DNA of 64,000 bases from Enterocloster lavalensis (lineage in GTDB: Bacteria > Bacillota > Clostridia > Lachnospirales > Lachnospiraceae), in the NCBI RefSeq assembly GCF_902364025.1, contig NZ_CABJCG010000007.1, positions 62,001 to 126,000 of the forward strand, written 5' to 3'. The position numbers and the translations under genes are program-made. Shown piece by piece: positions 1 through 64,000 of the stretch; position 1 is the first letter of the stretch; each line of letters starts with the position of its first letter. The notes beneath the pieces were generated by a model. That model searched no databases and was not told where the DNA came from. It worked only from the letters and a program-made list of their open reading frames with translations.

Positions 1-692
1 TAAAACGCATATATATAGCACTGGACGCCACGGACACGGTGGTGGAGCGGGCCGTGGCATTGAAGGCCGACATGCTGCTGACCCACCACCCGCTGATCTT
101 CAAGGCGGTGAAGCAGGTCAATGACCAGAATTTTATCACCCGGCGCATCCTGCGGCTGATCCAGGCGGATATCTCCTATTTTGCCATGCACACCAATTTT
201 GACTCCGCGCCCGGCTGTATGGCCGATCTGGCGGCGGCGCGTCTGGGCCTGCGGGACTGCGAGCCCTTAGAGCTTATGGGGGAGATGGGAGAGAAACCCT
301 ACGGCATCGGCAAGATCGGCAGCCTGAAGCAGCCCATGGAGCTGGAGCAGCTGGCCCGCCGGGTGAAGGAGGCCTTCGGGCTGCCCTTTGTGGTGGTCTA
401 CGGACAGAACCGGGTGCCGGATCCCGTTCACAGGGCCGCCATCTGTCCGGGAGCGGGCGGAAGCGAGATCGAGCGGGCCATCGCCGGAGGGGCGCAGGTG
501 CTGGTGACCGGGGATATCAGCCATCATCAGGGCATCGACTCCGTGGCCCGGAACATGGCGGTGATCGACGCGGGCCATTACGGATTGGAGCACATTTTTA
601 TCGACTATATGGCAGGATTCCTGGAGGAGCAGTTCGGCCGGGACCTGGAACTGGTGAAGGCGCTGCCGGAGTGGCCGGCGGTGGTACTGTAG
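1..692 (+). CDS. NIF3-like dinuclear metal-centre protein (5' truncated)
   Basis: The reading frame is open to the left window edge (in frame from base 3), so the N terminus is missing; about 229 residues are visible. The first residues match the NIF3 signature, an ALDAT turn followed by AVALKADMLLTHHPLIF with the paired His metal ligands. A second ligand motif, GHYGLEH, lies near the C terminus. NIF3/YbgI proteins form toroidal hexamers with a dinuclear metal site; they are annotated as GTP cyclohydrolase 1 type 2 homologues, but their real substrate is uncertain. An internal GTG at 39 could be mistaken for the start, but the conserved family sequence continues upstream of it. The next gene starts 36 bases downstream, so the two are probably co-transcribed. 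Confidence 0.88.
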   Translation, partial: KRIYIALDATDTVVERAVALKADMLLTHHPLIFKAVKQVNDQNFITRRILRLIQADISYFAMHTNFDSAPGCMADLAAARLGLRDCEPLELMGEMGEKPYGIGKIGSLKQPMELEQLARRVKEAFGLPFVVVYGQNRVPDPVHRAAICPGAGGSEIERAIAGGAQVLVTGDISHHQGIDSVARNMAVIDAGHYGLEHIFIDYMAGFLEEQFGRDLELVKALPEWPAVVL

Positions 693-728
693 CGGACGGA
701 GGCGTCCATTGGATTGGAGGAGATGGAT

Positions 729-2381
729 ATGGCGCAGGTAAGAATCGGAAATGAAGTGCGGGAGTACCCGGAGGGGACGACCTGGCTGGAGGTGGCCGGG
801 GAGTACCAGCACTTTTATGAGAACGATATTTTGCTGGTACGGGTGAACGGCAAGCTGCAGGAGCTGCACAAGCACGTGCGGGACTGTAACCTGACCTTCA
901 TCACCGCCAGGGATAAGCCGGGCATGAGCGCGTACCAGCGCAGCGCTTCGCTGCTCATGCTGAAGGCATTTTACGACGTGGTGGGCGCAGAGCGGGTGCG
1001 CAAGGTGTCCGTGGACTTTTCCATCGGCAAGGGATTTTTTGTGGAGCCCTCCGGGGATTTTGAGCTGACGCCTGAGCTGTTAAATCAGGTGAAGGCGAAG
1101 ATGCGGGAGTATGTGGAGGAAGCGATCCCCATCATGAAGCGCAGCGTTCACACGGACGACGCGGTGGAGCTGTTTCACCGCCACGGCATGTACGACAAGG
1201 CCAGGCTGTTTAACTACCGGCGGGTTTCCCGGGTGAATATCTACAGCATCGGCGGCTTTGAGGACTACTATTACGGGTATATGGTGCAGAATACGGGGTA
1301 TATCCGGTATTTTGACCTGATTCCCTACCACTACGGCTTTGTGCTGATGATGCCCCAGATGTCGGACCCCAAAAAGCTTCCGGCCTTTGAGCCTCAGGAG
1401 AAGCTTTTCGCTACCCTGACGGAATCCTCCCTTTGGGGAAAGCGCATGGACCTGGAAAATGTGGGCGCGCTCAACGACCGCATCGCCTCGGGGCAGATGC
1501 AGCGGTTGATTCTGGTCCAGGAGGCGCTGCAGGAGAAGCGGCTGGCGGATATCGCGGCAAAGATTGCGGAGCGGGGAAATGTCAAATTCGTGATGATTGC
1601 AGGCCCCTCCTCCTCGGGCAAGACCACCTTTGCCCACCGCCTCAGCGTTCAGCTGGAGGCCATCGGCTTAAAGCCCCATCCCATTTCCGTGGACAATTAC
1701 TTTGTGGACCGGGTGAACAGCCCCAGGGACGAACAGGGCAACTACAACTACGAGGCCCTGGAATGTCTGGATCTGGAGCAGTTTAACGGGGATATGCTGA
1801 AGCTTCTGGCAGGAGAGCAGGTGGAGCTGCCCTATTACAATTTCAAGAAGGGCGTCCGGGAGTACAAGGGCGATTTCATGCGCCTGGGGCCCACGGACAT
1901 TCTGGTGATCGAGGGCATCCACTGCCTCAATGAGAAGATGTCCCACGCCCTGCCCAAGGAGAGCAAGTTCAAGATTTACATCAGCGCGCTGACTCAGTTA
2001 AATATCGACGAGCACAACCGGATTCCCACCACGGACGGACGGCTTCTGCGCCGCATGGTCCGGGACGCCAGGACCAGAGGCAACCCTGCAAGGGAGACGA
2101 TCCGCATGTGGCCTTCGGTGCGCAAGGGGGAGGAGGAGAACATTTTCCCCTTCCAGGAGGAGGCGGACGCCATGTTCAACTCGGCCCTGATCTATGAGCT
2201 GGCCATTTTGAAGCAGTACGCGGAGCCATTGCTTTTCGGCATCCCCAAGGACTGCGACGAATACCTGGAGGCAAAGCGCCTGCTCAAGTTTCTGGACTAT
2301 TTCCTGGGCGTGAGCAGCGAGGATATACCGAAGAACTCGATCCTGCGGGAGTTTATCGGCGGCAGCTGTCTGAACGTATAG
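729..2381 (+). CDS. TGS-domain uridine kinase-like nucleoside kinase
   Basis: A 550-residue protein. The N terminus (about 1-60) resembles the TGS/ThrRS-N ubiquitin-like fold. A middle segment (about 65-230) resembles the ThrRS second-domain type. The C-terminal half is a uridine kinase/phosphoribulokinase P-loop domain with Walker A GPSSSGKT at about 292-299. This architecture is common in Firmicutes and is usually annotated as nucleoside kinase; the phosphorylated substrate is not evident. I chose ATG 729 because GGAGG at 716-720 sits 8 bases upstream; ATG 723 and TTG 714 are too close to it or overlap it. It follows the NIF3-like gene closely. No frameshift is visible. Confidence 0.85.
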   Translation: MAQVRIGNEVREYPEGTTWLEVAGEYQHFYENDILLVRVNGKLQELHKHVRDCNLTFITARDKPGMSAYQRSASLLMLKAFYDVVGAERVRKVSVDFSIGKGFFVEPSGDFELTPELLNQVKAKMREYVEEAIPIMKRSVHTDDAVELFHRHGMYDKARLFNYRRVSRVNIYSIGGFEDYYYGYMVQNTGYIRYFDLIPYHYGFVLMMPQMSDPKKLPAFEPQEKLFATLTESSLWGKRMDLENVGALNDRIASGQMQRLILVQEALQEKRLADIAAKIAERGNVKFVMIAGPSSSGKTTFAHRLSVQLEAIGLKPHPISVDNYFVDRVNSPRDEQGNYNYEALECLDLEQFNGDMLKLLAGEQVELPYYNFKKGVREYKGDFMRLGPTDILVIEGIHCLNEKMSHALPKESKFKIYISALTQLNIDEHNRIPTTDGRLLRRMVRDARTRGNPARETIRMWPSVRKGEEENIFPFQEEADAMFNSALIYELAILKQYAEPLLFGIPKDCDEYLEAKRLLKFLDYFLGVSSEDIPKNSILREFIGGSCLNV

Positions 2382-2428
2382 CCCGCCGGGCGGATGCCCT
2401 GTTGCAGTCACGGCGGACTGCGCGGGGG

Positions 2429-2449
2429 ATCCGCATTTTTTGGATGCGG
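2429..2449 (+). other. Short stem-loop in the 2382-2560 intergenic gap
   Basis: TCCGCAT and ATGCGGA pair around a T-rich loop downstream of the kinase gene. No T-tract follows the stem, so it is a poor intrinsic terminator. The rest of the 179-base gap shows no convincing promoter. Confidence 0.3.
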
Positions 2450-2560
2450 AGAGAGCGCGTGAGCGGATGGGCTGGGCTGCGGGCCTGCTGTGTGGGCGGT
2501 TTGCCAATGCGGCGCGTTACCGGGGCGGCCTGCGGATAATACCTGAGAGGAGTATAGGAT

Positions 2561-4672
2561 ATGAAAAAGACGATTTCCGTGGTGGCGCTGGACCCCAGGG
2601 CGGGCAGCTTTTACGCGGATGAGATTCAGGCGCTGTTTGGGAAATATGTGTCGGTCCGCATGTACAGCGTGCGGGACGGTTCCGCCATGGGGCATCTGGA
2701 GCAGGCGGACCTGTTTGTGGTGTCCACGGACGCCTTTGACACCACGGAGGAGATGCAGCAGCACATTCCCGCGGACTGCCAGGTCATGGGAATCGAGGTT
2801 TCCTACCGCTGGTCCACCATCCAGAAGCTGCGGGAGATTCCCAAGGGGACCAGGGCCCTGTTCGTGAACATGACCCTGAAAATGGCACGGGAGGGTATCA
2901 CCCAGCTGGAGCACCTGGGTGTCAATCATCTGGAGCTGATCGCCTATTATCCGGGGGCGGAGCTTGCGGAAAATGTGGACCTGGCGGTGACGCCGGACGA
3001 GGAGCGGTACGTGCCCAAGGGGATCCGACAGGTGATCAAGCTTCCCCACCGGTCCTGCACCTCAGGCATGATGATCGAGATCGCGCTGCGCCTGGGTTTT
3101 GAGGAGCTTTTGGAGACCAGGGAGTTTCAGGCTTATTTCCTGTCCATGGCCACCAACGATTACAGCTTCGGCCACATGCTGGAGCGGTCCACCCGCGTGG
3201 AGAGCCGTTTCGACATTCTAATGGAGATTCTGGACGAGGGGCTGATCGGTATCAATGAAAAGGGGGAGATTTTCGCCTGCAATGAGAAGGCGCGGGAGAT
3301 CACCAGAGTGAGTCCGAATCTGATCGCGGGGCGGCGCGGGGAGGAGGTATTTCCTTATATCCCCTTCCGGAAATGTCTGGAGACCAGAACCGTCCAGCAG
3401 GCCCAGGTGATCAATGTGGGCGGGACCAACGTAAACCTGACGGTGATTCCGGTGATGCGCCAGAGCGAGTGCATCGGGGCCTTTGCCACGCTGCAGCGCT
3501 TCAACGACGTGGAGAAACGGCAGAATGAGCTGCGCAGCCAGCTGTTTCACAAGGGGCACCGGGCGAAATACACCTTCGACGACATCGTGGGCCAGTCCGC
3601 GGGAATCTGCCGCACCAAGGAGATTTTAAAGCGTATGGCCCTCACGGAATCCCCGGTGCTTCTGATCGGAGAGACCGGAACCGGAAAGGAGCTGTTCGCC
3701 CACGCGGTGCACAGCGCCTCCAAGCGCAGCGACGGCCCCTTTGTGGCCATCAATGTGGCGGCCATGCCGGAGAACCTGCTGGAGAGCGAGTTGTTCGGCT
3801 ATGAGGAGGGAGCGTTTACGGGGGCGAAAAAGGGCGGGAGGCCGGGACTGTTCGAGTTCGCCCACACCGGAACCCTGTTTCTGGACGAGGTGGAGGGCAT
3901 GAGCCAGGCCATGCAGATCAAGCTGCTGCGGGTCCTCCAGGAGCGGGAGATCATGCGGGTGGGCGGAAATCAGATCATCCACGTGGATGTGCGCATCATC
4001 GCCGCCACCAACGAATCCCTGGAGAAAAAGGTGGAGGAGGGCAGTTTCCGGCGGGACCTGTATTACCGGATCAACACGCTGCCCGCCCTGATTCCCCCGC
4101 TCAGGGAGCGTGGAAACGATATTTTCCTGCTGCTGGAGCGGTTTGCCGGGGAGACTCAGAGAAAATTCAGCCTTTCGCCCCAGGTAAAGCAGATTCTGGC
4201 CGGATACAGCTGGCCCGGCAATATCCGGGAGCTGCACAATGTGGCGGAATATTTCAGCTATACGGGCCAGGAAGTGATAAGGCCCGAGGACCTTCCGCCC
4301 ACCTTTCTCAGGGGACGGGAAATGACAGGGCCGGACTGGCACGGAGCCGCCCGCCAGAAATCGGGGCGCAACGCCGTCTGGAGGGCGGAGCCCGAAGCCT
4401 GTAGCCAGGAAGGACAGAAGGAGCGGAGCATGGAATTCTGGTTTGTGCTGGAACAGCTTTGCAGAGCGGCCCGGGAGGGCAGGCTGATCGGCCGGGAGTC
4501 CATTCTGGCGGCAGCCAGAGAGGCGGTGTTTCCGTTATCCCAGAAGGAGGTGCGCGGCCTGCTGGAGGAGATGGAGCGGGAAGGTCTGGCCAAGATCGGC
4601 CGCGGCAGAGGCGGCAGCCGGGTCACCCCGGCGGGCATGGAGTTGTGGAAAAAGCGGCAAATAACCAGATAG
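2561..4672 (+). CDS. Sigma-54-dependent transcriptional activator (PAS, AAA+, unusual C terminus)
   Basis: A 703-residue bacterial enhancer-binding protein. Residues 1-200 form an unrecognised sensor region, possibly PrpR-N-like. A PAS-like segment spans about 212-325. The AAA+ domain has Walker A GETGTGKE (370-377), the sigma-54 contact loop GAFTGA (417-422) and Walker B LFLDEVE (439-445), so it should be a functional sigma-54 activator. The expected Fis-type helix-turn-helix is not obvious at the C terminus. Instead residues about 610-703 look like a winged helix, with a [19 protein letters not shown] recognition region followed by a [13 protein letters not shown] wing-like segment. It lies immediately upstream of two sigma-54 promoters with shared ACCAATTA repeats, which it most likely controls. 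ATG 2561 follows an AGAGGAG ribosome site. Confidence 0.9.
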
Positions 4673-4716
4673 ACCAATTTTTCCAGGGGATTTAGCGCAG
4701 TGTTAACAACCAATTA
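4673..4716 (+). promoter_or_regulatory. Putative upstream activator sites (ACCAATT repeats)
   Basis: ACCAATTT lies at 4673-4680, directly after the activator stop codon, and ACCAATTA at 4709-4716; a weaker AACCAGAT is at about 4663. They sit roughly 95-135 bases upstream of the -24/-12 promoter at 4809, the usual enhancer distance. The same motif occurs four times before the second sigma-54 promoter (6327-6383). The motif is seen directly; its role is inferred. Confidence 0.6.
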
Positions 4717-4770
4717 TAGCCCTGGCTTTGGCCGGGAACGAGAAAATTGAGCAGAAATGGTACGCAAAAC

Positions 4771-4808
4771 GGGAGGTTCTGAAGAAAATTCAGAATCTCC
4801 TTTTGTTT
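4771..4808 (+). terminator. Intrinsic terminator of the sigma-54 activator gene (or operator)
   Basis: Twelve-base arms GGAGGTTCTGAA and TTCAGAATCTCC (one mismatch) enclose a five-base GAAAA-type loop and are followed by TTTTGTTTT. It fits an intrinsic terminator for the upstream gene. Because it ends almost at the -24 element, the inner TTCTGAA-N5-TTCAGAA palindrome could also be a regulator site. Confidence 0.6.
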
Positions 4809-4824
4809 TGGCACATAAGTTGCT
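4809..4824 (+). promoter_or_regulatory. Sigma-54 (-24/-12) promoter of the first symporter gene
   Basis: TGGCAC-N5-TTGCT matches the sigma-54 consensus exactly in sequence and spacing. Transcription should start near 4835, leaving a leader of about 160 bases before the symporter start at 4996. The upstream gene encodes an activator carrying GAFTGA, which supports the call. Confidence 0.85.
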
Positions 4825-4855
4825 CTATATAAAGGTAGAAGGAGCGATCAGATCA

Positions 4856-4875
4856 GGCGCCGCTTTTAAGGCGCC
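4856..4875 (+). other. Leader stem-loop upstream of the first symporter
   Basis: GGCGCC at 4856-4861 pairs with GGCGCC at 4870-4875 across an eight-base loop inside the predicted 5' leader. There is no T-tract, so it is not a terminator. The remainder of the 323-base gap (4673-4995) holds the activator sites, terminator and promoter listed separately; no small gene is seen. Confidence 0.4.
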
Positions 4876-4995
4876 GGGACGGAACGGAAGGGGGCGAAGC
4901 GCAGCTTTAACCAGATAACGGATCAGCCTGGATGCTGGGATTTCTCCGGCATTTCGGGGCCGTATTGAGAACGAAAAAGAATTGGAGGGAAAAAT

Positions 4996-6246
4996 ATGGA
5001 TAAGAAGCGTATTTGGAAGAGTTATCGTTTTCCGATCATTCTGGTGATGGGAATCATTGTGGGCGCTCTGCTGGGCGTGACGCTGGGGGAGAAGGCCACG
5101 GTGCTGAAACCGCTGGGCGATATTTTCCTGAACCTGATGTTTACCATTGTGGTGCCCATGGTGTATGTGTCCATCACCACGGCGGTGGGCAACATGGTGA
5201 ACATGAAGCGTCTGGGGAAGATTCTGGGCAATCTGGTGGTTACCTTTATCATCACCGGAATGTTTGCGGCCGCGCTGGTTCTGGTGGTGGTCAATATTTG
5301 GCCTCCCGCGGCCAACACCACCATCCAGCTGGCAAACGCAGAGATGCAGGAGGCGGCCAGCGTGGGCGATTTGCTGGTGAATTCCCTGACGGTAAATGAT
5401 TTCTCGGGGCTGATGAGCCGCAATAATATGCTTCCGATCATCGTGTTCGCCATCCTCTCCGGCGTGTGCGTCAGCGCCTGCGGCGGCGAGGAAAGCCCGG
5501 CAGGCCGTCTGTTAAACAATTTAAATGACATCATTTTTAAAATGGTGGACGTGATCATGAAGCTGGCTCCCATCGGGCTGGGCGCATACTTCGCCAATCT
5601 GGTGGGCGAGTTCGGGCCGGAACTGATCGGGGATTACGGCCGGGCTATGGTGATCTATTACCCCATGTGCCTGGTGTACGTGGTCATTGCATTCCCGGCT
5701 TACACGTACTTTGCAGGTGGAATGACGGCTGTGAAGCGCATGCTGAAGCACATCCTGAGTCCGGCGCTCACGGCCTTTGCCACCCAGAGCTCCGTGGCGG
5801 CGATTCCGGCCAACATGGAGGCCTGCCGGAAGATCGGAGTTCCGGAGGATATCAGCAATATCGTATTACCCATGGGCGCGACCATGCACATGGACGGCTC
5901 CGTGCTCTCCTCCATCATCAAGATTTCATTTTTGTTCGGTATCTTCGGGCAGCCGTTCACCGGAGTGGGAACCTACGCCATGTCCGTGGCGGTTGCGATC
6001 CTGAGCGCGTTTGTGCTCTCCGGAGCGCCGGGAGGCGGGCTGGTGGGCGAGATGCTGATCGTCAGCCTGTTCGGCTTCCCGGCGGAGGCATTTCCGCTGA
6101 TCGCGACCCTGGGATTTCTGTTTGACCCGGCGGCGACCTGCCTGAACTCCAGCGGCGACACCATCGCTTCCATGATGATTACGCGCATGGTGGAGGGCCG
6201 GGACTGGCTGGCAAAACACATCGCCTCCGGTGAGGCAGAGGCATAA
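4996..6246 (+). CDS. Dicarboxylate/amino acid:cation symporter (DAACS), copy 1
   Basis: A 416-residue polytopic membrane protein of the GltP/DctA/TcyP family. Family landmarks are visible: a serine-rich ATQSSVAAIPANMEA loop, GATMHMDGS in the TM7 region, GAPGGGLVG in the HP2 region, and a C-terminal FDPAATCLNSSGD that corresponds to the substrate/cation-binding TM8 motif. The Arg that marks many acidic-substrate transporters near this last motif is not evident, so the substrate may not be a plain dicarboxylate. A close paralogue of identical length lies at 7847. Transcribed from the sigma-54 promoter at 4809 and closed by a terminator at 6275. A GGAGGG ribosome site precedes the ATG. Confidence 0.9.
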   Translation: MDKKRIWKSYRFPIILVMGIIVGALLGVTLGEKATVLKPLGDIFLNLMFTIVVPMVYVSITTAVGNMVNMKRLGKILGNLVVTFIITGMFAAALVLVVVNIWPPAANTTIQLANAEMQEAASVGDLLVNSLTVNDFSGLMSRNNMLPIIVFAILSGVCVSACGGEESPAGRLLNNLNDIIFKMVDVIMKLAPIGLGAYFANLVGEFGPELIGDYGRAMVIYYPMCLVYVVIAFPAYTYFAGGMTAVKRMLKHILSPALTAFATQSSVAAIPANMEACRKIGVPEDISNIVLPMGATMHMDGSVLSSIIKISFLFGIFGQPFTGVGTYAMSVAVAILSAFVLSGAPGGGLVGEMLIVSLFGFPAEAFPLIATLGFLFDPAATCLNSSGDTIASMMITRMVEGRDWLAKHIASGEAEA

Positions 6247-6274
6247 AAAATGGACCCGCTCGCAGTGCGGGCGG

Positions 6275-6316
6275 GAGAGAGGGCCGGGCGGCTGGGACGC
6301 CTGGCTCTCTCTTTTT
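6275..6316 (+). terminator. Intrinsic terminator after symporter copy 1
   Basis: GAGAGAGGGCC pairs with GGCTCTCTC, with inner GGGCG/CGCC pairing, and is followed by five Ts. The segment AGAGGGCCGGGCGGCTG also occurs in the terminator of symporter copy 2 (about 9169), so the terminator arm appears to have been duplicated along with the gene. Confidence 0.85.
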
Positions 6317-6326
6317 GAAGTAATTG

Positions 6327-6383
6327 ACCAATTAAAAATATAATAACCAATTAAAGCGAAAAATTAGCCAATTAAACCAATTA
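6327..6383 (+). repeat. Four ACCAATTA-type repeats (putative enhancer sites)
   Basis: ACCAATTA occurs at 6327-6334, 6346-6353 and 6376-6383, and GCCAATTA at 6367-6374. The region is strikingly AT-rich compared with neighbouring coding DNA. It lies about 95-150 bases upstream of the sigma-54 promoter at 6477, the usual position of activator sites, and the motif also occurs twice before the first sigma-54 promoter. With the terminator, the 6417 palindrome and the promoter, this accounts for most of the 313-base gap 6247-6559. Confidence 0.65.
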
Positions 6384-6416
6384 AATTGAAACTACCCGAT
6401 ATTATTCCCCGTCTCA

Positions 6417-6434
6417 TGTACTGGAAAAAGTACA
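6417..6434 (+). promoter_or_regulatory. Palindrome between activator repeats and sigma-54 promoter
   Basis: TGTACT-N6-AGTACA lies 43 bases upstream of the -24 element. It could bind an additional regulator or a DNA-bending protein. No second copy was found at the first promoter, which instead has a different palindrome. Confidence 0.35.
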
Positions 6435-6476
6435 CAAAATCGTGGTTTTTAATTTATTTCACCTTGCTTTTGCATT

Positions 6477-6492
6477 TGGCACGATAATTGCT
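6477..6492 (+). promoter_or_regulatory. Sigma-54 promoter of the C-S lyase/symporter 2 operon
   Basis: TGGCAC-N5-TTGCT is the same exact match as at 4809. Predicted start near 6503, giving a short leader before the ATG at 6560. Confidence 0.85.
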
Positions 6493-6559
6493 ATATATTA
6501 TGGCATAAGGAATAAAACACCGGGCAGCCGAAAATGGCTGCGGAAAGGATGGATGAGAA

Positions 6560-7729
6560 ATGAAATATGATTTTGATCAGGTGATTGACCGGAGCGGAAA
6601 CCGCGCCTCCAAGTATGACGAGCGGGTGATGAAGTTTGGCACCGACAAGGTGATCCCGCTTTGGGTGGCGGATATGGACTTTAAGACAGCCCAGCCCATT
6701 ATCGATGCCTGCGTAAAGAAGGCGGAGGAAGGGATCTGGGGCTACACTTCCAGACCGGCCAGCTATTTTGAGGCTGTAAAGGGGTGGGAGAAACGGCGCA
6801 ACAACTGGGATGTGGACACCTCTCTGATGAGCTGGAGCCTGGGCGTGGTGCCCGCCCTGTCCGTGCTGGTGAAAATCTTTTCCCACACCGGCGACAAGGT
6901 GATGATCCAGACGCCCGTTTACTCCGAGTTCTACGACGTGACCGAGGCCTGGGAGCGGGAGGTCGTGGAGAACAAGCTGGTGGAGGAGAACGGAACGTGG
7001 CACATCGATTTCGAGGACTTTGAGAAAAAGGCCAAGGAAGTGAAAATCTTCCTGCTGTGCAGCCCCCACAACCCGCTGGGCATTGTCTGGAGCCGCGAGG
7101 AGCTGCAGCGTATGGCGGATATCTGTATCGCCAACGACGTGCTGCTGGTGTCCGATGAGATCCATTCCGACCTGATCTTCCACGGCAAGAAGCACATCCC
7201 CACCGCCACCCTTTCCCCGGAGATCGCGGGTAAGGTGATCTCCTGCGTGTCGGCCACCAAGACCTTCAACCTGGCGGGACTGCAGGCGTCCACCACCATT
7301 TTCCCGAACCTGGAGATGAAGAAGAAATTCGACCGGTTCTGGATGAATATGGATATTCACCGCAACAACGCCTTCAGCTCCGTGGCAATGGAGGCGGCCT
7401 ACAACGAGGGCGAGGAATGGCTGGAGCAGCTTCTGGAGTACATCTCCGGGAACTTCGATTACATCAAGGAATACTGCGACAAGTACATTCCTAAAATCAA
7501 ACCCAGCGTTCCGGACGCCACCTATCTGGTGTGGCTGGACTGCCGTGAGCTGGGAATGGACAACGAGCAGCTGAGAAGCTTTATGATTGAGAAAGCCGGC
7601 CTGGGATTGAACGAGGGTTATACCTTCGGGCGCAGCCTGTCCGGATACATGCGGCTCAATGCGGCCTGCCCCAGAAGCGTGCTGGAACAGGCGATGAAAC
7701 AGCTGAAGGAAGCGGTTGAGACACTGTAA
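6560..7729 (+). CDS. PatB/MalY-type PLP-dependent C-S lyase
   Basis: A 389-residue fold-type I aminotransferase-like enzyme. Visible motifs are SPHNPLG (168-174), SDEIHSDL (198-205) and the PLP-Lys motif SATKTFNLAG with Lys234. The N terminus NRASKYDE and LWVADMDF matches the PatB/MalY group of cystathionine beta-lyases/cysteine-S-conjugate lyases, which cleave C-S bonds to pyruvate, ammonia and a thiol in the cytoplasm. It lies between two DAACS symporters under sigma-54 control, which suggests uptake and cleavage of a sulfur amino acid (cystine or an S-substituted cysteine). MalY-type regulatory side functions cannot be excluded. It reads into symporter copy 2 without a terminator. Confidence 0.88.
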   Translation: MKYDFDQVIDRSGNRASKYDERVMKFGTDKVIPLWVADMDFKTAQPIIDACVKKAEEGIWGYTSRPASYFEAVKGWEKRRNNWDVDTSLMSWSLGVVPALSVLVKIFSHTGDKVMIQTPVYSEFYDVTEAWEREVVENKLVEENGTWHIDFEDFEKKAKEVKIFLLCSPHNPLGIVWSREELQRMADICIANDVLLVSDEIHSDLIFHGKKHIPTATLSPEIAGKVISCVSATKTFNLAGLQASTTIFPNLEMKKKFDRFWMNMDIHRNNAFSSVAMEAAYNEGEEWLEQLLEYISGNFDYIKEYCDKYIPKIKPSVPDATYLVWLDCRELGMDNEQLRSFMIEKAGLGLNEGYTFGRSLSGYMRLNAACPRSVLEQAMKQLKEAVETL

Positions 7730-7846
7730 ATTTACGGCAAGGGGAACTGTGCAGCCCCCACGGCTGCGGGAAATGGGAATCGCGTGGCCCGCGGGGCGCT
7801 CGCAGGCGTAAATTACAGAGGAAAACATACATATGGAGGGACGAAT

Positions 7847-9097
7847 ATGGATAAGAAAAGTATTTGGAAGAGCTATCGGTTTCCGATTATTCTGGTAATC
7901 GGCATTGTAGTGGGCGCGCTTTTGGGCGTTACCCTGGGAGAAAAGGCCACCGTATTAAAGCCGCTGGGCGATATTTTCCTGAACCTGATGTTTACCATTG
8001 TGGTGCCTATGGTATTTGTGTCCATCACCACGGCGGTTGGAAACATGGTCAACATGAAACGCCTGGGCAAGATTCTGGGCAACCTGGTGCTGACCTTTAT
8101 CGTAACCGGCCTGTTTGCAGCCGCGTTGGTGCTGACCGTGGTCAACATCTGGCCTCCTGCGGCCAACACCTCCATCCAGTTCGCAAACGCTGAGATGGCG
8201 GAGGCGGCCAGCGTTGGGGATATGATCGTAAACTCCCTGACCGTAAACGATTTTTCCGGCCTGATGAGCCGCAGCAACATGCTGCCGATCATCGTGTTCG
8301 CGATCATTTCCGGCATCTGCGTCAGCGCCTGCGGCGGCGAGGAGAGCCCGGTGGGCAAGCTGCTCAACAACTTAAACGATATCATTTTCAAGATCGTCGG
8401 CCTGATCATGAAGCTGGCTCCCATCGGACTGGGCGCGTACTTTGCCAACCTGGTGGGCGAGTTCGGACCCGAGCTGATCGGCGACTACGGCCGTTCCATG
8501 CTGGTGTATTACCCCATGTGCCTGGTTTACGTGGCGGTGGCCTTCCCGGCTTACGCCTACTTTGCAGGCGGAACCGTGGGTGTGAAGCGCATGCTGAAGA
8601 ACATTTTCAGCCCCGCCATCACGGCGTTTGCCACACAGAGTTCCGTTGCAACCATCCCGGTGAATATGGAGGCCTGTAAAAAAATGGGTGTTCCCGAGGA
8701 CATCAGCAACATCGTGCTTCCCATGGGTGCAACCATGCATATGGACGGTTCTGTGCTGTCCTCGATTGTGAAAATCGCGTTCCTGTTCGGCGTATTCGGT
8801 CAGCCCTTTACGGGCGTTGGCACCTACGCCATGGCCATTGTGGTGGCGATCCTCAGCGCATTCGTGCTGTCTGGCGCTCCGGGCGGCGGTCTGGTGGGCG
8901 AGATGTTGATCGTCAGCCTGTTCGGCTTCCCAGCGGAAGCATTTCCGTTAATTGCTACCCTGGGCTTCCTGTTTGACCCGGCTGCAACCTGCTTAAACGC
9001 CAGCGGCGACGCCATCGCTTCCATGATGATCGCACGTATGGTGGAGGGCAAGGAGTGGCTGACCAAACGGATCGCTTCCGGCGAGGTTGAGGCTTAA
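7847..9097 (+). CDS. Dicarboxylate/amino acid:cation symporter (DAACS), copy 2
   Basis: A 416-residue paralogue of the protein at 4996, collinear over its whole length with mostly conservative changes (MDKKSIWKSYRFPII against MDKKRIWKSYRFPII). The same ATQSSVA, GATMHMDGS, GAPGGGLVG and FDPAATCLNASGD motifs are present. I chose ATG 7847, which follows ATGGAGGGACGA; the longer frame from 7784 adds non-homologous residues absent from copy 1. It lies 117 bases after the C-S lyase gene with no terminator between them, so both should be transcribed from 6477. Silent differences between the copies suggest an old rather than very recent duplication. Confidence 0.9.
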   Translation: MDKKSIWKSYRFPIILVIGIVVGALLGVTLGEKATVLKPLGDIFLNLMFTIVVPMVFVSITTAVGNMVNMKRLGKILGNLVLTFIVTGLFAAALVLTVVNIWPPAANTSIQFANAEMAEAASVGDMIVNSLTVNDFSGLMSRSNMLPIIVFAIISGICVSACGGEESPVGKLLNNLNDIIFKIVGLIMKLAPIGLGAYFANLVGEFGPELIGDYGRSMLVYYPMCLVYVAVAFPAYAYFAGGTVGVKRMLKNIFSPAITAFATQSSVATIPVNMEACKKMGVPEDISNIVLPMGATMHMDGSVLSSIVKIAFLFGVFGQPFTGVGTYAMAIVVAILSAFVLSGAPGGGLVGEMLIVSLFGFPAEAFPLIATLGFLFDPAATCLNASGDAIASMMIARMVEGKEWLTKRIASGEVEA

Positions 9098-9167
9098 ACA
9101 TAGGGATCGAATCCTTAAAAGTGGGTCTGGGGCCGTGTAAATGGCTGATTGGATTTAAATAAATGGA

Positions 9168-9206
9168 AAGAGGGCCGGGCGGCTGTGAAATGCCCGGCCC
9201 TTTTTA
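9168..9206 (+). terminator. Intrinsic terminator after symporter copy 2
   Basis: AGGGCCGGGC and GCCCGGCCCT form a perfect GC-rich stem followed by five Ts. It shares the 5' arm and flank AGAGGGCCGGGCGGCTG with the terminator at 6275. Confidence 0.9.
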
Positions 9207-9239
9207 GGCCCTTTTGGTAGCTGCGCGGGGGCGCGGGAG

Positions 9240-9257
9240 TTTGCTAACGTTTGCTAA
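9240..9257 (+). repeat. TTTGCTAA direct repeat upstream of the Nudix promoter
   Basis: TTTGCTAA at 9240-9247 is repeated at 9250-9257, one helical turn apart, 19 bases upstream of the -35 box. The spacing and position fit an activator site; this is an inference. Confidence 0.4.
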
Positions 9258-9275
9258 GGCAGGGAACAGTCTGCG

Positions 9276-9304
9276 TTGACGGGGCATTTGGGGCGTGTTA
9301 CAAT
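9276..9304 (+). promoter_or_regulatory. Sigma-A promoter of the Nudix-regulator operon
   Basis: TTGACG, a 17-base spacer and TACAAT give a near-consensus promoter, with a start near 9311 and a leader of about 55 bases before ATG 9367. Confidence 0.75.
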
Positions 9305-9366
9305 AATTGGAACGGAAGAGAAACGAGAGCTTCGGACGCGGTCCGGGGCGGAGAGGAAGCGCAGCC

Positions 9367-9972
9367 ATGGCGGATGAGATGATTCAGAAGATCAGGGAAT
9401 ATAAGCCCTTTAACGAACAGGAGGAGCGGGACCGGGAGGTGCTGTTAAGGCTGCTCTCAGGGGCAGAGGACGTGTACTCCAGGGAAAACCTGACGGCCCA
9501 CATGACGGCTTCGGCCTGGGTGGTGAATGAGGCCCGGGACAAGGTATTGATGGCCTACCACAACATTTTCCAATCCTGGTCCTGGCTGGGCGGACATGCG
9601 GACGGGGAGCGGGATTTGCTGGCCGTGGCCCTGCGGGAGGTGGGGGAGGAGAGCGGCGTTATCCATGTGAGGCCCCTTTCGGAGGAGATATTTTCCCTGG
9701 AAATTCTCACCGTGGACGGACATGAAAAACGCGGGAAATACGTGCCGTCCCACCTGCACCTGAACCTGACCTACCTGCTGGAGGCCCGGGAGGGGGACGC
9801 GCTGTCCCTGAAAGCGGATGAGAACAGCGGCGTGGTCTGGTTCGGCCTGGAGGAGGCGGTGAAAGCCTCCACGGAACCATGGTTTAAGGAACGGGTTTAC
9901 GGAAAGCTCAACGAGAAGCTGCGACGGTGGAGGGCGGACCGGAAGATTGGACCGGAACCGGTTGAAAAATAA
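9367..9972 (+). CDS. Nudix hydrolase
   Basis: A 201-residue protein. The Nudix box is recognisable as GGHADGE followed by ALREVGEESGV. The REVGEESG metal-binding core is intact, but the acidic residue expected one position later in the first half of the box is shifted, as in several GGHxDG-type Nudix proteins. It probably hydrolyses a nucleoside diphosphate-linked compound; the substrate is unknown. I start it at ATG 9367, with GAGAGGA 9 bases upstream; a TTG at 9307 lies in the predicted -10/+1 region and is not credible. It heads an operon with an unknown protein and a PrpR-like regulator. Confidence 0.8.
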   Translation: MADEMIQKIREYKPFNEQEERDREVLLRLLSGAEDVYSRENLTAHMTASAWVVNEARDKVLMAYHNIFQSWSWLGGHADGERDLLAVALREVGEESGVIHVRPLSEEIFSLEILTVDGHEKRGKYVPSHLHLNLTYLLEAREGDALSLKADENSGVVWFGLEEAVKASTEPWFKERVYGKLNEKLRRWRADRKIGPEPVEK

Positions 9973-9986
9973 CGGCAGGAGGTGGC

Positions 9987-10496
9987 ATGATGGGAGGGAC
10001 GCCCTCTTTTGAGCTGACTTTTTTCGGCATGGAGCGAAGTGTCCCGGACTGTTTGATCAGGCTGATCCGGGACCTGGAACAGGGGATCATATCCGAGGCG
10101 GTATTTGAGCCGTACAAGGTGCGCGGGGCGGTCTGCTATGCGGTGGAACCGTCGGAGCCTGAGGGGACGTTTGCGGAAATCCGGGAGATTGAGGAATGGA
10201 CGGATACGGACCCGGTTGTCAAGCGGCGCAGGCGGGAGGGGGACGGCGTGATCCGCTACCGGTACAGCGTCCGGTTCAGCGTGTGGGGCAGCAGCGATTA
10301 CCTGGACGAGTTCCTGGAGGACCTGTACCGGAAACCGGAATACCGGGAGGCGGTGGACGTGCTGATGGGGAAACGTTGGGCCTGGGAGGCGGAGTTTCGG
10401 GATTCCTGGGGGTACAGCTCCGCGAAACGGGAGGCTTACAGCCGGTATGCGGGGTTAAAGCTGGCGGCGGAAGGAGAGGATCCGTCCGGCATTTGA
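9987..10496 (+). CDS. Hypothetical protein in the Nudix-regulator operon
   Basis: A 169-residue soluble protein that I do not recognise. It has no signal peptide or membrane segment. It is rich in charged and aromatic residues (RYRYSVRFSVWGSSDYLDEFLEDLYRKPEYREA) and looks like a compact alpha/beta domain. It starts 14 bases after the Nudix gene with an AGGAGG site and ends 16 bases before the regulator gene, so it is part of a three-gene operon. Its reading frame is intact and its base composition matches its neighbours. A role linked to the regulator or the Nudix substrate is only a guess from position. Confidence 0.65.
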   Translation: MMGGTPSFELTFFGMERSVPDCLIRLIRDLEQGIISEAVFEPYKVRGAVCYAVEPSEPEGTFAEIREIEEWTDTDPVVKRRRREGDGVIRYRYSVRFSVWGSSDYLDEFLEDLYRKPEYREAVDVLMGKRWAWEAEFRDSWGYSSAKREAYSRYAGLKLAAEGEDPSGI

Positions 10497-10512
10497 GACA
10501 GGAGGGGTGATC

Positions 10513-12456
10513 ATGGGGAAAATTGTTCTGCTGGTGTCCCGGGAGGAGATGCTTCACCAGGCCCACAATATTTTACAGGAAAAGAAATTTGAGATCGGGG
10601 AGATGCGGGTCATAGAGACCAAGGACACGGTGATCGAGGCCAGAAAGGCCATCGCGGGGGGTGCGACGCTGATCATCGCCAGGGGTTTGCAGGCTTCCAT
10701 GATCAAACAGTATACGGATATCCCGGTAGCGGAGATCGTGATGACGGCCCAGGAGATGGCCCTGCTGGTCATGAAGGCGAAGCAGATTTTAAAGAAGGAG
10801 CACCCGGTGATCGCGGTGGTGGGATTTAAAAACATGTTCTGCGACATGTCCTTCTTCGATATGATCTACGACATTGAGCTGCGCACCTACTTCGCGTCCG
10901 CCGGGGAGGAGCTGGAGCAGACGTCCAGAAAGGCGGCCCAGGAGCAGGCCGACCTGATCATCGGAGGCGACACGGCGGTCAGCGTGGCCACAGAGTACGG
11001 CATCCCCTCCCTGTTCCTCTCGCCCACGGAGGACTCCATGCGCAACGCCATGGCCATCGCGGAGCGCATGGACTATGCCATGGGGGTGGAGAAGCGCAAG
11101 GAGGCCCAGTTTGAAGCGCTTTTGGACAATTCCCTAAACGGTGTGATGCGCACGGACTCCGAGGGAAAGATCACTGCCATGAATCCCATTATGGAGGAGC
11201 TTTTGGGGGAGAAGGAGGCGGCCTACCGCGGGCGTTCCCTGTTTCGGGTATTCCGGGACATTGATCCGGAAATGTTTCAGAATCTGGTGGAGAACAAGCG
11301 GGACAACTATTCCCTGTTTTTGCAGGTGCGCCGCAGTTCCGTGCTGGCGGTGCTGGCCCCCATTGTGATCGAGGGTAAGGTGGACGGCATTATCCTGACC
11401 TGCAGCCGCGTACAGCGCCGCCCCAGGCCGGATACCGGGAGATCGGATAAGGAGCGCTCGGAGAGGGCCCGCCACAAGGGGCTGGTGGCCCTGGGGCAGT
11501 TCGAGGATATTTTGCAGAAATCCCAGCAGATGCAGGCTTGTGTCAAACGGGCCCGCCTGTTCGCGCTTTCGGAGCGGGCGGTGCTTCTTACGGGAGAGCC
11601 GGGGACGGAGTTAAGCCTTATGGCCCAGGCCATCCACAACCAGAGCCTGCGCAGCCAGGGGCCGTTTGCGTCCGTTTCCTGCGTGGGGCAGACCGGGGAG
11701 CAGCAGGAAAATCTGATCTTCGGGCAATCGGGCATCCTGCCCTTTGTGGACGGGGGGACCCTGTTCATCGAATCCATTGAGTCGCTGACGCCGGATAACC
11801 AGTACAAGCTGGCTAAATTGATCCGCAGCAAGCGCTATCTGCGCAAGGGGGATTTCCAGAAGCGGACGCTGGACGTGCGGATCATCGCGGCGTCCGGGCG
11901 GGACCTGGGCCGGGAGACGGCGTCCGGGGCGTTTTTGGCGGAGCTGTATTACCTGCTGCAGGGACTGGTGATCCGGATTCCGCCGCTGAGGGAGCGGAAG
12001 GAAGATTTGCGCGAAAAAATCCGGCAGTGCATCCGGAAAAGCTGCGAAACCTGCGCCAGACATCACGTGCTCACCGAGGGCGCGTACAAGGTGCTGCTGG
12101 ATTATCCCTGGAATGGAAATTTAATCCAGGTGGAAGCGTTCTGCGAGTGCCTGATCCTGACGGCGGATAAGCGTTCCCTGGACGAGATTTCCGTGAAGGA
12201 AACGCTGCGGAGCCTGTATTCCGGCCCGGCTTCCGACCTGGGTCCCGGAGCGGAGCGCATGGGAGAGACGTGGTCCGCATCCGGGGAACGCGCCATGGAT
12301 GCGCGGGAGCGGAAAATTCGCGTCCTGCTTCAGGAATATGGGGGGAAGCGTCAGGAGGTGGCCCGGGAGATGGGGATCAGCAAGTCCACGCTGTGGCGTT
12401 ATATGAAGAAATACGAGATCGGAGGGGCGGACGGCGGAAGTACGGAAAAGAAGTGA
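10513..12456 (+). CDS. PrpR-like regulator with degenerate sigma-54 activator domain
   Basis: A 647-residue protein. Residues 1-190 resemble the PrpR-N sensor domain and 195-300 a PAS domain. Residues about 330-560 are homologous to the AAA+ sigma-54 activator domain but lack its key motifs. Walker A has become GEPGTELS (361-368, catalytic Lys lost), the GAFTGA loop is absent (GQSGILP at 404-410), and Walker B is LFIESIE (417-423). The C terminus has a Fis-like helix-turn-helix (GGKRQEVAREMGISKSTLWRYMKKY). It should therefore bind DNA and ligand but not activate sigma-54, acting on sigma-A promoters instead. It ends just upstream of the aldarate operon, its likely target. Start ATG 10513, after AGGAGGGG; GTG 10507 overlaps that site. 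Confidence 0.85.
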   Translation: MGKIVLLVSREEMLHQAHNILQEKKFEIGEMRVIETKDTVIEARKAIAGGATLIIARGLQASMIKQYTDIPVAEIVMTAQEMALLVMKAKQILKKEHPVIAVVGFKNMFCDMSFFDMIYDIELRTYFASAGEELEQTSRKAAQEQADLIIGGDTAVSVATEYGIPSLFLSPTEDSMRNAMAIAERMDYAMGVEKRKEAQFEALLDNSLNGVMRTDSEGKITAMNPIMEELLGEKEAAYRGRSLFRVFRDIDPEMFQNLVENKRDNYSLFLQVRRSSVLAVLAPIVIEGKVDGIILTCSRVQRRPRPDTGRSDKERSERARHKGLVALGQFEDILQKSQQMQACVKRARLFALSERAVLLTGEPGTELSLMAQAIHNQSLRSQGPFASVSCVGQTGEQQENLIFGQSGILPFVDGGTLFIESIESLTPDNQYKLAKLIRSKRYLRKGDFQKRTLDVRIIAASGRDLGRETASGAFLAELYYLLQGLVIRIPPLRERKEDLREKIRQCIRKSCETCARHHVLTEGAYKVLLDYPWNGNLIQVEAFCECLILTADKRSLDEISVKETLRSLYSGPASDLGPGAERMGETWSASGERAMDARERKIRVLLQEYGGKRQEVAREMGISKSTLWRYMKKYEIGGADGGSTEKK

Positions 12457-12494
12457 AATGATAACAAGCATGATCCCAAAGTGTTCCAAGATGT

Positions 12495-12537
12495 GAAACT
12501 GTATTGAAACTAAAATTTCAATACAGTTTCTTTTTTT
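12495..12537 (+). terminator. Intrinsic terminator after the PrpR-like regulator
   Basis: A perfect 15-base stem (GAAACTGTATTGAAA with its complement TTTCAATACAGTTTC) has a six-base loop CTAAAA and is followed by seven Ts. Confidence 0.95.
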
Positions 12538-12591
12538 GAATGATTATTATATTTGTATATAAAAATATGGTCGTTTTAGGGACTGTGCCGA

Positions 12592-12628
12592 TAGTTTTCC
12601 TAAAAATCTTGTTTTATAATCAAAACAA
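12592..12628 (+). promoter_or_regulatory. Promoter with overlapping palindromic operator for the aldarate operon
   Basis: TATAAT at 12615-12620 is embedded in the palindrome TTGTTTT-N6-AAAACAA (12609-12628). The -35 region (about 12592-12597, TAGTTT) is weak, as expected for an activated promoter. The palindrome is a good candidate site for the adjacent PrpR-like regulator or another repressor. Confidence 0.6.
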
Positions 12629-12650
12629 AATTGTAAAGGAGGACAATCAA

Positions 12651-13535
12651 ATGAGGGTTGGATTCATTGGATTGGGCATTATGGGGAAACCGATGGCGAA
12701 AAATCTGTTGAAAGCCGGATACGATCTGGTTGTTGCGGATTTGAACCAGGAGGCGGTGGCGGAGCTGGCCGCGGCCGGGGCGCAGACCGCGGCCAACGGA
12801 GCCGGGGTGGCAGAAGCCTGCCAGGTGGTGATCACCATGGTGCCCAATTCTCCCCATGTGAGGGCGGCTGTTCTGGGGGAAAACGGGGTTGCACAGGGCG
12901 CGAAACCCGGAACCGTGCTCATCGATATGAGTTCCATTGACCCTACGGAGAGCAAGGCCATCGGGGCAGAGCTTGCAAAAAAGGGGATTGAAATGTTGGA
13001 TGCCCCGGTGTCCGGAGGCGAGCCCAAGGCCATTGACGGCACCATTTCCGTTATGGTGGGAGGAAAGCGGGAGCTGTTCGACCGCTACTATGATCTTCTG
13101 ATGGCGATGGCCGGTTCCGTAGTTTATGTGGGGGAGCTGGGCTCGGGAAATGTGGCCAAGCTGGCCAACCAGATTGTGGTGGCCGTCAATATCGCGGCGG
13201 TGGCAGAGGCGCTGACGTTTGCGAAAAAGGCGGGCACGGATCCGGAACTGGTATACCAGGCGATCCGGGGCGGCCTGGCGGGGTCCACGGTGATGGACGC
13301 CAAGGCGCCGATGATGCTTGCGGGAAACTTCAAGCCGGGCTTTCGCGTGGAGCTTCACATCAAGGATCTGACCAACGCCCTGAACGCGGCTCACGCCATC
13401 AGCGCTCCGGTTCCGCTCAGCGGGCAGCTGATGGAGATCATGCAGAGCGTGAAGGCGGACGGCTGCGACAAGGAGGACCACTCCAGTATTGTGCGGTTCT
13501 ATGAGAAGCTGTCAAATGTCACCGTAAAGTCCTGA
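12651..13535 (+). CDS. garR: Tartronate semialdehyde reductase (2-hydroxy-3-oxopropionate reductase)
   Basis: A 294-residue member of the beta-hydroxyacid dehydrogenase family. Visible are the Rossmann motif GFIGLGIMGKPMAKNL (4-19), the substrate-binding loop DAPVSGGEPKA (117-127) and the catalytic Lys170 in GSGNVAKLANQ. The enzyme reduces tartronate semialdehyde to glycerate with NAD(P)H; a 3-hydroxyisobutyrate dehydrogenase-like activity is the main alternative. I chose ATG 12651 because AAAGGAGG lies 8 bases upstream and the Rossmann fold begins right there; an in-frame extension to 12540 would run through the terminator and promoter. It opens an operon with two glucarate dehydratases, which supports the GarR assignment. 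Confidence 0.88.
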   Translation: MRVGFIGLGIMGKPMAKNLLKAGYDLVVADLNQEAVAELAAAGAQTAANGAGVAEACQVVITMVPNSPHVRAAVLGENGVAQGAKPGTVLIDMSSIDPTESKAIGAELAKKGIEMLDAPVSGGEPKAIDGTISVMVGGKRELFDRYYDLLMAMAGSVVYVGELGSGNVAKLANQIVVAVNIAAVAEALTFAKKAGTDPELVYQAIRGGLAGSTVMDAKAPMMLAGNFKPGFRVELHIKDLTNALNAAHAISAPVPLSGQLMEIMQSVKADGCDKEDHSSIVRFYEKLSNVTVKS

Positions 13536-13559
13536 GGAACCGATAAGGGGAAATTCAAT

Positions 13560-14459
13560 ATGAACACAGAGTTTATTAAAGGAGTGATCGTCCCGATTCT
13601 CACCATCATCGACGGGGAGGAGCGGATCGATGAGGCGGCCATGCGCCGGCATGTGGACTTTGTCATCGAGGGCGGCGTGCTGGGGATTCTCGCCTTTGGA
13701 AGCAACGGCGAGTTTTACATGGTGGAGGACGGCGAGATGGAGCGCGGGCTGAACATCATCGTGGACCAGACAAACGGCCGGGTGCCCGTGTATTTTGGGA
13801 TCGGGGCCATCAGCACGAAAAAATGCGTCCGGCTGGCGCAGATGGCAGTGCGATGCAGGGCGGACGGCATTTCCGTGCTTCAGCCCATGTTTTTAAAACC
13901 CACGGAGGAGGAGCTGTTCCTGCATTTTAAGACCATCGGGGAATCCGTGCCGGATACGCCCATGCTTCTGTACAACAACCCGGGCCGGGTGGGCTACACC
14001 CTGTCGGGAAATCTGGTACAGCGCCTGGCCGAGGAAGTGCCGAATATCGTGGGTATGAAGGACACCAGCGGAGACATCACCCAGATGGAGGAATTTATCC
14101 GCAGGACCCGGCACACGGGATTTAAAATCTTCGGGGGCAAGGATACGCTGCTCTACGCCTCCATGTGCCACGGGGCGGTGGGCGGGGTCTGCACGGCGGC
14201 CAATTTCATGCCGGAGCTGATTACGGACATTTACAATAAATATGTTGCAGGAGATTTAAACGGAGCCCTGGAAGCCCAGTATAAGCTGAATCCGGTCCGG
14301 CTGGCCATGGACGGAGCCAGCTTCCCGGTGGCGGCCAAGGATATGGCCAGGCTGCGGGGGCAGGCGGTGGGAGAACCCTACCGGCCCAACCTGCTCACCG
14401 GGGAGGGGAAAACGCTGGAGAATATGCGGCGGGCGATGCGCGCGGCGGGGCTGATCTAG
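13560..14459 (+). CDS. DapA-family aldolase/dehydratase (keto-deoxy-aldarate step)
   Basis: A 299-residue class I aldolase of the dihydrodipicolinate synthase family. The Schiff-base Lys167 is in GMKDTSGD and the conserved Tyr138 in LLYNNPGRVGY; GSNGEF (48-53) corresponds to the GTTGE carboxylate-binding motif. Between GarR and the glucarate dehydratases, it most likely processes 5-keto-4-deoxyglucarate. Family members either decarboxylate and dehydrate it to 2-oxoglutarate semialdehyde (KdgD) or cleave keto-deoxy acids as aldolases. The presence of GarR favours aldol cleavage to pyruvate plus tartronate semialdehyde, which would replace the unrelated GarL. This is an inference. Confidence 0.82.
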   Translation: MNTEFIKGVIVPILTIIDGEERIDEAAMRRHVDFVIEGGVLGILAFGSNGEFYMVEDGEMERGLNIIVDQTNGRVPVYFGIGAISTKKCVRLAQMAVRCRADGISVLQPMFLKPTEEELFLHFKTIGESVPDTPMLLYNNPGRVGYTLSGNLVQRLAEEVPNIVGMKDTSGDITQMEEFIRRTRHTGFKIFGGKDTLLYASMCHGAVGGVCTAANFMPELITDIYNKYVAGDLNGALEAQYKLNPVRLAMDGASFPVAAKDMARLRGQAVGEPYRPNLLTGEGKTLENMRRAMRAAGLI

Positions 14460-14539
14460 GGAGACGGTGAACAACGCAGTAAACTGCGGAGCTTCGAAAT
14501 GGCGGCTGACATGGATCGTTTAGAAGGGAGAAGTGTGAG

Positions 14540-15676
14540 ATGAAGGAGATAGGCGGGATTCCGGTTGTGATCTCAAGAGGCGCGCCCTATGAGATCGGAT
14601 ACAACCACGGGAAATCCCACCCGGACAGGGTGCGAAAGAGCTACGAGTACAATCTGAAATCCTGTCTGGAGCGGGGGGATGTGACAAAGGAAGAGCTGGT
14701 CCGCATCGCCATAGGTTTTGTGAAGCCGGTGGAACGGTACAATCCGGACTACATCGAGGAGGTACAGGGCATCGCCGACGGAGCGGGCATGAAATTTGAG
14801 GAGCTGATGGTCCTGAACAGCCGGACGGAGCTGCAGAAGCTGGGCTGGAACAAGCTGGCCGGAGGTGAGAAAAACCGCTACCAGAAGGCGCTGGGGGAGA
14901 TGGAGGCCTGCACGTCCATCGCGGTCACCGGCGAGCGCACGGTGGACGGAGCCACCTATGTGGGCCAGAACTGGGACAATTTCGTCTGGTCGGAGGAATG
15001 CCTGATCTACCACATCATTGAGCAGAAAAACGGCAGGCCTTCCATCGCCTACTGCGGCGAGGCGGGGATTATCGCCCGGTCGGGCCTCAATTCCTGCGGC
15101 ATCGGCGACGGGGTCAACTCCCTTTCCACCAACGCCCCCGTGAACCTGGAGGGGGTTCCGCTGCAATTCCTGCTGCGGGGGGTGATGGATTCCAGGGACC
15201 TGGGGGAGGCCATCGACGCTTTGAACGGGGGCCGCAACGCGGCGGTCAACAATATTCTGATCGCCCAGAAGGACAACGAGGCGGTGGATGTGGAGATGGA
15301 CAGCGGCTGCTGCGGGATTCTCTACGGGTCGGACGGCATTCTGACCCACGCCAACCACTATGTGTCCCCGGGACATCCCCGTTACCCCTATCTGGATGTG
15401 TTTAAGGGCAACTCGGTGATCCGCCACCACAGGAGCGGCAAGCTGCTTCGGGGGATTTACGGAAAGATCAGCCTGGAGGACATTCAGAAGGTATTTTCGG
15501 ATCATGGGAACGCGCCTCAGAGCATTTGCAGGCACAGGGATCTCTCCCTTGAATGGGATAAACAGACCGAGACTGTGTTCAGCTTTGTGAGCAACCTGAC
15601 CACCCTGGAGATGAGGCTGGCGCCTCACAATCCCTGCGAGGGATTTCTGTCCATAAAACCATTTGATCTGCTGTGA
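14540..15676 (+). CDS. C45-family acyltransferase/amidase-like protein
   Basis: A 378-residue Ntn-type hydrolase related to isopenicillin N acyltransferase (peptidase family C45). The putative nucleophile is Cys124 in EACTSIAV, followed by the family pattern GATYVGQNWDN. Family members self-cleave before this Cys and then make or break amide bonds. No signal peptide is seen, so it should act in the cytoplasm. It lies between a sugar-acid aldolase and an oligopeptide-type ABC transporter, so a plausible job is hydrolysis of an imported amide conjugate. The real substrate is unknown; antibiotic biosynthesis is not suggested by the context. AAGGGAG precedes ATG 14540. Confidence 0.78.
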   Translation: MKEIGGIPVVISRGAPYEIGYNHGKSHPDRVRKSYEYNLKSCLERGDVTKEELVRIAIGFVKPVERYNPDYIEEVQGIADGAGMKFEELMVLNSRTELQKLGWNKLAGGEKNRYQKALGEMEACTSIAVTGERTVDGATYVGQNWDNFVWSEECLIYHIIEQKNGRPSIAYCGEAGIIARSGLNSCGIGDGVNSLSTNAPVNLEGVPLQFLLRGVMDSRDLGEAIDALNGGRNAAVNNILIAQKDNEAVDVEMDSGCCGILYGSDGILTHANHYVSPGHPRYPYLDVFKGNSVIRHHRSGKLLRGIYGKISLEDIQKVFSDHGNAPQSICRHRDLSLEWDKQTETVFSFVSNLTTLEMRLAPHNPCEGFLSIKPFDLL

Positions 15677-15716
15677 GTACAGCTTTAAAACCATTAATGC
15701 GATAAAGGAGGAACAT

Positions 15717-17351
15717 ATGAAAAAAACGAAAAGGCTTCTGGCATTGGCGCTTGCGCTGGGAATGATGGCCGGTCTGACGGCCTGCAGCGGCTCCGGCAAG
15801 ACGGAGTCACAGCCCGCGGCGGCGGGGACGTCTGCGGGGGATACGGGAAACGCCCCGGCCGGCGGCGCTTCGCACTATGTGAACGACGAGGGCAAGGTGG
15901 TGGTGAACCTTCAGCGGACGGAGGGCATGCAGAGCCTGAACATCTGGAACTACACCTCAGGTCCCAACTACGCCTTTGCCGAGATGGTATTTGACGCTCT
16001 TTACGTCTCCGACCACGGCGGCAACTGCAAGCCCTGTATCTGCACCGGCTACGATCTGAGTGAGGACGGAAAAGAAGTTACCCTGCACATCGCCGAGGGC
16101 GTAAAGTTCTTCGACGGCTCCGACTGCGACGCGGACGACGTGTACACGCAGATGAAGTATATCGCGGAGCACAAGGACGAAATGGCCCTGTTTGCAACGA
16201 ACTGGAAATATCTGGAGTCCGCTGAGAAGGTGGATCAGCACACGGTAAAGCTCTACCTGAGCGAGCCCTTCTTCTCCCTGGAAATCTCTCTGGCCTACAC
16301 CTACATTGCCAAGGCCGAGGAGATCGAACAGTACGGGGCCAACTTATTCTCCTCCGTGCCCTCCTTAAACGGCACGGGACGCTGGAAACTGGAGGAGTGG
16401 GTGGACGGACAGTATTTGAAATACGCCCGCAACTACGACTACTGGCAGGGCGGAGATTTCACCAACGTGGACATTCTCTACGTCTGGTTCATCACCGATC
16501 CCACGGCCCAGAACGCGGCCTTTATCAACGGCGAGATCGATTTCATCGACAACGTGAACGTGGACCTGCGGTCCATGCTGGACGGAGTGGCGGACCAGTG
16601 CACCATGAAGGAACAGGTCAAGGAGACCATGTACTATCTCCAGTTCAAGATGGACGGAAAGGCTCCCACCAGCGACCAGAACCTGCGCTTTGCCATCATG
16701 CACGCTGTGGACCGGGATGCGTTCTGCACCCTGATGGGCGGCGGCACGGTGATGAACGACTTCTTTACCACCCATGCGGAAGGCCATCAGCCGGATAAGC
16801 CGGCCATCGGGTACGATCCCGAACTGGCCAAGGAGTATCTGGCCAAGTCCAACTACAACGGGGAGACCCTGGTGCTCTTAAGCCGCAGCGACATCGAGTA
16901 CGCGGATTCCATCATGACCGCCATGGCGGATTACTTAAACCAGATCGGAATCAAGACCCAGGTGGATATGGTGGATACCGCCACCATGAACAGCAGACGC
17001 GCAGACGGCACCTACGACATTTTCATGGTCAATCTGGCGACCTGGGACGGCAACGCCCTGACCCAGAACCTGGTTCCCAGAGTGGTTCAGGACATGCACC
17101 ACAACGGTTACGTGAACGAGGAGTTAAACGCGCTGATCATGAAGGCCTTCGGCGATATGAACGCGGAGACCCGCGTAAAGACCCTGGAGCAGGTGGGCGA
17201 TATTCTCTACGATTTACAGGGACCGCTGGTACCGATTGTGCAGATCGTGGGAACTCCCTGCGTCCGCAACGGCCTTACCGGACTGATTGAAAATCCCCTG
17301 GGAGGCTATATCTTCACGGAGATCGCCGTGGAGGAGAGCTATCTGAAGTAA
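15717..17351 (+). CDS. Oligopeptide-type ABC transporter substrate-binding lipoprotein
   Basis: A 544-residue SBP_bac_5 (DppA/OppA-like) protein. A lipoprotein signal ends in GLTAC with Cys23, followed by a Ser/Gly/Ala-rich linker. The mature part has the family's two-lobe pattern (EGVKFFDGSDCDADDV, GTGRWKLEEW, DLRFAIMHAVDR-like segment). Members bind peptides, but also opines, glycosides and other polar solutes. I use ATG 15717 after AAAGGAGG; an in-frame extension to 15663 overlaps the previous gene and lacks a signal sequence. A strong stem-loop follows it, before the permease genes. The substrate may be a sugar-acid derivative, judging from the operon. Confidence 0.88.
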   Translation: MKKTKRLLALALALGMMAGLTACSGSGKTESQPAAAGTSAGDTGNAPAGGASHYVNDEGKVVVNLQRTEGMQSLNIWNYTSGPNYAFAEMVFDALYVSDHGGNCKPCICTGYDLSEDGKEVTLHIAEGVKFFDGSDCDADDVYTQMKYIAEHKDEMALFATNWKYLESAEKVDQHTVKLYLSEPFFSLEISLAYTYIAKAEEIEQYGANLFSSVPSLNGTGRWKLEEWVDGQYLKYARNYDYWQGGDFTNVDILYVWFITDPTAQNAAFINGEIDFIDNVNVDLRSMLDGVADQCTMKEQVKETMYYLQFKMDGKAPTSDQNLRFAIMHAVDRDAFCTLMGGGTVMNDFFTTHAEGHQPDKPAIGYDPELAKEYLAKSNYNGETLVLLSRSDIEYADSIMTAMADYLNQIGIKTQVDMVDTATMNSRRADGTYDIFMVNLATWDGNALTQNLVPRVVQDMHHNGYVNEELNALIMKAFGDMNAETRVKTLEQVGDILYDLQGPLVPIVQIVGTPCVRNGLTGLIENPLGGYIFTEIAVEESYLK

Positions 17352-17366
17352 CGGATGAACAAGCGT

Positions 17367-17401
17367 GGACTGTCACCCGGTAAGCTTACCGGTGGCAGTC
17401 C
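17367..17401 (+). other. Intra-operon stem-loop after the substrate-binding protein gene
   Basis: GGACTGTCACCCGGTA pairs with TACCGGTGGCAGTCC across an AGCT loop, with no T-tract. Position between binding-protein and permease genes fits a partial attenuator or a 3'-end stabiliser that raises binding-protein levels. Similar stem-loops follow two other binding-protein genes here (29854 and 57903). Confidence 0.7.
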
Positions 17402-17423
17402 GGCTTTAAATGGGAGGTAAGCG

Positions 17424-18353
17424 ATGGTTCGATTTTTTGTCAAACGAATCCTGTGCCTGCTTTTGGTCGTATGGATCGTTTCTGTGCTGGCGTTCGTGAT
17501 GATGCGCCTGGCGCCCGGGGACGCCGCCGTTATGGCGCTGCCGGATTACGCCTCGGAGGAACAGATTGAGCTCATGCGGGTCAAGCTGGGGCTGGATAAA
17601 CCTTATATCACGCAATACTTTATCTACATGGGCAACCTGTTAAAGGGCGATCTGGGGACCTCCGTGCTGTATGAGCGCCCCTGTCTGGATGTTATTATGG
17701 AACGCCTTCCGGCCACGCTCAGCGTCGCCGTGGTCTGCTCCGCCATGGTTCTGCTGGTCAGCATCCCTCTGGGGATTATCGCAGGGGTGAACAAAGGCGG
17801 ACCGGTGGATTTCTTTGCCGTTCTCTTCGCGCTTCTGGGCCAGTCCATGTCCGTGGTCTGGGTCTGCGTGCTGCTGCTTCTGTTCTGCTCCGTAAAAAAC
17901 AACTGGCTGCCCAGCATGGGCTACAACGGCCTGGCGGATGTCCGGTACCTGATTATGCCGGCCATCGCCATGGGCTATAAGATGTGCGCGGGTATGGTGA
18001 GGATGGGGCGCTCCGGCATGATCGACGTGCTGAACGAGGATTATATCACCTGCGCCTACGCCAGGGGCATGAGTAAATTTGTGGTGAACTGCAAGTATGC
18101 GTTCAAGAATTCCATTATCCCGGTCATCACCATTTTCGGAATGGACGTGGCGCAGATGCTGGCCGGAGCGGTGATCATCGAGACCACGTTCACTATCCCG
18201 GGCATCGGCAGCATGCTGGTGAAGGCGGTGTCCAACCGGGACTACCCGTTGACGCAGTCCACGCTGATCGTCACCGCGGCCATGTTCGCGCTGGTCAACC
18301 TGGTGGTTGACATTGTAAACGCCCTGGTGGACCGCCGGATGAAATTGAACTGA
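17424..18353 (+). CDS. Oligopeptide-type ABC transporter permease (DppB-like)
   Basis: A 309-residue inner-membrane permease. It shows the DppB/OppB start (RFFVKRILCLLLVVWIVS), the LRPGD-like MRLAPGDAA element and the EAA loop around ACAYARGMSKF. About six membrane segments are expected. The C terminus has the family ending, with VIIETTFTIPGIGSMLVKA before the last helices. It pairs with the next gene as the heterodimeric channel. ATG 17424 is preceded by GGGAGG. No anomalies are visible. Confidence 0.92.
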   Translation: MVRFFVKRILCLLLVVWIVSVLAFVMMRLAPGDAAVMALPDYASEEQIELMRVKLGLDKPYITQYFIYMGNLLKGDLGTSVLYERPCLDVIMERLPATLSVAVVCSAMVLLVSIPLGIIAGVNKGGPVDFFAVLFALLGQSMSVVWVCVLLLLFCSVKNNWLPSMGYNGLADVRYLIMPAIAMGYKMCAGMVRMGRSGMIDVLNEDYITCAYARGMSKFVVNCKYAFKNSIIPVITIFGMDVAQMLAGAVIIETTFTIPGIGSMLVKAVSNRDYPLTQSTLIVTAAMFALVNLVVDIVNALVDRRMKLN

Positions 18354-18370
18354 CAGGAGAGGTGTATTGT

Positions 18371-19228
18371 ATGAAAAAGAAAATCCTGATCCGCCGGATG
18401 CTGCGCAGCCCGCAATTTGTCATCGGATTTCTGATCGTGCTGGCCGTGGTGATCGTCAGCCTGTTCGCCAAACAGCTGGCGCCCATGGATGAGAATTTAA
18501 ACCATATCGCGGCGCGTTTTACCGCGCCCCAGGGGCTCGGCGCTTACAGAACGGGCGGTTATGTGCTGGGTACGGATGAGCTTGGAAGGGATATCCTTTC
18601 CCGGGTTCTGATCGGAAGTAAGATATCTCTGCAGATCGCGTTTATCTCCACGCTTTTCGTGGCGGTAATCGGCACGCTCCTTGGCGTGTTCGCGGGGTAT
18701 TTCGGCGGTATTATCGACGATATTGTGATGAGGGCAACGGAAGTTACCATGGCGATCCCCTCCATGACGCTGGGGATCGTGATTATGGCCATCTTCGGCC
18801 CCAGTATCTCCAACCTGATCATGGTAATGATCATCACCTCCTGGAAAAGTTTTGCCAAGGTATCCAGAAACCAGGTGATGGTCATGAGAAACCAGGAGTT
18901 TGTCCAGGCCTCCAGGGCGCTGGGGGGCTCCGGCTGGCACATTATGATGTCCCAGATCATGCCCAATGTGACGACGCCTCTTTTGATTCAGCTGTCCGGC
19001 ACCTTCGGCGGCGTGATTCTGACGGAGGCCGGGCTGAGTTATCTGTATCTGGGCGTGCAGCTGCCCAACCCGTCCTGGGGTAATATGATCGCGGGAGGCC
19101 GGACGTATCTGGCGGCCTACCCCTGGATGGTCATTGTCCCCGGGGTGGCCCTGATGATCACGGTGCTGGGATTCAATTTCCTGGGCGACGGCCTGAGAGA
19201 CGTGCTGGATCCCAAGCAGTCCAGATAG
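18371..19228 (+). CDS. Oligopeptide-type ABC transporter permease (DppC-like)
   Basis: A 285-residue permease with an N-terminal OppC-like segment (KILIRRMLRSPQFVIGFLIV), a periplasmic loop with GTDELGRDILSRVL, and the EAA loop QASRALGGSGWHIMMSQIMPN. The ending GDGLRDVLDPK is typical of DppC/OppC. I use ATG 18371, with AGGAGAGG 8 bases upstream; GTG 18362 is inside that site. It lies 17 bases after the DppB-like gene. Confidence 0.92.
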   Translation: MKKKILIRRMLRSPQFVIGFLIVLAVVIVSLFAKQLAPMDENLNHIAARFTAPQGLGAYRTGGYVLGTDELGRDILSRVLIGSKISLQIAFISTLFVAVIGTLLGVFAGYFGGIIDDIVMRATEVTMAIPSMTLGIVIMAIFGPSISNLIMVMIITSWKSFAKVSRNQVMVMRNQEFVQASRALGGSGWHIMMSQIMPNVTTPLLIQLSGTFGGVILTEAGLSYLYLGVQLPNPSWGNMIAGGRTYLAAYPWMVIVPGVALMITVLGFNFLGDGLRDVLDPKQSR

Positions 19229-19240
19229 GAGGTATTTTTT

Positions 19241-20218
19241 GTGGAACAGAGCAAGGAAGTTTTACTTGAAATCAAAGACTATACCGTGGAATTCCACACG
19301 GAGACAGGGGTGAAGCAGGCCATCAACCATTTGAACCTGACCATCCACAAGGGAGAGTCCCTGGGGCTGGTGGGGGAGGCGGGAGCCGGTAAGACCACCA
19401 CGGCGCTCAGCATCCTGCGCCTGCTGCCAAAACACTCGGCTAAGATCCTGGGCGGAACCATCACCTTCGGCGGCCAGAATATGGCGAAACTGTCCCAGCG
19501 GGAGCTGCGGGATATCCGCGGGTCCAAAATCTCCATGATCTTTCAGAACCCGTTGACCTCCTTGAACCCGGTATTCACGGTGGGAGAGCAGGTGGCCATG
19601 GTGTTGCGCCGCCACCGGGGCATGAGCAACAGCCAGGCGTTAAAGGAAGCCGGGAATCTGATGGAGGTGGTGGGGATCGCCAGGGAGCGGATCAAGGACT
19701 ACCCCCATCAGTTCTCCGGGGGCATGCGCCAGCGCATCGGCATCGCCGCCGCCCTGGCCTGCAATCCCGAGCTGTTGATCGCGGACGAGCCCACCACGGC
19801 TTTGGATGTGACCATCCAGGCGCAGATCATGGAGCTGATGAAAAAGCTCCAGCAGCAGTACGATACGTCGCTGCTGATGATTACCCATAATCTGGGAATT
19901 ATCAGTGAGCTGTGCAAGAACGTGGCGGTAATGTACGCCGGAGCCATTATCGAGTACGGTTCAGTGCGGGAGGTGTTCTCCAATCCGGCCCACCCGTACA
20001 CCCAGGGGCTTCTGGGCGCGATTCCGTCCCTGGACGACGACAAGGAGCGGCTGGTGGCGATCCCCGGAGAGGTGGCAAATCCCTACCATCTGCCCAAGGG
20101 GTGCAGCTTTAACCCGCGCTGTGAGCACTGTCTGGAGGCCTGCATGGAGGGGCCGCCGCCCATGGTAAAGCTGAACGACAATCATTACGTGGCCTGCTGG
20201 GCCAGGGGAGGGAGGTAG
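19241..20218 (+). CDS. Oligopeptide-type ABC transporter ATPase (DppD-like)
   Basis: A 325-residue ATPase starting at GTG 19241, 8 bases after GGAGG. Walker A is GEAGAGKTT, slightly off the usual GESGSGKS. The signature is FSGGMRQRIGIA and Walker B is LLIADEPTTALD. The C-terminal oligopeptide/dipeptide domain has the CxFxPRC-type cysteines (GCSFNPRCEHCLEAC), which in some members bind an Fe-S cluster. It should form a heterodimer with the next protein to energise import. Confidence 0.92.
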   Translation: MEQSKEVLLEIKDYTVEFHTETGVKQAINHLNLTIHKGESLGLVGEAGAGKTTTALSILRLLPKHSAKILGGTITFGGQNMAKLSQRELRDIRGSKISMIFQNPLTSLNPVFTVGEQVAMVLRRHRGMSNSQALKEAGNLMEVVGIARERIKDYPHQFSGGMRQRIGIAAALACNPELLIADEPTTALDVTIQAQIMELMKKLQQQYDTSLLMITHNLGIISELCKNVAVMYAGAIIEYGSVREVFSNPAHPYTQGLLGAIPSLDDDKERLVAIPGEVANPYHLPKGCSFNPRCEHCLEACMEGPPPMVKLNDNHYVACWARGGR

Positions 20219-20222
20219 GACC

Positions 20223-21233
20223 ATGGAAAATAAGGACAATACACTGGTGGAGGTCCGCCACCTGAAAAAGCATTTCCAGGTAGGGGATAAAAAGGTTCTG
20301 CACGCGGTGGATGACGTCAGTTTTTCCATCGGCAGAGGCCAGACCCTGGGACTGGTGGGGGAGAGCGGCTGCGGGAAGAGCACGGTGGGCACCGTGGTGA
20401 TGCGCCTGCAAAAGCCCACCTCCGGGGAGCTGATTTTTGAGGGGAAGGACATTTTTAAGTGCACGGACCGGAAGGAAAATCTGGAGTACAGGCGGGGGAT
20501 GCAGATCGTGTTCCAGGACCCCTACTCCTCCTTAAATCCGAAAAAGACCATCCGCAGCATCCTCTCCGAGGGTTATCTGATCCACCACACCGTGACCAAG
20601 GGGCAGTTGAACGACACCCTCTCCCTGCTGTCGGAAAAGACCGGAATATCCAAGGACATGTGGGACCAGTATCCCCACGAGCTGGACGGCGGCAAGCGCC
20701 AGGTGGTGGGCATCGCCAGGGCGTTGAGCATGAACCCGAAGTTTATCGTCTGCGACGAGCCGGTTTCCTCCCTGGACGTATCCGTTCAGGCTAAGATTCT
20801 GAATCTGTTGATGGATTTACAGAAGGAAATGAACCTGTCCTACCTGTTCATTTCCCATGATCTGAGCGTGGTGAAACACATCTCGGACCGAATCGCCGTG
20901 ATGTATCTGGGACAGATTGTGGAGATGGCGGACCGGCAGACGCTGTTCGCGGACACGCGCCATCCCTATTCCATCGCCCTGCTCTCCGCCATCCCCAAGG
21001 TGGACGTGGACAACAAGGTGAGCCGCATCGTCTTAAAGGGCGACGTGCCCAGCCCCATCAATCCCAAGCAGGTCTGCCGATTCGCCAACCGCTGCTGGAT
21101 GAGCCAGCCCATCTGCTTTGAGCAGGAGCCGGAGCTTAAGGAAATCAGTACGGGCCACTGCGTGAAATGTCATTTCGCCCAGGAGTCCAGAGAGCGGATG
21201 CTGCGGGCCGAGACCTCCAGCATCGAGAGTTAG
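20223..21233 (+). CDS. Oligopeptide-type ABC transporter ATPase (DppF-like)
   Basis: A 336-residue ATPase with Walker A GESGCGKST and Walker B FIVCDEPVSSLD. The signature is LDGGKRQVVGIARAL, where the family usually has LSGGQRQR; this is an unusual but conservative variant. The C-terminal oligopeptide domain has cysteines in VCRFANRCWMSQPIC. It starts 5 bases after the DppD-like gene, so translation is probably coupled. It ends 11 bases before the first glucarate dehydratase, tying transporter and catabolism together. Confidence 0.92.
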   Translation: MENKDNTLVEVRHLKKHFQVGDKKVLHAVDDVSFSIGRGQTLGLVGESGCGKSTVGTVVMRLQKPTSGELIFEGKDIFKCTDRKENLEYRRGMQIVFQDPYSSLNPKKTIRSILSEGYLIHHTVTKGQLNDTLSLLSEKTGISKDMWDQYPHELDGGKRQVVGIARALSMNPKFIVCDEPVSSLDVSVQAKILNLLMDLQKEMNLSYLFISHDLSVVKHISDRIAVMYLGQIVEMADRQTLFADTRHPYSIALLSAIPKVDVDNKVSRIVLKGDVPSPINPKQVCRFANRCWMSQPICFEQEPELKEISTGHCVKCHFAQESRERMLRAETSSIES

Positions 21234-21244
21234 GAGGGCAGGGT

Positions 21245-22603
21245 ATGCAAGGTGACAACCATATGGCTAAGGGATCCCCTGTGGTCACTACCATGCAGGT
21301 GATCCCGGTGGCCGGGAGGGACAGCATGCTGATGACCCTCAGCGGGGCCCACGGGCCGTTTTTTACCCGGAATCTGGTGATCCTCACAGACAGCGCCGGG
21401 CACAGGGGCATCGGGGAAATACACGGCGGGGACTACACCTGCCAGGCCCTTGAAAGCTTTATTCCCCTGGTGGAGGGGGAGCCGGTTGGGGCATACCGCC
21501 GGATCCTTGGAAAAATCCATGGGACCTGCGGGCCGCAGCCCGGGGAGGCGGGCGAGGGAATCCAGCGGCTGGACATTGCCAAGCTGAAATTCGTGGTTCG
21601 GGCGGAGTGGGCCGTGGAGTGCGCCCTTTTGGACCTGCTTGGGCAGTATCTGGGACTTCCGGTCTGCCAGCTGTTGGGCGAGGGAAAGCAGCGGGACCGG
21701 GTGGAAACCCTGGGCTACCTGTTTTACGTCAGCGACAAGGCCAAGACGGACCTGCCCTATTTGGACGAGGAAAATGCCGCCGGCTGGTTCGCCATGCGGC
21801 GGCGGGAGATGCTAACGCCCGGGAAGATTGTGGAGCAGGCCCAGGCTTTGCAGGAACGGTACGGATTTTGCAGCTTCAAGCTGAAGGGCGGCGTGCTTTC
21901 CGGGGAGGCGGAGATGGAAACGGTCCGCGCTCTGAAGAAACATTTCCCGGAGTGCCGGATCAACATAGACCCCAACGGCGCGTGGAGCCTAAAGGAGGCA
22001 ATCCGGCTCTGCAAGCCCATGGAGGGCGTCCTGGCCTACGCAGAGGACCCCTGCGGCCCGGAGGCGGGCTACAGCAGCCGGGAGATCATGGCGGAGTTCA
22101 AGAACGCGGTGAATATCCCGGTGGCAACCAACATGATTGCCACCAACTGGCGGCAGTTCTACCATGCCGCGGCCCTTCACGCCGTGGATATCGTGCTGGC
22201 GGACCCGCATTTCTGGGGTTTTGACGGCAGCGTGCGTATGGCTCAGATTTTAGAAGAGTGGGGGTTGACCTGGGGAAGCCATTCCAACAATCATTTCGAT
22301 ATTACTTTGACGGCATTCGCCCATGTGGCGGCCGCGGTTCCGGGCCGTCCCACTGCCCTTGACACTCACTGGATCTGGCAGGACGGCCAGAACCTGTTGA
22401 AAAACGCGCCGCAGATTCGGGACGGATATCTTGAAGTGCCAAAGGGGCCGGGACTGGGCGTGGAGATCGATATGGTGAAGGTAGAGGAGGCCAACCGGCT
22501 GTACCGGCGGCTGCCTGGTCACGACCGGGACGACGCTGCGGCCATGCAGTACCTGATTCCCGGTTGGAAATTTGACCCTAAAATGCCGGCGTTGGTGCGC
22601 TAG
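21245..22603 (+). CDS. gudD: Glucarate dehydratase, copy 1
   Basis: A 452-residue enolase-superfamily enzyme. It has the GudD N terminus (VIPVAGRDSMLMTLSGAH), the base motif KLK at 212-214, metal-ligand positions in INIDPNGAW and AEDPCG, and the general-base His region SHSNNHFDI near the C terminus. The enzyme dehydrates D-glucarate (and usually L-idarate) to 5-keto-4-deoxyglucarate with Mg2+. I start at ATG 21245, with GGAGGG 7-8 bases upstream; an upstream extension would overlap the ATPase gene. The next gene is a clear paralogue. In E. coli GudD is paired with the inactive-looking GudX, so one copy here could also have a different role. Confidence 0.87.
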   Translation: MQGDNHMAKGSPVVTTMQVIPVAGRDSMLMTLSGAHGPFFTRNLVILTDSAGHRGIGEIHGGDYTCQALESFIPLVEGEPVGAYRRILGKIHGTCGPQPGEAGEGIQRLDIAKLKFVVRAEWAVECALLDLLGQYLGLPVCQLLGEGKQRDRVETLGYLFYVSDKAKTDLPYLDEENAAGWFAMRRREMLTPGKIVEQAQALQERYGFCSFKLKGGVLSGEAEMETVRALKKHFPECRINIDPNGAWSLKEAIRLCKPMEGVLAYAEDPCGPEAGYSSREIMAEFKNAVNIPVATNMIATNWRQFYHAAALHAVDIVLADPHFWGFDGSVRMAQILEEWGLTWGSHSNNHFDITLTAFAHVAAAVPGRPTALDTHWIWQDGQNLLKNAPQIRDGYLEVPKGPGLGVEIDMVKVEEANRLYRRLPGHDRDDAAAMQYLIPGWKFDPKMPALVR

Positions 22604-22659
22604 AAGATGGAACGCCTTAAAGCCGGTACGCTGGCGGGGAGGCTGGACTGAAAACAAAA

Positions 22660-22676
22660 CGCCGCCCAACGCGGCG
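22660..22676 (+). other. Stem-loop between the two glucarate dehydratase genes
   Basis: CGCCGC and GCGGCG form a six-base stem with a five-base loop and no T-tract. It is an intra-operon structure upstream of the second gene's GAGAGGAG ribosome site. Confidence 0.4.
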
Positions 22677-22701
22677 GTTCACAGAGAGAGGAGATAGACG
22701 G

Positions 22702-24030
22702 ATGGTTCCCAGAATCACAAAGATGGAGGTCTTTCCCGTGGCGGGGAGAGACTGTATGGAGTTGAATTTAAGCGGGGCCCACGCGCCCTATTTTACCAGA
22801 AACGTGGTGGTGCTCACCGACAGCAGCGGACTTCTGGGCGTGGGCGAGGTTCCGGGCGGAGAGAAGATCACGAAGGCCCTTGTGGACAGCATCGATCTGG
22901 TGGTGGGCACCAGCGTGGGGGAGTACAAGAATACCCTGGTGCGGGTGAAGGAACAGCTGGACCGCAGCGTTGCGGAGGATGTGCGGGGTAACCAGACCTT
23001 TGACCAGCGCACCGGCGTCCACGTGCTGACGGCCATCGAGGCGCCCCTTTTAGACCTGCTGGGAAAATACCTGGAGGTGCCTGCGGCGGCCCTTTTGGGG
23101 GACGGCCAGCACCACGACCGGGTTCGGATGCTGGGCTACCTGTTTTTCGTGGGGGACCGCAAACGGACGGATCTGCCCTACGCGTCGGAACCGGACAGCG
23201 ATTGCGCCTGGTACCGCCTGCGCCACGAGGAGGCCATGACCCCGGAGGCGGTGGTGGAGTTAGCCAGGGCGGCCAAAGAGAAATACGGGTTTGAGGATTT
23301 CAAGCTGAAGGGCGGCGTCCTGGACGGCGAGGAGGAGATGAGGGCGATCCGGGCGTTAAAGAAGGAATTTCCCGACGCCAGAATCACCCTGGACCCCAAC
23401 GGCTGCTGGAGCTTAAAGGAGGCTGTAGCGCTGTGCCGGGATATGCAGGGGATTCTGACCTACTGCGAAGATCCCTGCGGCGTGGAGGGCGCTTACTCGG
23501 GGCGGGAGATCATGTCCGAGTTCCGCCGGGCCACCGGACTGCCAACAGCCACCAATATGATCGCAACGGACTGGAGGCAGCTTGGCCATTCGTTGGAAAT
23601 GCAGTCTGTGGATATTGTGCTGGCGGACCCGCATTTCTGGACCATGAACGGCTCTGTGCGGGTGGGACAGCTGTGCAGCGACCTGGGATATATGTGGGGA
23701 AGCCATTCCAACAACCACTTTGACATTTCCCTGGCCATGTTCTCCCAGACCGCGGCCGCGGTTCCGGGGCGGCTCAACGCCATTGACACCCACTGGATCT
23801 GGCAGGAGGGCATGGAGCGATTGACCAAAGAGCCGTTACAGATCGTGGACGGCTGGGTGGAGATTCCGAAGAAGCCGGGCCTTGGCATCGACGTGGACAT
23901 GGAGCAGGTGAAAAAGGCCCATCAGCTGTATCTGGACAACTGTCTGGGCGGCAGAGACGACGCCGCGGGTATGCAGTATCTGATTCCGGGATGGAAGTTT
24001 GACCCCAAGCGGCCCTGTATGGTGCGGTGA
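22702..24030 (+). CDS. gudD: Glucarate dehydratase, copy 2
   Basis: A 442-residue paralogue of the 21245 protein, similar over its whole length ([74 protein letters not shown]). All the catalytic motifs seen in copy 1 are kept, so both copies look active. It may differ in stereospecificity (glucarate against idarate or galactarate) or act as a GudX-like partner. ATG 22702 follows GAGAGGAG. It is the last gene of the operon; no strong terminator is visible before the rnpB promoter. Confidence 0.87.
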
Positions 24031-24144
24031 GGGAAAATGTGATGTGCCCGCGGGAACCGGAGCTTGCCGCCTGCACCAGCCTGCATCAGCCCGCTTGTTG
24101 GATGCAATGGTCCGCTGGCGCAGCCTGCGGGCGATTGTTTTGAC

Positions 24145-24173
24145 TGGACAAATCCCGCCCGCTGTGCTAAACT
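24145..24173 (+). promoter_or_regulatory. Promoter of rnpB
   Basis: TGGACA, a 17-base spacer and TAAACT, with a TG one base before the -10 box (extended -10). The start should fall near 24180, just before the P1 helix. TTGACT at 24140 overlaps the -35 but its spacing is too long. Confidence 0.65.
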
Positions 24174-24182
24174 AAAACAGTT

Positions 24183-24539
24183 GTGAGTAGGACAAATGGC
24201 CGCTGCTGCAATACCGAAAGGCTGCAGGAGAGGAAAGTCCGGGCTTCACAGGGCAGGGTGCCAGATAACGTCTGGCGGAGGCGACTCCAGGGACAGTGCA
24301 ACAGAAATGTACCGCCGCCCGCGGCCTGTCCGCGGACGGTAAGGGTGGAAGGGCAGTGTAAGAGACTACCGCCCGCCTGGTAACAGGCGGGGCACATGTA
24401 AACCCCACTCGAAGCAAGACCGAACAGGAAGCATATGGCGGCCCGTCAGCTTCCGGGTAGGTTGCTGGAGGCTGCCGGTGACGGCAGTCCTAGATAGATG
24501 GCCATTCGACGACATAACCCGGCTTATCGTCCTGCTCAC
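24183..24539 (+). ncRNA. rnpB: RNase P RNA
   Basis: The catalytic RNA of RNase P, which matures the 5' ends of tRNAs. The ends GTGAGTAGGAC and GTCCTGCTCAC pair as the P1 helix. Conserved cores are visible: GAGGAAAGTCCGGGC near the 5' end, ACAGAAATGTACCGCC, GGTAAGGGTGGAAGGG, ACTCGAAGCAAGACC, and the 3' core GATAGATGGCCATTCGACGA followed by an ACATAACCCGGCTTA segment. The order and length (about 357 bases) fit a full-length bacterial RNA; I would call it A-type but have not folded it. An intrinsic terminator follows at 24548. Confidence 0.95.
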
Positions 24540-24547
24540 AATCTTTT

Positions 24548-24576
24548 AGGTTTCGGAGAGATCCGGGGCCTTTTTT
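24548..24576 (+). terminator. Intrinsic terminator of rnpB
   Basis: AGGTTTCGG pairs with CCGGGGCCT (with G-T pairs) and is followed by six Ts. Confidence 0.8.
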
Positions 24577-24658
24577 GTTGTATAATAGGGTGTTTTCGGA
24601 TATCCTGAATACAAGATATATTCTCTAAGCGTTGTCATATAAGAAAGGGGCGCGATAC

Positions 24659-24916
24659 TTGATTGCGGTTAATGGATACTTTGATGGAAATATGATACAA
24701 ACACTGGAAAAGCTAAATGCCAGAAAAAATCAGCGTGTTATCATTACGTTGTTAGATGAGGATATTCAGACAAATCATAACGAAAAGAAGATGAAAGCCG
24801 CAGGCTCTCTGGCAAAATATGCAAATCCGAATTTGATACCGATGGAAGAAGGAGCCTGGGAAAGGGCCGTCAGTGATGTCAAAGTGACGTATTTAAACTA
24901 TTACATAGATGATTAA
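24659..24916 (+). CDS. Orphan type II antitoxin-like protein
   Basis: An 85-residue protein. The first half, IAVNGYFDGNMIQTLEKL then RKNQRVIITLLDE, resembles the short beta-rich N terminus of VapB/RelB-like antitoxins. The segment AAGSLAKYANPNLIP followed by AWERAV resembles the toxin-binding tail of such antitoxins. No PIN or RelE toxin gene follows: a strong terminator comes 12 bases after the stop codon and the next gene is a convergent LysR regulator. I choose TTG 24659 because AAAGGGG lies 9 bases upstream; TTG 24632 is the alternative. Its AT-rich codon use differs from the surrounding genes and suggests acquisition. It could be a solitary antitoxin or a remnant. Confidence 0.65.
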   Translation: MIAVNGYFDGNMIQTLEKLNARKNQRVIITLLDEDIQTNHNEKKMKAAGSLAKYANPNLIPMEEGAWERAVSDVKVTYLNYYIDD

Positions 24917-24927
24917 AAGGAGCATAG

Positions 24928-24963
24928 CCCCGGAAAATGAATCAACATTTTCCGGGGTTTTTT
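24928..24963 (+). terminator. Intrinsic terminator after the antitoxin-like gene
   Basis: A perfect 12-base stem CCCCGGAAAATG/CATTTTCCGGGG with a six-base loop and six Ts. It overlaps the stop-codon region of the convergent LysR gene. Confidence 0.95.
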
Positions 24964-25898
24964 GCCGGCACATCCCCGCTCAGCGTACTCTTAAGCGTCT
25001 CAATAAACCGCAGATCCGCCTTCGACAGATAAGCCTCCGGCATCGTGGTGATGCACATATTCCAATAAGGATCATACTGATCGTGGATGGAGAAGAAGGC
25101 GGGCTTCTTGTCGTAGGACACGGCCACGGAGTAGGAGGTGGGCACCAGGGTGACGCCGTAGCCCTCGGTGGCGAGGAGCTGTGCGGTGCGGTAGTTGCCC
25201 AGGGTCAGGGCCAGATTGAACTGGTTCAGCCCGGCGTTTCGCAGGATTCCCTCGGATACCTGGCGGATGCGCTGCTGTTTTTGGAGCAGAAGCAGAGGTT
25301 CCTCCTTTATATAGGAGAGATCCAGCAGCGGAAACGGGTAATCCGGGTCCGGAACGGCCAGCTGGTTTAAGTGGCTATCCTCCGAAGCCACCACGATAAA
25401 AGGATCCCGGCGCAGGGAATTGTATTTGAACATGGGCTTATGGCAGACCGGCGACACGTGGATGACGGCGAAGTCCAGGTCTCCGCTGACCAGCTTCTCC
25501 TCCAGGATGGTGGAGTTGGCCTCCGTGATAAAGATTTCGATGGCCGGACACTGGTCCTTGAATTTGGGCAGCACCTTGGGCAGCACGATGGAACTCAGGT
25601 GCGGCGTGATACCCAGGTGAATCCGGCCGGTTTTCAGATTGTTCAGGTCGCTGACCGCCACCTCCAGGTCCCCGTAAATCTTTAGAATCTGGTTGGCGGC
25701 CTGGTAATACTTTTCTCCGATATAGGTCAGCGTCAGCCCGCCCGGCGTCCGGTTGAACAGCGGAGCTCCCAGAGAGTCCTCCAGACGCTGGAGCGACTGG
25801 CTCAGCGAGGGCTGGGCGATAAACAGTTTCTTAGCCGCCTTGGACATGTTTCCGATCTCGGCGATTGTCTTTACATAGAGCAGTTCTTTACTTGTCAC
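24942..25898 (-). CDS. LysR-family transcriptional regulator
   Basis: A 318-residue regulator with the typical N-terminal winged helix (GNMSKAAKKLFIAQPSLSQSLQRLEDSLGAPLFNRTPGGLTLT, about residues 17-59) followed by a two-lobe effector domain. The start is GTG at 25898, with GGGGGA upstream. It is divergent from the MmgE/PrpD gene, the classic arrangement for a LysR activator and its target. Two palindromes in the shared intergenic region (25956-25972 and 25982-25996) contain T-N11-A LysR boxes. It probably controls the cluster to 32669 in response to its substrate or an intermediate. The ligand is unknown. Confidence 0.9.
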   Translation of the reverse strand: MTSKELLYVKTIAEIGNMSKAAKKLFIAQPSLSQSLQRLEDSLGAPLFNRTPGGLTLTYIGEKYYQAANQILKIYGDLEVAVSDLNNLKTGRIHLGITPHLSSIVLPKVLPKFKDQCPAIEIFITEANSTILEEKLVSGDLDFAVIHVSPVCHKPMFKYNSLRRDPFIVVASEDSHLNQLAVPDPDYPFPLLDLSYIKEEPLLLLQKQQRIRQVSEGILRNAGLNQFNLALTLGNYRTAQLLATEGYGVTLVPTSYSVAVSYDKKPAFFSIHDQYDPYWNMCITTMPEAYLSKADLRFIETLKSTLSGDVPAKNPGKC

Positions 25899-25955
25899 AA
25901 AAATTCCCCCATACGTATCAGCGTTTTGATAAAGTTACTCTAAAATATCTCCTCC

Positions 25956-25996
25956 CTATGGCTGATCCATAGTAAATAGCGATAGGTTTTTCCTAT
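25956..25996 (+). promoter_or_regulatory. Two LysR-type operator palindromes
   Basis: CTATGG-N5-CCATAG at 25956-25972 and ATAGG-N5-CCTAT at 25982-25996 are perfect palindromes. Both carry a T-N11-A core, and their centres are 25 bases apart. This fits the paired recognition and activation sites of LysR regulators. Confidence 0.65.
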
Positions 25997-26018
25997 TAAG
26001 CTGATACTTTTTTAGTAT

Positions 26019-26047
26019 TTGCTTATAACTAAAAACAATTATATAAT
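26019..26047 (+). promoter_or_regulatory. Promoter of the MmgE/LarA/TRAP cluster
   Basis: TTGCTT, a 17-base spacer and TATAAT. It lies just downstream of the two LysR palindromes, as expected for an activated promoter. Confidence 0.7.
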
Positions 26048-26107
26048 AAAAACAACCAATAAACAAGCTTGATTTGAAGGAAAATTGACAATTTTGGAGG
26101 AAATAAA

Positions 26108-27457
26108 TTGGAATTAAGGGATTTAGCACATTTTTTGGCTAATTTAGAAATGGAAAATATACCTAATTTTGTCAAAAAAACTGCAAACTTGTGCATTTTG
26201 GACTCCGTTGGAGTAGCCATCGGCGCAAAGGAAAACCCGCAGATCCAAAATGTGCTGCGCGATTATCTGGAAATATGCGGAAATAAAGGGAGCGCTCATA
26301 TCTGGGGAACCGGGAAGCGAGTGCCGTTACTCACCGCGATTTTCATGAACGCCATGATGGGCCACACCCTGGAGCTGGACGACGTGCACACGGATTCCAA
26401 GACCCACATCGGCACCGTGGTGGTGCCTGCGGCCTGGAGCATGGCGGAGTACCTGGGAAAAACCGGGGACGAGTTCCTGCTGGCCGTGATCTGCGGCTAC
26501 GAGACCATGGCCCGGATCGGAATGGCCCTGGGGGTCTCAGCCCACCGGAATCTGGGATGGCATGTGACATCCACGGCCGGAACCTTCGGAGCGGCGGCGG
26601 CCTGCGCCAAGCTCCTGGGCCTTGACGAGGATCAGACTGTCAGTGCCCTGGGCCTGGCGGGAACCCAGTCCTTCGGGACCTGGGCGTTCTTGGCGGACGG
26701 AGCCACCAACAAGGTGCTTCACCCGGCCAGGGCAGCGGCAAGCGGCTGCGAAGCCGCGCTCCTGGCAAAGGCCGGGATGACCGGGCCGGAGTTCATTCTG
26801 ACGGCTGAGGACGGCGGGCTGTTTAACAACATGACCAATGAGCCGAAGCCGGAGATGGTGGCCAATGGCCTGGGAGAGAAGTGGTACATCATGGAGATGG
26901 ACAACAAGCCTTACCCCTGCTGCAGAAGTACCCACTGCACCATCGACGGCACGCTGAGCCTGCGCAGGCAGGGGCTGCGGGCGGAGGATGTGGAGTCCAT
27001 TGAGGTGCGAACCTACCTGGTGGGCAACAAGCAGTGCGGCATGAGCGATGGAAGCCGGAACCCGAAAAAGCCGGTGGACGCCAAGTTTTCCACCCCCTTT
27101 ACCGTGGCCGCGGCGCTGCTGTACGGGGAGGTGACTCTGGAACATTTCAAGGAGGAATATATCCTCCGGCCCGAGATTCAGGAGCTGCTTCACAAAGTGA
27201 CGGTGGTGACGGACGGCCGGTTTACGGAGAAATACCCCGACCACTGGGGCTGCCGGGTCATTGCCACCTGCAAGGACGGCCGTGTGATGGAACAGGAGGT
27301 GGAGGACGCTTCCGGCAGCGTGTACAATCCGCTGAGCGAGGAGCAGGTCCGCAGCAAGGTGACGGCCCTGGTCCGGGAGACCTGCGGAGCGCAGGCGGAG
27401 GAAATTGTGGCGGCGATACTGTCCCTGTCCGGGCGCAGCGGGCTGCCGGTAGTCTGA
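26108..27457 (+). CDS. MmgE/PrpD-family protein
   Basis: A 449-residue member of the family that includes 2-methylcitrate dehydratase, cis-aconitate decarboxylase and iminodisuccinate epimerase. Visible landmarks are the N-terminal DSVGVAIGA, the central GLAGTQSFGTWAFLADGATNK and HPARAAASG, and YPCCRSTHCTIDG in the middle, where family members have a KPYPCC(R/G)-like active-site segment. It starts at TTG 26108, with GGAGG 7 bases upstream. The first 60 codons are AT-rich, unlike the rest. With a LarA-like protein, a TAXI-TRAP carrier and a DUF6282 protein it forms a cluster for an unidentified organic acid. The exact reaction cannot be read from the sequence. Confidence 0.85.
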   Translation: MELRDLAHFLANLEMENIPNFVKKTANLCILDSVGVAIGAKENPQIQNVLRDYLEICGNKGSAHIWGTGKRVPLLTAIFMNAMMGHTLELDDVHTDSKTHIGTVVVPAAWSMAEYLGKTGDEFLLAVICGYETMARIGMALGVSAHRNLGWHVTSTAGTFGAAAACAKLLGLDEDQTVSALGLAGTQSFGTWAFLADGATNKVLHPARAAASGCEAALLAKAGMTGPEFILTAEDGGLFNNMTNEPKPEMVANGLGEKWYIMEMDNKPYPCCRSTHCTIDGTLSLRRQGLRAEDVESIEVRTYLVGNKQCGMSDGSRNPKKPVDAKFSTPFTVAAALLYGEVTLEHFKEEYILRPEIQELLHKVTVVTDGRFTEKYPDHWGCRVIATCKDGRVMEQEVEDASGSVYNPLSEEQVRSKVTALVRETCGAQAEEIVAAILSLSGRSGLPVV

Positions 27458-27469
27458 AGGAGGGAGAAA

Positions 27470-28732
27470 ATGACGACAATACGAGTTCCCTACGGGGACG
27501 GATGGCAGGAGGCGCAGATTCCGGACGGAGTATCCGTCCAGGTAATCGACCCGGCCTGCGAGCCGGTGGAAACTCCGGTGGAGGAGCTGATTGAGGAAGC
27601 TCTGGATCACCCAATCGGCACGCCCAGGCTGGAAGAGATGGTGTCGAAGCAGGACAAGGTGGCCATTATCGTAAACGACCACACCCGCCCCGGACCCAAC
27701 GCCCAGCTGGTGGACGCGCTGATGAAACGCCTTGAAGCCGCTGGCGTGGCGGACGAGCAGATTTGTTTTGTGATCGCCACGGGAAGCCACAGAGCTTCCA
27801 CCACGGCGGAGCTGGACAAGATACTGGGAGAGAAGTACCGCAAACGGATTCGGGTCCGCAACCACGACTGCCGGGACGGCGACCACGTGAACATCGGAAC
27901 CACCCAGTCCGGCATGCCGGTCTGGATCGACCGGGAGGTGGCAGAGTCCAGCTTTATCATCACCACTGGACTGATAAATCCCCACGCCACCGCGGGGTTC
28001 AGCGGCGGCAGAAAGAGCATTGTGCCGGGAGTTGCGGGGATCGAGACGCTTCACATCCACCATTCCCTGCCCATCCGCCCCTTTGACCCGGCCATGGGAT
28101 ATTTCGAGGAGAATCCCTTCCACCAGGCGGCGCTGGAGGCAGCCAAAATGACCAAAGTCCGCTTTATCGCCAATCTGGTGCAGGACACCCACAAACAGAA
28201 CATCGCCTGTGTGGCCGGTGATCTGGAGCAGGCCCACCAGGCCGGAGTGGAGATTTGCCGCAAGGCCAATACCGTGAAAATGGACAGCCTGGCCGAGGTG
28301 GTGATCGTAAGCCCCGGCGGAGCGCCCCGGGACAAGGATCTGTACCAGGCCCAGAAGGCCCTTTCCGTGGGCGAGGTATTCGCCAAAAAAGAGGGCTGCA
28401 CCTTCATCCTCTGCGCCAAGGCGGACGAGGGCATCGGAGAAGGTCTGTTCCGCACCTGGCTGGAGGAGGCAAAGGAACCCGGGGAAGTGATCGAGCGTTT
28501 CCGGGAAGAGGGCTTTAACGTGGGAAATAACAAGGCGTTTATGTACGCCAGGGCCATGTTGAAGGGAAAGGTTCTGATCGTCAGCGATCAGGTGGACCGG
28601 TCGGATCTGCAGAATATGATGCTGGACGGAGTGCCGTCCCTTCAGGAAGCGGTGGACCTGGTCTGTGAGAGAGAAAAACCGGAGCATATCATCGTTCTCC
28701 CGAGAGCGGTCAATATTATTCCGGAACTATAA
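27470..28732 (+). CDS. LarA-like (DUF2088) nickel-pincer racemase/epimerase family protein
   Basis: A 420-residue protein of the lactate racemase family. It shows VNDHTRP and ATGSHRAST in the N-terminal domain, and HATAGFSGGRKSIVPG, whose Lys matches the residue that carries the nickel-pincer nucleotide in LarA. Family members racemise or epimerise 2-hydroxy acids. No larB, larC or larE cofactor genes are in the window, so the cofactor would have to come from elsewhere. It starts 12 bases after the MmgE/PrpD gene with a GGAGGG site. A hydroxy-acid epimerase feeding the dehydratase-like MmgE protein is a reasonable guess. Confidence 0.82.
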   Translation: MTTIRVPYGDGWQEAQIPDGVSVQVIDPACEPVETPVEELIEEALDHPIGTPRLEEMVSKQDKVAIIVNDHTRPGPNAQLVDALMKRLEAAGVADEQICFVIATGSHRASTTAELDKILGEKYRKRIRVRNHDCRDGDHVNIGTTQSGMPVWIDREVAESSFIITTGLINPHATAGFSGGRKSIVPGVAGIETLHIHHSLPIRPFDPAMGYFEENPFHQAALEAAKMTKVRFIANLVQDTHKQNIACVAGDLEQAHQAGVEICRKANTVKMDSLAEVVIVSPGGAPRDKDLYQAQKALSVGEVFAKKEGCTFILCAKADEGIGEGLFRTWLEEAKEPGEVIERFREEGFNVGNNKAFMYARAMLKGKVLIVSDQVDRSDLQNMMLDGVPSLQEAVDLVCEREKPEHIIVLPRAVNIIPEL

Positions 28733-28761
28733 AAATGAAGTAGAGAGAGAGGAGTCAGAAA

Positions 28762-29835
28762 ATGAAAAAAATGTTAGCGTTAGCCTTAAGCGCAGCTTTG
28801 GCTGCAGGCACTTTGGCAGGTTGTGGAGGTTCCGGCGGCTCTGACAGCGGAGCAACCACTCAGGCGGCGGCCCAGGGAGGGAGCGCCGAGACAAAGGCAG
28901 AAGCAAAAACAGAGGCAAAGGATGTGTTCTGGACCTTTGCAGCACCGCCCGCAAGTTCCGCGCTGTATCCGTACTGGGTGTCCGTGGGACAGGCTGTATC
29001 CACCGTTTTCCCACAGTATAAGATCACCACTTCCGAGTCCCAGGGCGCGGTAGCCATCACCAAGAGCGTGCGTAACGGCGAGGCGGATGTGGGCAACTCC
29101 GTGTCCTCCACCGACTATGAGAACTACAACGGAACCGGAACCTTTGAGGGCCAGCCCTTCAAGGATCTGAGAATGCTGTTCTACTACGAGGTAACCGCGG
29201 AAATGTTCTGCACCACCAAGGATTCCGGCATCACGGACTTAAAGGGACTGGACGGCCAGAGATTTAACCCCGGCGGCACAGGAACCTCCGCTGAGGACCT
29301 TTGCCACAAGATTCTGGGCCTGTTCGACGTGAACCCCGACTATTTTGTAGCCAGCCAGGCCGACGCCGCGGACGCTTACTCCAACCGTGAGATCGTGGGA
29401 ACCATCAAGCTGGGCCCGGTGGTTGACAGCTACGTGATGCAGCTGAACGCCAGCGTTCCGGTGAACGTGATCAACTTAAGCGACGAGGAGATCGCCAAGA
29501 TCATCGAGGCGTATCCCTTCTTAATCAAGGTTACCATTCCCGCGGGCACCTACGACGGAATCGATCAGGACGTCAACACCGTGGGCACGCCCCAGGGCGC
29601 GCAGACCACCACCAAGCTGTCCCAGCAGGATGGTTACAATATTGTGAAAGCCATGTTCGACGATGGAAAATCCATCTGGCAGGCAGCGTATCCTTCCGGC
29701 GCTGAGAACGACTATGTGGCCATGACCCTGGCCTCCACCGTTCCGCTGCACGCAGGCACGGTTCAGTATTTCGTGGAGCAGGGCATCGAAGTTCCGGAAG
29801 AGCTGATTCCGCCGGAATATGTAGCGGTTCAGTAA
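28762..29835 (+). CDS. TAXI-family TRAP transporter substrate-binding lipoprotein
   Basis: A 357-residue protein. A lipoprotein signal ends in TLAGC with Cys21, followed by a Gly/Ser and then Ala/Glu/Lys-rich linker. The mature part fits TAXI solute receptors (SQGAVAITKSVRNGEADVGNSVSSTD-like N-lobe, LKGLDGQRFNPGGTGTSAED). TAXI proteins serve TRAP carriers with fused membrane subunits, and the next gene is such a carrier. Substrates of the type are mostly organic or amino acids. A stem-loop follows at 29854. Confidence 0.88.
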   Translation: MKKMLALALSAALAAGTLAGCGGSGGSDSGATTQAAAQGGSAETKAEAKTEAKDVFWTFAAPPASSALYPYWVSVGQAVSTVFPQYKITTSESQGAVAITKSVRNGEADVGNSVSSTDYENYNGTGTFEGQPFKDLRMLFYYEVTAEMFCTTKDSGITDLKGLDGQRFNPGGTGTSAEDLCHKILGLFDVNPDYFVASQADAADAYSNREIVGTIKLGPVVDSYVMQLNASVPVNVINLSDEEIAKIIEAYPFLIKVTIPAGTYDGIDQDVNTVGTPQGAQTTTKLSQQDGYNIVKAMFDDGKSIWQAAYPSGAENDYVAMTLASTVPLHAGTVQYFVEQGIEVPEELIPPEYVAVQ

Positions 29836-29853
29836 AACAGAACGATCAATCAC

Positions 29854-29887
29854 ATTACGGCCCAACGGATTCCGGTTGGGCTGTAAT
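29854..29887 (+). other. Intra-operon stem-loop after the TAXI receptor gene
   Basis: ATTACGGCCCAAC pairs with GTTGGGCTGTAAT (one G-T pair) and has no T-tract. It separates the highly needed receptor gene from the membrane-subunit gene, as at 17367 and 57903. Confidence 0.7.
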
Positions 29888-29905
29888 ACAATAGGAGGGT
29901 AAACA

Positions 29906-31783
29906 ATGAGAAAACTTACCGGCTTTTGGCGGCATGTGGTGACGGCCCTGTCCGTTATGCTCGTGCTGTTCCAGCTTTACACCGCCGGCTTCGGCGTATT
30001 TCCGGATATTGTGCAGAGAAGCGTGCATCTGTTCTTTGTGCTGACCATGCTGTTTCTGCTTATGCCGGCGAACAAGAAGAAAAAGACGGACACGGTGCCG
30101 TGGTACGACGTGGTGCTGTCCATGATCTGTATGGTGTGTACCGGCTACATGATTTTGATTTACGAGAAAATCCTTTGGGATCCCAGCCAGTGGATCAACA
30201 GCTTTGACAAGATCTGCGCCGTGCTGCTGACGATTCTGATTCTGGAGGGAAGCCGCAGGGCCGTGGGCCTGACCTTCCCCATTATGGCGGCATTTTTTCT
30301 GTTCTACGCAGCCTTCGGCCAGATTTTCCCGGGCCTGTGGGCGCACAAGAACTTTAGCTTTAACCAGATTTTCCAGAACCTGTACCACACCACCAACGGA
30401 ATCTGGGGTCAGATGGTAGGACTCTCCGCCGGAATGCTGGCCATGTTCGGCATTTTCGGGGCGATCCTGTCGGTGACCGGAGGTTCCCAGACCTTTATCC
30501 GCCTGGCCCAGAAGATGACGGGCAAAGCGGTGGGCGGGCCCGGCAAGGTGGCCCTGATCGCCAGCGGTCTGTTCGGAATGGTTTCCGGAAGCGCCATGGC
30601 CAACGTGGTGGCCACCGGCACCTTCACCATCCCCATGATGAAGGACGCGGGCTACAGCAAGGAGTGGTCCGCCGCCATCTCGGCCGTGGGTTCCACCGGC
30701 GGCCAGATCATGCCCCCGATCATGGGAGCCGGCGCCTTTATCATGGCCCAGCTGATCGGACTTTCCTACCTGACTATCGCCAAGGCGGCCATCGTTCCGG
30801 CCCTGCTGTACTACATGGGCGCGTTTGTGGCCCTGCACTACCTCTCCAAGCGGCTTAAGATCTTCGGCGAGGGCTGCAAAGAGAAGATCCGCGTGATCGA
30901 GTTTGCCATTATTTTCGTCCCGCTGGCCGTATTCATCGCGTTCCTGGCCGTGGGTTACACCGTTACCAAGGCCGCGTTCTACGCCACGGTGGTGTCCGTG
31001 ATCGTGACCGTGTTCAGTTTCGTAATGGCCACAAAGAACCCCGCCCAGACGGCAAAGCAGGCCGGCGGGCTGTGCATGAAGGTGGCGAAATCCGGCGCGG
31101 AGAGCATCCTCAGCATGGCGGGACTGCTGGCGGGCGCGCAGATTTCCATCGCCCTGATCTCCCAGACCGGCTTCGGCGTCAAGCTTTCCAGCCTGATCAT
31201 GAGCCTGGGCGGCAATTACCTGTTCCTCTGCCTGCTGCTCTCCATGGTGGTGTGCTTTATCCTGGGCATGGGCCTTCCACCCACGGCGGCCTACGTCCTG
31301 GCGGCGGCAATTCTGGCTCCGGCCCTGATTTCCCTGGGACTGGATCCGCTGGTCGCCCATCTGTTCGTATTCTACTTTGCCAACTTTGGAGCCATCACGC
31401 CGCCTGTGTGCGCCGCGGTGTTCCTAAGCTCCGGCATCGCGGAATCCAACTGGCTCAAAACCGGCGGCCTGTCGGTGATGATCGCAATCCCGGCCTTTGT
31501 AGTGCCCTTTACCTTTGCCTACAATGACGCCCTGATGCTCAGCGGTTCCCTGATGGACATCGTTCTGGGCGTGATCACCAGCGCGATTGGCGTGTACTTT
31601 ATCGGTCTTGCCATCGCCGGATTTATGAAGCGGGAGATGAGTCTTATACCCCGCGCCCTGATGTTTGTGGGCGGCATCGCCATGATCGTGCCCCACATGA
31701 TGGTCAGCCTGATCGGCCTGGCGCTCTGCATCGTGGCGTTCGTGTTCTGTGCAGGCAACAAAAAGCAGTTAAAGGAGGCGTAA
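29906..31783 (+). CDS. TRAP transporter fused permease (4TM-12TM)
   Basis: A 625-residue polytopic membrane protein that joins the small DctQ-like and large DctM-like TRAP subunits, the form that works with TAXI receptors. The N-terminal third has about four membrane segments; the rest is DctM-like, with SGSAMANVVATGTFTIPMMK, STGGQIMPPIMGAGAF, and FILGMGLPPTAAYVLAAA as scoop-loop regions. It should drive sodium-coupled import of the cluster's organic acid. AGGAGG precedes ATG 29906. It ends 4 bases before the DUF6282 gene. Confidence 0.92.
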   Translation: MRKLTGFWRHVVTALSVMLVLFQLYTAGFGVFPDIVQRSVHLFFVLTMLFLLMPANKKKKTDTVPWYDVVLSMICMVCTGYMILIYEKILWDPSQWINSFDKICAVLLTILILEGSRRAVGLTFPIMAAFFLFYAAFGQIFPGLWAHKNFSFNQIFQNLYHTTNGIWGQMVGLSAGMLAMFGIFGAILSVTGGSQTFIRLAQKMTGKAVGGPGKVALIASGLFGMVSGSAMANVVATGTFTIPMMKDAGYSKEWSAAISAVGSTGGQIMPPIMGAGAFIMAQLIGLSYLTIAKAAIVPALLYYMGAFVALHYLSKRLKIFGEGCKEKIRVIEFAIIFVPLAVFIAFLAVGYTVTKAAFYATVVSVIVTVFSFVMATKNPAQTAKQAGGLCMKVAKSGAESILSMAGLLAGAQISIALISQTGFGVKLSSLIMSLGGNYLFLCLLLSMVVCFILGMGLPPTAAYVLAAAILAPALISLGLDPLVAHLFVFYFANFGAITPPVCAAVFLSSGIAESNWLKTGGLSVMIAIPAFVVPFTFAYNDALMLSGSLMDIVLGVITSAIGVYFIGLAIAGFMKREMSLIPRALMFVGGIAMIVPHMMVSLIGLALCIVAFVFCAGNKKQLKEA

Positions 31784-31787
31784 TCAA

Positions 31788-32669
31788 ATGGGATTAATTA
31801 CAATGGAAGGCGCATGCGACCTTCATATTCATACAAGCCCGGATATATTTGAGCGGATCGCGGACGACGTCAGGACGGCGGAGGCCTGCCGGGACGCCGG
31901 AATGAAAGCCATCGTGTTCAAATGCCATGCGGACACCACCATGACCCGCGCCTGGCACACAGAACGCCAGGTGCCCGGAATCCGGGTGTTCGGCGGAATC
32001 GTGCTGAACTTAAACGTAGGGGGAATCAACCCCGCGGCCGTGGACGTGGCCCTGAAGCTGGGCGCGGTGGAGGTCTGGATGCCCTCCTACCACTCCCTGG
32101 CCCACTACAAGGCCACCGGCAAAATGGGCGGCTACGGCCACCAGGGCGCGGATGTGACCACCAACTACCCGGTAAAGCCCATCACCATTCTGGACGAGAA
32201 GGGGGAGCTGATCCCGGAGATTTGGCCCATCCTGGAGCTGGTCAAACAGCACGACGCTATCCTGGGAACCAGCCATCTGGGCTCTGAGGAGGGCTTGAAG
32301 CTGATCCGCGCGGCCAGGGAAGTGGGCTGCCGCAAGGTGGTGCTGACCCATCCCTTCTTCGCGCCGCCCTCCTGCACCGTCGAGCAGATCAAGGAGGCGG
32401 TGGAACTGGGAGCGTTCTGCGAATTCTGTTCCGGAAATGCATTAAGCCCCATTCCTGCGCCCATTCCGTTGGAGCTCTACAAGGAGGCGGTGGACGCCTG
32501 CGGCAGCGAGAACTTTATCATTTCCAGCGACACGGGCCATCCCAGAAAGACCATGGCCCCGGAGACCAGCCGCATGTTCGCCCAGAGCCTGACCTACAAG
32601 GGTGTGAAGCAGGCGGACGTGGAGCGGATGCTGAAGGACAACTATCACAAGCTTTTGGATTTCGAGTAG
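31788..32669 (+). CDS. DUF6282-type metal-dependent hydrolase-like protein
   Basis: A 293-residue protein resembling the amidohydrolase/PHP barrel group. It begins with CDLHIHTSPD (an HxH metal motif) and has further His/Asp candidates in FKCHAD, GTSHLG, VLTHPFFAPP and a C-terminal SSDTGHPRKT. I would place it in DUF6282, whose reaction is not established. It is the last gene of the LysR-linked cluster and overlaps its ribosome site with the TRAP gene end (AAAGGAGG). A hydrolase or lyase acting on the imported acid or its product is plausible. A second ATG 15 bases downstream is possible but less well spaced. Confidence 0.72.
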   Translation: MGLITMEGACDLHIHTSPDIFERIADDVRTAEACRDAGMKAIVFKCHADTTMTRAWHTERQVPGIRVFGGIVLNLNVGGINPAAVDVALKLGAVEVWMPSYHSLAHYKATGKMGGYGHQGADVTTNYPVKPITILDEKGELIPEIWPILELVKQHDAILGTSHLGSEEGLKLIRAAREVGCRKVVLTHPFFAPPSCTVEQIKEAVELGAFCEFCSGNALSPIPAPIPLELYKEAVDACGSENFIISSDTGHPRKTMAPETSRMFAQSLTYKGVKQADVERMLKDNYHKLLDFE

Positions 32670-32705
32670 GTTTAAGAGGCCGGAGTATCAGAAACCGGCG
32701 TATCA

Positions 32706-32754
32706 AAAACGGTCCGGCGGAGCGCTTGCTGCTCCGGCCGGGCCGTTTCTTTAT
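32706..32754. terminator. Bidirectional terminator between DUF6282 gene and uxaC
   Basis: AAACGGTCCGGC and GGCCGGGCCGTTT form the outer stem and GGAGC/GCTCC the inner one. T-rich sequence follows on the + strand (TTTCTTTATAAT) and a run of five Ts on the - strand, which serves the convergent gene pair. Confidence 0.75.
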
Positions 32755-32780
32755 AATCTGTGTTGTATGTTAAACCAGGT

Positions 32781-34196
32781 TTATTTCACTTCATCCAGCT
32801 TGAAGCCGAAATACTTCACCGCGTTGTTGTAGGAGATACCGCGAACCATGCTCTCCAGGGCCTTCATGTCGGCCGGATACTCGCCGTTCTCCACCCAGCT
32901 GCCGAACAGCTCGCAGAGGATGCGGCGGAAATACTCGTGGCGGGTGTAGGACAGGAAGCTTCTGGAGTCGGTCAGCATGCCCACAAAATTGCCCAGGCAG
33001 CCCAGGTTTGCCAGTTCGCTCATCTGCTCGATCATACCCAGCTTGTGATCGTTGAACCACCAGGCGGAACCCTGCTGGATCTTGCCGGGAACATCCCCCT
33101 GGAAGCAGCCGATGATGGACGCGATGGACGCGTTGTCATTGGGATTCAAGGAGTAGAGGATGGTTTTGGGGATGTCATTGGTGGCGCTGAGTTCGTTGAG
33201 GAAATCCGCCATCTGTGCGCTGGGAGCGTAGTTGTTGATGCAGTCGTAGCCGGTGTCCGCGCCCAGCTTCTCGAACATGTAGGCGTTGTTGTCGCGCTTG
33301 CAGCCGTAGTGAATCTGCATCACCCAGTTCATCTTCGCGTACTGTCTCGCAACGAACAGCATGAACGCAGTCTTGTACTTGAGCTCATCCTCCTTGGAGA
33401 TAGCCTCGCCCTTTAAGCCCCTTTTCAGGATCGCGTCCACTTCCTCGTCGGAGGCGGGAGCGTACATCACATACTCCAGAGCGTGGTCGGATACGGAGCA
33501 GCCGTTGGCGGCAAAGTATTCCATGCGGTTTTTAAGGGCATCCTTTAAGGAGGCCAGATCGGTCACGGCGATGCCGCTGACCTGGGAGAGCTGGGCGATG
33601 TAGGGGGCGAAGGTGGGCTTCTCCACGTTCATGGCCTTGTCCGGTCTCCAGGCGGGAAGCACCTGCACGTCAAAGGTATCGTCAGCGGCGATCTTCTGGT
33701 GCCATTCCAGGGTGTCCACCGGATCGTCGGTGGTGCAGATCAGGGTGACGCCGGACTGCTTGATCAGGCCGCGTACGGTCATGGAATCCTCCTGCAGCTT
33801 GGCATTGCACAGGTTCCAGACCTCCTCGGCGGTGTCGCCGTTTAAATAGCCGTCGTAGCCAAAGTAGCGTCTCAGCTCCAGATGGCTCCAGTGGTACAGG
33901 GGATTGCCGATGAGCTTGGGCATGGTCTCGGCCCAGGCCTGGAACTTCTCGCGGTCGCTGCCGTCGCCGGTCACATACTTTTCATCTACGCCGTTTGTGC
34001 GCATCTGACGCCACTTATAGTGATCGCCGCCCAGCCAAACCTGTGTGATATTGTCGAACTTGCGGTCCTCATAAATCTCCTGGGGATTGATATGGCAGTG
34101 GTAATCCAGAACCGGCATGGTCTCTGCGTACTGGTGGTACAGCGTCTTCGCCATATCGGTGGATAATAAGAAATCCTTGTCCATAAACTGTTTCAT
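32781..34196 (-). CDS. uxaC: Uronate isomerase
   Basis: A 471-residue protein that matches UxaC along its length: DYHCHINPQEIYEDRKF near residue 30, WLGGDHYKWRQMR, CTTDDPVDTLEWH, and the C-terminal LTDSRSFLSYTRHEYFRR. UxaC interconverts D-glucuronate and D-fructuronate, and D-galacturonate and D-tagaturonate, in the cytoplasm. Start ATG at 34196, preceded by GGAGGAATAC. It lies 20 bases downstream of the LacI regulator on the same strand, so both form an operon divergent from uxaA. The reductase step (UxaB/UxuB) is not in the window. Confidence 0.95.
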   Translation of the reverse strand: MKQFMDKDFLLSTDMAKTLYHQYAETMPVLDYHCHINPQEIYEDRKFDNITQVWLGGDHYKWRQMRTNGVDEKYVTGDGSDREKFQAWAETMPKLIGNPLYHWSHLELRRYFGYDGYLNGDTAEEVWNLCNAKLQEDSMTVRGLIKQSGVTLICTTDDPVDTLEWHQKIAADDTFDVQVLPAWRPDKAMNVEKPTFAPYIAQLSQVSGIAVTDLASLKDALKNRMEYFAANGCSVSDHALEYVMYAPASDEEVDAILKRGLKGEAISKEDELKYKTAFMLFVARQYAKMNWVMQIHYGCKRDNNAYMFEKLGADTGYDCINNYAPSAQMADFLNELSATNDIPKTILYSLNPNDNASIASIIGCFQGDVPGKIQQGSAWWFNDHKLGMIEQMSELANLGCLGNFVGMLTDSRSFLSYTRHEYFRRILCELFGSWVENGEYPADMKALESMVRGISYNNAVKYFGFKLDEVK

Positions 34197-34216
34197 GTGG
34201 GTATTCCTCCTTGAAT

Positions 34217-35218
34217 TTAAAAATTGGTTGTTTGCCTTTTTATAAGATCAGAGGCGATGGTGGTCCGGCTGGGGACGTTCATGCCGCTGAACACACCCAT
34301 AAGCGTATTGATGGTGGTGGTGCACAGGGCCTCCACCTTGCTGTCGATGGAGGTGATCTCCGGGTCGGTGCAGCGGGAGAGGAGACTGTTGTTGTAGCCG
34401 ATGACGGAGAGCTGGTCCGGTATGGAGATTCCGGCCTCGTGAGCGTATTTAACCGCGCCCACCGCCAGGGAATCGTCGGAGGTGATGACCGCGTCGAACT
34501 CAAGTCCCTGCTCATGAAGCCCCAAAAGCGTGTCGCGGGCCACGGAAATATCCTTGGCGCACTGGCAGATCAGGGACTCGTCAAGCGGCAGCCCTAAGTC
34601 CCGGTGGGCGTCCTTGTAGCCTTCCATCTTGTTCACACCGCTGAAGGAATAGCTGGTGTACAGGTAGAGTATACGCCTTCTTCCGGATTTTAGCAACCCG
34701 GTGGCCGCGTGATGCATGGCGGCGTGGTCGTCGCAGAGGGTACTGTAGATATTCTCCCCCTCCAAATAGCCGTTGACCAGCATGAGGGGCAGGTCCTTGG
34801 CCGCCTCGATCAGGTAGGAGTTGTCCTTGGGCCGCATCTCCACGAACTTGGAACCGGCCAGGATGATCGCGTCCACCCGCTTGGAGCGCAGCAGGTTGAA
34901 ATACTTCTGCTTGGCGTCCAGGTCGTAGCCGGTGCAGCAGAGGATCGCGTCGTACTCAAAGCTTCTGAGGGCGCGCTCCAGATAGTAGATGGCGTTTGCC
35001 AGATAGGGGTCGGAAGAGTCGGAGCACATGATGCCGATGGTCTGCATGGTGTTAAGGCCAAGTCCCCTGGCAAACACGTTGGGCGTGTAGCCCAGCTCCG
35101 CCATCACATTCAGAACCTTGTTTCTCGTCTTTTCGCTGACATTGGGGTTGCCGTTTAAGACGCGGGAGACTGTGGCGATGGAAACGCCGGCGTGCTTGGA
35201 AACATCGTATATGTTCAT
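34217..35218 (-). CDS. LacI-family regulator of uronate genes
   Basis: A 333-residue repressor. The N-terminal helix-turn-helix and hinge read MNIYDVSKHAGVSIATVSRV and YTPNVFARGLG, followed by a periplasmic-binding-protein-like sensor domain (TIGIMCSDSSDPY, VITSDDSLAVGAVKYAHEAG). Two near-perfect LacI-type palindromes lie in the divergent promoter region (35237-35250 and 35340-35353), one at each promoter. It should therefore repress itself, uxaC and uxaA, with a uronate or an intermediate as inducer. Its gene lies directly upstream of uxaC. Confidence 0.92.
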   Translation of the reverse strand: MNIYDVSKHAGVSIATVSRVLNGNPNVSEKTRNKVLNVMAELGYTPNVFARGLGLNTMQTIGIMCSDSSDPYLANAIYYLERALRSFEYDAILCCTGYDLDAKQKYFNLLRSKRVDAIILAGSKFVEMRPKDNSYLIEAAKDLPLMLVNGYLEGENIYSTLCDDHAAMHHAATGLLKSGRRRILYLYTSYSFSGVNKMEGYKDAHRDLGLPLDESLICQCAKDISVARDTLLGLHEQGLEFDAVITSDDSLAVGAVKYAHEAGISIPDQLSVIGYNNSLLSRCTDPEITSIDSKVEALCTTTINTLMGVFSGMNVPSRTTIASDLIKRQTTNF

Positions 35219-35236
35219 GCTATCAACCTCACATTC

Positions 35237-35250
35237 TGTAAGCGCTTACA
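35237..35250. promoter_or_regulatory. LacI-type operator 1 (lacI-uxaC side)
   Basis: TGTAAGCGCTTACA is a perfect 14-base palindrome with the central CG typical of LacI/GalR sites. It lies just downstream of the -10 box of the minus-strand promoter. Confidence 0.85.
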
Positions 35251-35260
35251 CGCTATGTTT

Positions 35261-35289
35261 ATTATACATATTCCCAGGCGGTAATGCAA
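35261..35289 (-). promoter_or_regulatory. Promoter of lacI-uxaC
   Basis: On the minus strand, TTGCAT (35284-35289), a 17-base spacer and TATAAT (35261-35266). Operator 1 begins 11 bases downstream of the -10 box. Confidence 0.8.
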
Positions 35290-35307
35290 TACTTTTCTAT
35301 TTTTTTA

Positions 35308-35336
35308 TTGACTTATTTCGGGAACTTTTGTAGAAT
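35308..35336 (+). promoter_or_regulatory. Promoter of uxaA
   Basis: TTGACT, a 17-base spacer and TAGAAT, directly followed by operator 2 at the expected start site. Confidence 0.85.
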
Positions 35337-35339
35337 AAT

Positions 35340-35353
35340 TGTAAGCACTTACA
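35340..35353 (+). promoter_or_regulatory. LacI-type operator 2 (uxaA side)
   Basis: TGTAAGCACTTACA differs from operator 1 by one base and covers the predicted start of uxaA transcription. The two operators are 103 bases apart, close to a whole number of helical turns, so looping by a tetramer or dimer pair is possible. Confidence 0.85.
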
Positions 35354-35446
35354 TAAATGGGACCGGCGGGAGAGCAGTTTCCCGGCCGAGCCTGTTTGTG
35401 GGAACAACGCGGCAAACCATTCTAATTATAGTAGGAGAAGAAGATC

Positions 35447-36928
35447 ATGCAGGACATTGTGAAAATCAATCAGAACGACAACGTAGCGGTAGCGCTCCGC
35501 CCCATTGCGGCGGGAGAGACCTTGCAGGTTGGCGGCGCGGCCGTGACCACCACTGAGGAGATTCCCCAGGGCCACAAGTTCGCTTTAAGGCCCATTCAGG
35601 CGGGGGAGGAGGTCGTCAAGTACGGCTTTCGCATCGGCTTTGCCAAGGAGGATATTCCCACCGGCAGCTGGGTGCACGTACACAATGTAAAGACCGGGCT
35701 GGGAGACGTTCTTTCCTATACTTATGAGCCTGCGAAAATGGACGTGGAGCCCACGGAGCACGCGTATTTTCAGGGCTACCGCCGGGCGGACGGCAAGGTG
35801 GGCGTGCGAAACGAGATCTGGATCATCCCCACGGTGGGCTGCGTCAACTCCATCGCCAAGGCCCTGGAAGCCAGAGCCAGAGACCTGGTGAAGGGCACGG
35901 TGGAGGATATCATCGCATTTCCCCACCCTTACGGTTGTTCCCAGATGGGCGACGACCAGGAGAACACCCGCAAGGTATTGGCGGACATGATTCATCACCC
36001 CAACGCGGGCGGCGTGCTGGTGCTGGGACTGGGCTGTGAGAACAGCAATATCCCGGTGCTCATGGACTACATCGGGGAGTATGACGCACAGCGGGTGAAA
36101 TTCCTCCAGTGCCAGGACGTGGAGGACGAGATGGAGACCGCCATGGAAATGCTGGAAGAGCTGGCAGAGTACGCAGGGGCCTTCTCACGGGAGCAGATTG
36201 ACGCCAGCGAGCTGATCATCGGCATGAAATGCGGCGGCTCCGACGGCCTGTCCGGCATCACGGCCAACCCGGTGGTGGGGGCTTTCTCCGACCTGCTGGT
36301 GAGCAAGGGCGGCACCACCATCCTCACTGAGGTGCCGGAGATGTTCGGCGCTGAGACCATTCTGATGAACCGCTGCGAGACCCCGGAGCTGTTTGAGAAG
36401 ACTGTGGATCTGATCAACGACTTTAAGAACTATTTCACCAGCCACAACCAGACCATCTACGAGAATCCCTCCCCGGGCAACAAAAAGGGCGGCATCAGCA
36501 CCCTGGAGGACAAATCCCTGGGCTGCACCCAGAAGTCCGGCAGCGCTCTGGTAAAGGGCGTGCTGGGATACGCGGAGCCGGTGAAGGTCAAGGGCTTAAA
36601 CCTGCTTTCCGCCCCTGGAAACGACCTGGTGGCCTCCACCGCCCTGGCGGTGTCCGGCGCCCACATCGTGCTGTTTACCACGGGCCGCGGAACGCCCTTC
36701 GCCTCCCCGGTTCCCACGGTGAAGATTTCCAGCAACAGCAAATTGGCGGGGCACAAGGACAACTGGATCGACTTCAACGCGGGCCGCATGGTGGAGGACA
36801 AGACCAAGGAGGAGATGGCCCAGGCCCTGTTCGACTACGTGCTGGAGGTAGCCAGCGGCCGCAAGGTGAAGGCCGAGGAGGCCGGGTTCCACGATATGGC
36901 GATTTTTAAGCAGGGTGTGACGCTGTAA
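35447..36928 (+). CDS. uxaA: Altronate dehydratase
   Basis: A 493-residue UxaA-family enzyme. Residues 1-100 form the SAF-like domain (MQDIVKINQNDNVAVALRPI), then the catalytic part starts at YRRADGKVGVRNEIW and includes PHPYGCSQMGDD, LGLGCENSNIP and MKCGGSDGLSG, all typical of altronate/galactarate dehydratases. It converts D-altronate to 2-keto-3-deoxygluconate with Fe2+ or Mn2+. Mannonate dehydratase (UxuA) is a different fold, so the galacturonate branch is favoured. AGGAGAAG precedes ATG 35447; expression is controlled by the LacI operators. Confidence 0.9.
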   Translation: MQDIVKINQNDNVAVALRPIAAGETLQVGGAAVTTTEEIPQGHKFALRPIQAGEEVVKYGFRIGFAKEDIPTGSWVHVHNVKTGLGDVLSYTYEPAKMDVEPTEHAYFQGYRRADGKVGVRNEIWIIPTVGCVNSIAKALEARARDLVKGTVEDIIAFPHPYGCSQMGDDQENTRKVLADMIHHPNAGGVLVLGLGCENSNIPVLMDYIGEYDAQRVKFLQCQDVEDEMETAMEMLEELAEYAGAFSREQIDASELIIGMKCGGSDGLSGITANPVVGAFSDLLVSKGGTTILTEVPEMFGAETILMNRCETPELFEKTVDLINDFKNYFTSHNQTIYENPSPGNKKGGISTLEDKSLGCTQKSGSALVKGVLGYAEPVKVKGLNLLSAPGNDLVASTALAVSGAHIVLFTTGRGTPFASPVPTVKISSNSKLAGHKDNWIDFNAGRMVEDKTKEEMAQALFDYVLEVASGRKVKAEEAGFHDMAIFKQGVTL

Positions 36929-36939
36929 GGACTGCGGAT

Positions 36940-36979
36940 CCAGCCTGCCCCGCGGCGGAGACGGCGCGGGGCAGGCTGG
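36940..36979 (+). terminator. Strong stem-loop after uxaA
   Basis: A perfect 15-base stem CCAGCCTGCCCCGCG/CGCGGGGCAGGCTGG with a ten-base loop. No long T-run follows, only GTTTG, so termination may be partial. The 3' arm lies in a 37-base tandem repeat, and the second copy could compete for pairing. Confidence 0.6.
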
Positions 36980-37026
36980 AGCTGTTTGACGGCGGAGACG
37001 GCGCAGGGCAGGCCGGAGCTGTTTGA
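36953..37026 (+). repeat. 37-base tandem repeat (two copies)
   Basis: 36953-36989 is repeated at 36990-37026 with 35 of 37 bases identical; each copy starts CGGCGGAGACGGCGC and ends GGAGCTGTTTGA. It is non-coding and directly follows the uxaA stem-loop. Confidence 0.85.
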
Positions 37027-37053
37027 GCGGCGTGTTTTCCCGTGAATTTACAG

Positions 37054-37082
37054 TTGCGAAACCTCACCGTCCGGTGTATACT
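37054..37082 (+). promoter_or_regulatory. Promoter of the IclR gene
   Basis: TTGCGA, a 17-base spacer and TATACT, with a TG shortly before the -10 box. It is followed at once by the IclR operator candidates. Confidence 0.6.
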
Positions 37083-37090
37083 GAGAACAG

Positions 37091-37129
37091 ACGATATCGT
37101 ATATACGGATTTGACATGGATATACGAAT
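37091..37129 (+). promoter_or_regulatory. Putative IclR autoregulatory operators
   Basis: ATATACGGAT at 37101-37110 and ATATACGAAT at 37120-37129 are copies of the motif in the kdgA leader (38081-38090). The first overlaps two perfect palindromes, ACGATATCGT and CGTATATACG. They lie downstream of the promoter, as expected for repression. Confidence 0.6.
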
Positions 37130-37170
37130 TATAAAAGAGCTGCAAACAGCACACACTCAGGAGGGGAAAC

Positions 37171-37932
37171 ATGAAACTGAACCGCACTACCCTGCGCACG
37201 GTGGACATTTTAAAGCTGGTCTCCAAGCGGCCGGACGGCATCACCCTGGACGAGATTTGCGAGCGCCTTGGGCTGCCCAAGACCAGCGCCTACGACATTG
37301 TGACCACCCTGGTCCAGACCGGCATGATTCACGTGGCAAGGGAGCAGAAGCAGAGGTACCACATCGGCCTCACCGCCTACCGCATCGGCATCAACTACAC
37401 CAACAATCTGGATTTCATCAGCGTCATCGAACCGGTGTTAAAGGCATTTGCCCGGGAGGTGGGCAAGACCGTGTTCTTCGGGGTCCGCTCCGAGGGGGAG
37501 ATCATTTATATCTGTAAGTTCGAGCCGGAGAATCCCATCATCACCACAGCCACCGTGGGGAGCAAGAATCCCCTCTACTGCACGTCTCTGGGAAAGGCGA
37601 TCCTGGCCTTCGAGGAGGAGGACGTGGCGGGGCCGGTGATGGACCGCCTGAAATTCCAGCAAAAGACCGGCCGGACCATTGCGAGCCGCGAGGCCCTGGA
37701 GGCGGAGCTTGAGACCGTGCGGGAAAAGGGGTACGCCCTGGACGCCCGGGAGCTGGAGGAGCACATGGAGTGCGTGGGCGCGCCGGTGTTCGGCCAGGAC
37801 GGCACGGTGATCGGCGCCATCAGCGTTTCCAGCCTGTACAAGCCCGCTGAGGATTACGAGGCCCTGGGCCGTCTGGTCCACAAAAAAGCCCTGGAATTAT
37901 CACGGCTGTTAGGGTATCTGGGGAAGTTCTAA
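37171..37932 (+). CDS. IclR-family regulator (probable KDG/uronate repressor)
   Basis: A 253-residue regulator. The N-terminal winged helix covers about residues 8-70 (RTVDILKLVSKRPDGITLDEICERLGLPKTSAYDIV). The C-terminal effector domain includes FFGVRSEGEIIYICKFE, YCTSLGKAILA and GAISVSSLYKP. AGGAGG lies 8 bases before ATG 37171. It stands between uxaA and the KDPG aldolase/KDG kinase operon, and shared ATATACGAAT motifs in both promoters suggest it represses itself and that operon, as KdgR does in enterobacteria. The ligand is probably 2-keto-3-deoxygluconate, by analogy. Confidence 0.88.
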   Translation: MKLNRTTLRTVDILKLVSKRPDGITLDEICERLGLPKTSAYDIVTTLVQTGMIHVAREQKQRYHIGLTAYRIGINYTNNLDFISVIEPVLKAFAREVGKTVFFGVRSEGEIIYICKFEPENPIITTATVGSKNPLYCTSLGKAILAFEEEDVAGPVMDRLKFQQKTGRTIASREALEAELETVREKGYALDARELEEHMECVGAPVFGQDGTVIGAISVSSLYKPAEDYEALGRLVHKKALELSRLLGYLGKF

Positions 37933-38017
37933 AGCCGCGTTCCGGAACGATTTTTCCGCTGTCCGAATTGTTACGGAGAAAAAGGGAAAAATTCGTGATT
38001 TTTTAGCGGTTTTCCTG

Positions 38018-38046
38018 TTGACAAATGGTGTGGCAGCGATTAATAT
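38018..38046 (+). promoter_or_regulatory. Promoter of the KDPG aldolase-kinase operon
   Basis: TTGACA, a 17-base spacer and TAATAT; near-consensus, fitting the highly expressed-looking codon use of the two genes downstream. Confidence 0.85.
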
Positions 38047-38073
38047 TTAAGTATAAATCGCAATTATGAAAAT

Positions 38074-38091
38074 GATTCGCATATACGAATC
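38074..38091 (+). promoter_or_regulatory. Putative IclR operator in the kdgA leader
   Basis: GATTCG-N6-CGAATC is an 18-base palindrome with core CATATA, about 20 bases downstream of the predicted start. It shares ATATACGAAT with the IclR gene's own leader. Confidence 0.7.
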
Positions 38092-38112
38092 GCAGAAAAA
38101 AGGAGAAGCAAA

Positions 38113-38763
38113 ATGAAAAAAGAGCAAGTTTTAGCGAGAATGAAAGAGGATTGTCTGGTTGCTGTTGTTCGTGCGAAGAACTACGAGCAGGGTGAGAAGG
38201 TTGTGGACGCAATCATCGCCGGCGGGATCAACTTCATCGAGCTGACCATGACCATGGATGATGGGGATCCGGTTGGATTCATTAAATTGATGGCTGAAAA
38301 GTATAAAAACAACGACAAGGTCGTGATCGGCGCGGGCACCGTTCTGGATCCCGAGACCGCAAGAGCCTGCATCCTGGCCGGAGCCAACTACATCGTAAGC
38401 CCCGCATTAAACCTGGATACCGTTAAGCTGTGCAACCGCTACAGAGTTCCCATGCTGCCCGGCGTTATGACTCCCACCGAGGCTGTTACCGCCATGGAAG
38501 CGGGCTGCGATATCATCAAGATCTTCCCCGGCAACATCGTGGGACCGGCTGCCATCAGCAGCTTCAAGGGACCCCTGCCCCAGGGCGAGTTCATGCCCTC
38601 CGGCGGCGTTGACGTGGACAACGTTGACAAGTGGATCAAGGCCGGCGCATATGCGGTCGGCACCGGAAGCAGCCTGACCAAGGGCGCCAAGACCGGCGAC
38701 TTCGAGGCCGTTACCGCCAAGGCTCAGGAGTTCGTAAAGGCAGTTGCCGCAGCGAGAGCGTAA
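38113..38763 (+). CDS. eda: KDPG/KHG aldolase
   Basis: A 216-residue class I aldolase with family motifs VVRAKN, GAGTVLDPETA, SPALNLDTVKLC, and the Schiff-base Lys in DIIKIFPGNIVGP; PSGGVDVDNVDKW follows. It cleaves 2-keto-3-deoxy-6-phosphogluconate to pyruvate and glyceraldehyde 3-phosphate. It precedes a KDG kinase, completing the lower uronate pathway. Codon use is markedly more regular than in neighbouring genes, which suggests high expression. AAAGGAG precedes ATG 38113. Confidence 0.93.
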   Translation: MKKEQVLARMKEDCLVAVVRAKNYEQGEKVVDAIIAGGINFIELTMTMDDGDPVGFIKLMAEKYKNNDKVVIGAGTVLDPETARACILAGANYIVSPALNLDTVKLCNRYRVPMLPGVMTPTEAVTAMEAGCDIIKIFPGNIVGPAAISSFKGPLPQGEFMPSGGVDVDNVDKWIKAGAYAVGTGSSLTKGAKTGDFEAVTAKAQEFVKAVAAARA

Positions 38764-38875
38764 ATCGAAATCCATCCCCGCCGATTTTCCGGAGCCGGAC
38801 CCGGCGGGAGATCCATAAAACTCCGGGATACAACCGGAGAAACCCCACCATATATATTAAGAGGAGAGAAAAACA

Positions 38876-39907
38876 ATGGCAAAAGTAGTGACCATGGGCG
38901 AGATCATGTTAAGATTATCCACCCCTAACAATGAGAAATTCATTCAGGCGGACGAGTTCGACGTAGTTTACGGCGGCGGCGAGGCAAACGTAGCCGTTTC
39001 CCTGGCAAATTACGGACATGAGACTCAGTTCGTGACCGCTGTTCCCGCCAACCCCATCGGCGAGTGCGCAGTTGCCACCATGAGAAAATACAACGTAGGC
39101 ACCAAGTACATTTCCAGAAGCGGCGAGAGACTGGGAATCTACTATCTGGAGACCGGCTCCGCCATGAGAGCTTCCAACGTGGTTTACGACCGCGCCCACA
39201 GCTCCATTTCCACCGCAACCCCCGACCAGTTTGATTTTGACGCGATCTTCTCCGACTGCGACTGGTTCCACTTCACCGGAATCACCCCCGCCATCAGCGA
39301 CGCCGCCATCGCTCTGACCGAGGCCGCTTTGAAGGCTGCCAAGGCTCACGGCGTGACCGTTTCCGTGGACTTAAACTTCCGCAAGAAGCTGTGGAGCTCC
39401 GAGAAGGCTCAGAAGGTGATGACGAACTTCATGCAGTACGTTGACGTGTGCATCGGCAACGAGGAGGACGCTGAGAAGGTGCTGGGCTTCAAGCCGGGCA
39501 ACACCGACGTTACCTCCGGCGAGCTGGAGCTGGGCGGCTACGTGGATATCTTCAACCAGATGGCTGACAAGTTCGGCTTCCAGTATATTGTGAGCTCCCT
39601 GCGCGAGAGCCACAGCGCTTCCGACAACGGCTGGTCCGCCTGCATCATGGACGGCAAGACCCGCGAGTTCTACCACTCCAAGAAGTACCGCGTGACCCCC
39701 ATCGTGGACCGCGTGGGCGGCGGCGACTCCTTTGCGGCCGGCCTGATTTGCGGCCTGCTGGACGGCAAGGACATGAAGGCTGCCCTGGAGTTCGCAGTGG
39801 CTGCCTCCGCTCTGAAGCACACCATCCCGGGCGACTTGAACCTGGTGACCCGCGCAGAGGTTGAGAACCTGGCCGGCGGCGACGCTTCCGGACGCGTACA
39901 GCGCTAA
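38876..39907 (+). CDS. kdgK: 2-keto-3-deoxygluconate kinase (PfkB family)
   Basis: A 343-residue sugar kinase. The N-terminal substrate motif reads VTMGEIMLRLSTP and GGGEANVAVSLANYG, and the C-terminal ATP/anion motif DRVGGGDSFAAGL contains the catalytic Asp. Directly downstream of KDPG aldolase, it most likely phosphorylates 2-keto-3-deoxygluconate to KDPG. The 112-base gap contains a CCCGCCG/CGGCGGG stem-loop but no terminator. AGAGGAGAG precedes ATG 38876. A terminator follows at 39940. Confidence 0.9.
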   Translation: MAKVVTMGEIMLRLSTPNNEKFIQADEFDVVYGGGEANVAVSLANYGHETQFVTAVPANPIGECAVATMRKYNVGTKYISRSGERLGIYYLETGSAMRASNVVYDRAHSSISTATPDQFDFDAIFSDCDWFHFTGITPAISDAAIALTEAALKAAKAHGVTVSVDLNFRKKLWSSEKAQKVMTNFMQYVDVCIGNEEDAEKVLGFKPGNTDVTSGELELGGYVDIFNQMADKFGFQYIVSSLRESHSASDNGWSACIMDGKTREFYHSKKYRVTPIVDRVGGGDSFAAGLICGLLDGKDMKAALEFAVAASALKHTIPGDLNLVTRAEVENLAGGDASGRVQR

Positions 39908-39939
39908 GCGGCAGTTACGGTACAACAAGATTTGAGATT

Positions 39940-39975
39940 AAAACGGCTAATCCGACTGGGTATTAGCCGTTTTTC
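39940..39975 (+). terminator. Intrinsic terminator after kdgK
   Basis: AAACGGCTAAT/ATTAGCCGTTT forms an 11-base stem with a ten-base loop and ends in a T-run. Confidence 0.9.
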
Positions 39976-40117
39976 ATAGACACCCGTCCGGGGACCGATC
40001 CGCCGGGCGCGGATTTTGAAGGCGTGGGCGCGGCAGGGAAATGGAACCGCCGCGGCTGTCCGGGCTGGGGCAGCCGCTTCCGGTCCGCAGCCTTCGCAAG
40101 AATAAAGGAGAGAGAGT

Positions 40118-41152
40118 ATGGAACAGAAGAGCAGTAGGAATTTTGACCTTCTCACACTGGGACAGGTGCTGTTGCGCCTTTCGCCGCCGGACAACGAGCG
40201 TTTGAGCCGCGGCGACACCTTTGTGAAGCAGGTGGGCGGCGCGGAGCTGAACGTTGCGGTGGGCGCATCCTTACTGGGGCTGCACACGGGCGTGATCTCC
40301 AAGCTGCCGGCCCACGACATCGGCAGCTTTATGAAGGGCAAAATCCGTTCCTTCGGCGTCAGCGACGATTTCTTCATGTACGACCATTCGCCGTCCGCCC
40401 GCCTGGGAATCTACTACTATGAGAACGGGGCCTATCCCAGAAAGCCCAAGGTGATCTACGACCGGAACAACAGCTCCTTCTTCTCGCTGGATATCAACGA
40501 GATTCCCCAGGAGGTGTACACGGCTTCCAAGTGCTTCCACACCACGGGAATCACCCTGGCTCTCAGCGAGCAGGTGCGGGAGACCACCATCGAGATGGTG
40601 AAGCGCTTCAAGGCTGCCGGAACCCTGGTGAGTTTTGACGTGAATTTCCGGGGAAATCTGTGGTCCGGGGATCAGGCAAGGGAGACGATCCTGAAAATCC
40701 TACCCTACGTGGACATTTTCTTCTGCTCCGAGGACACGGCCCGTCTGACTTTCTTAAAGACCGGCACTGCGAAGGAGATGATGAAGAGCTTCACCGAGGA
40801 GTACCCCATCTCCATCGTGGCTTCCACCCAGCGGATCGTGCACAGCCCCAAGCTGCACACCTTCGGCTCCGTGATCTACGACGCGGCCAGGGGAGAATAT
40901 TACGAGGAGGAGCCCTACCGCAACATTGAGGTGGTGGACCGCATCGGCAGCGGCGACGCCTATATTTCCGGCGCCCTCTACGGCCTGTTGTCCTCCGGCG
41001 GGGACTGCGCCAAGGCGGTGGCCTATGGAAATGCCACCGCCGCGGTGAAGAACACCATCCCCGGCGACCTGCCCTCCTCCAATCTGGACGAGATCGAGAC
41101 CATTATCCAGGCCCATAACGCCACCGGCTACCAGAGCGAGATGGCCCGGTAG
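40118..41152 (+). CDS. Second PfkB-family sugar kinase
   Basis: A 344-residue kinase similar in layout to KdgK (TLGQVLLRLSPPDNERLSRGD, GGAELNVAVGASLLG, and DRIGSGDAYISGALYG with the catalytic Asp). It is clearly divergent from the 38876 protein, so it is not a recent copy. It may phosphorylate a related keto-deoxy sugar acid or 2-keto-gluconate; the sequence does not decide. It is separated from kdgK by a terminator and a 142-base segment with a GC-rich stem-loop, so it has its own expression control. AAAGGAGAG precedes ATG 40118. Confidence 0.82.
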   Translation: MEQKSSRNFDLLTLGQVLLRLSPPDNERLSRGDTFVKQVGGAELNVAVGASLLGLHTGVISKLPAHDIGSFMKGKIRSFGVSDDFFMYDHSPSARLGIYYYENGAYPRKPKVIYDRNNSSFFSLDINEIPQEVYTASKCFHTTGITLALSEQVRETTIEMVKRFKAAGTLVSFDVNFRGNLWSGDQARETILKILPYVDIFFCSEDTARLTFLKTGTAKEMMKSFTEEYPISIVASTQRIVHSPKLHTFGSVIYDAARGEYYEEEPYRNIEVVDRIGSGDAYISGALYGLLSSGGDCAKAVAYGNATAAVKNTIPGDLPSSNLDEIETIIQAHNATGYQSEMAR

Positions 41153-41213
41153 CACAGAGACGGTAGAACAGCCCCCTCTTTCATAATTATTCCAAAATTA
41201 TAAAGTCCCTGCG

Positions 41214-41236
41214 CGGAAAGTGTGGTATACTTTCCG
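41214..41236 (+). promoter_or_regulatory. Palindrome overlapping a possible -10 box
   Basis: CGGAAAGT-N7-ACTTTCCG is a perfect palindrome that covers TATACT at 41226-41231. No good -35 box is visible. It may be the operator and promoter of the secreted LRR-like gene. Confidence 0.45.
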
Positions 41237-41293
41237 TAATTGACGGCAGGCGGCGGAGTGATCAGGAAAAATTTGGAAGAGAGGGCTTTTTTG

Positions 41294-42715
41294 ATGGGCA
41301 AAACGGTTTTACTATGGCTGATAATGGGCATGTTGGCGGTCTCAGGGGCGGAAGGCGGGATGGATGCATCGGACAGCCTGAGGGGACCGGTCGGTCTGGA
41401 GGGATCGGCCGGTCTGTGGAAATCGATCGGACTGGGGGGAGCAGCCGGTCTGGGAGCGGGCAGCGGAGGGCAGACCGGCGGGCAGAAGGTGTGGCCAGGC
41501 ACCTCGGGCGCTGTCTCGAAGGACTACGACGTGCAGGACGGACAGGGATTTGGGTTTGATCTGCCGGAGGGCGGCGGGGACCGGATCGACTGGGGGCCGG
41601 ACGGCTATCATTTTAAGATGGAATATGAAGAGGAGGGGACGGACCTGCTGGCGGACGTGCGGGAAACGGACCCTGTAAGCCGTGAATTTGCGCGGGATTG
41701 GGAGAATACCGCCCCCAATCTGGCCCGGCTGGCTCAGGAGAATCTGGGGGAGGAATTGCTGGCCTTCGGACCGGCTGAGTTAATGGACGGGCAGATGCCG
41801 GTTTGCAGCTTTTCCTACTCTGCCGCGAGGGCGGGGACCGTGTTCCACACGGCGGTATTTTACTGTTTCGGGGAAACTTACACGGCGGAGTTTGCCGCCG
41901 TGGGGCCGGATTCGGAGGCGGCTTACCGGCTGGCAAAAGAGGCCGCGGCGTCCTTTGCAGAGCTGGGCGGGGAGGCCCATATGATCGGACAGCGCGCCCC
42001 GGGCCTGGGAATGGACCGGTGGGATTATCCTTATCTGCACAATCCATTTGCCCTCACCGGCTATTACATGGATCTGGAGGCCCCGTCTTTACAGCGCAGC
42101 GCCACGGACTATGAGATTATGTGGAAGGACCGGACGGTTGAGGCGCTGGTGAGAGAGCTGGTGGAGAAGCCGGATGAGCCGGTGATGTCCAGCGACTTAG
42201 ACCGGTTTTCATCCTTGGCGATCCGGTTTTTGGAGCAGACGGGAGAGTATGAGATCTCGGCCAATGAACTGAGCGCGTGGATTCCGGCGGACGGACTCGA
42301 GGTGATTACGCTGGAGGACCTGGCGGAGTTTCCGAATGTGGTTTCATTGAGCCTTCAACTGCCTGAAATCCATGATTTTTCGCCCTTGTCCTCCATGACA
42401 GGGCTGAACGTGCTGATGATTTTCACCGGAGGGGAGACGGAGAATCTGGACTGGCTGGCGCCGCTTTCTGAGCTGGTCTATCTGCGGATAGGAGGGCTTG
42501 ACATCCGGACCTCGGATGTCCGGGTGTTGGGGCAGCTTGAAAATCTGGAACGGCTGGATCTGCGGCTGCCCATGGTGAGCGATCTCTCCGTATTTGCGGA
42601 AATGCCGGGGCTTAAGGAGCTGCTTCTCCAATGCGACGAGAACGCGGATACCAGCGTGCTGAGGGATCGGGAGCAGATTGAATGTTTGTTTATCAACGGC
42701 GAGGAGGTGCGCTGA
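41294..42715 (+). CDS. Secreted protein with C-terminal leucine-rich repeats
   Basis: A 473-residue protein of unknown function. Residues 1-20 (MGKTVLLWLIMGMLAVSGAE) look like a signal peptide or membrane anchor. Residues about 31-64 form a low-complexity Gly/Ala/Leu stretch with repeated GL motifs. The middle is acidic and unrecognised. Residues about 310-470 carry four to five irregular leucine-rich repeats (NVVSLSLQLPEIHDF, NVLMIF, LVYLRIGGLDI, NLERLDLRLPMVSDLS, GLKELLLQC). I choose ATG 41294, after GAGAGGG; a frame extension to 41240 lacks a ribosome site and would spoil the signal peptide. It may bind a surface or host ligand. Confidence 0.65.
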   Translation: MGKTVLLWLIMGMLAVSGAEGGMDASDSLRGPVGLEGSAGLWKSIGLGGAAGLGAGSGGQTGGQKVWPGTSGAVSKDYDVQDGQGFGFDLPEGGGDRIDWGPDGYHFKMEYEEEGTDLLADVRETDPVSREFARDWENTAPNLARLAQENLGEELLAFGPAELMDGQMPVCSFSYSAARAGTVFHTAVFYCFGETYTAEFAAVGPDSEAAYRLAKEAAASFAELGGEAHMIGQRAPGLGMDRWDYPYLHNPFALTGYYMDLEAPSLQRSATDYEIMWKDRTVEALVRELVEKPDEPVMSSDLDRFSSLAIRFLEQTGEYEISANELSAWIPADGLEVITLEDLAEFPNVVSLSLQLPEIHDFSPLSSMTGLNVLMIFTGGETENLDWLAPLSELVYLRIGGLDIRTSDVRVLGQLENLERLDLRLPMVSDLSVFAEMPGLKELLLQCDENADTSVLRDREQIECLFINGEEVR

Positions 42716-42781
42716 CGGATGGGAGCGGACTTCGGTGCGCCGGTGAGGAGATGAAAAGATCAAGAAAAAAACGGTTATAGG

Positions 42782-42810
42782 TTGACAGGATGGGTTAATT
42801 AAAGTATATT
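42782..42810 (+). promoter_or_regulatory. Promoter of the MFS transporter gene
   Basis: TTGACA, a 17-base spacer and TATATT: a near-consensus sigma-A promoter. The -10 box lies within the first copy of a contiguous 14-base direct repeat. Confidence 0.8.
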
Positions 42811-42828
42811 TAATAAAGTACATTTAAT
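42801..42828 (+). repeat. Tandem 14-base operator-like repeat
   Basis: AAAGTATATTTAAT at 42801-42814 is followed at once by AAAGTACATTTAAT at 42815-42828 (13 of 14 identical). The pair overlaps the -10 box and start site. It is flanked by the inverted TTAATTAAA/TTTAATTAA. It is probably a regulator site; the ROK protein downstream is a candidate. Confidence 0.6.
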
Positions 42829-42854
42829 TAATGAGGAGCAAAGGAGATTCGTCC

Positions 42855-44063
42855 ATGTCAATCCATGAAAACTACAACCATACGCTGCGGGCCAGCTACA
42901 TCGGATACATATCCCAGGCGATTGTGAACAATTTTGCGCCCCTGCTGTTTCTGACCTTCCAGAAGACCTACGGCATCTCGCTGGATAAGATCACCCTGCT
43001 GGTGACCATGAACTTTGCGGTCCAGCTGCTGGTGGATTTTCTGGCCGCCGGGTTTGTGGACCGGATCGGGTACCGGAAGGCGATTGTGCTGGCCCACCTG
43101 CTCTGTGCAGGGGGAGTGGCCGGGCTGGGGATTCTGCCGGAGCTGACGGCGGACCCCTACCTGGGATTTCTGGGGGCGGTGCTGCTGTACGCGGCGGGCG
43201 GAGGACTGATCGAGGTGATGATCAGCCCTATCGTGGAGGCGTGCCCCACGGAGCGCAAGGAGGCGGCCATGAGCCTGCTGCACTCCTTTTACTGCTGGGG
43301 ACATGTGCTGGTGGTAGTGGCCTCCACCGTGTTTTTCCGGGTGGCCGGAATCGGAAACTGGCGGATACTGGCCTTTATCTGGGCGCTGGTGCCATTTTTT
43401 AACTGCTTTTATTTTGCCAGAGTGCCCATCCGCAGTATGACCGGGGAGGACAGGGGCATGAGCATGCGGCAGCTGGCGGGCAGCGGGGTGTTCTGGCTGT
43501 TCGTGCTGCTGATGGTGTGTTCCGGCGCCTCCGAGCAGGCCATGAGCCAGTGGGCTTCCGCCTTTGCGGAGTCGGCTCTGCAGGTGGGCAAGACCATGGG
43601 CGATCTCTTGGGACCGTGCCTGTTTGCGCTGCTCATGGGGACTTCCAGGGCGGTGTACGCCAGGTTTTCACGGCATATGCCACTGATTCCTTTTATGGTG
43701 GGAAGCGGCTTTCTGTGCATTGCGGGGTATCTGCTGGCCGTGTGGTCCAAGGCGCCCGTTATGGCGCTGATGGGCTGCGGTCTGTGCGGGCTGTCGGTGG
43801 GGATTCTGTGGCCGGGAACCTTCAGCCTGTCCTGCGCCCGGATTCCCAGGGGCGGAACGGCCATGGCCGCGCTGCTGGCCCTGGGCGGGGACGTGGGCTG
43901 CTCCCTCGGCCCGACGGTGGTGGGGCTGGTGTCCAATACCGCGGGGGGAAGCATCCGCGCGGGACTGCTGGCGGCCGTGGTATTCCCGGTGCTTCTGCTG
44001 CTGTGCCTGAGCCGGGCGGGGAAGCGCGGCCGGAAGGCGGAGGTTATCGGGGAGGTCGTTTGA
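42855..44063 (+). CDS. MFS transporter (sugar-type)
   Basis: A 402-residue protein with about twelve membrane segments. Typical MFS signatures are the loop 2-3 motif AGFVDRIGYRKAIVLAH and the second-half counterpart. It recalls the fucose-permease-like branch, but the substrate is not readable. I start it at ATG 42855, with AAGGAGA upstream; an extension to 42831 would run through the ribosome site. It precedes a PHP-domain gene and a ROK-type regulator, which suggests a sugar or sugar-phosphate-linked role. No terminator separates it from the PHP gene; only a GCCCA/TGGGC stem is visible. Confidence 0.85.
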   Translation: MSIHENYNHTLRASYIGYISQAIVNNFAPLLFLTFQKTYGISLDKITLLVTMNFAVQLLVDFLAAGFVDRIGYRKAIVLAHLLCAGGVAGLGILPELTADPYLGFLGAVLLYAAGGGLIEVMISPIVEACPTERKEAAMSLLHSFYCWGHVLVVVASTVFFRVAGIGNWRILAFIWALVPFFNCFYFARVPIRSMTGEDRGMSMRQLAGSGVFWLFVLLMVCSGASEQAMSQWASAFAESALQVGKTMGDLLGPCLFALLMGTSRAVYARFSRHMPLIPFMVGSGFLCIAGYLLAVWSKAPVMALMGCGLCGLSVGILWPGTFSLSCARIPRGGTAMAALLALGGDVGCSLGPTVVGLVSNTAGGSIRAGLLAAVVFPVLLLLCLSRAGKRGRKAEVIGEVV

Positions 44064-44193
44064 CGGGGGCAAAAGGGCCCAGGGGAGAAAATGGGCTGTG
44101 TGAATTTTAAACGACAGGCGAATCGTCCGCGGTGAGCCGGTGCCACATACGAATCATCAAACACAAATTATCAAATTCGAGGAGGTAGGCAAT

Positions 44194-45105
44194 ATGGCAA
44201 CAATCGATCTTCACATGCACTCTGTGATCAGTATAGACGGGGAACTGGAGCCGGAGGAGGTGATCCGGCGCGCCGCATCCCGGGGAATCAGGGCCGCCGC
44301 CCTGACCGACCACAATTCGGTCCGGGGTGTGAGCCGGGCCTTGGAGGAGGCGGCCCGGCTGGGAATCCGGCTGGCGAAGGGCGTGGAGCTGGACTGCCGC
44401 CTGGGGGAGCGCAATCTCCATCTTCTGGCTTACGGGATCGACGAGCGCCATCCGGTATTTGCGGAGATTGAGGAGGAGATTCTGGATCAGGAACGGCGGT
44501 GCTCGGCCCGCAGGCTGGAGATTTTCCACGAAATGGGGCTGAAATTCGACGACAGCCTGGTTCTGTCCCAGAACCCCTACCATCTGTCGGTGCCCGAGGA
44601 TATCGCTATGGTGGCGCTTCAGAACCCGGAAAATGACGGCTGCGAGCTGTTAAAGCCCTACCGCCCGGGCGGGGCCAGGAGCGGCAACCCATACGTGAAT
44701 TTCTACTGGGATTACGCCTCCCAGGGGAAACCGGCCTATCAGGAGGTGAAGTACCGCAGCTTTGAGGAGCTGAACCGGGCCATGCTGGACATGGGCGCGG
44801 TGACGGTGATCGCCCATCCCGGCGCCACCGTGAAGGAGGACGAGGAGGCAGTCCGCTATATGGCCGGCTGCGGGGTCAGCGGAATGGAAGTATTTTCCAG
44901 TTATCACAGGGCGGAGCAGCGCCGCTACTATGGGGATCTGGCCAGCCGCCTGGGCCTTACGGCCACCGCGGGAAGCGATTTCCACGGAAGGAGCAAGCCC
45001 AGCCTTATGCCCGGGGATACGGGCTGCGAACCGGCGGAGGAACAGGCCGTGCTGGAGGCCGCGGAGGCCGCGGGCATTTTCGGCGGACATGGAGGCGGGC
45101 GCTGA
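44194..45105 (+). CDS. PHP-domain phosphoesterase
   Basis: A 303-residue protein of the TrpH/YciV-like PHP family. It shows the ordered metal motifs DLHMHS (HxH, residues 5-10), ALTDHNS, the GVELDC glutamate, VIAHPG and GSDFHG near the C terminus. Related enzymes hydrolyse 3',5'-nucleoside bisphosphates or trim RNA 5' ends; some act on sugar phosphates. I use ATG 44194, with GAGGAGG 7 bases upstream, rather than an earlier frame start. Its stop overlaps the start of the next gene, so the two are translationally coupled. Confidence 0.85.
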   Translation: MATIDLHMHSVISIDGELEPEEVIRRAASRGIRAAALTDHNSVRGVSRALEEAARLGIRLAKGVELDCRLGERNLHLLAYGIDERHPVFAEIEEEILDQERRCSARRLEIFHEMGLKFDDSLVLSQNPYHLSVPEDIAMVALQNPENDGCELLKPYRPGGARSGNPYVNFYWDYASQGKPAYQEVKYRSFEELNRAMLDMGAVTVIAHPGATVKEDEEAVRYMAGCGVSGMEVFSSYHRAEQRRYYGDLASRLGLTATAGSDFHGRSKPSLMPGDTGCEPAEEQAVLEAAEAAGIFGGHGGGR

Positions 45106-46091
45106 TGGAGCGGGGAACCAATCTTATCCGGGAGCAGAACTTAAAGACCGTCCGGCGTCTGATGAACCGGCGCGTCCGGGCCACCAAGGCGGAGCTGTCC
45201 CGGGAGTCCGGCCTCAGCGTGGTGGCTCTTCAATCCCTGCTGCAGGCCATGGAGGAGCGGGGGGAAATACGCCGGGAAGGAATGTTCCAGCCGGACCACG
45301 GGCGTCCCGCTGCGGTTTACCGCTATGAGGAGCGGGCGCAGATGGTATTATCCATCTGTATGTACGAGAAGCAAGGGGAGGACACGGCGGTTTTCTCCGC
45401 CTGCGATTTGCTGGGAAATGTGGTGGAGACCCGGGAGATTCCCCTGGTGGAGCCGGAGGCGGACAGCTTTGACGGCGAGATCGCCTCGTTTCTGGAGGCC
45501 TATCCCTCCATCGCGGCCGTGGGTTTCGGAATCCCCGGCGAGGCGGTGGACGGCCGTCTGGTGACCAGCGACTACGAGCGCCTGACCGGCGCGGATATCT
45601 GCGGCCATGTGCAGCGGAATTTCGGGCGGCAGGCCTTTGTGCAGAACGACGTAAACGCGGCCATTGCCGGGTACTGCGCGCGCAGGCAGACGCCGGAGGA
45701 CCAGGTGGCCGTCGGCATTTATGTGCCGAAAAAGTACGGGCCGGGCATGGGTGTGTGGATCCACGGCAGGCTCTGGTGCGGCAGAGACGGGATGGTGGGG
45801 GAGGTGGAGGGACTGCTTCCGGAAGTGAACTGGAGACAGCCCGGGGAAGCCGCCAGCCGCAGAAACGCCCTGGCGCGGCTGGCTAAGGTGTGCATTCTCA
45901 TGTACAACCCCCACCGGCTGGTGATTTACGGAGACGTGGAGCAGGGCGGAATGGAGGAAATGATCCGGGAAGCCCTGGGGGAGCCGCTGGGCCGGATTAT
46001 GATGCCCCAAATGGAGTTCTGTGCGGATCTTAGGCCGGATTTTGAGGCGGGAATTCTGAGTATGGGGTTGGAGCGGGTGAGGGGATATTGA
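45105..46091 (+). CDS. ROK-family regulator-like protein
   Basis: A 328-residue protein. The N terminus has a winged helix like that of NagC/XylR repressors (NLIREQNLKTVRRLMNRRVRATKAELSRESGLS). The rest resembles the ROK sugar-kinase-like fold (GFGIPGEAVDG, VQNDVNAAIAGY), but the zinc-binding CxCGxxGCxE motif is not present. This points to a ligand-sensing regulator without kinase activity. It starts inside the PHP stop codon (TGATG) and so belongs to that operon. It probably regulates the MFS-PHP-ROK genes. Confidence 0.75.
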   Translation: MERGTNLIREQNLKTVRRLMNRRVRATKAELSRESGLSVVALQSLLQAMEERGEIRREGMFQPDHGRPAAVYRYEERAQMVLSICMYEKQGEDTAVFSACDLLGNVVETREIPLVEPEADSFDGEIASFLEAYPSIAAVGFGIPGEAVDGRLVTSDYERLTGADICGHVQRNFGRQAFVQNDVNAAIAGYCARRQTPEDQVAVGIYVPKKYGPGMGVWIHGRLWCGRDGMVGEVEGLLPEVNWRQPGEAASRRNALARLAKVCILMYNPHRLVIYGDVEQGGMEEMIREALGEPLGRIMMPQMEFCADLRPDFEAGILSMGLERVRGY

Positions 46092-46164
46092 GAGGAATTG
46101 AGAGGCTTTGAGATACGCGGGCAAATTCATATTTGCCGCAAAGTCCGTATTTGCTCTTTCGCTT

Positions 46165-46212
46165 GAGGGTCCTGGTGGGAAATCGATGTATTTCTCATCA
46201 GGGCCCTTTTTT
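46165..46212 (+). terminator. Intrinsic terminator after the ROK-like gene
   Basis: GAGGGTCCTG with GAAAT pairs with ATTTC and CAGGGCCCT, followed by six Ts. A smaller GGCAAAT/ATTTGCC stem-loop at 46120-46137 precedes it. Confidence 0.85.
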
Positions 46213-46238
46213 AAATTAGCAGAACCGCAAATACAGTG

Positions 46239-46267
46239 GAGACATTTTTTTAATTCTATGTTACAAT
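46239..46267 (+). promoter_or_regulatory. Possible promoter of the TPR/Hsp70 operon
   Basis: GAGACA, a 17-base spacer and TACAAT. The -35 box is moderate. The predicted start is near 46275, 80 bases before the first gene. With the two stem-loops this explains most of the 265-base gap. Confidence 0.5.
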
Positions 46268-46356
46268 AGGTATTACCAATTTACGGAAATCAATGGGGCA
46301 CACCAGTGCCGTGGCGGGCCTGACAGCCGCCAAATACAGGAATGAGGAGGAATAAC

Positions 46357-49300
46357 GTGAGCGTTCAGGAAATATTCGAAATTTTAGGGATCGGGCCAAC
46401 CCGGGACGAGGAGTCCATACGGGCCGCGTACCGTAGCCGTCTGACTTCCGTTAACCCGGAGGATGATCCTCAGGGTTTTATGCGGTTGCGAGGGGCTTAC
46501 GAGGAGGCCGTGAAGTATGCCCGGACCCCGGAGGGGGAGGCGGTGAACAGCGCGCTGTGGATGGAGGAGCTGGGGCCGGAGGGAGAATTTTTGAGACGGC
46601 TGGCGGATGTCTACGGCTGTCTCCCGAGACGGCTTGACGAGGCGGAGTGGAGCGGACTGCTGCGGGAGCCGGTGCTCGCGTCCCTGGACGGAGGGGAGCA
46701 GGCCAAGTGGGGGCTGTTCTCATTTCTGGCGGAGCATTACAGGCTTCCAGGGAGAATATGGAAAATACTGGGAGAGACTTTCGGGATTGAGGAGAACGCG
46801 GAGGAGTTTAAGGAGCGTTTGCCGGAGCCCTTTGTGGAGTATATGTTGCGGCGGATTCAGGACGATGAGGAAGGGGACTTCCCACTGGAGAAGCTTTCCG
46901 GGGAGCCTCAGGCGGATTACGACGGTTTTTTGCAGCTCTTCTTTAATCTCACCAACCGGGAGCGGGGGGATTCCCCGGAGCAGCTCAGGGAAGTGGGGGA
47001 GATTCTGGAGCAGCTGAAGCAGTTTGGGATCAGCCATCCCTGGTACGAGCTGGAACAGGCCGATTACCTGTCCAGGATTGGGGAGACGCAGCGGGCGGCG
47101 GAGATGGTCCGCGGCCTGATCCGGGAGAACCCGGAGGACGACCGGGTTTATATGTCCGGGGCGTTTATTCTGGGCGTCTGCGGATGTGGGGACGAGGCGG
47201 GAGAGCTCTATGTGGGCTACCTGAAACGGAACAATCAGACGGTCCGCGGCACCTACACGGCGCTTTTGAGCCTGGCCAGGATGGCGGTGATCCGGGAGGA
47301 CTGGAAGAGCGTCCGGGAGCTGGCCGGAATGGCGGATGATCTGCGCAGCACCGATGCCACGGAAGAACTGATGAAACAGGCGGACGACGCGCTGATCGAC
47401 GGGCTTACCGGGGAGGAGCAGCTGACGGAGGAGCAGGTGTTGCTCTTAGCCGGATGTTTTGTTCACGGGAAACGGACCGGGGAGGGGATCGGATTTTTTG
47501 AGAGCCACCCGGAGCTGGTGCTGGACCGGGCGGATTTTTATGAGCAGATGGCCCTGATGTACCGGGAAGAGGAGCGGTACTGGGAGTCGATGGAGGCGGT
47601 GAAGAGCTGGCGCAGTTGTCTGGATCGGGACGCCGGGGGAGCGGAAGGTCTTGCCGACCCGGAGAATACCGCCGGTTCCGCCAAAAACCTCCGTTCCATG
47701 GCCGCCAGCCTGGACCTGGAAGGCCGTCTCTGGCGGGATATCTATTATGAAGAGAAGCGCGCGGGAAAGCTGCCCCCGGAGATGGCGGAGGAGCTCTCCG
47801 GCCGGGCCCTGGCCGCCTGTAGCCGGGCGATCGGGCTGGAACCGGAGAATCTGGATTTCCGCCTCCATCAGGTGCTGGTTTTAAAGGACAGGAACGCCTG
47901 GGAGGAAGCGGCGGGACAGTGCCGGGAGATTATCTCCATGGATGATGAAGCCTACTGGGCCTATTTCTATCTGCAGGAAATCTGCGAGGAGCTGGGGCAG
48001 GACCAGGAGGTGGTAAACCTGTTTGGCCGCATGATCAAAATTTATCCCGGCCACCCGGAGGTTTATCTGCGGGCCCTTCGGGTATTCAAGCGCTACGGCC
48101 GGTACGAAGCGGCGCTGGACGTCATCCGGCGGGCAGAGCAGGCGGAGGTGAAAAGCGGCGAGCTGCTGGTGGAGAAAATCGGCGTTCTGGACCAGCTTGC
48201 GGAGGACGAGAAGGACTGGAAACGGGCGGACCGCTTCGCGGCAAATGTGATCGGCTGGCTGAAAAAGAGCAAAGCGCCCAGATGGCTGCTGGCCCAGGCG
48301 TATCTCAAACGGTCCTTTTTAAACGACAGCGGCGGGAAACACAATCAAAGTAAAAAACTGGGATTGGACCGGGTTTACGCCGAGGAATCCCTGCGGTTAA
48401 ACGACAGCCTGTCCGCCCGGTACGCCCTCGGAAGGTACTGGATCGAGTACGGCGGCAGGCCGAAGATGGCTTATCTTCATCTGAAAATCTGCGAGAAGCG
48501 TGGAATGGACTACGACCGTCTCTGCTACTACATCGCCAGGTGCCACGAGCGGTTCCGCCAGTGGAACAAAGCCATCGCCTATTACCAGCAGGCATTGGAG
48601 AAAAATCCCGAGTTTTCCGGCTGCTACTGGCGGCTGGGACTGCTGTACAAACAGAAGTTCTGCCGGGTCTGCCAGCCCGAGTACGCGGAAAAAGCCCTGT
48701 ATTATATCAACCTCTACGACGAGAAGTTCGGGGAGTCGGCGGAGAGCTTCCGCAGGCGGGCCGATATTTACCTGCGGATGGGAGAATACGACAAGGCGCT
48801 CAAGGAGATCGAGGAGGGCGTCAAGCGGGACGGAGACAGCGATATGTGGCTGCTGCGGGGCAAGGTCCTGCGGGCCATGAGGCGCTACGAGGAGGCCATC
48901 GGGAGCTGCGAGAAGAGCATGACGGCGGAGGACCTCTTCGGAAAGGACGACGAGGAATGCTTCAAGCGTGTGTTCCAGTGTTTCCTGCGCATGGGACAGC
49001 TGGAACGGGGCGCGGCGTACCTGGAAAATGCCCTGGACAACGACATCGATGAGGACGGGCGGGAAAAATGCCTGGAGAGCCTGACGTACCTGGAGGCCAC
49101 GGCGGGCCGCTATGACCGCGCCCTGGACTGGATCAGTGAGCGGTATGGAAGCGCGGACCTCACACGGCGGTGCTGTGACGACTGGGAGCGGGAGGCCGAG
49201 CGGATGGAAGAGGTTCTGGACATCTGGCTGCGTTTCCGGGAGAATCCCGGAGAGGAGATTCTGGAAAAATGCACCCAGGCCGCCGCGCTGGCGGACTTGG

Positions 49301-49908
49301 CGTACGCCGACAGCGGGAAGGACCCGGAGGGCAGAGCCCTGGCCTGCCAGAACGCGGGGGAGGCCTATTGCCGCCTTGGACAGTACGATACGGCCATTGG
49401 ATATCTGAAAAATGCCTGGGAGCTGGCCTGCCAGTGCAAGAAATACGGCTATTACCGGAGTCTGACGCGCAAGCTGATGGAGACCTATTACTGGCTGGGC
49501 GATTTGGAGGAGGCAAGAGCCTTTGGGGACCTGTACCGGAAACGTATGGAATCCGTTTATGAGGAGTGCGATGATCTGGGACTGTCCGTGGAAGAGCTGA
49601 TGACCAGGCCCAACATGGAGTCCAGGCAGACGCTCTACAACCTGTTCTGCTGGGCCTACTACACCGGCCGCGGCGATCAGGCCCGCCGGTACATCGGGCT
49701 GATGGAGCAGCGGGATATGTGCTGGTGGTGCGACGAGGACGGCTGTACGGAGTTCTGGGAGGCCAGGGGCCTTTTGGCTATGCTGGACGGCTCTGTGGAG
49801 GAAGCCCTTGCCGCCTTCCGGAAAGCCAACCAGGTGATCTGGCTGGGGATCAACAAGGACGCCTGCGCGGCCATTGCCAGGCTTTTAGAGGAGAGCAAAG
49901 AGACATGA
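46357..49908 (+). CDS. Giant TPR protein with degenerate J-domain-like N terminus
   Basis: An 1183-residue protein. Residues 1-58 read like a J domain ([24 protein letters not shown], then [16 protein letters not shown]), but the HPD catalytic triplet is replaced by NPE (33-35). The rest is alpha-helical, with many TPR-like repeats; clear ones include [44 protein letters not shown] and [15 protein letters not shown]. No signal peptide or membrane segment is visible. GTG 46357 is preferred, because GAGGAGGA (46345-46352) would overlap the alternative ATG 46342. Its stop overlaps the start of an Hsp70 gene (ATGA), which suggests a dedicated co-chaperone or scaffold. The client is unknown. Confidence 0.8.
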
Positions 49909-51590
49909 TAATCGGAATCGACCTGGGAACCACCAACAGCCTGGCCGCCTGCTTTCAGGACGGCCGGGCGGTGATCATTCCCAACCGTTTGAGAAAAAAT
50001 CTGACCCCGTCCATTGTGGCGGTTGACGAGCTGGCGCAGATTCTGGTGGGGGAGACCGCCAGGGAGTACGGCCAGCTGCATCCGGAGCGCACGGCAGAGG
50101 TCTTTAAGCGGTTTATGGGCAGCGAGCGCCAGTACGATCTGGGCGGGCACAAATTCCGGGCGGAGGATTTGTCCGCCATGGTGCTGCGGTCCTTAAAGGA
50201 GGATGCGGAGGCATTTCTGGGGGAGCCGGTGACCGAGGCGGTGATCAGCGTGCCTGCCTACTTTGACGACAAGCGCAGAAGGGCTACCAAGGCGGCCGGG
50301 GAGCTGGCCGGGCTAAAGGTGGAGCGGATCATCAGCGAGCCCACGGCTGCGGCCATCACTTACGGATTGTATGAAAAGACCGAGAACACCCGGTTTCTGG
50401 TGTTCGACCTGGGCGGCGGGACCTTCGACGTGTCCATTCTGGAACTTGCAGGGCCCATTCTGGAGGTCCGGGCCGTGGCCGGGGACAATTACCTGGGCGG
50501 GGAGAATTTCACCCGGGTGCTGGAGGAGGCGTTTTTCGCCCGAAATGAGATCGACGAGGAGAAGCTGGACCGGAAAACCGCGGCCATGATCCACCAGGCG
50601 GCGGAGAACTGCAAAAAGCGGTTCGGACAGGAGAATCCGGTGGAAATGTGCTGCGCGGTCGACGGGCAGGAAAAACGCCTGGTCTTAAGCCACAAAGAGT
50701 ACGAAGACCTCTGCGAACCGCTTCTGGAGCGCCTGCGAAAGCCCTTGCAGCGCAGCATCGCGGACGCCCACGTCCGTCTGTCGGATATCGACGAGGTGGT
50801 GCTGGTGGGCGGGGCCACCCGGATGCCGGTGGTGCGGGATTTTGTGGTGAAGCTGTTCCACAAGTTCCCCGACGTGACCGTGCACCCGGACGAGGCGGTG
50901 GCCCTGGGAGCCGCCGTCCAGGGCGCCATGAAGAGCCGGAACCGGGAAGTAAAGGAAATGATTCTCACAGACGTCTGCGCCTTCACCCTGGGCGTGGAGG
51001 TGGTGATGGAGCGCCGGGAAGGCGTGTTCGAGCCGGGACATTTCTGCCCGGTGATCGAGCGCAACACCGTGATCCCCGCCAGCCGGACGGAGCGGTTTTA
51101 CACGGTTTACAACAACCAGGACCGGATCCGCATCAGCGTCTACCAGGGCGAGAGCCGCCTGACCGCCAACAACCTGCTCCTGGGCAGCCTGGAGATTCAG
51201 GTGCCGAAGAACCGGGCGGGCCGGGAGGCAGTGGACGTGACCTACACCTACGATATCAACTCCATTTTGGAGGTGGAGGTGAAGGTGCTCTCCACCGGCC
51301 AGGTAAAGCGGCAGATTATAAAGGGCAAACACAACACCATGACGGACCAGGAGATACGGGCCCGGATGGAGGAGCTTTCCTATTTGAAAATACCGCCCCG
51401 GGATCAGGAGGAGAACCGCCTGCTGCTCTTAAAGGGGGAGCAGTGTTACGAGGAGAGCACCGGCGAGGCGCGGGAGCGGATCGAGCGCTGTATGCGGGCC
51501 TTTGAGGCGGCGCTGGATGGCCGGGACCGGAACCAGATTCTGGAAACAGGCCAAATGCTGCGGGAGTGCATCGCAAAGACCGGGCTGTGA
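49905..51590 (+). CDS. Short Hsp70-family chaperone
   Basis: A 561-residue Hsp70. The ATPase domain is complete: phosphate-1 motif GIDLGTTNS (4-12), connect motifs ([21 protein letters not shown]), phosphate-2 [13 protein letters not shown], adenosine motif [12 protein letters not shown]. The substrate-binding beta domain is recognisable ([17 protein letters not shown]), while the C-terminal lid is short compared with DnaK's roughly 610-640 residues. It starts at ATG 49905 inside the stop codon of the TPR gene (ATGA overlap). It is therefore a second, specialised Hsp70 rather than the housekeeping DnaK; no grpE or dnaJ is near. Adenine deaminase begins 39 bases downstream. Confidence 0.9.
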
Positions 51591-51629
51591 GGCAGAGTAC
51601 AATCAAAATAAGTGAGGAGAGAACATTCC

Positions 51630-53402
51630 ATGAGAACATTAGAGGAACTGAAGGAACTGGTCGCCTGCGGCAAGGGGGAGATTCCCTGCGACTGGAAGCT
51701 GGCCAATGTGCAGCTGGTGAACGTGTATTCCCGGGAGATTTATCCCACGGATATCTATATAAAAGGAAAACGCATCGTCTCCATCGAACCGGGCATCCAT
51801 CTGGAGGCAAAGCAGGTGAAGGATTGCGGCAATCTGTACGCCATCCCGGGGATGATCGACTCCCACATGCATTTTGAGTCCACCATGCTGTCGCCGGAGG
51901 CATTGGCCGACGTGGTGGTGCCCAAGGGGACCACCACCATGATGGCGGACCTGATGGAGATCGCCAACGTGGCCGGGGAGGCGGGGCTCAAAGAAATGTT
52001 GAAATCCCTGGAGCGGATGCCCTGCCGAATGCTGATCGAGGTGTCCTCCCGGGTGCCCACCGCCCCGGGTCTTGAGACCACCGGCGCGGTGCTGGGCGCG
52101 GCTGAGGTGGACGCGCTTTTGGGCTGGAAGGAGAGCGTCAGCCTGGGGGAGATGGATTCCTCCAAGATTCTGTTGTCCCGTGAGGACGAGTACCTGGAGA
52201 AAATCTGCTCCGCCCTGAACCGGGGCAAACCGGCTAATGGACACGCCATCGGGCGGCTGGGCCAGGAGCTGAACATTTACGCCTCCTCCGGCATCTCCGA
52301 CGACCACGAGTGCGTCACCGAGGAGGAGATGGTGCAGCGGCTGCGGGTGGGCATGAAGGTCTTTATCCGGGAGGGGAGCACGGAGCGGAACGTGGAGGGC
52401 CTGGTGCGCGCGGTGGTGGAACACGGGCTGGACACGGAAAATCTGATGTTCTGCACCGACGACAAGCACATCGGCGACATCCGGCGGGAAGGTCATATCA
52501 ACTACAATGTGAACAAATCCATCGCCCTTGGCCTGGATCCCGTGGAGGCCATCCGAATGGCGACAATCCACGCGGCCAAGCATTTCCGCATGGAGGAGGA
52601 GATTGGCAGCATCACGCCGGGCCGCATGGCGGACATCATTCTGGCAAAGGATATCCGGGATATTCAGCCGGAGGAGGTATGGTTTGAGGGCAAACCGGCC
52701 GCGGTGGGCGGCGCTATGCTGGAGGAGACGAAGGTCCGTGTGTATCCCGACTGGATCAAGGACACGGTGAAGCTGAAAACGCCTGTGACGGCCGGGAGTT
52801 TTGCGGTACCCGCGGGCAGACACGGCGGCGGGGCAGCCGCGCCGGTTCGGGTGATCCGCCTGGTGAAGGACCAGATCATCAACGAAGAGGACCGGGCCGA
52901 GCTGCCGGTGAAGGACGGCTTCGTGCTGGCGGATCCGTCCCAGGACGTGGCCAAATTGTCCGTGGTGGAGCGCTACGGCAAGAACGGCAACGTGGGAACC
53001 GGGTTTGTCCGGGGCTTCCATCTGGAAAAGGGCGCCATGGCCTACTCCATGTCCCACGACCACCACAACATCGTGACCGCGGGCGTGGACGACGGGGATA
53101 TGGCGGCCGCGGTGAACGAGGTAGCCCGCCTGCGGGGCGGCCTGGCCGTGGTCTGCGGCGGTAAGGTGCTGGCGTCCATGGAGCTGCCCATCGGCGGCCT
53201 GATGAGCGAGGAGGGCCCCAGGGAGGTGGAGGAACGGCTGGACGGGCTGAACCGGGCTGCGGCTTCCCTGGGCTGCGACACCCCGGCGCCCTTTATGGCC
53301 CTGAGCTTTATCTCCCTGCCCACCGTGCCGGAGCTGGGGCTGACGGACATGGGATTGGTGGACGTTTTGGAACACAAACTGATTCCGGTGGTGCTGGAGT
53401 AA
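51630..53402 (+). CDS. ade: Adenine deaminase
   Basis: A 590-residue amidohydrolase. It has the metal motif GMIDSHMHFESTML and the ADE-type SDDHECVTEEE and FCTDDKHIGDI segments; the C-terminal domain includes AYSMSHDHHNIVTAG and ALSFISLPTVPELGLTDMGLVD. It converts adenine to hypoxanthine and ammonia. I use ATG 51630, with AGGAGA 9 bases upstream; GTG 51612 lies on that site's edge. It sits 39 bases after the Hsp70 gene and may be co-transcribed with it, but by function it belongs to the purine cluster that follows, feeding the xanthine-dehydrogenase-type enzyme. Confidence 0.93.
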   Translation: MRTLEELKELVACGKGEIPCDWKLANVQLVNVYSREIYPTDIYIKGKRIVSIEPGIHLEAKQVKDCGNLYAIPGMIDSHMHFESTMLSPEALADVVVPKGTTTMMADLMEIANVAGEAGLKEMLKSLERMPCRMLIEVSSRVPTAPGLETTGAVLGAAEVDALLGWKESVSLGEMDSSKILLSREDEYLEKICSALNRGKPANGHAIGRLGQELNIYASSGISDDHECVTEEEMVQRLRVGMKVFIREGSTERNVEGLVRAVVEHGLDTENLMFCTDDKHIGDIRREGHINYNVNKSIALGLDPVEAIRMATIHAAKHFRMEEEIGSITPGRMADIILAKDIRDIQPEEVWFEGKPAAVGGAMLEETKVRVYPDWIKDTVKLKTPVTAGSFAVPAGRHGGGAAAPVRVIRLVKDQIINEEDRAELPVKDGFVLADPSQDVAKLSVVERYGKNGNVGTGFVRGFHLEKGAMAYSMSHDHHNIVTAGVDDGDMAAAVNEVARLRGGLAVVCGGKVLASMELPIGGLMSEEGPREVEERLDGLNRAAASLGCDTPAPFMALSFISLPTVPELGLTDMGLVDVLEHKLIPVVLE

Positions 53403-53459
53403 TTGGAGTAATCAATGGCGCTATTCTCTAAAAAGATAAACGGTTTTGGTATCTTCAGA

Positions 53460-53488
53460 TTGACAGAAAACAGAGAATGATATAGTAT
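53460..53488 (+). promoter_or_regulatory. Promoter of the GntR-xdh operon
   Basis: TTGACA at 53460-53465 with TAGTAT at 53483-53488 (17-base spacer); TATAGT at 53481 with a 15-base spacer is the alternative -10. A large palindrome follows at the start site. Confidence 0.6.
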
Positions 53489-53490
53489 AA

Positions 53491-53520
53491 ATAGGTAGTA
53501 CCAATATAGGTACTACCTAT
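53491..53520 (+). promoter_or_regulatory. Palindromic operator, probably for the GntR regulator
   Basis: ATAGGTAGTACC-N6-GGTACTACCTAT is a perfect 12-base inverted repeat at the predicted start site. Each arm contains a small palindrome GGTA-S-TACC, so it could bind two dimers. Only a TTTTG tract follows, so a terminator role is less likely. Confidence 0.65.
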
Positions 53521-53534
53521 TTTGCGCAATGTGC

Positions 53535-53564
53535 CCGGCGGTTCCATGTTCGAACCGCAGCCGG
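53535..53564 (+). other. Leader stem-loop upstream of the GntR gene
   Basis: GCGGTTC-N7-GAACCGC forms a seven-base stem, extended by CCGG/CCGG. It lies in the 5' leader of the GntR-xdh transcript. I do not recognise a known riboswitch. Confidence 0.4.
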
Positions 53565-53674
53565 TGAAGCATGTTTAGCGGGCGCGGGCGCGGGTGTGGC
53601 CGCGGCCACCATATGGCGCTGCCGCAGGCTACGGTTGCGCACAGGGGCGGCGTGTGAGATAAATGGAGGAACGC

Positions 53675-54403
53675 ATGGATCAGGGATTGCAGTTATCAGA
53701 GGAAGTGACCCGCAGGCTGCTGGAGGAGATACGCTTCGGCCGCTATCAGGATATGAAAAAACTTCCGCCGGAGGTGGAGCTGGCAGGCCAGCTGGGCGTC
53801 AGCAGGACGCTGCTTCGGGACTGCCTGGCCATATTGGAGCGGGAGGGATTTATCAGCCGCAAGCACGGCGTTGGCACGGTGATCAACAAACACGTGCTGG
53901 ACGTAGAGACCAGGATGGACCTGGAAAAAGAGTTTCTGGACATGGTAAAGGACGCGGGTTATCAGGCGGAGATCGCCAGCGTGAAGGTGGAGATCATGGA
54001 CTGCGACCGGGAGACGGCGGACAAGCTGAAGCTGGGGCCCGGAGAGCCCATTTTCCGGGTGGACAGGCTGATCACGGCGGACAGAAGGCCCGCGATCTAC
54101 TGCGTGGACCACATCGGCCTGCGGCACGTGAAAACCGGCTTTTACGAGATGGCGGAGCTGAAAAAGCCGATTTTTTGGTTTTTGGAGCAGTATTGCAAGG
54201 AGACGGTTTACATGGATCTGACCGAGGTCCGTGCCGTGGCCGCGGACAGCAGGCTGGCAGCCGTGTTCAATACCGCGGAAGGTACGCCGCTGCTGCACAT
54301 GGACGAGGTTGGATATAATTTCTGGGGAGAACCGATACTGATGTCGAAGGAATACTACATGGATGGAATTTTAAAGCATACGGTGATGCGTAAAAAAATA
54401 TAG
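53675..54403 (+). CDS. GntR/HutC-family regulator (UTRA domain)
   Basis: A 242-residue regulator. The winged helix covers about residues 8-70 (LEEIRFGRYQDMKKLPPEVELAGQLGVSRTLLRDCLAILEREGFISRKHGVGTVI). The UTRA effector domain follows, with GPGEPIFRVDRLITADRRPAIYCVDHIG and a C-terminal EPILMSKEYYMDG. I prefer ATG 53675 because GGAGGA lies 7 bases upstream; ATG 53663 overlaps that site. It heads the xanthine-dehydrogenase/nucleoside-transport operon and should regulate it through the palindrome at 53491. A purine-related effector is likely from context. Confidence 0.88.
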   Translation: MDQGLQLSEEVTRRLLEEIRFGRYQDMKKLPPEVELAGQLGVSRTLLRDCLAILEREGFISRKHGVGTVINKHVLDVETRMDLEKEFLDMVKDAGYQAEIASVKVEIMDCDRETADKLKLGPGEPIFRVDRLITADRRPAIYCVDHIGLRHVKTGFYEMAELKKPIFWFLEQYCKETVYMDLTEVRAVAADSRLAAVFNTAEGTPLLHMDEVGYNFWGEPILMSKEYYMDGILKHTVMRKKI

Positions 54404-54539
54404 GCCGGCGGGACTTGCCGGCGCGGGGAAGTTTTTGGTGAACAATTTCATTCTCCCGGCAATGAGGCCGGGAACATGTGATTTCGCTGAAAACTTCTTT
54501 TTCTTGGAAATGGAGCAGCGGCGAGGGGATGGCCGGAGC

Positions 54540-54602
54540 GCCGGGCGTCGAAACGGCGCGTCCGGCGGATAATTGTAAGAAAATGGCGGGCAGAGGCCCG
54601 CC
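54540..54602 (+). other. Two GC-rich stem-loops before the molybdenum-subunit gene
   Basis: CGCCGG/CCGGCG pair at about 54540-54568, and GGCGGG/CCCGCC at about 54585-54602. The second ends at the GGGAGGG ribosome site and could influence translation. They lie in the 217-base gap after the GntR gene; a further CCCGGC/GCCGGG stem is near 54457. No T-tract is present. Confidence 0.4.
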
Positions 54603-54620
54603 GGGAGGGAGCGGATCAAG

Positions 54621-56750
54621 ATGGCGGAACACTATGTGGGCCTGGGCCTGGGACGGAGCGAGGGAATGGACAAGGCTTCGGGGCGGGCCATGTACGCGGG
54701 AGATTACCGGGAGGAAGGGATGCTGGAGCTGGCTCTGGTGCGCTCGCCCGTCAGCCACGGGATTCTGGAGGAGCTGGATTTCTCGGCGCTGCCGAAGGAC
54801 GTGCTGGTATTTACGGCAAAGGATCTGGCGGTCAACGTGGTGGAGGACGTGATCGAGGACCAGCCGGTGCTGGCGGACCGTCATGTGCGGTTTAAGGGGG
54901 AGCCGGTGGCCATTGTGGCGGCGGCCACCCGGGAACGGGCCCGTGAGGCGGCGGCTCTTGTCAAGGTAGTCTGCCGGCCCCTCGTGGTGGTGCGGGACGT
55001 GGCGGACGCGGCCAACCCGGAATTTCCGGCTCTTCACGGGGACGGGAACCTGCTGGTGGATTTTGAAAATGAAAAGGGATCGGTGGAGCAGGGGTTTGCG
55101 GACAGCGCCCTGATTCTGGAGCAGGATTTTGAGACGCCGGTCCAGGACCACGGCTACATGGAGCCGGAGGCCTGCTTTGCCAGGATCGACGGGGAGGGGA
55201 GGCTTTTGGCCTACACTTCCACCCAGAACGTGTTCCACGACCACCGGATGATCTGCCGGGCCCTGGGCCTTGCGTCGGATCAGGTGCGGGTGAAGGCGGC
55301 CACGGTGGGAGGCGGTTTCGGCGGAAAGGACGGCAATACGGCCCAGATTTTCGCGGCGGCCGTGGCCTGGCTCACCAAGCGGCCCGCAAAGCTGGTGTTT
55401 GACCGACGGGAGTCCCTGGAAACCAGCTACAAACGCCATGGGGTGCGCATGCACGTGAAGATGGGATTTTCCCGGGACGGCCGTATCCTGGCCTTCGACG
55501 GGACCGGGGACCTGGACACCGGGGCTTACGCCGGGCTGGGACCGGCGGTGCTGGGGCTGTTCACGGAGCATTTTGCGGGACCCTATGACATTCCCAACGT
55601 ACATATTCAAAGCAGATTGTGGTACACCAACAAACCGGCGGCCCACGCCATGAGGGGTTTCGGAGCGCCTCAGGGGGCTTTTGCCACGGAGACTTTGATC
55701 AGCCGGGCGGCGGGAAAGCTGGGGCTGGACCCCATTGAAATCCGCCTGAAAAACGCCCTGGAGACCGGAAAATACGGCGCGCTTGGGCAGAAGATGGAAC
55801 ACTGCGTGGACTTTAAGGGCGCGCTGGAGCTGATCCGGGCCAGCGATCTGTGGAAGAGCCGGGAGGCAAACCGGGACCCGTACGTGGGTTACGGGATCGC
55901 GGGAGGCCATTTGAGCTGCGGGCTTGGCAAGAACATCCCCGACACGGCCAGCGTGGTGGTGGAGGAGACGAAGCCGGGATACTACCGCATCCGCGTAGGT
56001 TTTGTGGATATCGGCCAGGGCAGCCGCACCGCCCTCAAGGCCATGGCGGCGGACGCTCTGGAGACGGACCTGGATCACATCGAGATGATTATGTCCGACA
56101 CGGCCGAAACCCTGGACTGCGGCTCCGCCGCGGGCTCGCGTTCCACCTTTATCGCCGGAAACGCACTTTTGTCGGCGGTGAAGGAGTTCAGGAGAAAAAG
56201 AGCGGAGGAGGGCGGCGCTGCGCCCCTGGCTGCCACCGGCCATGCCTCATTCCCCGAGTCCGCCAAGGCGTTTTCCACCCCGGGTTTCCCTCACGCCATG
56301 TACACCTTCATCGCCCAGGCGGTGAAGCTGCGGCTGGACCCGGTGACGGGAACTGTGATCCTGCTGGACGTGGCCGCGGCCACCGAGGCCGGGCGCATCA
56401 TCAATCCGCTGTCCATGGCGGGGCAGATTCAGGGCGGCGTGGCCATGTCCGTCGGTTACGCCCTGGGCGAGAACTGCGTGTTTGAGGACGGAAGGCTGCT
56501 GAACGCGGACTTTTCCACCTACCTCATGCCCACGTCCCTGGACGTGCCCCACATCGCAAGCTACCATGTGGACGCCTACGAGCAGGCCGGGCCTATGGGA
56601 GTCAAGGGCGCGGCGGAGGTTTCCACCGTATCCATCGCCCCGGCCATCGGCGGGGCCATCGAACAGATATCAGGGGCCAGGCTCAACAGCCTGCCCTTCG
56701 ATATAGATAAAATCTTACAAGCAATGGAGAAAAAGGAGGAGAAACAATGA
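54621..56750 (+). CDS. Xanthine dehydrogenase-type molybdenum subunit
   Basis: A 709-residue large subunit of the xanthine oxidase family. Motifs in order: an N-terminal GDYREEGMLELALVRSPVSHG domain; EPEACFARI; the molybdopterin-binding GGGFGGKDGN; RGFGAPQGAFATE; GSAAGSRSTFIAGNAL; and the catalytic Glu666 in GVKGAAEVSTVSIAPAIGGAI. It carries no Fe-S or FAD domain; those are the separate genes at 62921 and 62001. It oxidises purines such as hypoxanthine or xanthine by context, though related hydroxylases act on other heterocycles. The stop codon overlaps the ATG of the next gene, so the enzyme and transporter are translationally coupled. Confidence 0.88.
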   Translation: MAEHYVGLGLGRSEGMDKASGRAMYAGDYREEGMLELALVRSPVSHGILEELDFSALPKDVLVFTAKDLAVNVVEDVIEDQPVLADRHVRFKGEPVAIVAAATRERAREAAALVKVVCRPLVVVRDVADAANPEFPALHGDGNLLVDFENEKGSVEQGFADSALILEQDFETPVQDHGYMEPEACFARIDGEGRLLAYTSTQNVFHDHRMICRALGLASDQVRVKAATVGGGFGGKDGNTAQIFAAAVAWLTKRPAKLVFDRRESLETSYKRHGVRMHVKMGFSRDGRILAFDGTGDLDTGAYAGLGPAVLGLFTEHFAGPYDIPNVHIQSRLWYTNKPAAHAMRGFGAPQGAFATETLISRAAGKLGLDPIEIRLKNALETGKYGALGQKMEHCVDFKGALELIRASDLWKSREANRDPYVGYGIAGGHLSCGLGKNIPDTASVVVEETKPGYYRIRVGFVDIGQGSRTALKAMAADALETDLDHIEMIMSDTAETLDCGSAAGSRSTFIAGNALLSAVKEFRRKRAEEGGAAPLAATGHASFPESAKAFSTPGFPHAMYTFIAQAVKLRLDPVTGTVILLDVAAATEAGRIINPLSMAGQIQGGVAMSVGYALGENCVFEDGRLLNADFSTYLMPTSLDVPHIASYHVDAYEQAGPMGVKGAAEVSTVSIAPAIGGAIEQISGARLNSLPFDIDKILQAMEKKEEKQ

Positions 56751-57877
56751 AAAAGAGTGCAAGAATGCTGGCGGCCGCCATGGCCGCGGTGATGATGCTC
56801 ACCGCCTGCGGTTCCGGAAGCGCCGGATCCACCACCGCGGCTCCCGCCGGGGACAGCAAGGCGGCCGAGACCCAGGCTGAGGCCGGAACCGAGGCTAAGG
56901 AGAGCGGCGCGGCGGAAGGCGAAAAAGCGGGCGCGGACGGCGTTTTAAAGGTGGCCCTGATCCTTCCGGGCAAGAAGGACGACGTGTCCTTTAACCAGGC
57001 CATGTTCCAGGGTATGCAGAAATATGTGGACGCTCACGCCAGTGAGATCGATTTAAAGGTTGTGGAGAACGTGTACGAGGTGGCGGACATTGAGCCGGCG
57101 CTGATGGACTTCGCGGACCAGGGCTACGACGTGGTGTTCGGCCATGGTTTCCAGTTTATGGAACCTATCGTCAAGGTTGCCCCCAACTATCCGGATACCA
57201 AATTCCTGCTGGGAACCGGATACAAGTCGGTTGACAACTCTGCGATTTACGATGTGTCGCTGCAGAGCGGCGGTTATCTGATGGGCGTGATCGCGGCCCT
57301 GGCCTCCCAGTCGGGCAAGATCGGCGTGGTAGGCGGCGCGGATGCCTCCGAGATTTTCCGTGGACATGAGGGTTTTAAGTTCGGCGCAAAATCCGTGAAT
57401 CCTGACATTGAAATTCAGGAGGTTTACACCGGAGACTGGACCGACACCGCTGGCGCCAAGGAGGCGGCCGTGGGCATGTACGATTCCGGCGTGGACGTGA
57501 TCTGGCATTCCGGCGACGGCATCGGCCTGGGCGTTGTGCAGGCGGCCAAGGAGAAGGATATGTACTGCCTGGGCAACGTGGCGGATCAGAACTCCCTGGC
57601 GCCCGACAATGTGCTCAGCGGCGTGGTGTATCAGTGGGAAGCCGTTATCTCCGGAATTTTCGACGATATCCGCAGCGGCAGCTTTACCGGCCGCGAGGAA
57701 GCGGACCGCTTCTACTGGATCAACGCTGAGGACGGAGGCTTAAGTTATGCTCCCATCAGCGACCCCAAGGGATGGCTGACCGACGAGGACAAGGCGCAGA
57801 TTGAGGATACCTTCAAGAAGCTTCAGGCCGGCGAGATCGAGATGCCGGAGTTCACTCAGGGCGAGGCGGCGAAGTAG
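56747..57877 (+). CDS. BMP-family nucleoside/purine-binding lipoprotein
   Basis: A 376-residue binding protein of the Bmp/PnrA group. A lipoprotein signal ends in MLTAC with Cys21, followed by a low-complexity Ala/Glu/Lys/Gly linker. The mature sequence includes VALILPGKKDDVSFNQAMFQGMQK, YDVVFGHGFQF and VGGADASEIFRGHEGFKFGA, as in purine-nucleoside receptors. It starts at ATG 56747, overlapping the upstream stop, with AAAGGAGG. A stem-loop follows at 57903, before the ATPase gene. Confidence 0.9.
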   Translation: MKKSARMLAAAMAAVMMLTACGSGSAGSTTAAPAGDSKAAETQAEAGTEAKESGAAEGEKAGADGVLKVALILPGKKDDVSFNQAMFQGMQKYVDAHASEIDLKVVENVYEVADIEPALMDFADQGYDVVFGHGFQFMEPIVKVAPNYPDTKFLLGTGYKSVDNSAIYDVSLQSGGYLMGVIAALASQSGKIGVVGGADASEIFRGHEGFKFGAKSVNPDIEIQEVYTGDWTDTAGAKEAAVGMYDSGVDVIWHSGDGIGLGVVQAAKEKDMYCLGNVADQNSLAPDNVLSGVVYQWEAVISGIFDDIRSGSFTGREEADRFYWINAEDGGLSYAPISDPKGWLTDEDKAQIEDTFKKLQAGEIEMPEFTQGEAAK

Positions 57878-57902
57878 GGCGCTTTTTACCGGCAAACGGG
57901 CT

Positions 57903-57932
57903 GCGGCGGGGCAGGTTTCATTTCCCCGCCGC
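57903..57932 (+). other. Intra-operon stem-loop after the BMP receptor gene
   Basis: GCGGCGGGG and CCCCGCCGC form a perfect nine-base stem with a 12-base loop. It is the third such structure found between a binding-protein gene and its transporter genes in this window. Confidence 0.7.
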
Positions 57933-57968
57933 GGTTTCCCTGCGTTTCGATTCAGGAGGTCTGTACAG

Positions 57969-59501
57969 ATGGAAACATTAGCAGTTGAGATGCGTGACAT
58001 AACCAAAATATTCGGAGGGGTAAAGGCCAACGACAGGATTCAGTTCTGCCTGCGGGCCGGCTCCATACACGGCCTGCTGGGTGAAAACGGCGCGGGCAAG
58101 ACGACACTGATGAATATCCTGTACGGTCTGTACCGCCAGGAGGAGGGGGAAATCCTCATCCGCGGGCAGAAGCAGGAGATTTCATCGCCAATCAAAGCAA
58201 TTTCTTTGGGCATCGGCATGGTGCACCAGCACTTTATGCTGGCCCGGTCCCTGACGGTGGTGGAAAATGTGATGCTGGGGCGCAAATCCCGCAAAGGCAT
58301 TCTCTTGGACACCCGGGAGACGGCGGAGGAGCTGGTGGCTCTGGCCGAGCGGTACAAGATGAAGGTGGATCCCTATGCCAAGGTCTGGCAGCTGTCCGTG
58401 GGAGAGCAGCAGCGGGTGGAGATTCTCACCGCCATCTACCAGGGGGCGGACATCCTGATCCTGGACGAGCCGACGGCCGTGCTCACGCCCCAGGAGACCG
58501 AGGTGCTCTTTGAGACCTTGCGGCACATGAAGGAGGATGGCAAGTCCATCATCCTGATTACCCATAAATTGGAAGAAATTATTTCGATTGTCGATGAAGT
58601 GACGGTCCTTCGGGATGGAAAGCTGATCGGAACCCGCCTGGCCGGACCGGACATGACCAAGGAGGAGCTGACCCGCATGATGGTGGGCCGGGACGTGCTG
58701 TTTAACTTCACGGAGCCGGAGCGGTCCCCGGGGGAGGTGCGCCTCTGTCTGGAAGGAATCTGCGCCAGGAACGACAAGGATTACCCGGCTTTGACGGATT
58801 TCTCCCTGGAACTGCGGGAGGGCGAGGTGGTCGGCCTGGCCGGCGTGGACGGCAACGGGCAGAAGGAGCTCTGCGAGGTGATCACGGGGCTTCGGACCGC
58901 GGACAAGGGCGTTTTGAAAATGGACGGGGAGCCCATCACCAACCGTCCGCCGGTATTTTACATCAGAAAGGGCATCGCCCACATCCCGGAGGACCGGCAC
59001 ACCACGGGTCTGGCCCTCAAATGGAGCCTGAAAAAGAATCTGGTGTTAAAGGCCTTCGGCCGGGAGCCCTTCTCCCGCCACGGCTTTATCAATGAAAAAA
59101 CCATCGATGCGTTCTGGGACAAGGCCCGGGCGGAATACCAGATCAAGGCTTCCTCCGGGGACGAGCAGGCCAGAAGCCTGTCCGGCGGCAACCAGCAGAA
59201 GGTGATTTTGGCCAGGGAGCTGTCGGAGCACCCGCGGGTGGTGGTGGCCAACCAGCCCACCAGGGGCCTCGACATCGGCGCTTCCGAGTACGTGCGCCAG
59301 AAACTGCTGGACGCCAGAAACGAGGGCTGCGCCGTGCTGCTGGTCAGCGCGGACCTGGAGGAGATTCTGCAGCTTTCGGACCGCATCGCGGTGATTTACG
59401 ACGGCCGCCTGATGGGCGTGCTGCCCAGGGGCGCGTCGGTGGACGAGATCGGCAGCCTGATGATGGGAAAGCAGAAGGAGGCAGACGAACATGGGAAATA
59501 A
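57969..59501 (+). CDS. Nucleoside ABC transporter ATPase (double domain)
   Basis: A 510-residue ATPase with two ABC domains. The first has Walker A GENGAGKTT, signature LSVGEQQRVEI and Walker B LILDEPTAVL. The second has the usual degenerate Walker A (GVDGNGQKE), signature LSGGNQQKVILARE and VVVANQPTRGLD, as in NupO/YufO-type transporters. I use ATG 57969 after AGGAGG; a longer frame from 57801 overlaps the receptor gene and the stem-loop. It overlaps the next permease gene by 11 bases. Confidence 0.93.
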   Translation: METLAVEMRDITKIFGGVKANDRIQFCLRAGSIHGLLGENGAGKTTLMNILYGLYRQEEGEILIRGQKQEISSPIKAISLGIGMVHQHFMLARSLTVVENVMLGRKSRKGILLDTRETAEELVALAERYKMKVDPYAKVWQLSVGEQQRVEILTAIYQGADILILDEPTAVLTPQETEVLFETLRHMKEDGKSIILITHKLEEIISIVDEVTVLRDGKLIGTRLAGPDMTKEELTRMMVGRDVLFNFTEPERSPGEVRLCLEGICARNDKDYPALTDFSLELREGEVVGLAGVDGNGQKELCEVITGLRTADKGVLKMDGEPITNRPPVFYIRKGIAHIPEDRHTTGLALKWSLKKNLVLKAFGREPFSRHGFINEKTIDAFWDKARAEYQIKASSGDEQARSLSGGNQQKVILARELSEHPRVVVANQPTRGLDIGASEYVRQKLLDARNEGCAVLLVSADLEEILQLSDRIAVIYDGRLMGVLPRGASVDEIGSLMMGKQKEADEHGK

Positions 59502-60549
59502 ACTGAAATCAGCGGCCGGGGAGGTCTGCGCCGCAGTTCTCACCATCGCCATCGCGCTGGCCATCGGCGCAGTGCTGGTAAAGCTCTCCGGAAATGATCC
59601 GGTGGAGGCGTACCAGACCCTGTTCCGGGGCGCCTTTGGTTCCAAACAGCGCATCTCCGAGGTGTTTGTGAAAATGGTTCCCCTGTGCATGATGGCCTTC
59701 GGAACCAGCGTGGCCTTCCGGGCGCAGCTCTGGAACATCGGAGGCAACGGCCAGTTTATCCTGGGAGCCATTGCGGCTATCCTGCCGGGGCTCTACCTGA
59801 AGCTGCCGCCGGTGATCTTGCTGCCTCTGTCCCTGATCTGCGGCATGCTGGGCGGCGCGCTGTGGGCGGGGCTGGCTGCGGTCTTAAAGATCCGCTTTAG
59901 CGCCAACGAGGTGATCACCACACTGATGCTCAACTACATCGCCACCTATTTCCTGGCGTTTCTGGTTCACGGGCCTATGAAGGACCCGGTGGGCGGGGAT
60001 TTCCCCCAGTCGCCCAATATCGCGGAGGCCCTGCGCCTGCCCCTGTTCTCGGACCGCCTGCGCATCCACGCGGGTATCTTCGTGGGGATTTTGGTGGTGG
60101 CCGTGATGTTGTTTTTCTGGAAAACCGTCCTTGGCTACCGCATCGACCTGGCGGGCCAGGGGGAGAAGGTTGCCACCTACTCCGGCATGAGCGTGAAGCG
60201 CACCGTGCTGATCACCATGATGATCTCCGGGGCGTTGACCGGCCTGGCGGGCTGGAATGAGATTTACGGCGTGCAGTACCGCCTGTTGGAGGGCGTGGCC
60301 AGCGGTTACGGGGATATCGCGGTGGTAATCGCGCTGCTGGGAAGCCTAAACCCGGTGGGCATTGTGATCGCAGGATTTTTCTTCTCCGCCCTGATGGTGG
60401 GCGGGGCCACCATGCAGAGGATGACCGACGTCCCCTACTCCATCGTGGATATCATACAGGGCCTGGTGATCGTGTTCATCATTGCCCGGACCACCCTGAA
60501 TCTGACGGTGGTAAAAAACTGGATTGGAAGGAGGCAGCGCCATGCTTAG
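59491..60549 (+). CDS. Nucleoside ABC transporter permease 1
   Basis: A 352-residue membrane protein of the BPD_transp_2 family (YufP/NupP-like), with about ten membrane segments. Family motifs are WNIGGNGQFILGAI and RFSANEVITTLMLNYIA; near the C terminus GYGDIAVVIALLGSLNPVGI. ATG 59491 follows AAGGAGG and overlaps the ATPase gene. The C terminus overlaps the second permease gene by 8 bases. Confidence 0.92.
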   Translation: MGNKLKSAAGEVCAAVLTIAIALAIGAVLVKLSGNDPVEAYQTLFRGAFGSKQRISEVFVKMVPLCMMAFGTSVAFRAQLWNIGGNGQFILGAIAAILPGLYLKLPPVILLPLSLICGMLGGALWAGLAAVLKIRFSANEVITTLMLNYIATYFLAFLVHGPMKDPVGGDFPQSPNIAEALRLPLFSDRLRIHAGIFVGILVVAVMLFFWKTVLGYRIDLAGQGEKVATYSGMSVKRTVLITMMISGALTGLAGWNEIYGVQYRLLEGVASGYGDIAVVIALLGSLNPVGIVIAGFFFSALMVGGATMQRMTDVPYSIVDIIQGLVIVFIIARTTLNLTVVKNWIGRRQRHA

Positions 60550-61486
60550 CAATATTTTTACCGTAGGATTTCTGGTGAGCCTGTTCGCCAGCACCGTGCG
60601 TTTGGCAACGCCCATCCTGCTTCCGGCCCTGGGACAGATTTACACCCAGCGGGCGGGCGTCTTAAACCTGGGCGTGGAGGGCACCATGACCATGGGAGCG
60701 GTCACCGGTTTTGCGGCGGCCTTTATGACCGGCAGTCTCTGGGCCGGCGTGCTGGCGGGCATTCTCACCGGCGTGCTCTGGAGCACGGTTATGGCCTGGC
60801 TGTCCGTCACCATGCGGGCCAACCAGGTGATCGCGGGCACCGCCTTAAATATTCTGGGCGGAGGCGCGGCGGTTTACCTTTACCGGGTGATTTTCGGCAT
60901 CCAGAGCCTGCCGCCCCAGGTGGAACCCTTTGCGGCGGTGCACGTGCCGGTGCTGTCGTCTATCCCGGTGATCGGCCCCATTTTCTTCCAGCACAATATT
61001 CTGGTATACTTAAGCTACCTGATGGCTATCGTCACCTGGTTCATTTTGGAGAAAACCACCTTCGGTTTGAAGATCAAGGCGGTGGGAGAGAACCCAAGGG
61101 CCACGGATTCCAAGGGCATCAGCGTGGCGAAGACACGTTACGCGGCGGTGCTGATCGGCGGAGCCTACGCTGGGGCCGCGGGCGCTTTTATGTCCACCGC
61201 GTACATGAACCTGTTTACCGAGGACATTATCAGCGGGCGGGGATTTATCGCCGTGTCCGTGGTCATTTTCGCCCGGTTTATGCCCTTCCGGGCCATCTGG
61301 GGCGCGCTGCTGTTCGGCTTTGCAACGGCGCTTCAGATGCGTTTGCAGGCCCTGGGGATCAATATCGCCAACCAGCTGATGCTGATGCTGCCTTACGTGC
61401 TGACCATTCTGGCCCTGGTGACCGCGTCCCGGAAGGCGGAGTTCCCCAGCGCCTACACAGTGCCCTATTCGAGATTGGAGCGATGA
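60542..61486 (+). CDS. Nucleoside ABC transporter permease 2
   Basis: A 314-residue YufQ/NupQ-like permease, the partner of the previous protein. It shows RAGVLNLGVEGTMTMGAVTGF near the N terminus, RANQVIAGTALNILG in the middle and SGRGFIAVSVVIFARFMPFRA towards the C terminus. I use ATG 60542, with GGAGG 10 bases upstream; a longer frame lies within the upstream gene. Its stop overlaps the alternative start of the next small gene (ATGA). Confidence 0.92.
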   Translation: MLSNIFTVGFLVSLFASTVRLATPILLPALGQIYTQRAGVLNLGVEGTMTMGAVTGFAAAFMTGSLWAGVLAGILTGVLWSTVMAWLSVTMRANQVIAGTALNILGGGAAVYLYRVIFGIQSLPPQVEPFAAVHVPVLSSIPVIGPIFFQHNILVYLSYLMAIVTWFILEKTTFGLKIKAVGENPRATDSKGISVAKTRYAAVLIGGAYAGAAGAFMSTAYMNLFTEDIISGRGFIAVSVVIFARFMPFRAIWGALLFGFATALQMRLQALGINIANQLMLMLPYVLTILALVTASRKAEFPSAYTVPYSRLER

Positions 61487-61488
61487 GA

Positions 61489-62004
61489 ATGAAGAAAAAC
61501 AGCCGGCGTTGGGCCTGGATCTGCACCGCGCTGGTCTGCCTGGGGCTTACGGCCGGTCTGTGCGCCTTTTCACAGGGGCGGGTCAGGCCATCCCGCGAGG
61601 AGGCGGAGCGGACTGTGTGCGCGTTTGCGGAGGACTTAAACTACCATTACAAGGAGCCGGAGCGGCTGTACGATTATCTGACAAAGGATTTCCAGTCCCG
61701 GATGAGCCGGGAGGAATTTGTCCGGGCCTTTGTGAAGGAGCGCTCCTACCCCTATCTCACGCCGCTGTTTATCAATTACGAGTCCATGGAGCTGGCGGAG
61801 GACGGAAGGAGCGGGAAAGCCGTTTTCTCACAGGCCGCCAGACTGCCGGGCATGGTCTATGAGCTGCCGTTTGTGTACGAGGACGGGCGGTATAAGGTGA
61901 TCGCCTTTGAAGATTTTCCGGACGGCAGCTACCTGGAAAAATTTGACAAGCTGACCTATTCCTTGGACAGCTATTTCGACAACATGGGGGAGGGAGAACA
62001 ATGA
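61489..62004 (+). CDS. Membrane-anchored or secreted protein of unknown function in the xdh operon
   Basis: A 171-residue protein that I do not recognise. An N-terminal hydrophobic segment after KKNSRRWAW (about residues 8-27) looks like a signal peptide or anchor, without a lipobox. The remaining part (EEAERTVCAFAEDLNYHY, LYDYLTKDFQSRM, LPFVYEDGRYKVIAFEDFP) has the helix-then-sheet pattern of a small NTF2-like or DUF-type extracytoplasmic domain. ATG 61489 gives better ribosome-site spacing from GGAG at 61477; ATG 61483 overlaps the permease stop. It is tightly embedded between transporter and xdh genes (ATGA overlap with xdhB-like gene). A role in uptake is possible. Confidence 0.65.
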   Translation: MKKNSRRWAWICTALVCLGLTAGLCAFSQGRVRPSREEAERTVCAFAEDLNYHYKEPERLYDYLTKDFQSRMSREEFVRAFVKERSYPYLTPLFINYESMELAEDGRSGKAVFSQAARLPGMVYELPFVYEDGRYKVIAFEDFPDGSYLEKFDKLTYSLDSYFDNMGEGEQ

Positions 62005-62921
62005 CTGTGTGCAGAATGATTCAGCCGGAAACGCTGGAGGAAGCCCTGGAGGCGCTGGCGGGAGAGCAGGCCATGGCCTGCGCCGGGGCCACCAATCTGT
62101 ACGTGGACCGCAGACACGGCAAATATCTGGATTTTGATTATGTGAGCCTGGAACATTTGACGGAGCTTCGGGGAATCCGCAGGGAGGCCGACGGATGGCA
62201 TATCGGCAGCATGACCAGCTTTTCCGAGCTGGAGCGCTGCGGGATCCCCTTTGCCGGGGCGCTGGTCACGGCGGCTTCCCAGGTGGGAGGGCCGCAGATC
62301 CGCAACCGGGGAACCGTGGGCGGCAACATTATCTCGGCCTCCCCGGCCGCGGATTCGGTGCCGCCCCTTCTGGCGCTGGACGCCGTGCTCCGCCTGGTGA
62401 AGGCGGGCGGTATTTCGCGGGAGGTTGCGCTTAAGGATTTCATGAAGGGGCCCGGGCGGACGGATTTAAGGCACGGCGAACTGCTGGCCGAGGTGATTCT
62501 GCCCCACAAGAGCGGCCGGTCGGTGTTCTACAAGGCCGGAAAACGCAACGCATTGGCTATCTCACTGTGCAGCTGCGCGGTGTATATGGAGGAACGCCAG
62601 GGCGCGGTGGGAGAGATCGCCGTGGCCCTGGGCTCGGTGGCCCCCACCGCAGTGCGGGCCCAGAGGACGGAGAAAGTGTTGGCTGGGGCTAGGCCTGGGG
62701 ATTTGTGCCGAAGAGAGCTGACGGAGTTGGCCGGAGAGGCGTCGGCGGAGCTGGCCGGAGAGGTTCCGGCGGAGTCCGCGTTCCGGGAGCGCCTGCGCGC
62801 CGCCCTGATGGAGGACATTGCCCCCATCGCGGATATCCGCGCCACGGCGGAGTACAGAAGGCGCATCGCCTTTCGCATGGTGCTTCACAACGTGACGGAA
62901 TTGTGGAGGTGTTTTGAGTGA
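62001..62921 (+). CDS. Xanthine dehydrogenase-type FAD subunit
   Basis: A 306-residue CO-dehydrogenase/xanthine dehydrogenase FAD-binding subunit. FAD motifs are ACAGATNLYVD in the N-terminal part and VGGPQIRNRGTVGGNIISASPAADS around residues 92-116. It passes electrons from the Fe-S subunit to NAD or another acceptor. It starts at ATG 62001, overlapping the upstream stop, and its stop overlaps the next start. A 24-base near-duplication at 62727-62774 encodes LAGEASAE and LAGEVPAE in a loop near the C terminus. Confidence 0.9.
   Translation: MTVCRMIQPETLEEALEALAGEQAMACAGATNLYVDRRHGKYLDFDYVSLEHLTELRGIRREADGWHIGSMTSFSELERCGIPFAGALVTAASQVGGPQIRNRGTVGGNIISASPAADSVPPLLALDAVLRLVKAGGISREVALKDFMKGPGRTDLRHGELLAEVILPHKSGRSVFYKAGKRNALAISLCSCAVYMEERQGAVGEIAVALGSVAPTAVRAQRTEKVLAGARPGDLCRRELTELAGEASAELAGEVPAESAFRERLRAALMEDIAPIADIRATAEYRRRIAFRMVLHNVTELWRCFE
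62727..62774 (+). repeat. In-frame 24-base tandem repeat in the FAD-subunit gene
   Basis: 62727-62750 and 62751-62774 match at 20 of 24 bases and encode an eight-residue duplication (LAGEASAE, LAGEVPAE). It probably extends a surface loop. Confidence 0.7.
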
Positions 62922-63385
62922 TGGAAAAGATTACGCTTTATATAAACGGTGAGGAGCGGCAGGTGGAAATCAGGCCAATGGACACCCTGCTTCATGTGAT
63001 CCGTGAGGTCCTGGGTCTGACCGGGACCAAGGAGGGCTGCGGGGAAGGGGATTGCGGCGCATGCACCGTGCTGGTGGACGGAAAGACCGTGAACTCCTGT
63101 ATTTACCCAGCCATTCAGGCGGATGGCCGCCAGGTGATGACCATCGAGGGGGTGGAACGGGACCCGGAGCTGGCGAAGATCCAGAAAGCCTTTGTGGATC
63201 ACGGAGCCGTGCAGTGCGGCTTCTGCTCGCCGGGTATGATCCTGGCCACCTGCGCGCTGCTGCGGGAGAATCCCAACCCCACGGAGGCCCAGATCCGCCG
63301 CGGCCTGTCCGGCAACCTGTGCCGCTGCACCGGCTATCAGGCGATGGTGGACGCGGTGGAATCCCTGACCGGCGGGGAGCGTTAA
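62921..63385 (+). CDS. Xanthine dehydrogenase-type [2Fe-2S] subunit
   Basis: A 154-residue protein with both 2Fe-2S clusters of the family. The N-terminal plant-ferredoxin-type cluster uses Cys40, 45, 48 and 60 (GCGEGDCGAC). The C-terminal cluster uses Cys99, 102, 134 and 136 (CGFCSPG, CRC). It transfers electrons from the molybdenum centre to FAD. ATG 62921 overlaps the stop of the FAD gene (TGATG) and follows GGAGG; GTG 62918 is a less likely start. It is the last gene of the operon; no strong terminator is visible after it. Confidence 0.93.
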   Translation: MEKITLYINGEERQVEIRPMDTLLHVIREVLGLTGTKEGCGEGDCGACTVLVDGKTVNSCIYPAIQADGRQVMTIEGVERDPELAKIQKAFVDHGAVQCGFCSPGMILATCALLRENPNPTEAQIRRGLSGNLCRCTGYQAMVDAVESLTGGER

Positions 63386-63395
63386 AGCGGAGGGA

Positions 63396-63464
63396 GAACC
63401 GCCCGCCCCCGCCCGCGGAGCTGCCGTGTGTGTGAACCGCCCGCCCCTGCCCGCGGGGCTGCCG
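63396..63464 (+). repeat. 31-base direct repeat downstream of the xdh operon
   Basis: 63396-63426 and 63434-63464 both begin GAACCGCCCGCCCC and end GGCTGCCG or AGCTGCCG, with two differences; a short TG-rich spacer gives a 38-base period. It is non-coding and lies in the 261-base gap before the lipoprotein gene. Confidence 0.75.
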
Positions 63465-63569
63465 GATCGGCCGCGTAAATGCGCCGTCCGGCCAGAAAAT
63501 GACTGAAATATTCTGAATATTCTATGAATCCGATTTTGCATTTCTTAGGAATTGTTAAGAAAAACGTTA

Positions 63570-63598
63570 TTGGAATCTACAGGAAAGTATTGTATACT
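63570..63598 (+). promoter_or_regulatory. Promoter of the 3'-end lipoprotein gene
   Basis: TTGGAA, a 17-base spacer and TATACT, about 50 bases before the start codon. AT-rich sequence with GAATATTC repeats lies upstream at about 63505-63527. Confidence 0.65.
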
Positions 63599-63646
63599 CC
63601 TGATACAGTTATATGAATAAAATATGAACATAAGGAGAATACAAAA

Positions 63647-64000
63647 TTGAGAAAATATCAGTTATTTGCAATCAGTGCATGCGCGGCTGTGGCGCTGGGA
63701 ATCGGAGGCTGCGCGGCCAAGACCGAGGCGGTTACCACCACACCGGCTGAGACTGTGGAGACCACCGCTGAGACCACTGCGGATGTGATCGAGACCGTGG
63801 ACGGAACCATTGAGAGCATGGAGGAGACTCAGGCCGAGGCGCTCCAGTCCATCCGGATTTACGGCACTGTTACCAGAGATGAGAGCGGACGGCTGACCAT
63901 CGACAACCAGTCCGGCCAGAGCTACAGCGGCGAGATCGTTCTGAATGTCTCCGACGAGGAGACGCTGGTTTTAGACGCGGTGGAAGGGCTGCCGGTAAAC
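63647..64000 (+). CDS. Putative lipoprotein (3' truncated by window end)
   Basis: An open frame of 118 codons that runs off the window. It starts at TTG 63647, with AAGGAG 9 bases upstream. The first 22 residues form a lipoprotein signal ending in GIGGC with Cys22. A Thr/Glu-rich linker follows (TTTPAETVETTAETTAD), then an apparently folded region (SIRIYGTVTRDESGRLTIDNQ). Function is unknown. The protein should be anchored to the outer face of the membrane. A well-formed sigma-A promoter lies upstream, so it is a separate transcription unit from the xdh genes. Confidence 0.7.
   Translation, partial: MRKYQLFAISACAAVALGIGGCAAKTEAVTTTPAETVETTAETTADVIETVDGTIESMEETQAEALQSIRIYGTVTRDESGRLTIDNQSGQSYSGEIVLNVSDEETLVLDAVEGLPVN

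Follow-up and report, generated by a model that had tools for sequence, protein, structure and literature searches.

The locus is very probably best explained, as a whole, by a sigma-54 activator with a C-terminal winged helix that acts on tandem repeats to induce a symporter and a C-S lyase. Within the window (the whole 64,000-base stretch of DNA analysed), and all on the forward strand, the gene of a 703-aa sigma-54 activator (bEBP; 2561-4672) is followed by a sigma-54 promoter, P1 (TGGCACATAAGTTGCT, 4809-4824), an SDF-family amino-acid symporter (copy 1, 4996-6246; PF00375, E 1.7e-97), a second sigma-54 promoter, P2 (TGGCACGATAATTGCT, 6477-6492), a PatB/MalY-family C-S lyase (6560-7729; TIGR04350, 470 bits vs. 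a cutoff of 340) and a second SDF-family symporter (7847-9097) that is 88% identical to copy 1. The DNA of the window comes from a relative of [Clostridium] asparagiforme DSM 15981 (Enterocloster), and the nearest genome examined, G001, has 27% of sampled 31-mers in common. The locus of G001's species (L031) has a matching set of genes, symporter 1 and the lyase being 98-99% identical at the protein level, and its second promoter reads TGGCAT vs. TGGCAC in the window.

The two exact TGGCAC-N5-TTGCT promoters that a sequence-only reading of this DNA had placed at 4809 and 6477 were both found, and they are the only matches to TGGYAYNNNNNWTGCW in 64 kb (0.36 expected; two were reached by 5 of 100 shuffles). 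Candidate UAS units, likewise on the forward strand, lie upstream of both, 100-150 bp before TGGCAC and thus at enhancer distance, as had been claimed. Two to three sites had been counted before P1, of which one is perfect (ACCAATTA, 4709-4716) and the others are variants, namely ACCAGAT (4664-4670), which overlaps the last codons and stop of the activator gene, and ACCAATTT at 4673, whose ACCAATT (4673-4679) is spaced 9 bp from the ACCAGAT unit and 36 bp from the perfect one. The four sites reported before P2 are all present; three are exact copies of ACCAATTA (6327-6334, 6346-6353, and 6376-6383) and one reads GCCAATTA (6367-6374), with successive spacings of 19, 21, and 9 bp. Exact ACCAATTA occurs at 4709, 6327, 6346, and 6376 and nowhere else in the window (0.85 expected; four were reached by 3 of 100 shuffles), and ACCAATT is present in eight copies (6.3 expected), five of them within the 366 bp that separate the preceding stop codons from the two promoters. 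Judged solely by its count over the whole window, the motif ranges from ordinary to mildly unusual; its strength lies in its position and conservation rather than in that count.

Conservation was assessed in regions delimited by the preceding stop codon and the sigma-54 promoter, 18 from relatives and the window's two. The relatives are not independent of one another, as several regions share a genus or even a genome (L036/L041, L038/L039, and L046/L048). Dropped before counting in these 20 regions were L031/L053 (one locus, nearest species), L068 (a duplicate of L035), L040 and L067 (contig ends), L044 (no promoter), and L064 (divergent layout). ACCAATT is found in 23 copies in 13 of the 20 regions vs. 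1.74 in dinucleotide-preserving shuffles (maximum 7 in 300 shuffles), and when the window is left out 18 copies are found in 11 of the 18 relative regions vs. 1.67 (maximum 6). The exact form is missing from 7 of the 20, and the loose form ACC[AT][AG][AT]T (ACCWRWT) is present in 18 of them, with 40 copies vs. 6.0 in shuffles. Some relatives carry sites on the opposite strand (5 of the 23 ACCAATT copies; in L065, both). Enumeration of 8-mers in the 18 relative regions, again leaving out the window, ranked CAACCAAT, ACCAATTA, ACCAGATA, AACCAGAT, and AACCAATT as the top five, ACCAGATA/AACCAGAT being present in 4 of the 18; the 6-mer and 7-mer rankings were less clean (ACCAAT third and AATTGGT second, respectively). 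Plain k-mer enumeration took the place of EM motif discovery, which had been run with a zero-order background and was dropped after converging on GC-rich sequence.

The motif appears to be specific to the locus. A genome-wide search for it at sigma-54 promoters, which had been proposed as a check, was carried out in G001, where TTGGCAYN5TTGCW promoters number 14, including 2 at this locus; none of the other 12 has ACCAATT or ACCWRWT within 220 bp. CCAATTA pairs occur in four places in that genome and three of these are at this locus, so that the suggestion of a local regulon is borne out there; no sigma-54 promoter lies within the 3-kb locus around the fourth pair. The activator is without a match at E 1e-25 in 7 of 17 same-genus genomes, 4 of which hold distant members of its family (best E between 1e-11 and 5e-8). 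Twenty C-S lyase homologues from these seven genomes served as controls; they are 31-51% identical and therefore paralogues rather than orthologues. With 500 bp taken for each control gene, none has such a sigma-54 promoter and ACCAATT is found at 1 of 20, while the loose ACCWRWT lies upstream of 9 of 20, which means that the tighter form alone is specific. Having passed these independent computational tests (the 8-mer ranking, the 12 other promoters and the control lyases), ACCAATTA stands as the predicted site of the activator, as the sequence-only reading had proposed.

It is unlikely that ACCAATTA is instead the site of a different regulator of the same genes, such as a repressor, with the sigma-54 activator binding elsewhere. 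P2 also has an inverted repeat, TGTACTGGAAAAAGTACA (about 6417-6434), of the TGT-N12-ACA type, which is the classical layout for Fis-type EBPs according to the accessible text of PMC6615313. However, TGT-N10-12-ACA is found in 1 of the 20 regions (the window's P2) vs. a mononucleotide-shuffle mean of 2.5, and is thus not the shared site, whereas the motif tracks the activator gene, being located between activator and promoter in 11 of the 18 relative regions and at just 1 of the 20 lyase homologues in genomes without a close activator copy. L044 encodes an orthologous activator yet has no such promoter in its 13 kb, and in L064 a divergent gene has ACCAATT 56 bp before its promoter.

Same-strand ACC-ACC distances in the 20 regions peak at 9-11, about 20, and 29-33 bp. 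Pairs at 8-11 bp number 32 vs. 3.7 expected (maximum 11) and those at 18-21 bp 14 vs. 3.4 (maximum 9); at the out-of-phase distances of 13-16 bp there are 7 vs. 3.4 (maximum 10). None of 2000 jittered sets attained the in-phase score computed at 10.3 or 10.5 bp, with or without the window and L039, in which about eight degenerate units follow one another in tandem. In the family as a whole, most units are direct repeats, placed head to tail at intervals of about one helical turn, and 8 of the 20 orthologue regions have an individually significant excess of direct repeats. The window's own P1 array shows this layout poorly, with spacings of 9 and 36 bp (36 being out of phase) and no pairs in a motif-free direct-repeat test, which gave five pairs at P2 (p 0.05, borderline). 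As the spacings in the window are irregular, phasing belongs to the family rather than to each array.

A distant set of 25 loci, chosen for a promoter match within 700 bp downstream (the remaining loci were unused), gave 108 direct 7-mer pairs at 8-11 bp vs. 15.8 in the motif-free test, and 12 of the 25 regions are individually significant. Twelve control promoters also show some direct-repeat excess (43 vs. 17.4; 2 of 12 significant). This modest excess, like the AT-richness of the regions, would fit sites that act in a general way, as AT-rich DNA of a bending or UP-like kind that the activator does not recognize by its sequence. Such an account is hardly credible, however, as the core of the motif is ACC and not AT only, dinucleotide-preserving shuffles fail to reproduce it, and it is absent from all 12 other sigma-54 promoters of G001. 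Inverted 7-mers are in excess too in both region sets (260 vs. 92 and 169 vs. 75) over many spacings, which is expected from terminators and opposite-strand sites and weakens a pure direct-repeat claim. When L165 was added to the distant set (26 regions), k-mer enumeration placed TAACCCAT and TAACCTAT merely among other top words, so that for these regions a consensus for the whole family depends in part on inspection of the sequences by eye. The distant-set peaks at 12 and 24 bp look, on reading, like the work of one locus (L047). One of the significant controls (L149, G001 771081) lies ~0.2 kb from another activator-family gene (770094-770867), whose C-terminus is of the same type (L050).

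The gene just upstream had been described as encoding a GAFTGA activator, and GAFTGA is located at residues 417-422 of the 703-aa protein, in which the AAA+ sigma-54 interaction domain is present (PF00158, 228 bits). The remainder of the protein comprises a periplasmic-binding/PrpR-like N-terminus, a weak PAS, and a C-terminus (residues 600-703, core about 624-703; 4358-4669) that is predicted to fold as a winged helix of three helices and a two-strand wing. The Fis-type HTH_8 domain has no Pfam match in this activator, whereas a second activator in the window does match it. PF06506 (PrpR_N) likewise has no Pfam match in the 703-aa protein. The predicted N-terminal fold is similar to two-lobed binding proteins, including 2pju PrpR, and the N-terminus may thus work like a PrpR_N sensor, yet by Pfam it falls outside that family. 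No convincing relative emerged from PDB sequence searches with profiles of the N- and C-terminus.

Of the 22 orthologous loci for which downstream sequence is available, 20 have a lyase gene after the activator; in two of these (the window and L031) an additional symporter lies in between. The order activator, promoter, lyase, symporter is found in the ten relatives that have both genes behind the activator (L068, the duplicate of L035, excluded), and in several other relatives the lyase occurs without a detected symporter. The double promoter goes with a lineage-specific duplication of the symporter, and we infer that a promoter-(lyase)-symporter unit may have been duplicated and one lyase then lost. 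That the motif shared by the two promoters merely reflects this recent event, its two copies not being two pieces of evidence, is nevertheless very improbable as an explanation. The symporters are indeed lineage-specific duplicates, the window's two grouping together with those of L031 (support 0.994), and the P1 and P2 promoter cores align at 80% over 46 bp, but the two UAS arrays have different numbers of units and different spacings (9, 36 vs. 19, 21, 9), and the rival is weakened by retention of the motif at single-promoter loci of other species without the duplication.

Symporter copy 1 has an alanine aligned to the GltPh arginine that precedes T-M-V-N. The GltPh arginine holds acidic side chains, and alanine in its position suggests a neutral substrate. 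By Pfam, SDH_alpha-family proteins are encoded by the divergent gene of L064 and by the gene after the symporter in L065; in NCBIfam nothing was above cut-off for either. Cysteine desulfidases belong to the SDH_alpha family. Together, the lyase, symporter, and SDH_alpha genes may, with the balance fairly even, point to breakdown of cysteine or of a thiol amino acid.

In the proposed mechanism, the 703-aa activator would be a cytoplasmic one-component sigma-54 enhancer-binding protein. Its C-terminal winged helix, carried on a variable linker, would bind the tandem AACCAATTA repeats that sit about 100-150 bp upstream of both sigma-54 promoters, probably as an oligomer that places one winged helix on each repeat. 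Binding of a small ligand by the periplasmic-binding/PrpR-like N-terminus would then lead to ATP hydrolysis, and thereby to opening of sigma-54 RNA polymerase complexes at both promoters. The output would be induction of the neutral amino-acid symporter (two copies) and the PatB/MalY C-S lyase, such that cysteine or related thiol amino acids could be taken up and broken down. Binding to these sites, its stoichiometry, the ligand and the substrate are what we infer here; the promoters, gene order, duplication, motif conservation, local specificity, family-level phasing, and winged-helix prediction were computed.

The description of the activator as uncharacterised needs qualification, because the regulon type is not wholly so: a relative is listed for C. 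difficile in Table 4 of PMC7438776, with CD2732 as regulator of the CD2733 promoter. The published CD2733 promoter was found exactly in 1 of 71 genomes searched in that family, at L165, where the activator is 35% identical to that of the window over residues 5-697, has by sequence the same kind of winged-helix C-terminus, and is likewise followed first by the promoter and next by a lyase, which is 46% identical and has the same first 20 residues as PDB 4dgt. L165 differs in its unit, AACCTATTT, which is present twice at 9 bp (the window's unit being AACCAATTA), in its transporter, an NhaC-type antiporter rather than an SDF protein, and in having a single promoter, before the lyase. XcyR, listed in Table 1 of PMC6615313 as a clostridial sigma-54 activator of malY-pepT-hyp in Clostridioides, Lachnoclostridium, and others, is similar in that its target operon begins with malY, as a PatB/MalY lyase follows the activator here, and different in that its target includes pepT. 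The accessible text of that paper calls the XcyR UAS motif distinct from the TGT/ACA type and reports a Fis HTH in 335 of 490 clostridial activators; the word 'winged' has no match in its main text. The regulon type is thus already known from CD2732/CD2733, and perhaps from XcyR.

Other systems are more remote. L136 has the published promoter core of CD3093, of the GamR type, and its activator likewise ends, judged by sequence, in a winged helix of this kind, but the published targets are of the puuD/puuT type, the unit resembles AATAGGTTA by eye, and the activator is about 37% identical in the best-aligned stretch (published data from the accessible parts of PMC7438776 and PMC6615313). DVU0151, described in the available text of PMC4641369 as the one sigma-54 activator of Desulfovibrio vulgaris without an annotated Fis HTH, likely also has a winged-helix domain, some orthologues matching a winged-helix superfamily model; it differs in having GAFSEA instead of GAFTGA, a transport operon as target, and a host from a different phylum, and 'direct repeat' has no match in that text. 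Classical Fis-type activators (NifA, FhlA, and PrdR) also combine a GAFTGA-bearing AAA+ domain with a sigma-54 promoter and sites that lie 100-250 bp upstream, but have an HTH_8 domain and, in many cases, TGT-N10-12-ACA inverted repeats, neither of which recurs here as a common feature (PMC6615313 and PMC3162934, as far as accessible). HTH_8 or N-terminal DNA-binding types are listed in the accessible part of PMC3162934, and the accessible parts of PMC9130780 and PMC12316311 add nothing on winged-helix activators. In searches of full texts, mostly from open journals and in their main text, no description of winged-helix activators with a direct-repeat UAS was found, and neither was the winged-helix assignment in clostridia or the direct-repeat grammar.

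Enhancer-binding proteins are usually described as Fis-type dimers on inverted repeats. It is plausible, though finely balanced, that the proteins considered here represent a widespread branch of sigma-54 activators in which a tethered winged helix replaced the dimeric Fis HTH, and which would recognize AACC-N-ATT units arranged mainly head to tail, with one unit in each turn of the DNA, so that protomers sit side by side on one helix face and not, as dimers would, on inverted repeats. Such an array may act as a template for the ring, and its first unit would, in some species, take in the activator gene's own stop codon (ACCAATTAA). The activator gene ends in ACCAAT-TAA in L034, L038, L041, and L043, where the stop codon is inside the first unit; in the window it ends in ACCAGA-TAG, directly followed by ACCAATT. 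If this proposal is true, winged helices on phased direct repeats would offer a simple system in which to study the assembly of an AAA+ hexamer by an enhancer array. Arrays of AACCNATT upstream of -24/-12 promoters could be used to assign targets to unassigned clostridial activators, including those of gut species that may catabolise sulfur amino acids.

Rfam models at gathering thresholds gave no match over 4600-8000. A consensus scan detected a terminator-like hairpin of 13 pairs (4771-4801, forward strand) between the UAS and P1. An interpretation of the motif as a terminator or attenuator was rejected, as the hairpin contains none of the sites; the hairpin itself probably ends the activator transcript.

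Downstream of the first sigma-54 activator gene, a terminator-like hairpin (window 4771–4801) lies between the array of ACC-type upstream activating sequence (UAS) units and the sigma-54 promoter P1, and the UAS would therefore fall within the 3′ untranslated region of the activator gene. By eye, a comparable hairpin can be detected between the UAS array and the promoter in several relatives. At four related loci (L034, L038, L041, and L043) the final activator codons and stop, ACC AAT TAA, double as a predicted binding unit; hence the C-terminal Thr-Asn of these activators may be retained because the DNA site requires it and not because the protein does. Among 26 aligned homologues, just 2 carry a C-terminal Thr-Asn.

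Between the UAS array and the second promoter, P2, is a TGT-N12-ACA type inverted repeat, TGTACTGGAAAAAGTACA (6417–6434), and a repeat of this type is also found upstream of P2 in L031, the matching locus of the nearest species. It is possibly bound by another activator, one of Fis type, for example the protein encoded at 10507–12456, a putative sigma-54 activator with PrpR_N, PAS, and Fis HTH domains in which the GAFTGA region, read by eye, is apparently altered, with FGQSG in its place. A scan of the 64-kb window detected no standard-form sigma-54 promoters beyond P1 and P2.

At locus L047 (∼8790–9090, reverse strand), the gene for a paralogous activator, with a C-terminus of the same kind as that of the first activator, precedes a tandem repeat of 12 bp, AACGGCATAATT, and an SDF symporter gene that has a sigma-54-like promoter in front of it; this repeat possibly has a different unit and period. 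In L046 and L048, which belong to one genome, the activator genes are split into several frames in that assembly, reflecting either sequencing error or decay, and the C-S lyase gene and promoter are still present. Elsewhere in the window, two tandem enolase-superfamily genes (21167–24030), alike in sequence and named by eye only, are glucarate dehydratase-like.
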